DNA from: Spirochaetaceae bacterium
GTDB taxonomy: Bacteria > Spirochaetota > Spirochaetia > Treponematales > Breznakiellaceae
NCBI GenBank assembly: GCA_031279015.1
Contig: JAITJI010000095.1
Coordinates: forward strand, 1-35,290
DNA length: 35,290 nt
Reading direction: 5' to 3'
The stretch's first letter is position 1; every line of letters begins with the position of its first letter. Positions 1-35,290 of the stretch are shown piece after piece. The notes under the pieces were generated by a model. The model was not told the DNA's origin, made no database searches, and worked only from the letters and a program-made list of their open reading frames with translations. Both the position numbers and the translations under genes were made by a program.

Positions 1-10
1 ACGGCGAACC

Positions 11-1270
11 TTACCGGGAAATTCTTGCGTAAAGGGAGAGACCGGATAACAGGACGCTACGCAGCAGTTCGGGATCCATGGCGGGAGAGCCGCCGCCGGA
101 ATCCGTTCCAGGAGAAGCGGCGGAAATGAATTTCTCGTAACCCCAGGGAAGGGCGAGGGCTTTTTGGATCCCCAGGGTGACGATGAACGGGCCGGGACGG
201 TAAGGGTTCCGTAAGATAATCCCCCCGTCAAGCAGCAGGAACGCGGCGCCGGTGTTGTTCAGTTCTACCGGATCTAATTCTCCATCGAATTCACTGCCAC
301 CGAATAGGCGTTTCATTTTGAAATGGTAGTCCGCCTTTGCCTCCCCTAAAAGAACATGGGCGGCGCCCAACGTAATATCGAATTGAAAAATCGAAGGCCG
401 GAAGAGAAGGCGGAGGAGGCCGTAGGCAATATGGGCGTTCAGGGAACCGGTTACGGAAAAGAACGTGAAGGGGAAAAGGGCGTAGTGCTGATTGGACGCG
501 GTCAGGGCGCCTTCGGCGGATCCTTCCGTGTAGAGCCAGCCGGCCGTTCCCTCAAAACGGCGCCTTCCCTCTTCCGGCTTTGAGGCGGCGGGGCCGAGAT
601 TGAGGGTGTAGGAGGCCAGGAAGACATTCAGGCGGGCGGTAAAAAGCCCTTCTTCCTGGTTGGAGCGGATCTCCGGTTCCGCGCCAAGGTACCGGAATTC
701 CAGAATGTGGGCCCCGGCATACCCGGCGCTAAGTCCATAGCTGTACAGAGAAGGGACGAGGGGTTTCCCGAAGAACCAGTACAGGCTCCCGTCGTAAAGG
801 TACCCGTAACCGGTCAGAAAAGAGGGGTTAAGCACGAAGGGGCCAAGGTAAAGGGGCAGGGAAAAGTTGAAAAGATTCGCTTTCCCGCCTTCGTTGTACA
901 TTTGGGCATCCCCGATGTCCAGTTCAAAACGATCGGAGCCGATCAGAGCGCCGGAAACATGGACGCCGAACCGGTCAAAGTCTACATCGGTTTTAAAGCG
1001 GAACAGGGACAGATCCGTCTTGACCCAGGGCAGGGACGATTTGAGGCCGCCCGCCGCGGCTTCAAGGTGAAGCTGATCGAAGGGCCGCCAGGATAGACCG
1101 GAGTACCAGTACCATGCCGCCCCGTCCGCTTCAACCCAGAGACTGCCGGTCTTTCCAGAGAGGGACAGCTCCTCCAGGGCGCCGCAAAAAGGAGAAAGGG
1201 CAAAAAACAAAAGGAACCCCAGCGCCAGCGCCGGGGCCCCTTTTCCGGTACGAATACCGATGGTGTTCAC
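11..1270 (-). CDS. Exported barrel-like protein, probable outer-membrane protein
   Basis: The protein has 419 residues and I do not recognise a named family. Residues 1-31 look like a signal peptide: a basic start, a hydrophobic core (ALALGFLLFFAL) and a likely cleavage near CGA. The rest is rich in Tyr, Phe, Trp, Gly and Leu in alternating short stretches, as expected of a beta barrel, and there are no internal membrane helices. The start is GTG (1268-1270), only 7 bp after the stop of the upstream lipoprotein gene and with a poor Shine-Dalgarno sequence, so it is probably translated as the second gene of that operon. Its partner suggests an envelope pair of lipoprotein plus barrel. A function cannot be assigned; a solute porin or an assembly barrel are both possible. 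Confidence 0.7.
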   Translation of the reverse strand: MNTIGIRTGKGAPALALGFLLFFALSPFCGALEELSLSGKTGSLWVEADGAAWYWYSGLSWRPFDQLHLEAAAGGLKSSLPWVKTDLSLFRFKTDVDFDRFGVHVSGALIGSDRFELDIGDAQMYNEGGKANLFNFSLPLYLGPFVLNPSFLTGYGYLYDGSLYWFFGKPLVPSLYSYGLSAGYAGAHILEFRYLGAEPEIRSNQEEGLFTARLNVFLASYTLNLGPAASKPEEGRRRFEGTAGWLYTEGSAEGALTASNQHYALFPFTFFSVTGSLNAHIAYGLLRLLFRPSIFQFDITLGAAHVLLGEAKADYHFKMKRLFGGSEFDGELDPVELNNTGAAFLLLDGGIILRNPYRPGPFIVTLGIQKALALPWGYEKFISAASPGTDSGGGSPAMDPELLRSVLLSGLSLYARISR

Positions 1271-1277
1271 AACGGAA

Positions 1278-3008
1278 CTACGGGTAATACTTCTTGTAAA
1301 ACTCTTCCCCTATCACGGGGGGAAACATGGGTACGAATATCTCAGTGGTACCGGCATCGTCAAAGCCCTTGGGAACCAGGTCTTTGATCTTGTTGGTTAG
1401 ATTGATTTTAAACCCAAGCACATCGTAAGAGGCGATTTGAGCCTGCCCGGTTATTTTTGTCCCCGAATCCGAATCGTCAGTAAATCCATAGAACACCGGA
1501 TTTTGTCCGCTCGCATCCACCTCTACTATTTCGTTCAGCTTCAAATAGCCCGCCTGAAACAGCTTTGCCATGTCAATGCCGAGTATGGCGTTGGTTTCTG
1601 TGTTATTCCAGGTGTTGCCTGAAGGCATCTCCTTGGGTACCCAGAATTTACCGCCGGTTTCGATAGCTGTGTGTAATTTGTTTACCCCGTCCTGGATCCA
1701 CTTGTAGTTATCCAGTTCGTCCTTGACCCCCTGGGGAATATAGTCTCTGTTACCGATAGTGTCGTAAACGCTGCTTATAGCGGAAAGAGCGGCAAGGTAA
1801 TCGTTCTTTGACTTGTTCAGCATTGCCTGATCCTGGTTGTTTAAGAAATTGTTCCTGAAGGGCAGGCTATTTACATTTACCTTGGCTATCTCCGCCGCGA
1901 AAGTGTCATGATTGGCCCAGTCGAATTTTGCGAAGCTGAAGTCCGCGTTCCAGTCGTATGAGGCAATCCACTCAAACGTGGCCTTTACCATACGGAGGCC
2001 CGCTATCAAAACATCCAGTTCGCCCTTGCCGATTATCAGGTCGGCCCCCTCAAGCAGATTGTCCAGACCCAGCGCGGCAATGACCTCCGCGTTCAGCGTT
2101 ACCTCCGCATTGGGATCCAGAGCATTAACCCGTGCGGCCACATCCTCAAATGTACTGCCAAACACCGAATCAAGAACCCCGGTAAACAATTCGTTTAAAC
2201 CATCGGTGTTTTTATCAAGCAGGTTCGCGGCCAAAAGCAGGGGAAGAGTCGCGGTGCTTTGAACCGCGCCGGTAAGACTATCCTGATAAATCGAGGTACT
2301 TCCAAACCAAGCGGGGAGCGTAAAGGCGGGAAAAGTCGTGGAGTATGTCTCATACTTTATTTCATTTGAAACACAAATATAGGTAGAAGAACCGTAGTCA
2401 TAGTAGTAGTATCCTTCACCCTTAGACCCCGACATCCAATAAAGCCAATGCCCATTATCGTAATACGAATATCTGAATTCCCGATCCGTATACTCCGTCA
2501 TCCAGTCGGTTTTAAACAGGGCCCCCATCGTTTCGGGATAACCCACGACCCCCAAACGGTCTTTTATCAGGTTCCTGACCTTCGGATCTATGCTGATGGC
2601 GGCAAGTTCCGCCAGCACGGAATAGGTAATGGCGTCGGGGTTGGTCTTGTCCGCGTTGTACGCGGCCCGGTAATGTTCAACGGCCTGGTCGTAATTTTTG
2701 GCCGTTAAAGAGCCATGGCCCTTATCGAGGGCGGTCTGCACGTCATCCGGATTGTTGGGGTTATCCGGATTGGCTGGGTTATCCGGATTGGCTGGATTAT
2801 CCGGGTTGGCTGGATTATCCGGGTTGGCTGGATTATCCGGGTTGGCTGGATTATCCGGATTGTTGGGGTTATCCGGATTGGCTGGATTATCCGGGTTGAC
2901 CAAGTTGGGTATGCCACCCGAATCCCCTCCATCCGTCGGACAACCGAGTATCCCAATACCCAGTACACATAAGACCAAACCAAGAACCAAACGGACATGG
3001 TTTTTCAT
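1278..3008 (-). CDS. Lipoprotein with NPDNPA repeat stalk and TPR-like segment
   Basis: The protein has 576 residues. A lipoprotein signal ends in LGIGILGC with the lipidated Cys at residue 23. Residues 38-85 are eight six-residue repeats, NPDNPA or NPDNPN, which would form an extended spacer from the membrane. Residues about 90-135 resemble one tetratricopeptide repeat (AKNYDQAVEHYRAAYNAD). A Tyr-rich patch follows (about 170-215) and then a long region I cannot place. The ATG start (3006-3008) has a strong Shine-Dalgarno GGAAGGGGG just upstream. It is the first full gene of a minus-strand operon with the barrel-like protein. Its leader carries a 17-base homopolymer tract that may vary expression. 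Treponemes commonly have such TPR lipoproteins; the ligand or role is unknown. Confidence 0.8.
   Translation of the reverse strand: MKNHVRLVLGLVLCVLGIGILGCPTDGGDSGGIPNLVNPDNPANPDNPNNPDNPANPDNPANPDNPANPDNPANPDNPANPDNPNNPDDVQTALDKGHGSLTAKNYDQAVEHYRAAYNADKTNPDAITYSVLAELAAISIDPKVRNLIKDRLGVVGYPETMGALFKTDWMTEYTDREFRYSYYDNGHWLYWMSGSKGEGYYYYDYGSSTYICVSNEIKYETYSTTFPAFTLPAWFGSTSIYQDSLTGAVQSTATLPLLLAANLLDKNTDGLNELFTGVLDSVFGSTFEDVAARVNALDPNAEVTLNAEVIAALGLDNLLEGADLIIGKGELDVLIAGLRMVKATFEWIASYDWNADFSFAKFDWANHDTFAAEIAKVNVNSLPFRNNFLNNQDQAMLNKSKNDYLAALSAISSVYDTIGNRDYIPQGVKDELDNYKWIQDGVNKLHTAIETGGKFWVPKEMPSGNTWNNTETNAILGIDMAKLFQAGYLKLNEIVEVDASGQNPVFYGFTDDSDSGTKITGQAQIASYDVLGFKINLTNKIKDLVPKGFDDAGTTEIFVPMFPPVIGEEFYKKYYP
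2754..2897 (-). repeat. 18-bp tandem repeat (8 copies) encoding the NPDNPA stalk
   Basis: Eight consecutive 18-bp units occur inside the lipoprotein gene, followed by a partial ninth. On the coding strand the unit reads AAYCCGGATAATCCAGCC, with variants that change the last residue from Ala to Asn. Most units are identical or differ by one or two bases. Because 18 is a multiple of three, gain or loss of units changes stalk length without breaking the frame. Confidence 0.95.
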
Positions 3009-3298
3009 AAAATCCCCCTTCCAAATCTTTGCGCCTTGCGGAATTCTTTATTCGTGTAGGGATAAACTATCCCCCCTATGGATCCTGGAGAGATGAAAAC
3101 AGACGCCGGATTTATGGCGCCCTTCATAAAGAGAAAAGGAGAAATTATCGACCGGGAGATCCCCTGGTTTGAGGTTCCTATTCTGTCTGTGTTTGCCCGG
3201 GATCGGGCTGTGGGATCGTCATAGTAAAACGCCCCCGATTCCGGTGTTTCGATGGTAGTGTGTGTGGGGGGGGGGGGGGGGGTAAACAGTTCATACAC
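3005..3298 (-). other. Leader ORF across a C17 tract, possibly phase-variable
   Basis: On the minus strand an AGGAGG (3307-3302) lies 7 nt before an ATG at 3294-3292. The frame reads MNCL and then enters 17 C residues. As sequenced, this ATG frame stops at 3180-3178 after 38 residues. One extra C (or two fewer) would move it into a frame open to 3005, giving about 96 residues. That frame's TGA (3007-3005) overlaps the lipoprotein ATG (3008-3006) as ATGA. A GTG at 3298-3296 enters the long frame without slippage (97 residues) but sits only 3 nt from the AGGAGG. The predicted peptide resembles nothing I know, so this may be a regulatory leader rather than a functional protein. The geometry is seen; the coupling is inference. 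Confidence 0.4.
3266..3282. repeat. Homopolymer tract, 17 G on plus / 17 C on minus
   Basis: Seventeen uninterrupted G residues lie between a minus-strand lipoprotein operon and a plus-strand TonB-receptor operon. It is the only mononucleotide run of this size I saw in the window. Runs of this length slip readily in replication. In Treponema pallidum poly-G tracts of variable length control phase variation of surface-protein genes. The exact length may also be a consensus call over a variable or poorly sequenced run. Confidence 0.95.
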
Positions 3299-3463
3299 AT
3301 ACCTCCTGGAGGAACCTTGCCGGTTCGGGAGGCCGGGTGTCAGGACGGCCCCGGGTATTCCGTACAGAAATACACATCGTCTTCTCCTTGTTCTTTGAGG
3401 ATACGCCGGAACCTTTATCCCGGTTCACCCCGGATACGCCGCCCCAGGAGCGACATAAGGCTT

Positions 3464-3492
3464 AGTATACCCCCAAAGGGAGAATCCTGCAA
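3464..3492 (-). promoter_or_regulatory. Sigma-70-type promoter of the lipoprotein operon
   Basis: On the minus strand, -35 TTGCAG (3492-3487) and -10 TATACT (3469-3464) are separated by exactly 17 bp. Transcription would start near 3457. The leader to the lipoprotein ATG would be about 450 nt and would contain the C17 tract, so the tract would be transcribed rather than part of the promoter. Confidence 0.65.
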
Positions 3493-3569
3493 GATCAATA
3501 TACAACAACAAATTTACCTTGTTTTCTCCATTTTTTTTCCCGCCCTCCGTGTTCAAAGATGCCTTCGGA

Positions 3570-3578
3570 TGCTATACT
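3570..3578 (+). promoter_or_regulatory. Candidate extended -10 for the TonB-receptor operon
   Basis: TGC-TATACT at 3570-3578 is an extended -10 element about 80 bp before the receptor start. The -35 region is poor (TGTTCA at 17-bp spacing). No better candidate was seen in the plus direction between 3300 and 3656. Apart from this site, the opposing promoter, the G17 tract and the leader ORF, I see nothing else in 3009-3656. Confidence 0.35.
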
Positions 3579-3659
3579 TTCTGCGGAGTTTATGCTCCCG
3601 GGAGGTCCCGCGTTCAAAGGGTTTTTTCAAAGTCCGGTATTTAAAGAGATTTAGAATTG

Positions 3660-6296
3660 ATGATATTACACAAACCGCCCTTGTCAAGTTACCTGCTGCT
3701 GGTTGGACTTTTGGTCCTGCCCCTCCTGTCCCTCTTTGCCCGGGATGTGGAGATCACCGTAACGGACGGAGACCTGGAGATCCCCCTGGAGGGGGCGCTG
3801 ATCCGTTCCTGGGACGGAGAAGAGTACATCTGCGACGAAGCGGGCAGGGCCCTTGTCAGGGCGCCCGATGACCGGCAGGTGGTGATTCAGATAGCCTATC
3901 CCGGCTATGAAAACCGGCGCTTCCCCATTCCGCCGGAAGAGGACCGTTTTACCGTGGAGTTACGCCTGGGGGGTATCATGGAAAGCCGGGAACTGGTGAT
4001 CGAGGCGGAACGGCCCGGAACCAGTGAAACCCAAAGCGGCCGCAGCGTAGCTATTTCGGGGGAAGCCCTGACCAGGACCGCGGAGATAGGGATCATCGAG
4101 GATGTGATGCATTCGATCAAGCTCCTCCCCGGAGTAGGTTATTCGGGCATGTTCAACGCCCTGCCCTCTATCCGGGGGGGCGATCCCGGGGACCTTACGG
4201 CGGTCCTGGACGGGTACTATGTCCAGTATCCCTACCATTGGGGGGGTGGATTCTCCATCTTCGATCCCCGGATGGTATCAAGCGCCAGGCTTTCCCATGG
4301 GGTTTTTTCCGCCCGCTACGGCCACACCATTTCGGGTCTCCTGGAGGTGAGTTCCAAAAAGCCCTCCGCCACCGAAACAACGGTGGACCTGGGCTTGTCC
4401 ACCAGCGCTACGGAACTCGCCCTGTCCTATCCCCTGGGAGGCCGGGGGGGAATCCTCGCCATGGGACGGGTGACCTACTGGGACCCCCTGGTGGAGGCGG
4501 CAAAGTTACTGGCAAAGAAGGTGGAGTCCATCAGCATGATCAATGCGGTGCAGCAGGCTCCCTACATCCGGAGCGTGGCCTTGGCGGGGAATTACCGCTT
4601 TGGTCCGAATCTGGAGTTGACGGGGAATGGTTTCTTTGGCGCCGATGGTGTCAGCGTAGTGTACAACAACGACTACGACCCCGCTGATTTTGAGCGGGAA
4701 GGCTTCATGGGCAGGGTTGATATGTCGGCGGATTACCATAACTACCAGGGTTTCCTCATCACGGGCCTTACATTTAACCCCCTGCCGGTGATGGTCCTGA
4801 AAACGACCATCGGGACGGGCTACCAGGAGGCCCTGGGCGATGCCGGCATCCTCAATGAGCTTACGGTCCGTTACAATGAGGACTTTGCGGCCCGCTACAT
4901 TACCGATCCGGAAAAAACAAGCTACAGGGTGAATAATGAATACCTCATCAAATCGGATAATAAAATAACCTACGCCCAGGGGAGGGCAGATCTTGACTGG
5001 GATCTGGGAAAGGGTTTCCTCTTTGCCGGAGGTTTCCAGGAACTCTACTCCCGGTGGAATCAGGATGAGAATGTCTACCTGCTCATGGAGATACCCCTCT
5101 CCCGGCTTCCTTCGGAGATACTGACCTTTATGCCCTGGCTTGAGGAGGCGTCCTGGAGCAGCCATCCCGATGCAGCCCTGTACCGGCCCCTGAATTACCA
5201 GGTTCCGGTGGAGAACAGCGGTTTTACCTCCTCCGCCTATGCCTTGACGGAGTACAAGAGCCCCCGTCAGCGTTTCGGCGCGGAACTGGGGCTCCGGCTG
5301 GATCACCTCTACTTTATCGGGAAGGATTTTACCATACAAACCTACCCGGCCTTTAACCCCCGGCTTAACCTGGATTTTAACATCCTCCGGGATTACGGCC
5401 CCATCGATTCCCTCTCCGCCACTGCCGGTACGGGGCTCTTCTCATCGATGAACGATACGATTTCCTTCATCGAAAAGCGGAACGGCATCGATGATTTTGA
5501 GATGACGCCGAACCGTTCCTGGACTTCGGTCATCGGGACAAAGGTCGATTTTGCCGGGGGGTTCAGCTTCAACATTGAAGGGTACTTCAAGTACGTGTTT
5601 GACCGGGCCTATGTTGCTGCCGATCCTGCGGGAATGGACAGCCTGGATGTAAACTATGCCTTTGATGGTGAGGGGCGGATCTGGGGCTTTGACCTGCAGC
5701 TACAGAAATTCGCTTCCCGCTATTGGGACGGCTGGTTGGCCTACACTTTTACCTATGCCCGGTACCACGATCCATCGGGGGGGGTTATGGGCGTGAACAT
5801 GGGGGGAATCGACGGGAACGAAACCCGCTGGTATTATCCTTCCTTTCACCGTTTCCACTACCTCAACCTGGTGATGAACATCAAACCGCTGCGGCAGTTC
5901 AACATCGGCCTCCGGCTGGGTCTTGCCTCGGGCAGGCCGAAAAACAAGGTGGGGGATGAGCTTGCTCTCTACCCGGTACAGCAGGTGGATGAACAGGGGC
6001 AGCCTGTGGGGGACCTGATCCAACAGTACCGGCGGAGCTCCTGGTACGACGACAATGAACGGACAAGCTGGTCCATCCCCCTGGACCTGAAATTCTCCTG
6101 GTATCGTTTTAACCCCCGGGGCAAGGTGCAGACCGAAATATACCTGGGCGCGGAGAACCTCCTCTCCCTGTTCTACACCGCCCGGGGAAACACCAGGTTC
6201 AACTCCTATACCGGAAAGGAGGACACGGGGACCTATTCGGCCAGTTACGAGCTGCCCATACCCATGATCTCCTTCGGCTTTAATTGGAGTTATTAG
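3660..6296 (+). CDS. TonB-dependent outer-membrane receptor with N-terminal carboxypeptidase-like domain
   Basis: The protein has about 878 residues. A signal peptide ends near LFARD (about residue 25). It is followed by a short carboxypeptidase-regulatory-like (peptidase associated) domain, about 25-105, then a plug domain, about 120-235, with IRGGDPGDLTAVLDGYYV. The remainder is a barrel ending in FGFNWSY with a terminal aromatic residue. This domain order is typical of receptors that import large ligands across the outer membrane using TonB energy. I chose ATG 3660; an in-frame TTG lies one codon upstream. It heads an operon that also encodes ExbB, ExbD and TonB, so energiser and receptor are co-transcribed. 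The ligand cannot be told from sequence: iron chelates, cobalamin, or glycans or peptides are all possible. Confidence 0.88.
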   Translation: MILHKPPLSSYLLLVGLLVLPLLSLFARDVEITVTDGDLEIPLEGALIRSWDGEEYICDEAGRALVRAPDDRQVVIQIAYPGYENRRFPIPPEEDRFTVELRLGGIMESRELVIEAERPGTSETQSGRSVAISGEALTRTAEIGIIEDVMHSIKLLPGVGYSGMFNALPSIRGGDPGDLTAVLDGYYVQYPYHWGGGFSIFDPRMVSSARLSHGVFSARYGHTISGLLEVSSKKPSATETTVDLGLSTSATELALSYPLGGRGGILAMGRVTYWDPLVEAAKLLAKKVESISMINAVQQAPYIRSVALAGNYRFGPNLELTGNGFFGADGVSVVYNNDYDPADFEREGFMGRVDMSADYHNYQGFLITGLTFNPLPVMVLKTTIGTGYQEALGDAGILNELTVRYNEDFAARYITDPEKTSYRVNNEYLIKSDNKITYAQGRADLDWDLGKGFLFAGGFQELYSRWNQDENVYLLMEIPLSRLPSEILTFMPWLEEASWSSHPDAALYRPLNYQVPVENSGFTSSAYALTEYKSPRQRFGAELGLRLDHLYFIGKDFTIQTYPAFNPRLNLDFNILRDYGPIDSLSATAGTGLFSSMNDTISFIEKRNGIDDFEMTPNRSWTSVIGTKVDFAGGFSFNIEGYFKYVFDRAYVAADPAGMDSLDVNYAFDGEGRIWGFDLQLQKFASRYWDGWLAYTFTYARYHDPSGGVMGVNMGGIDGNETRWYYPSFHRFHYLNLVMNIKPLRQFNIGLRLGLASGRPKNKVGDELALYPVQQVDEQGQPVGDLIQQYRRSSWYDDNERTSWSIPLDLKFSWYRFNPRGKVQTEIYLGAENLLSLFYTARGNTRFNSYTGKEDTGTYSASYELPIPMISFGFNWSY

Positions 6297-6317
6297 ACGA
6301 TGAAGAGGAACAGATAA

Positions 6318-7220
6318 TTGGAAAAGCGTTTTTCCGGGGTCCCCCGGGGTGCGGTGAGGCGGCGAACAGCGGGACGGGGTCTCTGTCCGATGGTCATGGC
6401 TATTCTGCTGGGGGGCTGTGTCAGCCTGACGGAGCAGGCCGGACAGGTCCTGGACGGGACGGTCTTTGCGGAGAAGACGGAGGCCCTGTACCGGGAGGAT
6501 ACGGTCCGGGTCAGGCAGAAACGGCGGCGGGACGGTTCGGAGTTTATAGAGATTGTTACCGGCGCCATGCCGAATCTGCGGCTCTACGGGGATGTTCCGG
6601 GGATGGAGGGCGGGTTTACCCTCAGGCGTCTCAGCTTTTTTGCCGCCAATCTTTCCGGGTGGAATGAATTGAGCCGGGAAATTCTGGGCAGCGGGACCCT
6701 CCGGGTCGATGGGGATAGCGCGATCCTGCGGCTGGACGGAAAACCCGAGGTCCTGGACATCAGCGCGGGGAAGATCCGGCGGCAGGAGACCCGGCTTACG
6801 GGGGATCAGGCGCTGACGGCCCTCCGCAGCCGGGAGGAACGGATCCGGAGTCTCACCGAATGGATGCGTCAACGGGAACCCGGCGGGGAATTTCCGGATC
6901 AGAGGGCCTTTGAGACCCGGTGGAAGCCTATCCTCTTTCCCGAACTGGTTCGGGCAAAAAAACGGCCTCCGGAATGGACGGTTTTGAACCTGGAAGGCTC
7001 TGTGCAGGAGGGCGAGTCCGCCCGGGTTGTGGGGGAGGATGTCCGGTGGGATATCCGCTATACCAAGGCGGTTTTTCCGGAGGAACTTTGGCCGGTACGG
7101 AACTCCGGTACCCTGCTCCGGGACTGGGAAGAGGCTGCCGGGTGGATCTATTTTCAATTTGAATGGGATCGTATAATGGAATCCCTGGCCGCTGAGATCA
7201 GACTGATAAAAGTAAAGTGA
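6318..7220 (+). CDS. Putative lipoprotein of the TonB operon
   Basis: The protein has 300 residues and I do not recognise a family. The start is TTG (6318) with AGAGGA about 9 nt upstream. An Arg-rich start and a short hydrophobic stretch end in MAILLGGC, so Cys34 is a probable lipidation site. A shorter ATG start at 6390 would leave only a ten-residue signal, which is less likely. The mature part is hydrophilic, mixed alpha/beta in look, and has no other membrane segment. It sits 21 bp after the receptor and just before exbB. Its conserved-looking position suggests a periplasmic or outer-membrane accessory to the receptor, by analogy with surface lipoproteins that pair with TonB receptors. 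That role is inference. Confidence 0.65.
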   Translation: MEKRFSGVPRGAVRRRTAGRGLCPMVMAILLGGCVSLTEQAGQVLDGTVFAEKTEALYREDTVRVRQKRRRDGSEFIEIVTGAMPNLRLYGDVPGMEGGFTLRRLSFFAANLSGWNELSREILGSGTLRVDGDSAILRLDGKPEVLDISAGKIRRQETRLTGDQALTALRSREERIRSLTEWMRQREPGGEFPDQRAFETRWKPILFPELVRAKKRPPEWTVLNLEGSVQEGESARVVGEDVRWDIRYTKAVFPEELWPVRNSGTLLRDWEEAAGWIYFQFEWDRIMESLAAEIRLIKVK

Positions 7221-7223
7221 GGT

Positions 7224-7952
7224 ATGGTTGGAATGAGCACGGAATCTACCACTTTTTCTATTCTGGCCCTCTTTCGGATGGGTGGGGTTTTCATGTGGCC
7301 CCTCCTGTTTTTTTCAATTGCCGCTGTTGCCATTGCCCTGGACCGGATCGTCTATCTTCTCTACCACAACCTCCGGGTGGATGATTTGAAAACCGCCGTT
7401 GAGGATTTCATCCGCCGGGGTGACATGGCCGGGGCCCGGGACTACCTTTCCGCCCTGACAAAACGCCGCATGGGCGCCCGGATCCTCCTCACCCTGGTGA
7501 ACCGGTCCAACCTTTCGGAGCACCGGATGGAGAAGGCGGTAGAAACGGAAGCCCTTGCCTGTATCAGTTCCCTGGAAAGCGGTTTCAATTTTCTCACCGC
7601 CCTGGGTTCTATTTCGCCGTTGACGGGATTCCTGGGAACCGTATCGGGGATGATAGGGGCCTTTAAATCTATTGCGGAGGCCACCGAGGTAAACGCCCAG
7701 ATCGTGGCAAACGGCATTTACGAGGCCCTGATAACCACGGTTTTTGGCCTCATCATCGCCATCATTGCCATGATCGCCCACTCCCTCTTTAGCCATGTGG
7801 TAGACAAATTCGCCGCCGATGTGGAACGGGTCTGCTCCGAACTTATCACCAATATCGCGGTGGAGGAGTCCCGGAAACCCGGGGAAACTCCGGAACCGGA
7901 GGCTGCGGAAACCGGCGGACAGCGGAGATCCAGGGCTGCGGAATCGATATGA
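7224..7952 (+). CDS. exbB: ExbB / TolQ / MotA-type proton channel protein
   Basis: The protein has about 242 residues. There is a membrane helix near residues 18-45 (GGVFMWPLLFFSIAAVAIALDRIVYLLY). A cytoplasmic stretch follows, then two more helices at about 130-155 (ALGSISPLTGFLGTVSGMIGAF) and 165-195. The GSISPLTGFLGTVSGM block is the hallmark of the ExbB/TolQ family. With ExbD it forms the proton-driven motor that energises TonB at the inner membrane. ATG 7224 is taken; ATG 7233 is in frame and better spaced from the GAGG at 7219-7222, so it may be the real start. The 3' end overlaps exbD by ATGA. TolQ is the alternative, but the receptor and TonB in the operon favour ExbB. Confidence 0.9.
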   Translation: MVGMSTESTTFSILALFRMGGVFMWPLLFFSIAAVAIALDRIVYLLYHNLRVDDLKTAVEDFIRRGDMAGARDYLSALTKRRMGARILLTLVNRSNLSEHRMEKAVETEALACISSLESGFNFLTALGSISPLTGFLGTVSGMIGAFKSIAEATEVNAQIVANGIYEALITTVFGLIIAIIAMIAHSLFSHVVDKFAADVERVCSELITNIAVEESRKPGETPEPEAAETGGQRRSRAAESI

Positions 7953-8368
7953 AACTAAACCGGAAGAAGAAGAGAGCATTACAGGATTCCGGCGCCTCAA
8001 GCGATATAGCCTTCCTCCTCATCATCTACTTTATCGTCATCGCCGGGTTTAATATCAACAAGGGTTTTCTGATGAACCTGCCCGCCAGGGATTCCACCCG
8101 GCTCATCCTCAAGGATGATCTGCTGCGTTTTGAGCTTGATCCTGCGGGGTCCATTGTCTTTGGGGGGAACATTCTGAACCAGGCTTTGGCGGAGCGGGAG
8201 ATCCGGTCGGCGGTGAGCCTGAACCCCAACATAGCGGTGCTCCTGACGGTAGACGGGGAAGCCCCCTGGCAGAAGGTGGTTTCCTTTGTGGAACTGGCCC
8301 GGAAGCTGGAGGTGGATTCCTTTTCCTTTAAGATGAAGGAATCTCCCCCGGCGGAAAAGCCATTGTAA
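7949..8368 (+). CDS. exbD: ExbD / TolR family protein, first copy
   Basis: The protein has 139 residues. A basic start (MKLNRKKKR) is followed by the family motif region GASSDIAFLLIIYFIVIAGFN, a single N-terminal membrane helix with the Asp that carries protons in this family. A periplasmic domain makes up the rest. The start ATG overlaps the exbB stop (ATGA). A second, diverged ExbD follows immediately. Together they form the stator or motor part of the TonB system. Confidence 0.88.
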   Translation: MKLNRKKKRALQDSGASSDIAFLLIIYFIVIAGFNINKGFLMNLPARDSTRLILKDDLLRFELDPAGSIVFGGNILNQALAEREIRSAVSLNPNIAVLLTVDGEAPWQKVVSFVELARKLEVDSFSFKMKESPPAEKPL

Positions 8369-8389
8369 GGGTCGTTTAAAGAAGGGACC

Positions 8390-8788
8390 ATGAAGATTAC
8401 CCGGAAGCGGAGACAGTTTATTGTTCCCCTCTCCTCCATGTCGGACGTGGCCTTTCTGCTCCTCATCTTTATCATGCTGGTAGCCCTGATCAACTACCGC
8501 CGGGAGGTCAAGATAGAGTACCCTGAGGCGGAATTGGCAAAAAAAACCAGTGCGGAAAAAAACATGGAGATCTGGATCGACCGGGGGGGCGCGGTTTATC
8601 TGGACGGCCTGCCCTGTACCCTCAGGACCATCGAATTTGCCGTGACGGATCTCTACCGGAACGCTCCGGATACCCGGCTCCATATCATCGCCGACCGGAA
8701 CACCCCTTTTGCGGCGGTACACGAGGTTCTTGAGATCCTCCAACTCCTCCAGTACCGGGTGGTCAGCTTTGTGGTGAAAGATGCCTGA
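8390..8788 (+). CDS. exbD: ExbD / TolR family protein, second copy
   Basis: The protein has 132 residues. The N-terminus MKITRKRRQFIVPLSSMSDVAFLLLIFIML shows the same architecture as the first copy: a basic start, then a SD-VAFLLL membrane helix with the conserved Asp. The periplasmic domain follows, with IIADRNTPFAAVHEVLEIL near the end. It lies 21 bp after the first exbD and overlaps tonB by 8 bp. The two copies are clearly different in sequence, so this is an old duplication rather than an assembly artefact. Confidence 0.88.
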   Translation: MKITRKRRQFIVPLSSMSDVAFLLLIFIMLVALINYRREVKIEYPEAELAKKTSAEKNMEIWIDRGGAVYLDGLPCTLRTIEFAVTDLYRNAPDTRLHIIADRNTPFAAVHEVLEILQLLQYRVVSFVVKDA

Positions 8789-9431
8789 GAAGCGGATACG
8801 CCTGACCCGGCTCCTCATCTTTTTTGCCGTGGCGGGGCTTCACCTAATCTTCATATTCTTTTTTGTGATCACCCTGGATGCTGCGATGACCGTCCCGGAA
8901 CAGCCCGTGGCGGTAATGAAACTTACCGATCTGGCGGAGGAGGAACCGCCGCCGTTACCGCCGCCGCCTCCTCCGCCACCACCGCCGGAAGAACCCCGGG
9001 AAAACGTAGTTGAGACCATCGCAGAAAACATGATCGAAACCGAGGAAGTGCCCCCGGAGCAGATTCTGGCCCCTCCGGCAACCATCACCACACCGCCGGT
9101 TCAGACCGCCCCGGAACAGGAAGACTACCTTCCCATGCATCTTATCTCAAACCCCCCGGTCTTCTCCGAACGGGATATCCTCCGGGCTCTGGTGTACCCC
9201 ACCATTCCCCTTCGCTCCGGCATTGAGGGCATGGTCTACCTGGAACTTTTCATTGACCGGGAGGGATTGGTCAAACGGATCACCATTTTGAAGGAGGAGC
9301 CCCAGGGGCGGGGTTTTGGGGAAGCGGCGGTCAAGGCCTTTGAAGGGATACGCTGCATACCCGCAGAGGCCAACGGCCAGGCCGTGGCGGTACGGTACCG
9401 CTATCCGGTGCGGTTCCGGATCAGGGGTTGA
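8781..9431 (+). CDS. tonB: TonB energy-transducing protein
   Basis: The protein has 216 residues. One membrane anchor lies at about residues 8-32. A Pro-rich periplasmic spacer at about 52-75 contains a run of ten prolines. A Glu- and Pro-rich linker follows, then a TonB C-terminal domain at about 125-216 (IEGMVYLELFIDREGLVKRITILKEE and a final YRYPVRFRIRG). TonB links the ExbB/ExbD motor to the plug of outer-membrane receptors. It is the last gene of the operon: gltD ends only 5 bp downstream on the other strand, so the two transcripts converge without room for an obvious terminator. The gene overlaps the second exbD by 8 bp. Confidence 0.9.
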   Translation: MPEKRIRLTRLLIFFAVAGLHLIFIFFFVITLDAAMTVPEQPVAVMKLTDLAEEEPPPLPPPPPPPPPPEEPRENVVETIAENMIETEEVPPEQILAPPATITTPPVQTAPEQEDYLPMHLISNPPVFSERDILRALVYPTIPLRSGIEGMVYLELFIDREGLVKRITILKEEPQGRGFGEAAVKAFEGIRCIPAEANGQAVAVRYRYPVRFRIRG

Positions 9432-9436
9432 CCGGC

Positions 9437-10921
9437 CTAGAGGGAACGGATGATCGCCTCTGCGGCGGCCCGGCCGTCGGCAATGGCGTGGACCACGAGA
9501 CTGGCCCCCCGGCGGGAATCTCCGGCGGCCCAGACCTTTGGGTTGGAGGTGTGAAAGCTGCCCCGGGTACGGACATTTCCCCGTTCGTCGGTTTCAAGGC
9601 CCAGGTCCGCCACCACCCCCTGCTGTACCACGTGGGTAAAGCCCATGGCGAGGAGTACCAGGTCCGCAGGGACTTCAAAACCGGAACCGGGAATCTCGGT
9701 CATGACGAAACGGCCGTCCCGGTTTATCCAGTCCACCCGGCAACAGGACAGGGCCTTGCTCTGACCTCCGTCGCCGGTAAAGGCCCTGGTATTCACCGAC
9801 CAGAGCCGTTCCCCCCCCTCAAGGTGGGAACTGGAGGTTTTGAGCACCTTAGGCCAGAGGGGCCAGGGTTCCTCATCGGACCGGTGCTCCGGCGGCTTGG
9901 GGAGGACTTCAATCTGGGTTACCTTCCGGGCCCCCTGACGGTTGGCGGTACCCACACAGTCCGCCCCCGTATCGCCGCCGCCAATGACCACCACCTGTTT
10001 CCCATAGGCGGTGATGGGCTCCAGGCCGCTTGTCTCACCCGCCAAGGCGCGGTTTTGCAGGGAGAGAAAGTCCAGGGCCTGTACGATGCCCCCCAATTCC
10101 CTGCCGGGGATGGCAAGGTCCCGGGGTTCCCGGGCGCCGATGGTGAGGAGCACCAGATCGAAGGAGGACTCAAGATCCCGGGGGTCAAGGATCCTGGCCT
10201 CCTCTGATCCGCCGCCGGTTTTCTCCGGGGAACCGGCGGCATACTTTGCGCCAAAACCGTAGCGGGCCGTGCCGATCCGGGTGTTATTACGGAAGATCAC
10301 CCCTTCCGCTTCCATGAGCCGGATTCGCCGGTCAATAAAGCTCTTGTCCAGCTTAAAGTCCGGGATACCATAGCGGAGGTAGCCGCCGGGGCGCCGGTCC
10401 GCCTCGTAGAGGGTAACCTGGAAACCCGCCCGGTTGAGGTAATAGGCGGCGGAGAGTCCCGATGGGCCCGCCCCCACCACGGCGACCTTCTTCCCGTTCC
10501 GGTATTTCGGAGGACGGGGGATGAGAAAGCCCGTCTCAAAGGCCCGCTCTATCACCGCCAGTTCATTCTGGCGGATGGTAACGGGCTCGTCGTTGGCCCC
10601 AAGTACGCAGGATGCCTCACAAAGGGCCGGACAGACCCGGCCGGTGAATTCCGGAAAGGGGTTGCGGTCTTCCAGTATCGCCCAGGCCCCGGCCCAGTCA
10701 CCCCGGAAAAGCCGATCCTGCCATTCGGGCATCACATTGGAAACCGGACAGGCCCAGTGGCAGAAAGGCACCCCGCAATCCATACAGCGGGCGGCCTGGG
10801 CCCGGCGGTCGTCATCGGAAAGCCGGGTTTCAACCTCGCTATAATCGTTGATCCGCTCCTCTACCGGCCGGTATCCCGAAGTTTGCCGCTTTATCTTCAA
10901 AAAACCCCTTGGATCACCCAT
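9437..10921 (-). CDS. gltD: Glutamate synthase (NADPH), small subunit
   Basis: The protein has 494 residues, a normal length for the beta subunit. The N-terminus carries the Cys-rich [4Fe-4S] ligands (CMDCGVPFCHWACP and CPALCEASC). An FAD site follows (GAGPSGLSAAYYLNRAG, about residues 150-166), then an NADPH site (VVIGGGDTGADCVGTANRQGA), and a C-terminal AAGDSRRGASLVVHAIADGR that closes the FAD fold. The subunit oxidises NADPH and passes electrons to GltB. It starts 1 bp after the gltB stop, with its GGGGG ribosome site inside the gltB end, so the two are translationally coupled. The gltB-gltD order matches bacterial GOGAT operons. No glutamine synthetase gene is in the window. Confidence 0.95.
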   Translation of the reverse strand: MGDPRGFLKIKRQTSGYRPVEERINDYSEVETRLSDDDRRAQAARCMDCGVPFCHWACPVSNVMPEWQDRLFRGDWAGAWAILEDRNPFPEFTGRVCPALCEASCVLGANDEPVTIRQNELAVIERAFETGFLIPRPPKYRNGKKVAVVGAGPSGLSAAYYLNRAGFQVTLYEADRRPGGYLRYGIPDFKLDKSFIDRRIRLMEAEGVIFRNNTRIGTARYGFGAKYAAGSPEKTGGGSEEARILDPRDLESSFDLVLLTIGAREPRDLAIPGRELGGIVQALDFLSLQNRALAGETSGLEPITAYGKQVVVIGGGDTGADCVGTANRQGARKVTQIEVLPKPPEHRSDEEPWPLWPKVLKTSSSHLEGGERLWSVNTRAFTGDGGQSKALSCCRVDWINRDGRFVMTEIPGSGFEVPADLVLLAMGFTHVVQQGVVADLGLETDERGNVRTRGSFHTSNPKVWAAGDSRRGASLVVHAIADGRAAAEAIIRSL

Positions 10922-10922
10922 A

Positions 10923-13900
10923 TTACGACCGTACCCCCAATTCTTCCCGTATCCGGATGTCGTAGACCTGCCGGTCCAGTTCCGCCAGCCTCATCTCCTG
11001 CAGGGCCCGTTTGTACTCCACCGGCAGAACCTTCACAAAGCGGCTGCGGTTTTCCGCCCAGTTGTCCAGAATCCCCCGGGCATAGACGGAGGCGGTCCAG
11101 TAGACGTGCTTTGCAATGGCGTCCTTCACCAATTTTTCGTCTTCCCCATTATCAAGGCCTGAAAGCTCCACCATCCCCTTGTTGAGGAAGAATTCAAAGT
11201 TACCGGTCCTGTCCAACACATAGGCGATACCACCGGACATGCCGGCGGCGAAATTCCGGCCAACCCTTCCCAAGACGATGACCCGCCCGCCGGTCATATA
11301 CTCGGCGCAGTGATCCCCCGTGCCCTCTATCACCGCAATGGCCCCGGAATTCCGTACGCAGAACCGTTCCCCCGCCACCCCGGCGGCATAGAGTTCCCCG
11401 GAAGTGGCGCCGTAGAGCACCGTGTTCCCCAGGATGATGTTCTCTTCGGTCTTAAAGGTGGAACCCTCGGGAGGGGCCACCACGATACGGCCCCCGGAGA
11501 GGCCCTTGCCCAGGTAATCGTTGGAATCTCCGGCAAGGCGGAAGGTGATGCCCCGGGCGAGGAAGGCGCCAAAGCTCTGTCCTGCGGAACCGGCAAAGTC
11601 CAGGGTAACAAAATTTTCCGGCAAACCCTGGCCCCCAAAACGTTTGGAGACCTCATAGGAGAGCATAGCCCCTACGGCCCGGTTGGTGTTACGGATTGGG
11701 AATTGCAGGGTGGTGGGTATCTTCTTGTCCAGGGCGGAAAAGCACTTTTCGATGAGCTGCCGGTCCAAAGCCTGGTCGATCCGGTGGATCTGATCCTGGA
11801 CACAGTGCAGCGCCTGTCCCCCGGGGATCCGGGAGGGTCCTTCAGCTTTGACAAGCAGCCGGGAGAGGTCCACTCCGGCGGCCTTTAACTTTGGGCTCTT
11901 TCGTTCGGTCAGAAGGTCCGCCCGGCCGATGAGATCATCAAAGGTCCTAAAGCCCAGGGATGCCATGATCTCACGGACCTCTTCGGCAAGGAAGCGGAAG
12001 TAATTGACGAGGTATTCACTTTTCCCGGAGAATCGTTTCCGCAGCTCCGGATCCTGGGTGGCCACTCCCATGGGACAGGTGTTTTCGTGGCACTTCCGCA
12101 TCATCACACAGCCCATAACAATGAGGGTGGCGGTACCGAACCCGAATTCTTCGGCCCCGAGCATCCCGGCGATAACGATATCCCGGCCGGTCTTTAACTG
12201 TCCGTCGGTCTGTAGCCGTACCCGGCCCCGAAGGCCGTTCCGTACCAACACCTGGTGGGTCTCCGCAAGCCCCAGCTCCCAGGGGAGTCCGGCGTGGCGG
12301 ATGCTGCTCTGGGGACTCGCCCCGGTACCGCCGTCGTAACCGGAGATGAGGATATTATCCGCATGGGCCTTGGCGACCCCGGCGGCAATGGTTCCCACCC
12401 CGGTTTCGGACACCAGTTTTACGCTGATCCGCGCTTCCGGATTGGCGTTTTTCAGATCGAAGATCAACTCCGCCAGGTCTTCTATGGAATAGATGTCGTG
12501 ATGGGGAGGCGGACTTATCAGGGTTACTCCCGGGGTTGAATACCGGGTTTTGGCAATGAGGGCGTCCACCTTATGCCCCGGCAACTGGCCCCCCTCGCCG
12601 GGTTTGGCCCCCTGGGCCATCTTGATCTGGATCTCTACGGCATTGGCCAGGTATTCACTGGTAACGCCAAAACGGCCCGAAGCGACCTGCTTGATCGCGC
12701 TCCGCAGCCAGGTCCCATCGGGATGGATGGGGAATCGTTCGGGGTTCTCCCCCCCCTCGCCGGAGTTGGAACGGCCCTTGATGGAGTTCATCGCCGCAGC
12801 AATGGTCTCATGGGCTTCCCCGGAGATGGAACCAAAGGACATGGCGCCGGTAGTAAACCGTTTCATAATGGCTTCAACGCTTTCCGTTTCCTCAATAGGG
12901 ATGGGAGCGCCGGGCCCGGATTCCACAGACCCGGGTTTGACAAAGTCAAAGAGACCCCGGATCACATGGGGCGTCCGGTTGAGTTCGTCCGCCGCGGCGG
13001 AAAATTGCTTAAACTTCCGGTAATCGCCGCTCCGGGTTGCCCACTGGAGGAGGTAGATCGTTTCCGGGTTCCAGGCATGTTTTTCCCCGTCCTTCCGCCA
13101 CCGGTATTGACCGGCTTCGGGGAGGAGATACTCCTCGGTCTGAAGCTCCGGCCCGGCCTGGTTGTAACCGTCCAGGGCGGAGCGGTAATGGGTCAGGGCT
13201 TCCTGCTCAAGCTCGGCGAAACCTACCCCGCCGATCCGGCTTACCGTATTCCGGAAACATTTTTCGATAACCGCATCCCCCAGCCCGATGGCCTCAAACA
13301 CCTGGGCGCCCCGGTAGGAACGGAGGGTACTGGTCCCCATCTTGGAGATCACCTTGAGCATGGCCTTCTGCAAGCCCTTGAGGTAGTGATCCCGGGCATC
13401 GGCAAACCTGCCCGTCCATTTATCGGACCTTTGGCAGATCAGGGCGATGGAAGCCAGGGCGCCATAGGGAACCACGAGGTCCGCCCCGTAACCGAAGAGC
13501 AGGGCGAAGTGCATGATCTCCCGGGGTTCCGCGGATTCGATAATAATCGAAGCATTCATCCGCTTTCCGGCCCTGATAAGGCCGTGATGTACCGCCCCGG
13601 CGCTAAGGAGGGCCGGAATGGCGCAACGTCCCGCCTCCGGCTTAAGGACGGCGCGGTCTGATAGAACGATGAGGGAAATCCCCTGCGCTGCCGCCTGCAC
13701 CGCCTCTCCTGCCAGCCGGTCCAGGGCTGCCTCCAGGAAGGACCGGGAAAGGGCGGGAGCCCCCGGGGAGGGGGATGCCGGCCCGGCGGGAAAAGTGGCG
13801 TCCAGAACCGCGGACTTAAAGAGATCGGGCCGGATCGCCAGCAGCCGCTCCAGATCTTCGGGGGTCAAAATGGGGTTGAGAACCTTGATCCGCCGGCAAT

Positions 13901-15737
13901 TGGCCTCGGTTTCCTCCAGAAGATTCCCCTGGGGACCCGCAAAACTGGTCAGGGTCATCACCAGATCCTCCCGGATGGAGTCGATGGGAGGGTTGGTTAC
14001 CTGGGCAAAAACCTGCTTGAAGTAGGCGTATACCCGCTGGCTCTTATCGGAAAACACCGCCAGCGGGGTATCGGTGCCCATGGAACTGGTAGGTTCCTGA
14101 CCGCTCTCCATCATGGGCAGGAGGAGCCGATCCCGGTCTTCCCGGGTGTAGCCAAAGGCCCGCTCCAAAAAGAGGGTCCCCCGGTCATCCGGAGGAACAA
14201 GGGCGGATTCTTTCCCCGTAGCGGCTTGTCCCGTTTCATCCCGGGCCAGGGTGATCACGTTCCCGGCGACCCAGGCGGAATAGGGCCGGGAGCGGCAGAC
14301 CCTTTCCTTCACCTCCGTATCGGGGATGATCCGCCCCTCCGCAAGATCCACCAGAAGCAGTTTTCCCGGCAACAAGCGGCCCTTGTAAACCACATCCCGG
14401 GGCTCAAACTCCTGCACCCCGGTTTCCGATGCCATCACAATGATATCGTCTTTGGTGATAGTATAGCGGGAGGGACGAAGGCCGTTCCGGTCCAGGGTGC
14501 CCCCCACGTAACGGCCATCACAGAATACCATGGAGGCGGGACCATCCCAGGGTTCCATCATACAGGCATGGTACTCGTAAAAGTCCTTGAGTTCCCGGGG
14601 TATGGGGTTCCGGTCGTTCCAGGATTCGGGGATCAGCATCATCAGGGCATGGGGAAGGCTGCGCCCGGACATGACCAGGAGTTCCAGGGCGTTGTCAAAA
14701 CTGGCGGAATCGCTGCGATCCGGTTCAATGACCGGAAGGATGTCCCGCAAATGATCCCCAAACCGGGGATGGGCAAAGAGGGCCTCCCGGGCGGCCATCC
14801 AGAAACGGTTTCCCTTGATGGTGTTGATCTCACCGTTGTGGGACACGATCCGGAAGGGCTGGGCCAGGGGCCAGTCGGGGAAGGTGTTGGTGGAAAACCG
14901 GGAATGTACCAGGGCGACGGAGGTTTTGACATCCCCATCCAGAAGTTCGGGGTAGTAATCCCGCAGTTGTCTGGGCATGAGCATGCCCTTGTACACGATG
15001 GTCCGGGAAGAGAGGGAGGGAAAGTAACAGGAAGCGCCCCCAAGGGCCCCTATACCGGCCAGGGTCTTTTCCAGTTTCTTACGGAAGAGGTACAGCCGGA
15101 ACTCCAGGTCCGTAATCCCGCTCCGGACGTCAACAGCATCCCCCCCGCTTGCCGGGGGAGTCCGGGGCGGGGGGTCCTTAAGACCCAGGAAGATCTGCCT
15201 GATAACGGGTTCCGCAGAGGCAGCCATCATGCCGATGACCCCATTGTTGACGGGTACTTCCCGCCATGCAAGGATGGCCAGGCCCAGTTCAGCGGCTATG
15301 GCTTCTATCCGCTCCTGAATGACGGCATGGACTTCATTGATCCTCCCGGAACCGGGGGGGCCGGGAAAGAAGGCCAGCCCCGTACCGTAATCGCCTGGTC
15401 CGGGAAGGGCCGGGATCTGCTTTTTGTAGAATTCGTGGGGAATCCGAAGAAGCATCCCCGAACCGTCACCGGTTTTATTGTCGGCGCTTTCCGCACCCCG
15501 GTGCTCCATCCGTTCCAGGACATCAAGCCCCCTCCTGACAATGTCATGGGAAGGACGGCCTCTGATATCCGCCACAAAACCGATTCCGCAGGAATCATGC
15601 TCATCCTCCCGCCGGTAGAGACCCGTTTGTCCGTAATTACCCGGGAAAAAGGTTCCCTGACCGGTTATACCCGGGGATACCATACCTGAATGTATGCTTT
15701 GGGGGCACTGGTCAGACTTCTCCTCGTGTTCACCCAT
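10923..15737 (-). CDS. gltB: Glutamate synthase, large subunit
   Basis: The protein has 1604 residues, slightly longer than usual. It converts 2-oxoglutarate plus glutamine to two glutamate. The nucleophile is Cys50 in DEHDSCGIGFVAD; residues 1-49 would be a cleaved propeptide. Domains in order are class-II amidotransferase (about 50-470), central domain, FMN-binding synthase domain (about 900-1250) and GXGXG helix domain at the end. The [3Fe-4S] ligands are seen in GCVMMRKCHENTCPMG. The ATG start has AAGGAG 6 nt upstream, which settles it. Low-complexity inserts such as PAGPASPSPGAPA account for the extra length. A near-consensus promoter lies just upstream. I see no frameshift. Confidence 0.96.
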   Translation of the reverse strand: MGEHEEKSDQCPQSIHSGMVSPGITGQGTFFPGNYGQTGLYRREDEHDSCGIGFVADIRGRPSHDIVRRGLDVLERMEHRGAESADNKTGDGSGMLLRIPHEFYKKQIPALPGPGDYGTGLAFFPGPPGSGRINEVHAVIQERIEAIAAELGLAILAWREVPVNNGVIGMMAASAEPVIRQIFLGLKDPPPRTPPASGGDAVDVRSGITDLEFRLYLFRKKLEKTLAGIGALGGASCYFPSLSSRTIVYKGMLMPRQLRDYYPELLDGDVKTSVALVHSRFSTNTFPDWPLAQPFRIVSHNGEINTIKGNRFWMAAREALFAHPRFGDHLRDILPVIEPDRSDSASFDNALELLVMSGRSLPHALMMLIPESWNDRNPIPRELKDFYEYHACMMEPWDGPASMVFCDGRYVGGTLDRNGLRPSRYTITKDDIIVMASETGVQEFEPRDVVYKGRLLPGKLLLVDLAEGRIIPDTEVKERVCRSRPYSAWVAGNVITLARDETGQAATGKESALVPPDDRGTLFLERAFGYTREDRDRLLLPMMESGQEPTSSMGTDTPLAVFSDKSQRVYAYFKQVFAQVTNPPIDSIREDLVMTLTSFAGPQGNLLEETEANCRRIKVLNPILTPEDLERLLAIRPDLFKSAVLDATFPAGPASPSPGAPALSRSFLEAALDRLAGEAVQAAAQGISLIVLSDRAVLKPEAGRCAIPALLSAGAVHHGLIRAGKRMNASIIIESAEPREIMHFALLFGYGADLVVPYGALASIALICQRSDKWTGRFADARDHYLKGLQKAMLKVISKMGTSTLRSYRGAQVFEAIGLGDAVIEKCFRNTVSRIGGVGFAELEQEALTHYRSALDGYNQAGPELQTEEYLLPEAGQYRWRKDGEKHAWNPETIYLLQWATRSGDYRKFKQFSAAADELNRTPHVIRGLFDFVKPGSVESGPGAPIPIEETESVEAIMKRFTTGAMSFGSISGEAHETIAAAMNSIKGRSNSGEGGENPERFPIHPDGTWLRSAIKQVASGRFGVTSEYLANAVEIQIKMAQGAKPGEGGQLPGHKVDALIAKTRYSTPGVTLISPPPHHDIYSIEDLAELIFDLKNANPEARISVKLVSETGVGTIAAGVAKAHADNILISGYDGGTGASPQSSIRHAGLPWELGLAETHQVLVRNGLRGRVRLQTDGQLKTGRDIVIAGMLGAEEFGFGTATLIVMGCVMMRKCHENTCPMGVATQDPELRKRFSGKSEYLVNYFRFLAEEVREIMASLGFRTFDDLIGRADLLTERKSPKLKAAGVDLSRLLVKAEGPSRIPGGQALHCVQDQIHRIDQALDRQLIEKCFSALDKKIPTTLQFPIRNTNRAVGAMLSYEVSKRFGGQGLPENFVTLDFAGSAGQSFGAFLARGITFRLAGDSNDYLGKGLSGGRIVVAPPEGSTFKTEENIILGNTVLYGATSGELYAAGVAGERFCVRNSGAIAVIEGTGDHCAEYMTGGRVIVLGRVGRNFAAGMSGGIAYVLDRTGNFEFFLNKGMVELSGLDNGEDEKLVKDAIAKHVYWTASVYARGILDNWAENRSRFVKVLPVEYKRALQEMRLAELDRQVYDIRIREELGVRS

Positions 15738-15762
15738 GACGGCTCCTTAAGCGTTTCCTGCT

Positions 15763-15791
15763 ATCTTATCAGGAAATGGGTTTTTATGCAA
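15763..15791 (-). promoter_or_regulatory. Sigma-70-type promoter of gltBD
   Basis: On the minus strand, -35 TTGCAT (15791-15786) and -10 TAAGAT (15768-15763) are separated by 17 bp. Transcription would start near 15756, leaving a leader of about 20 nt with the AAGGAG ribosome site. The short leader leaves no room for a riboswitch. The region is otherwise A+T-rich and holds no gene (15738-15842). Confidence 0.7.
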
Positions 15792-15842
15792 TATCAGCGT
15801 TTTTTATTGTATAAATTTTCAGGAAAGATACAATAAGGAGCC

Positions 15843-16964
15843 TCATATACCCCAGGTATACCGGATGCCGGTGGAGATCCGGATTCCTGCGCCAACATCG
15901 GCCTTCCAGTCAAAGTCCTGGTTTTCACCCCGGACAAAGGAACGCCATGCAATTTCCCCATAGGGGGACAGGGCTCCGCCGCCGACTTTGAAGGAGAAGG
16001 GGGCCACGGTGATCCCCACTTCCCCCAGCCAGGTGTTCCCGCCGATGTAACGCCGGCCGCCATCGCTGGTTTTCAGGACCGGGTTGCCCAGAGTAAAGGC
16101 AGGTCCCGCGAAGATCCGGAAGATATCGTCAAAGCCAAGGGAAAACGTAAAGGGGAAACGGACCACCCCCAGGGCGGCGTCCCAATCGGGCCGCAGCTCA
16201 AAGCCAAGCCGGATGGCCCGGATGCCCAGGTTCAGATCGTAGGCGATACGGAATTGGACCGTGCCGCCGCGGAGGGGCGAATCGCTGTCCGGGACGCTGC
16301 CCCAACTGGGGGCCAGGGCGACTCCCAGGAGCAGGATGTGGGCTTTGCCGTCATCCCGGGAAGCCCCGGCATTTGCAATGATCACCGGCGACTCGATTCT
16401 GCCGGCGGCGAGGACTGGATTCTGCACGGGTAAATCATCCTCCGGGGGAAGGGCCCGGCCCGCCCCCACGTAGGTCCGCAGCCAGTAATCCTCATCCAGG
16501 GTGGAGTAGATCACCCCGGTTTTGGGGCCGCTGGATGCGGAATGAATGAATTTGCCGTCTCCTATATAGATACCCACATGGGAAATGGTATCCGATGTCT
16601 TAAAGAAGATCAGATCTCCTATCTGAACCGCATCGGAGGGTACCGGTTCCACCCAGCGGTAGAGCTGTTCCGAACTCAGGGGTACGGAAACCCCCAGGGC
16701 ATCCTGGAAACTCAGATAGATCAACCCGGAACAGTCCAGCCCCTTCCGGTCACGGCCGCCATACCGGTAGGGGATCCCCTGGTACTGTCCGGCGGCATTG
16801 ATCAGTTTGAGCCGGGCATTCCGGACGGAGATCTGTTCCGCTGAAAGAACTTCACTCAGGGGTACCGCGGCGAAGAGATTCCCGGACAAGAGAAACAACC
16901 AGAGGGTGATAAGAATGCAAAGGGGGACAGAAACCCTGTCCCGGGGGGATGCTGTTGCTTTCAT
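15843..16964 (-). CDS. NlpC/P60 peptidase fused to a C-terminal barrel-like domain
   Basis: The protein has 373 residues. A signal peptide spans about 1-32 (CILITLWLFLLSGNLFA). The NlpC/P60 domain spans about 50-170, with catalytic Cys78 in LDCSGLIY, His129 in SHVGIYIG and His141 in FIHSAS. This family cleaves peptide links in murein, usually at D-Glu to diamino acid bonds. Residues about 205-373 alternate aromatic, Gly and charged residues and end in RYTWGI, like a small outer-membrane barrel. If both parts are real, the enzyme would be held at the outer membrane facing the periplasm. The ATG start lacks a clear Shine-Dalgarno. It is downstream of the PHP gene by a 73-bp gap. The peptidase assignment is firm; the barrel is inferred from composition. 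Confidence 0.82.
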   Translation of the reverse strand: MKATASPRDRVSVPLCILITLWLFLLSGNLFAAVPLSEVLSAEQISVRNARLKLINAAGQYQGIPYRYGGRDRKGLDCSGLIYLSFQDALGVSVPLSSEQLYRWVEPVPSDAVQIGDLIFFKTSDTISHVGIYIGDGKFIHSASSGPKTGVIYSTLDEDYWLRTYVGAGRALPPEDDLPVQNPVLAAGRIESPVIIANAGASRDDGKAHILLLGVALAPSWGSVPDSDSPLRGGTVQFRIAYDLNLGIRAIRLGFELRPDWDAALGVVRFPFTFSLGFDDIFRIFAGPAFTLGNPVLKTSDGGRRYIGGNTWLGEVGITVAPFSFKVGGGALSPYGEIAWRSFVRGENQDFDWKADVGAGIRISTGIRYTWGI

Positions 16965-17037
16965 GCTATCAGTATCGGTGTTTTTTGGGAAGGATAAAAC
17001 GATCTTTTTGAAGAGATTGGAAGGTCCGGACGGGACT

Positions 17038-17772
17038 TTAACGAAACCGGGGCCGCCTCTCCAGGGCCCGTTTCAAGGCCGCCATATCGGCTTCTCCGCC
17101 GGGACCGGCCGGGATAAGCTCCTCCGGGGAGACATCCAGTTCAAAGGGCCGGCGGGCGACATGCTCCGGATAATGGGCGTCCGAAGATGTGATGAGGGGA
17201 TACCCCAGGGTATCCACCGAAGGGGGCAGGCGGACACATTCAATGGCCGCCCAGGGACCATCCACCACAACCCCCAACTGACTGGTCATGGAAAAGGCGG
17301 ATCGATCCACGTGGGCGGGGATAACCATGCCCCCATATTCCGCCACCTTACCGCCGATGCCCTCAACACTGATGTCCAGGGCGCCGGGGAGGAAATACTC
17401 AAGCTCCCCCTCGATGTTATCCTCTTCATCCACATACACCTGATCGCCGGTCTTTTCCGGATCGTTAGGAAGAGGAGTGATGATGCTATAGGCGTATTCC
17501 CCAAAGGACAGGGCGGCTTCCAGGCCGGTAAAGATACAGAGGACGTGAATCTCCTCCTGGGTAGTGGCCTCCAGGCCGAAGAGGGGGATAATGCCATACC
17601 GGGAACAGACCTTGGCAAAGGCGGGACAGTTGAGGCCGGAGTTATGATCCGTCAGCGCCAGAACCCGGACGCCTCTGGCGGCGGCCAGTTCCGCCAAAGT
17701 CCGGGGGGACAAGTCCAGGGAACCACAGGGGGAAAGGCAGGAATGGTTATGAAAATCCGCAAGAAGACTCAC
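17038..17772 (-). CDS. PHP-domain metal-dependent phosphoesterase
   Basis: The protein has 244 residues from the GTG at 17772, chosen because GGGAGT lies about 6 nt upstream and translation then begins MSLLADFHNH. A longer frame to 17871 would overlap the neighbour by 80 bp and add residues foreign to the family. Metal-binding motifs are HNH (residues 8-10), LTDHNSG (about 40-46), AHVDR and SSDAHYPEHV near the end. PHP proteins hydrolyse phosphate esters, nucleotides or phosphohistidinol. Here the gene follows a DRTGG gene and a CBS/ATPase regulator, an association seen in anaerobes, often beside hydrogenase genes. The substrate is unknown. Confidence 0.85.
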   Translation of the reverse strand: MSLLADFHNHSCLSPCGSLDLSPRTLAELAAARGVRVLALTDHNSGLNCPAFAKVCSRYGIIPLFGLEATTQEEIHVLCIFTGLEAALSFGEYAYSIITPLPNDPEKTGDQVYVDEEDNIEGELEYFLPGALDISVEGIGGKVAEYGGMVIPAHVDRSAFSMTSQLGVVVDGPWAAIECVRLPPSVDTLGYPLITSSDAHYPEHVARRPFELDVSPEELIPAGPGGEADMAALKRALERRPRFR

Positions 17773-17791
17773 CGGAAACTCCCGGCAGCGG

Positions 17792-18133
17792 TCATAATCC
17801 GTCCTTTTGCAGCTCCGCGTAGAGACGGCCCGAAACAACAAACTGATTTTCCCTGGTTCTGACAATGGCAATCCCCTCGTCCCGGGCGGCCTCGATCATG
17901 TCCTCCGGAATGGGCCGGGTATTGCAGACCACGATGACGGTGATATTCACCAGAGTGGCCACCGCCACGGTGTTCTTGTGGGCCTGGATGGTGATAAGAG
18001 CCCCCCCGTCCCTGGCATTGGCCATCACGTCCGAGAGGAGGTCCGATGTATAGGCCCCGGCGAGTTCCGTATCCTCAAATTCGTCCTGAATCAGCTCAGC
18101 GTCCAATATGACCGCAGCTTCCCGGATGGTCAT
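17792..18133 (-). CDS. DRTGG-domain protein
   Basis: The protein has 113 residues. It resembles the free-standing DRTGG domain also found in phosphotransacetylases and near CBS domains, with LAGAYTSDLLSDVMANARDGGALITIQAH at about 24-52 and RPIPEDMIEAARDEGIAIVRT towards the end. It has no signal or membrane segment, so it is cytoplasmic, and is probably a small ligand-binding regulator. The ATG overlaps the stop of the CBS/ATPase gene (ATGA), so production of the two is linked. The PHP gene follows after 19 bp. The family is recognised; its ligand is not known. Confidence 0.8.
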   Translation of the reverse strand: MTIREAAVILDAELIQDEFEDTELAGAYTSDLLSDVMANARDGGALITIQAHKNTVAVATLVNITVIVVCNTRPIPEDMIEAARDEGIAIVRTRENQFVVSGRLYAELQKDGL

Positions 18134-19104
18134 TGGAGGCCTTCTTCCTTTGGCGAACTGATAAAAACTATCGAACGAACTACGGTGCCCTTCCCCTCCT
18201 CGGATTCGATCTGGAATTCATCGGAGACCCGCCTGGTATTTGCCAACCCCATCCCTGCGCCGAAGCCCAGGGAACGGATCCATTCGTTGGCGGTGGACCA
18301 GCCCTCCTGGAGGGCCAGATTCACATCCTTAATCCCCGGTCCGGTATCGGAGGCTATCACAACCACCCTGTCAGGCTGGATGGAACAGCTGATCGTACCC
18401 CCCTGGGAGTGGACCACCTGATTAATCTCCAGTTCATAACTGGCAATGGCCACCCGCCGGATGATCTGCGGATCGATGTTCCGCTGCTTCAGGGCCTTTT
18501 TGATCTCCGTGGAAGCCCGGCCCGCCAGTTCAAAATCATAGCGGACGGTGGTAAATGCCATTTCAGAAAAACTACTTACCAGCCCGGCTCCGCCCTGATG
18601 TATCTTTTCCAAACGAAGTACCTCCCGGTTCATTTCCACCAGCAGCGTCTTGATCACATCGGAGGACGTGAGGATTCCTACCAGTTCCTTGTTCTTATTG
18701 AGCACCGGAAACCGGCCAAACCGGTATTTGTTCAGATAGGAAATGGCAAAGGAGAGGGGCATGTCATCCTCCAGGACGATCACATTCCTGGTCATCCGTT
18801 CCTCTGCGGACTGATCGATGTAGCCCTTGTCCAGGGCGATAACGATATCATCAATAGAGATGATCCCCAAAAGCCGCTGCTCCTCCACAATGGGGATGCC
18901 GGTGATATAATTCTCCCGCATCAGGGCCTGGATACGCCGCATGGAATCGTGCCGTGACCCGGTGATCACCGCGGTGGCCATCACATCCTTTATCTTCATC
19001 TGATAGATTAGTTCCAATACCACCGAGGGGGAATCCACCGTGCTGATGGGAATACCCGAACCGTCTACGGGCAATCCTTCTGTGCTCTGCTGCTGGCAGT
19101 TCAT
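18130..19104 (-). CDS. CBS-pair protein fused to an RsbW/RsbT-like ATPase domain
   Basis: The protein has 324 residues. Two CBS domains span about 36-155 (IKDVMATAVITGS; RMTRNVIVLEDD; VGILTSSDVIKTL). A GHKL ATPase domain spans about 185-316, with an N-box at ELEINQVVHSQGG, a G1 box at DTGPGI and a G2 box at GFGAGMGLAN. There is no phosphoacceptor His domain, so it resembles anti-sigma-factor serine kinases rather than sensor kinases. CBS pairs usually sense adenosyl nucleotides. The fusion suggests a nucleotide- or energy-sensing switch acting on a partner protein, perhaps the DRTGG protein encoded next. It overlaps both neighbours by ATGA, with the HAD gene upstream. Confidence 0.85.
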   Translation of the reverse strand: MNCQQQSTEGLPVDGSGIPISTVDSPSVVLELIYQMKIKDVMATAVITGSRHDSMRRIQALMRENYITGIPIVEEQRLLGIISIDDIVIALDKGYIDQSAEERMTRNVIVLEDDMPLSFAISYLNKYRFGRFPVLNKNKELVGILTSSDVIKTLLVEMNREVLRLEKIHQGGAGLVSSFSEMAFTTVRYDFELAGRASTEIKKALKQRNIDPQIIRRVAIASYELEINQVVHSQGGTISCSIQPDRVVVIASDTGPGIKDVNLALQEGWSTANEWIRSLGFGAGMGLANTRRVSDEFQIESEEGKGTVVRSIVFISSPKEEGLQ

Positions 19105-19952
19105 GATCCCGCTTCCTGTACCGGAAAGGGGATCTGCTCTTTTCCCAAAAGGTATCGTTCGATTAAATCGGCAATTCCGTCATCGTCGTTGGATTTATCG
19201 GTGACCATGGCGGCTATACTCTTGATCCGGTCATCCCCATTCGCCATGGCCACCCCGACGCCGGCCCAGCGGAGCATCGCCTCATCGTTCATCGAATCCC
19301 CAATGGCCAAAACCGCTTCCCGGTCTATCCCCAGTTGTTCCGCCACCCTGGCCAGGGCGGTCCCCTTGTCGGTATTGGGAGGCAGGAGTTCCAGGAAGTA
19401 GGGCTTGCTGGTAAAGATGGTCAGGTCATCCCCCAGGTAGTTCCGCAGGAGTTTTTCCAGGGGGGAGAGGATCAAGGGGTCCCCGGGGATGAGAAGCTTA
19501 TAGCAGCCCGCCGCCACCATGGCCCGGAAATTTTCCACCACCACCTGGCGGAGCCCCGTGAGCCTCTGATCATAATCGGCAAATTCGTTGGGACGGGAGA
19601 TGTACATCACATCATCCTCGTATATCTGAACGGAAAACCCTTCGGCCTCCGCCAGATCGTAGGCGATCAGGGCTGTTTCCCGGGGTATCCACGCATCGTA
19701 GATGATGTTCCCTGACTGGCTTTCCTGGATGATGGTCCCGTTGTTACAGATGAGATACCCTGGCCGCCTATGCATCCCCAAAAGCCGGGAAAACCGCTCC
19801 ATCGCCGAGGGGATCCTGCCGGAAGCGAGGACCACCGTAATACCAGCGTTTTCTGCCCGTTTAATAGCGTTCCTGGTGCGAAAGGATATGGTCAGATCCG
19901 AACGCAGGAGGGTATCATCCAGATCAAGGGCAAGCAAACGTATAGCCATCAT
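19101..19952 (-). CDS. Cof-type HAD phosphatase
   Basis: The protein has about 283 residues from the ATG pair at 19952/19949, giving MMAIRLLALDLDDTLL. A longer frame exists but adds an unlikely leader. Motif I is DLDDT (residues 10-14), followed by a Cof-type cap, the Lys in NTDKGTALARVAEQLGI, and motif IV GDSMNDEAMLRWAGVGVAMANG. Proteins of this group dephosphorylate sugar phosphates, FMN or phosphorylated vitamins; the substrate is not evident. It is the first gene of a minus-strand unit with the CBS/ATPase and DRTGG genes, coupled by 4-base overlaps. parA diverges from it across about 70 bp. Confidence 0.88.
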   Translation of the reverse strand: MMAIRLLALDLDDTLLRSDLTISFRTRNAIKRAENAGITVVLASGRIPSAMERFSRLLGMHRRPGYLICNNGTIIQESQSGNIIYDAWIPRETALIAYDLAEAEGFSVQIYEDDVMYISRPNEFADYDQRLTGLRQVVVENFRAMVAAGCYKLLIPGDPLILSPLEKLLRNYLGDDLTIFTSKPYFLELLPPNTDKGTALARVAEQLGIDREAVLAIGDSMNDEAMLRWAGVGVAMANGDDRIKSIAAMVTDKSNDDDGIADLIERYLLGKEQIPFPVQEAGS

Positions 19953-20023
19953 GCATACAGAATAACCCCTTGACCCCCATTTTATCAATAGTAAAAATAA
20001 AACTTATCGTGTATACTGGTGGC

Positions 20024-20782
20024 ATGGGCATGGTGTATGTTTTTGTAAATCAAAAGGGAGGGGTGGGTAAAACTACATCCGCCATCAACCTGGGGGCCTT
20101 TCTTGCCGAAGCGGGCAAGGCGGTACTCCTGGTGGATTTTGATTCCCAGGCGAACCTCACCGGAGGCATCGGGATACGCGCTCCCAAGCCCGGGATATAC
20201 GAGCTCATCTCCGGTTCAGCCTCTGCGGAGGAAGCCGTCAGGAAAACTACCATTACCGGCCTTTCGGTCATCCCCTCCTGCCTCGATCTTTCCGGCGCCT
20301 CGGTGGAGTTGATCGGGCAGAAGGAACGGGATTTTTTTCTGAAAAGGGCCCTGGCCCCGCTGCGGGACCACTACGATTACATTCTGATCGACTGTCCCCC
20401 ATCCCTGGGGATCCTCACCCTGAACGGCCTGGCCGCTGCCGATGCAACCCTTATCCCCATGCAGTGCGAATATTTTGCCCTGGAGGGACTGTCCCTCCTG
20501 TTCAGGACCATCCGGCGTATTCAAAAAAACCTCAATCCCCGGCTGGTGGTAGGGGGTATTTTTTTTACAATGTACGATCCCCGGACGCGGCTTGCCCAGC
20601 AGGTGGTTAAACAGGTGACTGCCTACTTTCAGGGTAAGGTTTTTTCCACTATCGTGCCGCGGAATGTACGGCTCTCCGAGGCTCCTTCTCACGGCCTGGC
20701 GATCTCCCAATACGATCCCCAATGCTCAGGCGCCCGGGCCTACCGGAGTCTCGCCGGGGAGGTAATGCGTCATGGCGTCTAA
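20024..20782 (+). CDS. parA: ParA / Soj chromosome-partition ATPase
   Basis: The protein has about 252 residues starting MGMVYVFVNQKGGVGKTTSA. The deviant Walker A KGGVGKTT and Walker B region YILIDCPPSLGILTLNG are clear, as is LVDFDSQANLT. ParA binds DNA non-specifically and, with ParB, segregates the origin region. An in-frame extension upstream to 19970 would run through the promoter region and is rejected. The start lacks a good Shine-Dalgarno, and a TATACT element sits 7 bp before the ATG, so the mRNA could be nearly leaderless. The gene overlaps parB by 11 bp. No parS-like palindrome was noticed here. Confidence 0.92.
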   Translation: MGMVYVFVNQKGGVGKTTSAINLGAFLAEAGKAVLLVDFDSQANLTGGIGIRAPKPGIYELISGSASAEEAVRKTTITGLSVIPSCLDLSGASVELIGQKERDFFLKRALAPLRDHYDYILIDCPPSLGILTLNGLAAADATLIPMQCEYFALEGLSLLFRTIRRIQKNLNPRLVVGGIFFTMYDPRTRLAQQVVKQVTAYFQGKVFSTIVPRNVRLSEAPSHGLAISQYDPQCSGARAYRSLAGEVMRHGV

Positions 20783-21857
20783 ATTCGGCCTGGGCAAAGG
20801 GCTTGACGCCCTGTTTCCCCTGGAGGATCCCTCCGGAACGGAACCCAAGCTCCGGACCGATACCGGCGATTCGGGGTTGGAGGGGGCGGGCGGCAGGGAA
20901 ACTGTTGCCGGGGGACAGACGGACCGGGGGGAGCTCCTCATCCCCCTGGAGCTGTTCGACGCAAACCCGGTTCAACCCCGTAAAACCTTTGATGAGGCGG
21001 CCCTGCAGGAACTGGCGGACTCTATCCGGGAACATGGTATCATCCAGCCCATTATCGTCGAAAAAAACGACGGTAACCGTTACACCATTGTTGCGGGGGA
21101 GCGGCGGTTCCGGGCCGCCAAACTGGCGGGCCTTACGGCGGTTCCGGTCCTGCTCCGGGAATATTCCGGCGGAAAGCGGATGGAAATCTCTCTGATTGAA
21201 AACATTCAGCGGGCCGACCTTAACCCCGTGGAGGAGGCCTCCGCCTACCGCCATCTTATGGAAGTAACCGGCCTCTCCCAGGACGAGGTAGCCGTCCGGG
21301 TTGGCAAAAACCGGAGTACCGTGACCAATGCCCTGCGGCTTCTCCGCCTGCCCATCCCCATACTGGGCAGCCTGGAATCCGGGGCCGTTTCCCCCGGTCA
21401 TGCCCGGGCCCTCCTTTCGGTACGGAAGGAGGATGATCAGGAAAGGCTCTACCAGGAGATCCTTGCCGAAGGGATCTCCGTCCGTGAGGCGGAAAAACGG
21501 GCCGCCATCCTGAACGGCGGAGCGGATCCGGCGGGGGCTTCCCCGGGCGTAGACACTGCCGGCGTAGACACTGCCGGCAACAATGCTACCGGCGGCAACA
21601 ATGCCGGCGGCATTTCTGCCGGCGCCAAAAACACCCCGGAGGGTAAGACCTCCCGGGCGGCCCCGCCGGAATCCCGGAACCGGGACCCCCATCTGACCGT
21701 CCTGGAACAGGAATTTATTGAGCTTCTGGGAACAAAGGTCGTTATTGCGGGGACTCCCGAGGGGGGAACCATCCGGATCGATTATTACTCCCTGGAGGAT
21801 CTCAACCGCCTTTACGAACTCCTGGGAAGCGGTAACAGCGGCGATCATAAGGGATAA
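20772..21857 (+). CDS. parB: ParB / Spo0J partition protein
   Basis: The protein has 361 residues. An N-terminal ParA-interacting stretch (KFGLGKGLDALF) is followed by the CTP-binding ParB domain, about 55-150, with GERRFRA at 109-115 and ENIQRADLNPVEEA. The helix-turn-helix lies at about 168-192 (LSQDEVAVRVGKNRSTVTNALRLL). Residues about 250-305 are an Ala/Gly/Asn-rich linker made of five-residue repeats, then a dimerisation domain ends the protein. ParB spreads on DNA from parS and stimulates ParA. It overlaps parA by 11 bp and is followed by a hairpin terminator. Confidence 0.92.
   Translation: MASKFGLGKGLDALFPLEDPSGTEPKLRTDTGDSGLEGAGGRETVAGGQTDRGELLIPLELFDANPVQPRKTFDEAALQELADSIREHGIIQPIIVEKNDGNRYTIVAGERRFRAAKLAGLTAVPVLLREYSGGKRMEISLIENIQRADLNPVEEASAYRHLMEVTGLSQDEVAVRVGKNRSTVTNALRLLRLPIPILGSLESGAVSPGHARALLSVRKEDDQERLYQEILAEGISVREAEKRAAILNGGADPAGASPGVDTAGVDTAGNNATGGNNAGGISAGAKNTPEGKTSRAAPPESRNRDPHLTVLEQEFIELLGTKVVIAGTPEGGTIRIDYYSLEDLNRLYELLGSGNSGDHKG
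21549..21623 (+). repeat. Five degenerate 15-bp tandem repeats in parB
   Basis: Five consecutive 15-bp units encode VDTAG, VDTAG, NNATG, GNNAG and GISAG. The first two are identical and all end in CCGGC. They lie in the linker between the DNA-binding part and the dimerisation domain, so changes in copy number would alter linker length without a frameshift. Confidence 0.85.
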
Positions 21858-21867
21858 CGAACTCATA

Positions 21868-21911
21868 CCCGCCGGCAGGGCACGGGCCGGTTTCTTTCCG
21901 GGCGGGTTTTT
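21868..21911 (+). terminator. Rho-independent terminator of parAB
   Basis: The left arm CCCGCCGG (21868-21875) can pair with the right arm CCGGGCGGG (21898-21906) with one bulged G. Five T residues follow at 21907-21911. An internal CCGG/CCGG pairing across TTTCTTT is an alternative fold. It starts 10 bp after the parB stop. Confidence 0.6.
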
Positions 21912-21982
21912 ACGGGGACAGGGTCCCGTTAGCGCGTAGTTTGCAGTCCGGCATGGACTCTTTTTTACCCAGGCGTGTGTCC

Positions 21983-22011
21983 TGGACGATACCCCCTTAT
22001 TATGCTAGAAT
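21983..22011 (+). promoter_or_regulatory. Candidate promoter of the dehydrogenase / malic enzyme operon
   Basis: There is an extended -10 TGC-TAGAAT (22003-22011) with TGGACG at 21983-21988, four of six bases matching the -35 consensus at 17-bp spacing. Transcription would start near 22018 and leave a leader of about 100 nt before the ATG at 22121. No gene is supported in the stretch 21912-22120. Confidence 0.45.
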
Positions 22012-22120
22012 AATAGTAGTACCACAATTATTGGACCGCGGGAGGTTATGGCAGGGCCTGTAACAATCTCCAATACCGCTTGTGACGATACAGACGAACC
22101 AACCGTACAGGAGGAAGCCT

Positions 22121-23230
22121 ATGGCAGTAAATATAGTATATGAAAGCTTTGATAAAATGGAAGCTTTCATGAAGGACGTGTTTATCAAGATTGGAGTGCC
22201 GCCAGAGGATGCCGCGATTTGCGCCGATGTGTTGATCGAATCGGACAAACGGGGTATCGATTCTCATGGCGTGGGCAGATTCAAGCCTATCTACATCGAC
22301 CGGATAAAGGACGGTATTCAAAACCCGGTTACCAATTTTGAGGTGGTAAAGGATCACCTTGCCACCGCGGTGGTTGACGGTCATGACGGCATGGGCCAGG
22401 TGATCGGCAAAAGGTCGATGCAGCTTGCCATTGACAAGGCAAAAAAACACGGCCTGGGTATGGTGGTGGTGCGGAATTCCACCCATTACGGCATCGCCGG
22501 TTATTATGCCACCATGGCGACCAAGGCCGGGATGATCGGCATTACCGGTACCAATGCCCGGCCTTCCATCGCACCTACCTTCGGTATTGAAAACATGTTG
22601 GGCACCAATCCCTTAACCGTGGGCATTCCTTCGGATGAAGATTTTCCCTTTGTGCTGGACTGCGCCACCTCGGTTTCCCAGCGGGGCAAGATCGAACACT
22701 ATGACCGGATCGGTAAAGCCATGCCGCCGGGCTGGGTTATTAACCGGGACGGCACTACCGAAACGGATCCCTCCAAGGCCCTTGCAGGACTGACCAAGGG
22801 AACCTCCGCCCTTGCCCCCCTGGGCGGCCTGGGGGAAGATACCGCCGGTTACAAGGGATACGGCTACGCAACGGTGGTGGAGATTCTCTCCGCCGCCCTC
22901 CAACAGGGGCAGTTCCTGAAGGCCCTGAACGGTTTTGACGCCGATGGTAAAAAGATCCCCTATCACCTGGGGCATTTCTTTATCGCCATTGATATCAGCG
23001 CCTTTGTGGAACCGGACCAATTCAAAAAATCCACCGGTGATATTCTGCGGGAGCTGCGGGCTTCGGTGAAGATGCCGGGTCAGGATCGGATCTATACCGC
23101 CGGTGAAAAGGAATATTTGGCATGGCTCTCCCGCAAAGATACCGGCGTACCCCTGAATGAAAGCCTGCAAAAGACCGTCAAAGCCTTGCAGGCGGAATAT
23201 AAACTGGATTCCTATATATTTAATTTTTAA
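22121..23230 (+). CDS. Malate/L-lactate dehydrogenase family oxidoreductase
   Basis: The protein has 369 residues of the Ldh2/MDH2 family, which is unrelated to classical Rossmann malate dehydrogenases. Recognisable motifs are SDKRGIDSHGVGR (His49), VVRNSTHYGIAGYYA (His122 likely catalytic), NARPSIAPTFG and GTNPLTVGIP, and a late GYKGYGYA. Members use NAD(P)H on 2-oxoacids such as oxaloacetate, pyruvate, sulfopyruvate or ureidoglycolate. Malate is favoured because malic enzyme follows after 10 bp, but the others cannot be excluded. The ATG at 22121 has AGGAGG about 6 nt upstream, which rules out a longer frame from 22082. Confidence 0.85.
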   Translation: MAVNIVYESFDKMEAFMKDVFIKIGVPPEDAAICADVLIESDKRGIDSHGVGRFKPIYIDRIKDGIQNPVTNFEVVKDHLATAVVDGHDGMGQVIGKRSMQLAIDKAKKHGLGMVVVRNSTHYGIAGYYATMATKAGMIGITGTNARPSIAPTFGIENMLGTNPLTVGIPSDEDFPFVLDCATSVSQRGKIEHYDRIGKAMPPGWVINRDGTTETDPSKALAGLTKGTSALAPLGGLGEDTAGYKGYGYATVVEILSAALQQGQFLKALNGFDADGKKIPYHLGHFFIAIDISAFVEPDQFKKSTGDILRELRASVKMPGQDRIYTAGEKEYLAWLSRKDTGVPLNESLQKTVKALQAEYKLDSYIFNF

Positions 23231-23240
23231 GGAAAAAACT

Positions 23241-24692
23241 ATGAAAATCGATCCGTCATTGAAAAATCTGGACGGCCTGTTCCCCGCCGATTTTACCGAG
23301 GACCAGAAGGCCCGGGCCAAGACCCTGTTTCTCAAAAACCTCTCCGCCGAAGCTCACCAATTCTATGGCGGTAAAATGCAGACCCTGCCAAAGGCCGGAG
23401 TGTATGGCTTCAACTGGTTTAATGTGTGGTACACCCCCGGAGTGTCAAAAGTTTCCACCTCCATCCGTGATGACAATGATGTTTCTTTTGCCCTTTCCAA
23501 CCGGGGAAACCTGGTGGCGGTGGTTTCAGACTCCACCAGGGTTCTGGGTGACGGCGACTGTACCCCGCCGGGGGGCCTTGGAGTCATGGAAGGCAAGGCC
23601 ATGCTCATGAAGTACCTGGGCGGGGTGGATGCGGTGGCCCTCTGCGTGGATTCCAAAGGAAGCGACGGTAAAAATGATCCCGAAAAAATCATCAACTTTG
23701 TGAAGATGCTTCAACATTCCTTTGGCGCGGTGAATCTTGAAGACATCAGCCAGCCCAATTGTTTCAAGGTCTTAGACGATCTGCGGGAAGCCTGTGATAT
23801 TCCGGTCTGGCACGACGACGCCCAGGGAACGGCCTGCGTCACCCTGGCGGGGCTCATCAACGCTCTGGAGCTGGCGGACAAGAAAATAGGCGATGCAAGG
23901 ATCGTGCTCCTGGGGGCCGGGGCTTCCAACACCACCATTGCCCGGTTGATCCTGGCCGATGGCGGCGATCCGGCAAAGATGGTTGTTTTTGACACCAAAG
24001 GTTCCCTCCACCTGGGCCGGGAAGACATCAGGGGGGACAAGCGGAACTACCGGAAATGGGAGTTATGCGAAAGGACCAACCCGAACAGGATTCCTGCCAT
24101 TGCCGATGCCATGAAAGGCGCAGACATACTTATTGCCCTTTCTACCCCGGGCCCGGACACGGTAAAACGGGAATGGGTCCGTTCCATGGCGGAGAAGGCC
24201 ATAGTCTTTGCCTGTGCCAACCCGGTACCGGAGATCTGGCCCTACGCCGCCAAAGAGGAAGGGGCCTTCATTGTGGCCACCGGCCGCGGCGACTTCCCTA
24301 ACCAGGTGAACAACTCGGTGTGCTTCCCCGGCATACTCAAAGGCGCCCTCCTGGTGCGGGCCCGTAAAATCACCGACGGCATGGCGATCCGTTGCGCCCA
24401 CTCCATTGCGGAATTTTCCCGGAAGCGGGGCATCAATCCTGACAACATCATCGCCACCATGGAAGAGACCGATGTCTTTGCCCGTGAGGCCGCCGATGTG
24501 GCCCGGCAGGCCGTCGAGGAAGGGGTAGCCCGGATCGATCTCTCCTGGGACGAGGTGTACGGCCAGGCAAAGGCGGATATTTCCGCCGCCCGGGCCCTGA
24601 CGGAGGACATGATGCGGCTTGGCCACATCAAAGAGCCCCCGGCAGCATTGTTGGAAGCGGCGCTGGGCAAGGCGATTGAGGCGGTGCGTTAA
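23241..24692 (+). CDS. Malic enzyme (malate to pyruvate plus CO2)
   Basis: The protein has 483 residues of the short bacterial type. The motifs WYTPGVSKVS, VVSDSTRVLGDGD and VWHDDAQGTACVTLAGL mark the malic and NAD(P)-binding domains, and GAGASNTTIARLIL is the dinucleotide-binding turn. Cofactor preference is not clear. The start MKIDPSLKN is chosen because AAGGA lies just upstream; a longer frame from 23157 overlaps the dehydrogenase. Together the pair would interconvert oxaloacetate, malate and pyruvate, balancing reduced cofactors. It converges on the ketoacid dehydrogenase operon, which may consume the pyruvate. Confidence 0.9.
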   Translation: MKIDPSLKNLDGLFPADFTEDQKARAKTLFLKNLSAEAHQFYGGKMQTLPKAGVYGFNWFNVWYTPGVSKVSTSIRDDNDVSFALSNRGNLVAVVSDSTRVLGDGDCTPPGGLGVMEGKAMLMKYLGGVDAVALCVDSKGSDGKNDPEKIINFVKMLQHSFGAVNLEDISQPNCFKVLDDLREACDIPVWHDDAQGTACVTLAGLINALELADKKIGDARIVLLGAGASNTTIARLILADGGDPAKMVVFDTKGSLHLGREDIRGDKRNYRKWELCERTNPNRIPAIADAMKGADILIALSTPGPDTVKREWVRSMAEKAIVFACANPVPEIWPYAAKEEGAFIVATGRGDFPNQVNNSVCFPGILKGALLVRARKITDGMAIRCAHSIAEFSRKRGINPDNIIATMEETDVFAREAADVARQAVEEGVARIDLSWDEVYGQAKADISAARALTEDMMRLGHIKEPPAALLEAALGKAIEAVR

Positions 24693-24740
24693 GGACCTGC
24701 ACGGATCGTGTGGTCCATACCCCGTCGAACCTCCGGTTCG
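24693..24740. terminator. Two hairpins in the convergent gap
   Basis: An imperfect stem-loop lies at 24693-24716 (GGACC...GGTCC with CACG/CGTG inside), immediately after the malic enzyme stop. A perfect 6-bp stem with a 3-nt loop follows at 24726-24740 (CGAACC-TCC-GGTTCG). Neither has a T run, so termination activity on either strand is only suggested by position between convergent genes. Confidence 0.3.
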
Positions 24741-24778
24741 CGCTTACCCGTATCGCAGAGTTTAGTATAATCAGCCTG

Positions 24779-27253
24779 CTAGACCCCCAGGCGGTTTCTC
24801 CGCAGAAGATCCCCGGTTGTCTGCACCGTTACCGGACTGTATCCGGGCAGGGGCAGGATTCGCTCGTGGATGGCGTCGATGATCCATTCCGCCTGGGGGA
24901 AGTAGAGCTGCTCCATTTCCGCCGCCGGGGTTATCCAGTTGCGGCTGCCGACCACGGCAACCGGAGCGTCCAGGTAGTCAAAGGCGAAGGTCTGGATGTT
25001 GCTGGCTACGGTGTGGAGGAAGGAGCCCCGTTCCGCCGCATCGCTGGCGAGGAGAATCCTGCCGGTTTTTTTGACCGATTCCACTATCCGGTCGTAGTTT
25101 AGGGGGTTGATGAACCGGAGATCGATCAGCTCCGTCTCAAGACCGTAAGCGGCCTGTAGCTTTTTTGCGGCCTCCATTGCCTTGTAGAGGGTGGCCCCCA
25201 GGGTGACGATGGTGAGGTCCTTCCCCTGCCGCCTGACCACGGGTTCCCCCTCGGGGATCTCATAGTAGCCTTCAGGGACGCCGCCCTTTTCAAACTGTTC
25301 GCTCATGTCGTAGAGGAGCTGGCTTTCAAAGAAGATCACCGGGTCTGTGCCGCGGAGGGCCAGGTTGAGCATGCCCTTGGCATCGTAGGGGGTGGCGGGG
25401 AAGTATGCCTTAAGCCCCGGAATGTGGGCGGTGAGGGCCGACCAGTCCTGGCTGTGCTGGGCGCCGTACTTGTTTCCCACCGAAACCCGGACCGTGAGGG
25501 GCATTTTGAGGAGCCCCGCGGACATGGCCTGCCACTTGGAGGCCTGGTTGAAGATCTCGTCCCCGGCGCGGCCCATGAAATCGCAGTACATCAACTCTAC
25601 CACCGCCCTGCCTCCGGAGAGGGCGTAGCCCACCCCGGCGCCGACGATGGCTCCTTCGGAGATGGGGCTGTTGAAGAGCCGGTGGTAGGGGAGAAGTTCG
25701 GTGAGGCCCCGGTAAACCGCAAAGGCCCCGCCCCAGTCCCGGTTTTCCTCCCCCCAGGCGGCCATGGTGGGATCGATGGTGAACCGATGGACCAGGGCTT
25801 CAAAGAGGGCGTCCCGGTACTGGAAGGCCTTGTTCTTGGAAACCGGCTTCCCCTCCGCATCAAAACCGTAACGGAGCTTCCCCGCCAGGGCCCTGACCCG
25901 GGGATTCTCTGCAAGGGGCTGGGAGAGTTCCGGTTCCCGGCTGTCAAGCTTCTCCGCTCCGCTGCCGTTGGAGAACATCACCGATTCGATGAAGGCCCCG
26001 CCGAGCCGGGGAGAGCGGGCGTCGTCGGTGGCGATCCCTACCACCGCCCGGAGTTTGGCGCCGGCCGCTTCCCGGAGGCTCTCCAGGTGGTCTGCGGTAG
26101 TCACCCCGTTTCCGGTGAGGTAGTTTCCGTATGCTTCGATGGAATCCGCTTCCTGCCAGAGCTTTACCTCTTCAGGGCTGCGGTAGCTGGAAGCGTCCGA
26201 GGGGGAGTGGCCGGAGATCCGGTAGGTGAGGGTGTCCAGCAGCGCCGGCCCCCTGCCGGCAAGGAGGAGCTCCTTTTTCCGGGCCACCGCATCCGCCACC
26301 GCCAGGGGGTTGTAGCCGTCTACCCGTTCGGCGTGCATGTTTTCAGGGTTGACCCCGGCGCCGACCCGGGCCATGATCCCGTAGCCCATGGTTTCCCCGG
26401 AGGTCTGTCCTCCCATGCCGTAAAAATTGTTGAAGAAGTTGAAGAGGATGGGCGGCGCGCCGCCAATTTCCGCAGGCCAGAGGTTGCGGTATTGATCCAT
26501 GGCGGCCAGCATCATGGCTTCCCATACCGGACCGCAGCCCATGGAGGCGTCCCCGATGTTGGAAATCACGATCCCCGGTTTGCGGTTGATCCGTTTGTAG
26601 AGGGCGGACCCGGCAGCGATATCCGCGGAGCCCCCTACAATGGCGTTGTTTGGCATGGAACCAAAGGGGGTAAAGAAGGCGTGCATGGAACCCCCAAGGC
26701 CCCGGGTAAAGCCCGCCTTCCGGGCGAAGATCTCCGCCAGGGTACCGTAGAGGACAAAATTCTCCGCCAGGTCGATCAGGTCTTTATAGGGAATCCCCTC
26801 CGCCGCGGCCAGGGTCTCCCCGTCCAGGAAACCCTTCATGATGGCCTCAAGTTCCTTTTCCCCCGCCGCAGAGCGGGAAAACTGCCACACCGCGGAGTAA
26901 CACTTGGCAAGAATTTCGCCGTGACTCCGGTGACTGCCAAAGATAAAGTCCTCCGGCGTCAACTGTACGCACTGCCCCACCGCCGAGGCCTCCTGCCCCA
27001 TGGAGAGGTGGGCCGGTCCCTTGTGGTTGTACTCAATGCCGTTCCAGGCCCCCTGGGTTTTGAAGGTGTTAAGCATGGTCTCAAATTCCCGAATGGTAAC
27101 CATGTCATACCATATTCGGATGAGCCGTTCCTTTCCATAGACATCGAGTTCCCTTTTGATATCGTTTTTGTACTGATTAACCGGTATGTCCCGGATTTTG
27201 AGGGTCTCCGGCTTCCGTACATCCCGGGGATTAACCACCAATGATTTAGGCAT
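24779..27253 (-). CDS. 2-oxoacid dehydrogenase E1, fused alpha and beta subunits
   Basis: The protein has 824 residues. The alpha part (about 1-470) has the thiamine diphosphate motif GDAS (234-237) to FNN (274-276), with a longer insert between than in ordinary E1 alpha and GDA in place of GDG. The beta part starts near residue 490 ([15 protein letters not shown]) and holds [27 protein letters not shown]. The enzyme decarboxylates a 2-oxoacid, most likely pyruvate, and passes the acyl group to E2. ATG 27253 has AAGGAG 8 nt upstream. E3, E2 and a DeoR regulator precede it on the same strand. Branched-chain oxoacids or acetoin are alternative substrates. Confidence 0.9.
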
Positions 27254-27303
27254 TTTTTTCTCCTTGAAAATTGAAATACAGGTTGAATTGGGGAAGTTTC
27301 ATT

Positions 27304-28719
27304 TTACAGCTCCCAGGCCGCATCCCGGATCAGCTCACATACCGTCGGATGGGGGAAGATGAGCTGCCGCAGGTCCGCAACGCGGAATTCCTGTTCGATA
27401 AGGGCCGCGCCGCCCCAGATAAACTCAGGAGCGTAGGCTCCTACGGCGTGAATCCCCAGGATCTGTCCGGAATCTTCCCGGACGATAACCTTAACCGCCC
27501 CCTGGCCGGCAAAGGTGTTCTCAGCGGCAAAGCGGCCGGAGGCCCGCATGGGGAGGGAAGCCTTACGAATGGGGATGCCCCCGGCGGCGGCTTCCTGTTC
27601 GGTGATACCCACCCCGGCGGCTTCGGTGAGGCCGTAGACTGCCCAGGGTATGGCGTTGTAGCGCATCCGGTTCAGACCCGGCCTTTCGGGAGCCCCGGCG
27701 CTTTCCAGGATATCCGCCACGGCTACCTCCGCCATACGGTAGGCCGAATGGGCCAGGAGGCTCCTTCCGGTTACGTCCCCCGCAGCCCAGATGCCGGGGA
27801 TATTGGTCCGCATCCGGTCATCCACCTTGACCCCGGGACCAAGGTCGATGCCCGCGGCTTTGGCGCCCCAGCCCTCCAGGGCCGGCCGGCGGCCCACCGC
27901 CATAAGGATCAGGTCCGCCTCCGTGGTTTCAGTCTTTCCGTCTTTGCCCGTATGATGAACCCTTCCGCCTTCGATCCCTTCCACCCTGCGGCCCAGTTTA
28001 AAATCAACCCCCCCCATGGCCCGGCGGAGCAGCGGAGCCTGTTCCCTGTCCATGAAGGGGACGATCTCCTCCATCATCTCTATGACCGTCACCTCCGAAT
28101 CCAGGGCGGAGAAGAGGCCTGCAAATTCCACCCCGATAACCCCGCCGCCGATGATGGCGAGCCGTCTTGGCGGGGTTTCAACCGAGAGGAGCCCCGTAGA
28201 ATCCCTCACCTGGGGGTTGTCCCGTGATCCCGGTATGGGGGGCAGGGCCGGCGCCGACCCCGTCGACACAAGGATCGCCGCAGCCTCATATTCCCCGGGA
28301 CCGGCCTTCCTGTCATGTTCCAAAGAGGCCGGCGGCGAAACCGCCACCTTCCCCGGCCTGCCGCCGGAGGGCGGCAGGAGGATCTCTCCCCGGCCCGTAA
28401 GAACCTCCACGCCAAACCGCTTCATCTGAGCCGCCAGCCCGGAACGCAGTTTTTCTACCACCTCAGCCTTCCATTGCTGTATGACCCCCCAGTCAAAGGA
28501 CACGCTCCCGGCGGTAACGCCGAATTTCCCCCCCTCCCGGGCGTGGACGTAGAGTTTCGCCGAATTGAGCAGGGTTTTTGTGGGAATACAACCCGCGTTG
28601 AGGCAGGTTCCCCCAAGGTACTGTTCTTCTATTAATAGGACACTCTTCTTTTGGTGTCCCAGCCGTTACGCCGCAAGGTAACCCCCGGGCCCGCCGCCGA
28701 TTATGATCACGTCGTACAA
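27304..28719 (-). pseudogene. lpdA: Dihydrolipoamide dehydrogenase (E3) with an in-frame stop at codon 18
   Basis: Read from TTG 28719, with AAGGAG about 6 nt upstream, the frame begins MYDVIIIGGGPGGYLAA. It then meets TAA at 28668-28666 and continues RLGHQKKSVLLIEEQ to a normal end at 27304. The total of 471 codons is full length. The disulfide motif GGTCLNAGCIPT (Cys39, Cys44), the NAD site AIIGGGVIGVEFAGLFSAL, the FAD site IWAAGDVTG and the C-terminal FPHPTVCE, with the catalytic His and the Glu five residues on, are intact. Family members usually have Glu at position 18, so one GAA to TAA change explains it. Downstream the first usable start is GTG 28503, which would omit the FAD and redox sites. 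This is either a recent pseudogene or a sequencing error. Confidence 0.85.
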
Positions 28720-28737
28720 TTTCCGCTCCTTTCAATA

Positions 28738-30213
28738 CTAAGCGATCAACCAGAGGTCGATATCCGCTATGGCCTCTTCCAGGGCCTTGAGAAACCGGGC
28801 CGCCGGAGCGCCGTCCACCACCTGGTGGTTGATGGTGAGGCTGAAACCGATGTGGGGTTCAAACCGCACCCCCGGCTGCTCCCCGCAGCAAGCCCCCTCG
28901 GGGACTGCAACAGGCTTTAATTCGATGCCGCAGACCCCCAGTATGGCCACCTCCGGGGCATTGAGCACCGGGGTAAAACCGCTTACCCCCAGGCTGCCCA
29001 GGTTGGTCACCGTGAAGGTGGAGCCCGAAAGCTCCTCCGGCTTGACGCTGCCGTTCTGGCAGGCTGCGGCCAGACGCTTTGCCTCGGCGGCGATCTGCCT
29101 GAGGGAGAGGAGGTTGGCATTCCTCACCACCGGCACCATGAGGCCCCGGGGGGTATCCACCGCGACCCCCAGGTGCACCCGTTCAAAGGTTCTTAAAACG
29201 GCATCCCCGTTCCGCCCATCCCCTATTTTGTGGGCGTTCATGAAGGGATACCGGGGAAGCGTCCGGGAAACTGCGAACAACACCAGATCGTTTATGGTGA
29301 TCCCCGCCAGGCCGAGGCTTTCATCGGAGGCTTTCATCCGGGCCCGGAGCGCCTGGAGCCGGGAAACCGGGGCCGCCCCGTTGAGGGTGAACTGGGCGCT
29401 CTCCGCCAGAGACCGGTACATCCGGTCGGCGATGAGCTTTCGGATCCCCCGGATCGGCGTATCGGTGACGGCCCCCTCCCCAAAGCCGGGGACGGGAAGG
29501 CCCTGAGCCCCCGCTTCCGCCGGGGATGGGAGTTCCGGCGCCCCGGCGGACCCCAGATCCGCAACGGTAACCCTGCCGCCGATCCCCGACCCCCGGGGGG
29601 GAATCACCGAATCCGGCCCCAGGGCGGCCCTGGCCGCCGCAGTCAGGGGAGGACCGGCCGCCAAAGCCGCGGCCACATCCCGCTCGATGATCCGTCCGCC
29701 GGGCCCCGAACCCCTCAGTTCCTGTCCCGCGGTTCCGGACGCAATGCCTATGGGCAACCCTTCCCGGGCGGCGAGATTCCGCGCCCGGGGGGATATGGGA
29801 ATCCGGCCTTCCGCCGCCGCACCGCCGGTATTAGCGGCCGCTTCTCCGCCTCCGCCGGTATTGGCCGCCGGAGCGGCTGCAGAACCTGCCGCAGCCGGCC
29901 TTCCGTCTTCGCCGGAACCGCCGGCATCAACGACCGCCGTTCCCCCGCCGGCCAGGGCGGCTTTCCAGTCCTCCCCGGCCGCGCCGATAACCGCAATGGG
30001 TTCCAGCACCGGAACATCCTCCCCGGCCGCGTGGATCAGCTTCAGGATCGTTCCCGGCGCTCCCGCAGGCACCTCAAAGGTCGCCTTGTCGGTTTCCACC
30101 ACGCAGACCGGCGTATCAACCGCTACCGAATCCCCCTCGTGAACCTTCCATTCATTGATGATACAGGATTCTACCGTATTCCCCTGACGGGGCATGATCA
30201 GAATAGATGCCAT
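28738..30213 (-). CDS. Dihydrolipoamide acyltransferase (E2)
   Basis: The protein has 491 residues. The lipoyl domain occupies 1-78 with the modified Lys43 in VVETDKATFE. An Ala/Gly-rich linker follows, then a peripheral subunit-binding domain at about 139-183 (ISPRARNLAAREGL; GSGPGGRIIERDV). A second weaker copy lies at about 189-222 (GSGIGGRVTVADL). The catalytic domain is about 250-491, with His463 and Asp467 in NHQVVDGAP. It forms the core of the complex and transfers the acyl group to CoA. The gene lies 18 bp after the DeoR gene and 18 bp before the E3 start. The acetyl group is assumed; pyruvate specificity is not proven. Confidence 0.9.
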   Translation of the reverse strand: MASILIMPRQGNTVESCIINEWKVHEGDSVAVDTPVCVVETDKATFEVPAGAPGTILKLIHAAGEDVPVLEPIAVIGAAGEDWKAALAGGGTAVVDAGGSGEDGRPAAAGSAAAPAANTGGGGEAAANTGGAAAEGRIPISPRARNLAAREGLPIGIASGTAGQELRGSGPGGRIIERDVAAALAAGPPLTAAARAALGPDSVIPPRGSGIGGRVTVADLGSAGAPELPSPAEAGAQGLPVPGFGEGAVTDTPIRGIRKLIADRMYRSLAESAQFTLNGAAPVSRLQALRARMKASDESLGLAGITINDLVLFAVSRTLPRYPFMNAHKIGDGRNGDAVLRTFERVHLGVAVDTPRGLMVPVVRNANLLSLRQIAAEAKRLAAACQNGSVKPEELSGSTFTVTNLGSLGVSGFTPVLNAPEVAILGVCGIELKPVAVPEGACCGEQPGVRFEPHIGFSLTINHQVVDGAPAARFLKALEEAIADIDLWLIA

Positions 30214-30231
30214 GATACCCTTTTTACCTCC

Positions 30232-30996
30232 TCAATCCGTTTCCGTTCGTATTATGGCGATCCCCGCGCCGCTCAAGTCCCCAAAGGCTTCATCGCTCAG
30301 ACCTGAATCGGTGAGGATCAGGTCCATGGCTGAAAGGGGAAGGACGCTGGAAAAGCCTGTTTTCCCGTATTTACCGGAATCCGCCACCAGTACCGTGGTT
30401 TCCGCATGGGCCTTCATGGCCTTGACTATCTCCGCACCCTCCATGAGGTGGGTAGTCATCCCCCGCTCCAGGGTGAATCCGTCGGTTCCCACAAAGGCAA
30501 GCCGGACGTTGAGCCGGCCGATGGTCTCCAGGGCGATGGGCCCCACCAGGGATTCCGTGGGCCGCCGGAATTCGCCGCCGGTCATGGTGATCTGTAGGCT
30601 GGGGTTCATCCGGGCGTAGGAAAAGACCAGGGTTGAATTGGTGACGATATGGATGTCCCGTTTTCCCGCCAGATACCGGGCAATGAGGGCGGTGGTGGTT
30701 CCCGCCTCCACCATGATCACGTCCCCATCCCTGACCAGTTCCGCCGCCTTCCGGGCGATGGCATTTTTCCGGTCAGGATTCATCTTCTGCCGTTCCAGGA
30801 TATCCCGGTGCATACTGGGGGAAGCCCCGCCCCGGGTCCGGTTGATCCAACCCTTCTCCTCCAGCGCCTTGAGAACCCCCCGGATGCTTACCTCCGACAG
30901 CCCCAGTTCCCGGGCCAGGGCGGCCACGGATACCATCCCGTCCGCGGAAAGCCTGTTGAGGATGATCCGTTCCCGTTCCTTTAACTCCGCCGTCAA
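30232..30996 (-). CDS. DeoR / GlpR-family transcriptional regulator
   Basis: The protein has 254 residues. A winged helix-turn-helix lies at about 5-60 (VSVAALARELGLSEVSIRGVLKALEEKGWINRT). The DeoR-type C-terminal effector domain includes VMVEAGTTTALIARYL, FVGTDGF and VLVADSGKYGK. Such proteins respond to phosphorylated sugars. The start is TTG (30996). It is the first gene of the E2-E3-E1 operon, so it probably autoregulates the operon and couples oxoacid oxidation to sugar-phosphate levels; this is inferred from position. Confidence 0.88.
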   Translation of the reverse strand: MTAELKERERIILNRLSADGMVSVAALARELGLSEVSIRGVLKALEEKGWINRTRGGASPSMHRDILERQKMNPDRKNAIARKAAELVRDGDVIMVEAGTTTALIARYLAGKRDIHIVTNSTLVFSYARMNPSLQITMTGGEFRRPTESLVGPIALETIGRLNVRLAFVGTDGFTLERGMTTHLMEGAEIVKAMKAHAETTVLVADSGKYGKTGFSSVLPLSAMDLILTDSGLSDEAFGDLSGAGIAIIRTETD

Positions 30997-31035
30997 CTTA
31001 CAATCGCCTTTCGGAATACCTTCATTTTACTTATG

Positions 31036-31064
31036 GTTATATATCGGAATAGGGAAGATTGCAA
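31036..31064 (-). promoter_or_regulatory. Sigma-70-type promoter of the DeoR-dehydrogenase operon
   Basis: On the minus strand, -35 TTGCAA (31064-31059) and -10 TATAAC (31041-31036) are separated by 17 bp. Transcription would start near 31029, with a leader of about 33 nt before TTG 30996. The gap 30997-31114 holds no gene. Confidence 0.65.
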
Positions 31065-31114
31065 GGGGGCGGGGAAGAAAATGAAGAAAACAATGAGCCT
31101 TTACTTTGCCCCCG

Positions 31115-32596
31115 TTATGTTTCCTTATGCGTTATGGCATGTAAGCCAAACAACATTCTCAATTTTTCAAGATTTTGACTTGAAATCATAATATCATCAG
31201 GCATTTCCCCTTCAGCAAAGTGAAGGACCCTTGAGCAGACATGACAAATAAACTCGTAGTCATGGGAAACCAAAAATACTATCTTTCCCATCCGCTTCAG
31301 ATTTTCCAGCAGCCTGGTTACTTGAATCATGCTGTCGTAATCCAAACCGCTGGTCGGTTCGTCAAATACCAATATGTCTTTCCCGCAGACCATGCTTACC
31401 GCAACAGCCACCCGTTGTTTCTGCCCGCCTGAAAGCGTATTGGGATGGCGGTCCTTATACGGGACCATGCCCAATAATTCCAGCGCCGACGCCGCCAGCG
31501 CCTTGTCCGGATTGTCAATTCCTAAAATACATTCCTGTTCGACGCTTTCGGCGAATAATTCATAATTCACATCCTGCATAACCAGATAAGACCGTTTCAT
31601 CCGCGCCCTGCGATCCTGCTGCCTTCCTTCCCAAAGGAATTTACCTTCCGTGTTTTTATGTAAACCGCATAACGCGCGGGAAAAAGTCGTCTTTCCGGCT
31701 CCATTGCGCCCCACCACGCCGATGATTTCTCCACGCGCCGCCTTTAGGGTAATATGCTCCAAAATGATCCGTTTTTCGTAACGAAAGGCAACATCCCGCA
31801 GCTCCAATGAGGGCGGATTGTCCGGATTATTAATTTGCACCCGCGGCCGTACTGCGTACAGGTCGGCGGCCCGCAGCCCCATGGCCGACCGCCTGGCCTC
31901 CGGGAAAGCGGTCAATTCCGCCGGGGTGTAGATGCCCGTTACCCGTCCTTGTTCCAGATGGATAATACGGTCAACTAATTCCATCAGATAGTAGATACGA
32001 TGTTCGGCGACAATAATTATGCTGCCCTGTGCTTTTATAAGCCGCAAATGCTCTTTCAACTCGCCAATAGATTTTATATCCAGATTGGAAGACGGCTCAT
32101 CAAGCAGATACACTCCGGGCCGCATTGCATAGACCGATGCAAAGGCGATTTTTTGTTTTTCCCCGCCGGAAAGGGCAAAAATATTTCTTCCCCTTAAATT
32201 TTGAATATGCAAGTCTTCTGTCGCCTTGGTTACCCGCCTGTGCAGTTCTCCGGGCGGCAAAGATTCGTTTTCGATGCCGAAGGCGATCTCGCTGTCGGTG
32301 TCTACGTTAAAAAACTGAGTGCGGGGGTTCTGGAATACCGAACCAATATGTTCTGCAATCCGGTACATAGGCGTCCCGGCGATATTCAGGTTGTCCACCG
32401 TAACCTTACCGCTTAATTTTCCGGTGAAAAAACAGGGGATAAGGCCGTTTATCAGGCGGGTTACCGTCGTTTTACCGCAGCCGGACCTGCCGCAGAACAA
32501 TACGCACTCACCGTCTTGTATGGTAAGATTCAGATCGCTGATACTCCCCGTCTGCTGACCGGGGTAAGAAAAGGAAACATGCTCAAAGCTTATCAT
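31115..32596 (-). CDS. ECF transporter ATPase with two fused ABC domains
   Basis: The protein has 493 residues and contains two ABC ATPase domains in one chain. Domain one (about 1-230) has Walker A GRSGCGKTT (36-44), ALSGGEKQ and YLLDEPSSNLD. Domain two (about 260-480) has GRNGAGKTT, TLSGGQKQR and LVFDEPTSGLDYDSM. Both have the D-loop and switch His region, so both should be active. In energy-coupling-factor importers the two ATPases are commonly separate or fused, as here. It follows the EcfT gene by 23 bp and supplies ATP energy to the S component encoded first in the operon. Confidence 0.9.
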   Translation of the reverse strand: MISFEHVSFSYPGQQTGSISDLNLTIQDGECVLFCGRSGCGKTTVTRLINGLIPCFFTGKLSGKVTVDNLNIAGTPMYRIAEHIGSVFQNPRTQFFNVDTDSEIAFGIENESLPPGELHRRVTKATEDLHIQNLRGRNIFALSGGEKQKIAFASVYAMRPGVYLLDEPSSNLDIKSIGELKEHLRLIKAQGSIIIVAEHRIYYLMELVDRIIHLEQGRVTGIYTPAELTAFPEARRSAMGLRAADLYAVRPRVQINNPDNPPSLELRDVAFRYEKRIILEHITLKAARGEIIGVVGRNGAGKTTFSRALCGLHKNTEGKFLWEGRQQDRRARMKRSYLVMQDVNYELFAESVEQECILGIDNPDKALAASALELLGMVPYKDRHPNTLSGGQKQRVAVAVSMVCGKDILVFDEPTSGLDYDSMIQVTRLLENLKRMGKIVFLVSHDYEFICHVCSRVLHFAEGEMPDDIMISSQNLEKLRMLFGLHAITHKET

Positions 32597-32619
32597 CCCC
32601 GCCGCCTTCTCTCATTCTC

Positions 32620-33345
32620 TCATACGAACAGCAATCTCCCGGCAGAGAGGTATGCAAGAAAACATACGCCTGCCAGTATATCCGCCGGGCCAAATCTGAT
32701 TTGTACAAGGCAGGTACGGGGCATCGGGTTTTCTATGCCGCGGGTTACCGAAGCGATTGATAATTCATCCGCAGCCTTGGAAGCGGACATCATCAGGGGA
32801 ACATACAAGCATTCCACCGTCATAGCCGGATGAGTAAGCAGCCCCAAAAAAGAAGGATACACGTCCCGCAGCCGCATGGCATCTTTAATGAAACGCCAAT
32901 CCTCCTGAATAGCGGGGAGATACCGCAGCATAACAGCCAAAGGAATAACCAGTGTTTTAGGGACGCGCATACGGTTCATGGCGGTGAGAAATTCGCTGAC
33001 CTTTGTGGTGGAAATCATAATGCCGGATAGAAACCCGCAGGGATATACCTTATGAACCAATCCCAGGAAGGCCATCAGCGTGGTCCGGGTCGTACCTTTG
33101 GTATAACCCAGGGCGGCCAGGGTCAACAGAAAGCCAACGGCATAGGCCAGCAGCCCAATAAGCGCATAACGCCGCTTCCCGCAAAAAAGGCCGTAAACCG
33201 CAACCAGCGCAACAAGCCCCAGTTCGTAGGCCAGGCTGGGCGCCGTTGCGGCGGAAAGAATACACAGCAAAAGCAGCCCGATTTTCGTCCGGGGATCAAA
33301 CCATATCCCCTGCCCGCTTTTCCCGCCGGCCATGCGGCTTCTCAC
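32620..33345 (-). CDS. ECF transporter transmembrane protein (EcfT / CbiQ family)
   Basis: The protein has 241 residues with about five hydrophobic helices. It shows the family pattern near the middle (VSEFLTAMNRMRVPKTLVIPLAVMLRYLP) and a later coupling segment DAMRLRDV. It links the substrate protein to the ATPase. Its GTG start overlaps the TGA of the S-component gene (GTGA); an ATG four codons later is an alternative. The operon order S, T, A is typical. Confidence 0.85.
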   Translation of the reverse strand: MRSRMAGGKSGQGIWFDPRTKIGLLLLCILSAATAPSLAYELGLVALVAVYGLFCGKRRYALIGLLAYAVGFLLTLAALGYTKGTTRTTLMAFLGLVHKVYPCGFLSGIMISTTKVSEFLTAMNRMRVPKTLVIPLAVMLRYLPAIQEDWRFIKDAMRLRDVYPSFLGLLTHPAMTVECLYVPLMMSASKAADELSIASVTRGIENPMPRTCLVQIRFGPADILAGVCFLAYLSAGRLLFV

Positions 33346-33953
33346 GCGGTGATGCCCGCCTTTTCAAACTGTTTTTTCAGCAGCTTACTACCTACCCAGC
33401 CGCTGAAAAGGGCGACGATTACCGTACCGATAAGCATGACCGCCATCAACCAATAGTGGGCCGCCGCGTTCATAGTGTCGATGTAGCTTGCGTCTGTTCC
33501 ACCCTTAAGCATGTAACTGGTCCATCCCGCCGGATCGATGAAGTAGCACAGATAAGAGCCCGTAGCCCCCAGGCTGAGGCAGCAAAAGGCCAGCATGTTG
33601 AGCTTTACGCTTTTATGCCGTCCCATCCCTGCTATTAATTCACCAATAATACCGCCCAGTACGTAACCCAGGGCCATAGCCCAGTGCATCCCCAGGACAA
33701 ACATAATGATTCCGATAAGGATACCCGCAATAGCGATAGGTCCGCGTTTGGGGACCTTGGCAGCCAGCAACAGGAATACGGGACCTCCCAGCAGGGCGGA
33801 ACCCAGGGGCAGATAGAAGGTGAGAATGGGGTTTGCGCCGAAGGGAACCCCGCCAATAAAAATCGTAACGCACAGCAGCGCGGAAAAAATACCGGTGGTA
33901 ACCAGATCTTTTACCGTCAGCCCTTTTCTTTCGGGGTATGCCTGTTCTGCCAT
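33342..33953 (-). CDS. ECF transporter substrate-binding (S) component, MptD / Trep_Strep type
   Basis: The protein has 203 residues with six likely membrane helices. The opening LTVKDLVTTGIFSALLCVTIFIGGVPFG and the pattern GPVFLLLAAKVPKRGPIAIAGILIGI match the MptD or Trep_Strep family of integral membrane proteins known from treponemes and streptococci. The S component binds the substrate, here unknown (members have been proposed to carry vitamins, nucleosides or metals). The ATG has GAGGAGGA about 6 nt upstream. A 6-bp inverted repeat overlaps its promoter region, and an AraC-type gene diverges from it. Confidence 0.8.
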   Translation of the reverse strand: MAEQAYPERKGLTVKDLVTTGIFSALLCVTIFIGGVPFGANPILTFYLPLGSALLGGPVFLLLAAKVPKRGPIAIAGILIGIIMFVLGMHWAMALGYVLGGIIGELIAGMGRHKSVKLNMLAFCCLSLGATGSYLCYFIDPAGWTSYMLKGGTDASYIDTMNAAAHYWLMAVMLIGTVIVALFSGWVGSKLLKKQFEKAGITA

Positions 33954-33978
33954 AAAAAGTCCTCCTCATCGTATTCTA

Positions 33979-33996
33979 CCGGTATAAATGTACCGG
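33979..33996. promoter_or_regulatory. Inverted repeat, candidate operator of the ECF operon
   Basis: CCGGTA-TAAATG-TACCGG is a perfect 6-bp inverted repeat with a 6-nt spacer, 26 bp before the S-component start. On the minus strand a weak -35 TTGCCG and -10 TAGAAT, with 15-bp spacing, overlap it. It is a candidate binding site for the divergent AraC-type regulator. Confidence 0.4.
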
Positions 33997-34059
33997 CAAG
34001 CCTTGCTTTTTCTTAATCTGCATGATAAAACATCAATAGTTAGTTAAGGCTAATTTTAA

Positions 34060-34077
34060 GGTACCAAAGCTGGTATC
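34060..34077. promoter_or_regulatory. Second inverted repeat between the ECF operon and the AraC-type gene
   Basis: GGTACCA-AAGC-TGGTATC has five perfectly paired bases (TACCA/TGGTA) and one more imperfect pair. It shares the GGTA/TACC core with the site at 33979-33996 and lies about 75 bp before the AraC-type ATG. Regulation by the same protein is possible but not shown. Confidence 0.25.
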
Positions 34078-34150
34078 CGTGGACAATAGAGTGGGTTGAA
34101 TTTGACCGGTTTTGGCTAAAAAAATGTTTAAAACGGCTAGGGGATGTTTA

Positions 34151-35131
34151 ATGCAGATTTATGTAGAAAAAAGGACTCCTTTGAGGCATACTCTTCAAAC
34201 AACCATAGACAGCCTCAATCTTCCGGCGGAGTGTAACAATCCCTTGTTCCTTCCTGTCCCCAGGGGGGTCTCATGCTGCGATCAGCCGCTCACCTTTGAC
34301 GGGAAATTTACAGTAGAAAGCATGGATTATACGTTCAATCGTCCCGCCTCCATGTTATATCATATACAAAAAGGATTTATAGAACTGGTGTATCTTGAAT
34401 CCGCCCGGGCGATAAACCGTGAATATGGCGCCGGGGAGTTCCGGATAGGCCGGGGTATGTATGTTTATCGTAACCAGGGCAGGCAGGGGGAATTTGTCTT
34501 TCTTCCTGATACACCGGTAAGGGGAATCAGGATTCAGATCCTGGAAGAGTTTTACCAGGATTATTTGAAAGATCATTTCCCGTTTAAAGAATTGGACACT
34601 CCCTATTTATCCAGCCTGAATAACAAACCATATACAAGTCCCGCATTGCGTTTTGTTTTTGGACAAATACAACTTAGTATGCAGACAGGCATACATTTGG
34701 AATTATATTATGAGAGTAAGATCGCCGAGATGCTGTGTCTTTTAGCGGAGGAAACGTCTTATATACAAACCTTGTCAAAGGACAAACGCCCCCTTTCCAG
34801 AACAGATATGAAAGCCATGCACTTGGCAAAAGATATGATCGATGGACGGATCTCCGACGCCCCCAAAGTAACGGAGCTCGCCCGGTTGACGGGAAGATGC
34901 GCCACAAAACTACAAAATGATTTCAAAACAGCGTTTGGGTGCACCATCCACGACTATTTACAAAAAGTCCGCATGGCAGATGCATTATCGAAAATGACTG
35001 ATACGGACATTCCTTTATATGAGGTTTCCCGTGAGGTTGGCTTTAAACAACCAAGCCGTTTTACGGAAATATTCAGACGAACCTACGGCATAACCCCCAG
35101 TGAATACCGGAACTCCTTATTACAATCATAA
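34151..35131 (+). CDS. AraC-family transcriptional regulator
   Basis: The protein has 326 residues from ATG 34151, preferred because AGGGGA lies 6 nt upstream. Earlier in-frame starts at 34112 and 34124 have no such site. The N-terminal ~220 residues are an unassigned effector domain. The C-terminal part, about 225-325, has two helix-turn-helix units (VTELARLTGRCATKLQNDFKTAFG; LYEVSREVGFKQPSRFTEIFRRTYGITPSEYR) typical of AraC. It diverges from the ECF operon, so it most likely regulates that transporter. The gene is clearly richer in A+T than gltB or the dehydrogenase genes, which suggests it may have been acquired. Confidence 0.88.
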   Translation: MQIYVEKRTPLRHTLQTTIDSLNLPAECNNPLFLPVPRGVSCCDQPLTFDGKFTVESMDYTFNRPASMLYHIQKGFIELVYLESARAINREYGAGEFRIGRGMYVYRNQGRQGEFVFLPDTPVRGIRIQILEEFYQDYLKDHFPFKELDTPYLSSLNNKPYTSPALRFVFGQIQLSMQTGIHLELYYESKIAEMLCLLAEETSYIQTLSKDKRPLSRTDMKAMHLAKDMIDGRISDAPKVTELARLTGRCATKLQNDFKTAFGCTIHDYLQKVRMADALSKMTDTDIPLYEVSREVGFKQPSRFTEIFRRTYGITPSEYRNSLLQS

Positions 35132-35178
35132 AGTAATGCTAAAATAAATTGTCTTTACCGACAGGAGTCATATCGGAG

Positions 35179-35290
35179 TTATTTTTTTAGGATCAAAGGC
35201 TTACTGATGTTTCCTCTGCACGCTTTGGCCAGGGCGCGGCTGGAATAGATATGCTCCATGGCGCCGTACAGGACGATGCTGAGCAATACG
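35179..35290 (-). pseudogene. Transposase remnant (IS1182-like), cut off at the right edge
   Basis: The minus strand is open from the right edge and reads VLLSIVLYGAMEHIYSSRAL, then AKACRGNI, then SKPLILKK and TAA at 35179. The part up to GNI resembles the N-terminal region of IS1182-type transposases, where IYSSR and EN(I) are followed by a Trp-Leu motif. Here the match stops abruptly, so the gene seems truncated or frameshifted. Only about 35 codons are visible, so the family is uncertain. Confidence 0.5.

Follow-up and report, generated by a model that had tools for sequence, protein, structure and literature searches.

A CBS-ATPase, DRTGG and PHP gene set in a Spirochaetaceae genome: a probable accessory set of HydABC-like enzymes lying apart from its enzyme

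One of the closest described systems is the hydrogenase operon Halsa_1862-1871 of Halanaerobium hydrogeniformans (PMC4237134), in which a similar gene set lies beside a hydrogenase. Genes for an iron hydrogenase, NADH dehydrogenase, a ferredoxin-like protein, a histidine kinase, NuoE, a PHP protein and an anti-sigma/serine-threonine kinase stand together in it; the available part of PMC4237134 places iron-sulfur protein genes next to the anti-sigma/kinase gene and mentions no CBS part. The electron-bifurcating BfuABC enzymes are covered by PMC9304861, where uncoloured genes for processing or regulation are referred to in the legend of Figure 3; a search of its accessible text for CBS, PHP, kinase and anti-sigma gave no match. 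The Halanaerobium operon aside, no description of a general module of this kind was found in the literature covered, which was mostly without subscription papers, and an earlier description is possible.

The gene cluster in the window

The DNA analysed here (the window, 35,290 nucleotides) contains a cluster of four genes, followed by two neighbours:

19101..19952, minus strand: Cof-type HAD-IIB phosphatase (TIGR00099 178.9 bits, cut-off 137; Pfam Hydrolase_3 208.8)
18130..19104, minus strand: CBS pair fused to an RsbW/SpoIIAB-like GHKL ATPase, the CBS-ATPase (Pfam CBS 83.5, HATPase_c 36.2, HATPase_c_2 31.3 bits)
17792..18133, minus strand: DRTGG-fold protein, DRTGG2 (predicted fold and conserved position)
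17038..17772, minus strand: PHP-domain phosphoesterase (PF02811 33.8 bits, cut-off 26.4; probable GTG start)
15843..16964, minus strand: NlpC/P60 protein, a neighbour and not a set member (PF00877 94.1 bits)
15737-10923, minus strand: GltB

The Pfam scores for CBS, HATPase_c, HATPase_c_2, PHP, Hydrolase_3 and NLPC_P60 are all above cut-off. The mechanical PHP reading frame begins at 17871 (277 aa), the probable GTG start being at 17772. The earlier note had placed these genes correctly, and direct reading of the sequence confirmed that ATGA overlaps at 19101-19104 and 18130-18133 couple the HAD gene to the CBS-ATPase gene and the latter to the DRTGG2 gene. The cluster has the core order CBS-ATPase, DRTGG2, PHP. 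The phylum sample has three other genomes of this family; two repeat the window gene order and the third is without HAD. The order also recurs at many further loci; thus these are not chance reading frames. As had also been noticed, NlpC/P60 rather than redox genes adjoins the cluster: NuoE/NuoF genes are absent within 8 kb and from the entire window, which extends 17 and 15 kb to either side, and Pfam finds no redox domain, iron-sulfur or other, in any of the four cluster proteins. No DRTGG1 gene lies in the 1.5 kb upstream.

The CBS-ATPase model (pLDDT 85.8) has a pTM of 0.50, so the placement of its two halves relative to each other is uncertain. Structure matches are to CBS pairs and, for the C-terminal half, to SpoIIAB. 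A GHKL fold with what we take to be the N, G1 and G2 boxes and a putative catalytic Glu is present, and the ATP-site residues are invariant in 23 sequences. Two S/T-x-x-D positions, S83..D86 and T146..D149, presumably represent the motif of adenylate-binding CBS pairs. DRTGG2 scores only 17.6 bits against PF07085, below the cut-off of 25.2, whereas the DRTGG1 of a linked relative (L041) passes it with 28.1 bits; the name DRTGG2 is therefore given for predicted fold and conserved position, not for Pfam. Its model (pLDDT 96.2) best matches 2ioj, a Pfam DRTGG structure (E 8.4e-06, TM 0.82), with the CBS-DRTGG region of a pyrophosphatase (3l31/3l2b) among the next matches; D31, L33-V36, Q50, H52 and N54 are invariant in 16 sequences. 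The PHP protein has profile matches to Endonuclease Q and other PHP structures, and its H41, H43, D75, H76, E101, H109, H187, D231 and H233 (numbering of the 277-aa frame), presumably metal ligands, are invariant in 18 sequences. The CBS pair and the DRTGG fold fit adenylate sensing, and the set may be a redox or energy sensor, as the earlier note had proposed.

The HAD link, the conservation of which was a point to be checked, is kept at 13 of 16 near-kin loci, compared with 2/43 other spirochaete loci and 0/50 in the remaining group (2/93 outside near kin). HAD is a local addition to the set. An upstream DRTGG1 (within 1.5 kb) is common and not universal, being found at 68/110 decidable loci listed (5/15, 20/43 and 43/52 by group); in the gene-order count some DRTGG2 absences are overlapping-frame artefacts, and L047, L067 and L125 do have matches. 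In this genome, which is 90% complete, no DRTGG1 proper was found. A DRTGG1-like gene on another contig, C130, was considered as the displaced DRTGG1 and rejected. Copies of it at 75-87% identity occur in 14 of 15 other near-kin genomes searched (not G204), and in four (G194, G203, G205, G206) besides a cluster copy; the C130 gene is therefore a separate paralogue.

Linkage to NuoE/NuoF and the hydrogenase operon of the same genome

The CBS-ATPase-DRTGG-PHP order recurs across phyla. Of the 117 loci listed, 80 have enough sequence for linkage to be decided, and 48 of these have NuoE/NuoF genes within 8 kb, in a sample for which the contig scan gave the best 80 of at least 578 confirmed matches, a choice that favours spirochaetes. 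The 117 loci used for linkage and tree are 126 sources minus nine: L069 (same contig as L162), L078, L079 and L080 (ATPase without CBS), and L004, L083, L084, L085 and L086 (not fetched as set loci). Among the decidable loci listed, linkage was seen at 2/8 in near kin, 11/29 in other spirochaetes and 35/43 in deeper or other phyla. The near kin show both states, two genomes being linked; in Breznakiella homolactica, whose chromosome is closed, the distance between set and enzyme genes is about 2 Mb. Linkage changed at least 14 times on the CBS-ATPase tree (80 rows), a quick-type tree with 37 of 114 inner branches below 80 support. With the set apart from NuoE/NuoF at 32/80 decidable loci and this many changes, the view that the absence of redox genes makes the window copy special is not supported.

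Co-occurrence was counted in 198 genomes of the phylum. A HydB-like NuoF (E up to 1e-120) was found in 37/38 genomes with a full-length CBS-ATPase versus 71/160 without, and a strong HydA (E up to 1e-80) in 29/38 versus 63/160; the rows were taken by hand from listings, the Fisher tests on these tables take no account of relatedness, and absences are soft, about six candidates per genome having been scored. Eight carriers have a weak HydA (G042, G068, G092, G097, G112, G127, G131, G139), and a ninth, G102, gave no HydA match and no NuoF match at threshold. HydA matches were present in all 24 carriers selected from the 80 named loci, in two of them only more distant ones (G199, 42%; G207, 39%, partial). 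Since 71/160 genomes have the NuoF homologue and no full-length CBS-ATPase, such enzymes do not require the set.

These counts bear on partner switching, in which the CBS-ATPase would control transcription as an anti-sigma or anti-anti-sigma kinase whose target genes extend beyond this enzyme. The C-terminal half does match SpoIIAB, with E224 aligned to its residue 46. However, no sigma factor or STAS match was found among six neighbouring proteins scanned, and near-complete co-occurrence with a NuoF homologue would not be expected of a general regulator, so that we consider partner switching quite improbable.

The earlier note had suggested that the target is encoded elsewhere and had proposed a genome search for hydrogenase and NuoE-like genes. 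Both are on one contig, C40, of the same genome, in an operon of NuoE, HATPase-2, ferredoxin, NuoF and HydA, which supports that suggestion; "without a hydrogenase" is right for the locus and wrong for the genome. HydA has the H-cluster domain, making this a NuoE/NuoF-linked [FeFe] hydrogenase, and a HydF maturase gene is present in the genome. PMC13067680, in the part available, applies the name group A3 to three termite-gut Breznakiellaceae species. The 90%-complete genome yielded no redundant complete set and no second CBS-ATPase; as the HAD link is also kept in near kin, neither of the findings that the note named as refuting applies.

On C40 the NuoE gene is followed by a lipoprotein gene and then by an AMP-binding synthetase gene. 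L041 and L095, two relatives in which the set is linked, have a lipoprotein and an AMP-binding synthetase between NuoE and the set; the C40 synthetase is 74% identical to those of both, and the C40 lipoprotein is 36% identical to that of L095. Because C40 keeps two genes that sit between set and hydrogenase in linked relatives, the window state is a rearrangement, one of the linkage changes (at least 14) counted on the tree. A relative of the NlpC/P60 protein (35% identical) lies between set and hydrogenase operon in L095, and an NlpC gene likewise in L125. Rex co-regulation of the set and C40 was considered and rejected: the one three-mismatch match, at chance level, lies at a distance from the cluster in the window, C40 has no match, and no Rex-like site is near the set or C40 genes.

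Could the detached copy be a decaying leftover? The cluster lacks DRTGG1, the C130 gene being a separate paralogue, but the frames are all intact, the catalytic residues are conserved and the ATGA couplings retained; moreover, the set is retained apart at the 32/80 loci, and HydA is found in 24/24 carriers searched. Decay is thus very hard to credit. We favour, at a probability of about 0.6, the reading that the window set is an accessory set of HydABC-like enzymes, split from its enzyme and exerting adenylate-gated control in trans. The separated enzyme is most likely the hydrogenase encoded on C40, and the set is, as in near relatives, one without upstream DRTGG1 and with a gained HAD.

The set is often far from the enzyme and must therefore act in trans. 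The CBS pair and the DRTGG protein would read adenylate nucleotides, and this reading would gate the RsbW-like kinase or ATPase, which may phosphorylate or sequester a partner and so adjust how much of the NADH-linked enzyme is present or how active it is. PHP might take phosphate off a small compound or reverse the mark; it could also act on something unrelated.

Partner enzyme types and a possible general module

The window's 67-row clade (SH-aLRT 99) has 12 scorable linked rows, all with H-cluster motifs, and five unscorable ones. Among the latter, the L146 A subunit has no H-cluster motif and its frame ends at TGA; judged by its sequence, it is probably another kind of A subunit. Outside this clade a partner subunit could be read at 21 loci, and at 19 of them it lacks [FeFe]-hydrogenase motifs, which is a new observation. 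A universal hydrogenase partner was accordingly rejected, 19/33 readable A subunits being without H-cluster motifs (17 with L143 and L145 set aside). From the earlier statement that the set occurs near NuoE-like and [FeFe]-hydrogenase genes, the NuoE/NuoF part stands and the hydrogenase as general partner does not. Ten partner proteins, nine of the 19 motif-less ones and L145 (a short frame), were examined with Pfam (E up to 1e-6), and Fe_hyd_lg_C was absent in all; the other ten of the 19 are classed by motif absence. Molybdopterin domains were found in L130, L132, L136, L145, L159 and L166, pyridine-nucleotide/flavin domains in L139, L143 and also L159, and only iron-sulfur domains in L134 and L140. 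On the CBS-ATPase tree only two changes of partner type are needed (33 rows, scored by presence or absence of H-cluster motifs). The constant partner of the set is the NADH-binding NuoE/NuoF core, the [FeFe] hydrogenase being one version.

This association with the core rather than with one catalytic subunit would also suit an assembly aid, in which both GHKL ATPases, together with the DRTGG proteins and PHP, would build or repair a multi-cluster NuoE/NuoF enzyme; in addition, HATP2 is often among the NuoE/Fd/NuoF genes. We regard assembly as unlikely, given the 71/160 genomes that have a NuoF homologue without full-length CBS-ATPase, and given that CBS pairs and RsbW-like ATPases are mostly regulatory families.

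More broadly, and tentatively, at slightly less than even odds, CBS-ATPase/DRTGG/PHP/HATP2 may be a general control module of HydBC-/Bfu-type NADH/ferredoxin bifurcating enzymes, whatever the third substrate. It would throttle the shared NADH-binding core by adenylate energy state, the CBS-fused kinase having co-diversified with the catalytic subunit type. To our knowledge, it is poorly understood what determines in which direction and how fast electron-bifurcating enzymes run in the cell. Should a single conserved module control the hydrogenase, molybdopterin-type and other versions, its deletion in a tractable anaerobe would be a direct test of energy-state control of bifurcation. In termite-gut spirochaetes the set is a probable regulator of H2 metabolism that would be overlooked by annotation centred on the hydrogenase, since its genes are not next to those of the enzyme. 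The set itself is ordinary; its link to a whole enzyme family looks little noticed.

Comparison with known systems

The window set resembles several systems in part. Like SpoIIAB/RsbW anti-sigma kinases, the CBS-ATPase has the GHKL fold with aligned N-box Glu/Asn; unlike them it has a fused CBS pair, and none of the neighbours scanned matches a sigma factor or STAS protein. CBS domains together with a DRTGG domain also occur in the pyrophosphatase of Clostridium perfringens (3l31, 3l2b), where one enzyme chain carries them all; in the window set they are on separate chains, which are translationally coupled and include an ATPase. HfsABCD and HydS are likewise regulatory genes beside [FeFe] hydrogenases, with kinase or phosphatase partners proposed (PMC5707799, PMC11837493); they have a PAS-domain hydrogenase sensor and a serine phosphatase, and CBS and DRTGG were not seen in the parts of these papers available. 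The enzymes adjacent to the set are like the BfuABC family (PMC9304861, available part) in having NuoF/NuoE cores with variable third parts. Compared with Halsa_1862-1871, as far as the available part of its description goes, the window set has its CBS pair fused, a HAD added, and its hydrogenase elsewhere in the genome.

The gene set, its recurrence and its conserved sites

The window holds an ordinary copy of a recurrent gene set, detached and coupled to a HAD gene:

19952-19101, minus: HAD, first of six genes in a row
19104-18130, minus: CBS pair with RsbW-like ATPase (CBS-ATPase; Pfam domains)
18133-17792, minus: DRTGG-like protein (below the Pfam cut-off; predicted fold)
17772-17038, minus: PHP (Pfam)
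16964-15843, minus: NlpC/P60 (Pfam)
15737-10923, minus: glutamate synthase (GltB)
19970-21857: ParA/ParB, upstream and diverging from the set

Pfam backs the domains of the set except DRTGG, which scores under its cut-off; the predicted model of this protein (pLDDT 96.2) has a fold that matches the DRTGG structures 2ioj and 3l31/3l2b. The ATGA joins of the HAD, CBS-ATPase and DRTGG genes described in the earlier note are real overlaps in the window sequence. A diverging ParA/ParB pair is common to many near-kin loci, at 0.5 to 3.9 kb from the set in L041, L042, L094 and L097.

CBS-ATPase matches at 1e-15 were found in 49 of the 198 genomes of the phylum, nearly full length in 38 of them. A second collection, 80 named loci that are the best 80 of at least 578 confirmed matches, favours spirochaetes. 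The recurrent order is DRTGG1, CBS-ATPase, DRTGG2, PHP and often HATP2 (a second GHKL ATPase), with NuoE, Fd, NuoF and an A subunit.

Table. Neighbours of CBS-ATPase across 117 loci (near kin; other spirochaete; deeper or other phyla). Denominators are the decidable loci in each group.
DRTGG2 within 500 bases downstream (undercounted by a few, from overlapping frames): 14/15; 36/47; 38/49
PHP present: 12/14; 41/46; 35/50
DRTGG1 upstream: 5/15; 20/43; 43/52
HAD directly upstream: 13/16; 2/43; 0/50
NuoE or NuoF within 8 kb: 2/8; 11/29; 35/43

Several loci vary this order. Three genomes of a single genus (L056, L057, L059) carry an insertion of about 2.1 kb that parts CBS-ATPase from DRTGG2. In L091, from genome G202, CBS-ATPase comes with HAD but lacks a DRTGG2 immediately after it; this genome has a DRTGG-like match on its contig C8. 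L078 (6691-8779) and L080 have an RsbW-like ATPase lacking CBS, followed by an iron-sulfur protein of 416-431 aa, which in L078 gives a Fe_hyd_lg_C match. Iron-sulfur input possibly replaces CBS in this variant.

The ATPase half matches SpoIIAB, with E224 aligned to SpoIIAB residue 46, and E224, E226, N228 and the DxGPGI and GFGAGMG motifs are unvarying across 23 sequences. The matches of the CBS half are CBS pairs, AcuB for one, with AMP, ADP, ATP or Ap4A, and S83..D86 and T146..D149 are kept. Putative metal ligands of PHP are retained in 18 of 18 sequences. The parts of the set, their order, their co-occurrence and these sites are observed directly; because of the SpoIIAB and CBS-pair matches and the conserved ATPase, CBS and PHP sites, the set may act in trans as an adenylate-gated kinase or ATPase switch.

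The hydrogenase of the same genome and its separation from the set

The earlier note had placed a possible target of the set elsewhere, and an operon NuoE-HATPase-Fd-NuoF-HydA does lie outside the window, on contig C40 of the same genome. This HydA is one of two Fe_hyd_lg_C proteins of the genome, which also encodes HydF. In the second, on contig C20 (L005:7654-9747), the C-terminal half resembles the signalling part of a chemoreceptor; this protein is a possible H2 sensor. No second CBS-ATPase was found in the genome, which is 89.93% complete. A further DRTGG1-like gene lies outside the set on contig C130 (L083:16582-16944), preceded by what look like methionine ABC transporter genes; copies 75-87% identical occur in 14 of the 15 other near-kin genomes searched.

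Related loci show the linked arrangement. In L041, from a closed genome of the same family, HAD sits between DRTGG1 and CBS-ATPase, and NuoE is 3.7 kb from the set. L095 has DRTGG1-HAD-CBS-DRTGG2-PHP, then an NlpC gene and, 2.8 kb further, the hydrogenase operon; L125 keeps this order as PHP-NlpC-NuoE. Both L041 and L095 have two genes between set and NuoE, one for a synthetase and a small lipoprotein-like one. Since C40 keeps relatives of these two genes beside NuoE (the synthetase 74% identical to those of L041 and L095, the lipoprotein 36% identical to that of L095), the break point falls between NlpC and the synthetase gene. At only 35% identity, the NlpC proteins from the window and from L095 are likely rather than proven orthologs. 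In the closed chromosome of Breznakiella homolactica the set lies near 2.39 Mb, followed by NlpC and GltB as in the window, and HydA at 4.356 Mb, about 2 Mb away; the separation is therefore not an assembly artefact. Linkage of set and enzyme changed at least 14 times on the tree among 80 decided rows.

The constant partner

HydA matches at 2e-83 or better were found in all 24 carriers chosen from the best-80 named loci, two having only a distant HydA (G199, 42%; G207, 39% and partial). Among the 198 genomes, HydB-like NuoF is present in 37 of 38 with a full-length CBS-ATPase versus 71 of 160 without (Fisher p 1.6e-10), and strong HydA in 29 of 38 versus 63 of 160 (p 4.9e-5), both tests ignoring kinship. 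Strong HydA occurs in 22 of the 23 genomes whose CBS-ATPase is at least 45% identical to that of the window.

The A subunit, of which HydA is the [FeFe] version, varies. The third H-cluster motif was present in 18 of 53 HydA-labelled frames. These belong to the window genome and its relatives, to further spirochaete loci, and to L123 (Kiritimatiellae), L124 (unclassified) and the Chloroflexi-type L154 and L161. At the 33 loci where the A subunit could be scored, 14 had H-cluster motifs and 19 had none; outside the 67-row clade of the window the motifs were found in two (L154, L161) and were absent in 19. Pfam, run on ten A-type proteins (nine of the 19 motif-less loci and L145), found no Fe_hyd_lg_C in them. 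Molybdopterin domains were identified in L130, L132, L136, L145, L159 and L166, flavin or pyridine-nucleotide domains in L139, L143 and L159, and iron-sulfur domains only in L134 and L140. The A-type frames of L145 (3270-5726) and L146 (8294-10609) are each broken by a single TGA, like selenocysteine formate dehydrogenases. L065 carries a nickel-hydrogenase gene in the vicinity. In L162 (2912-9032) Rnf genes diverge from the set, with NuoE/NuoF lying beyond; this locus also encodes a molybdopterin-type protein that is truncated.

Partner type requires only two changes on the CBS-ATPase tree. Given these few changes and the mixed A subunits, the set tracks the NuoE/NuoF core. The branch of the window has the [FeFe] version of this partner, L146 being a likely exception. 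It is the wider link of the set with the bifurcating NuoE/NuoF core, rather than the window copy, that is of interest.

Comparison with described systems

A literature search, with most subscription papers outside its reach, found no general account of the set, and the available portions of PMC6288185 and PMC9431212 do not mention it. As far as their accessible text goes, the Hfs/HydS papers concern other sensors (PMC5707799, PMC11837493), and group A3 hydrogenase is described in three termite-gut Breznakiellaceae species (PMC13067680). The accessible part of PMC9304861 defines the BfuABC enzymes, with a figure legend that refers to processing or regulatory genes, and that of PMC4237134 lists a hydrogenase operon of Halanaerobium that includes PHP and anti-sigma/kinase genes.
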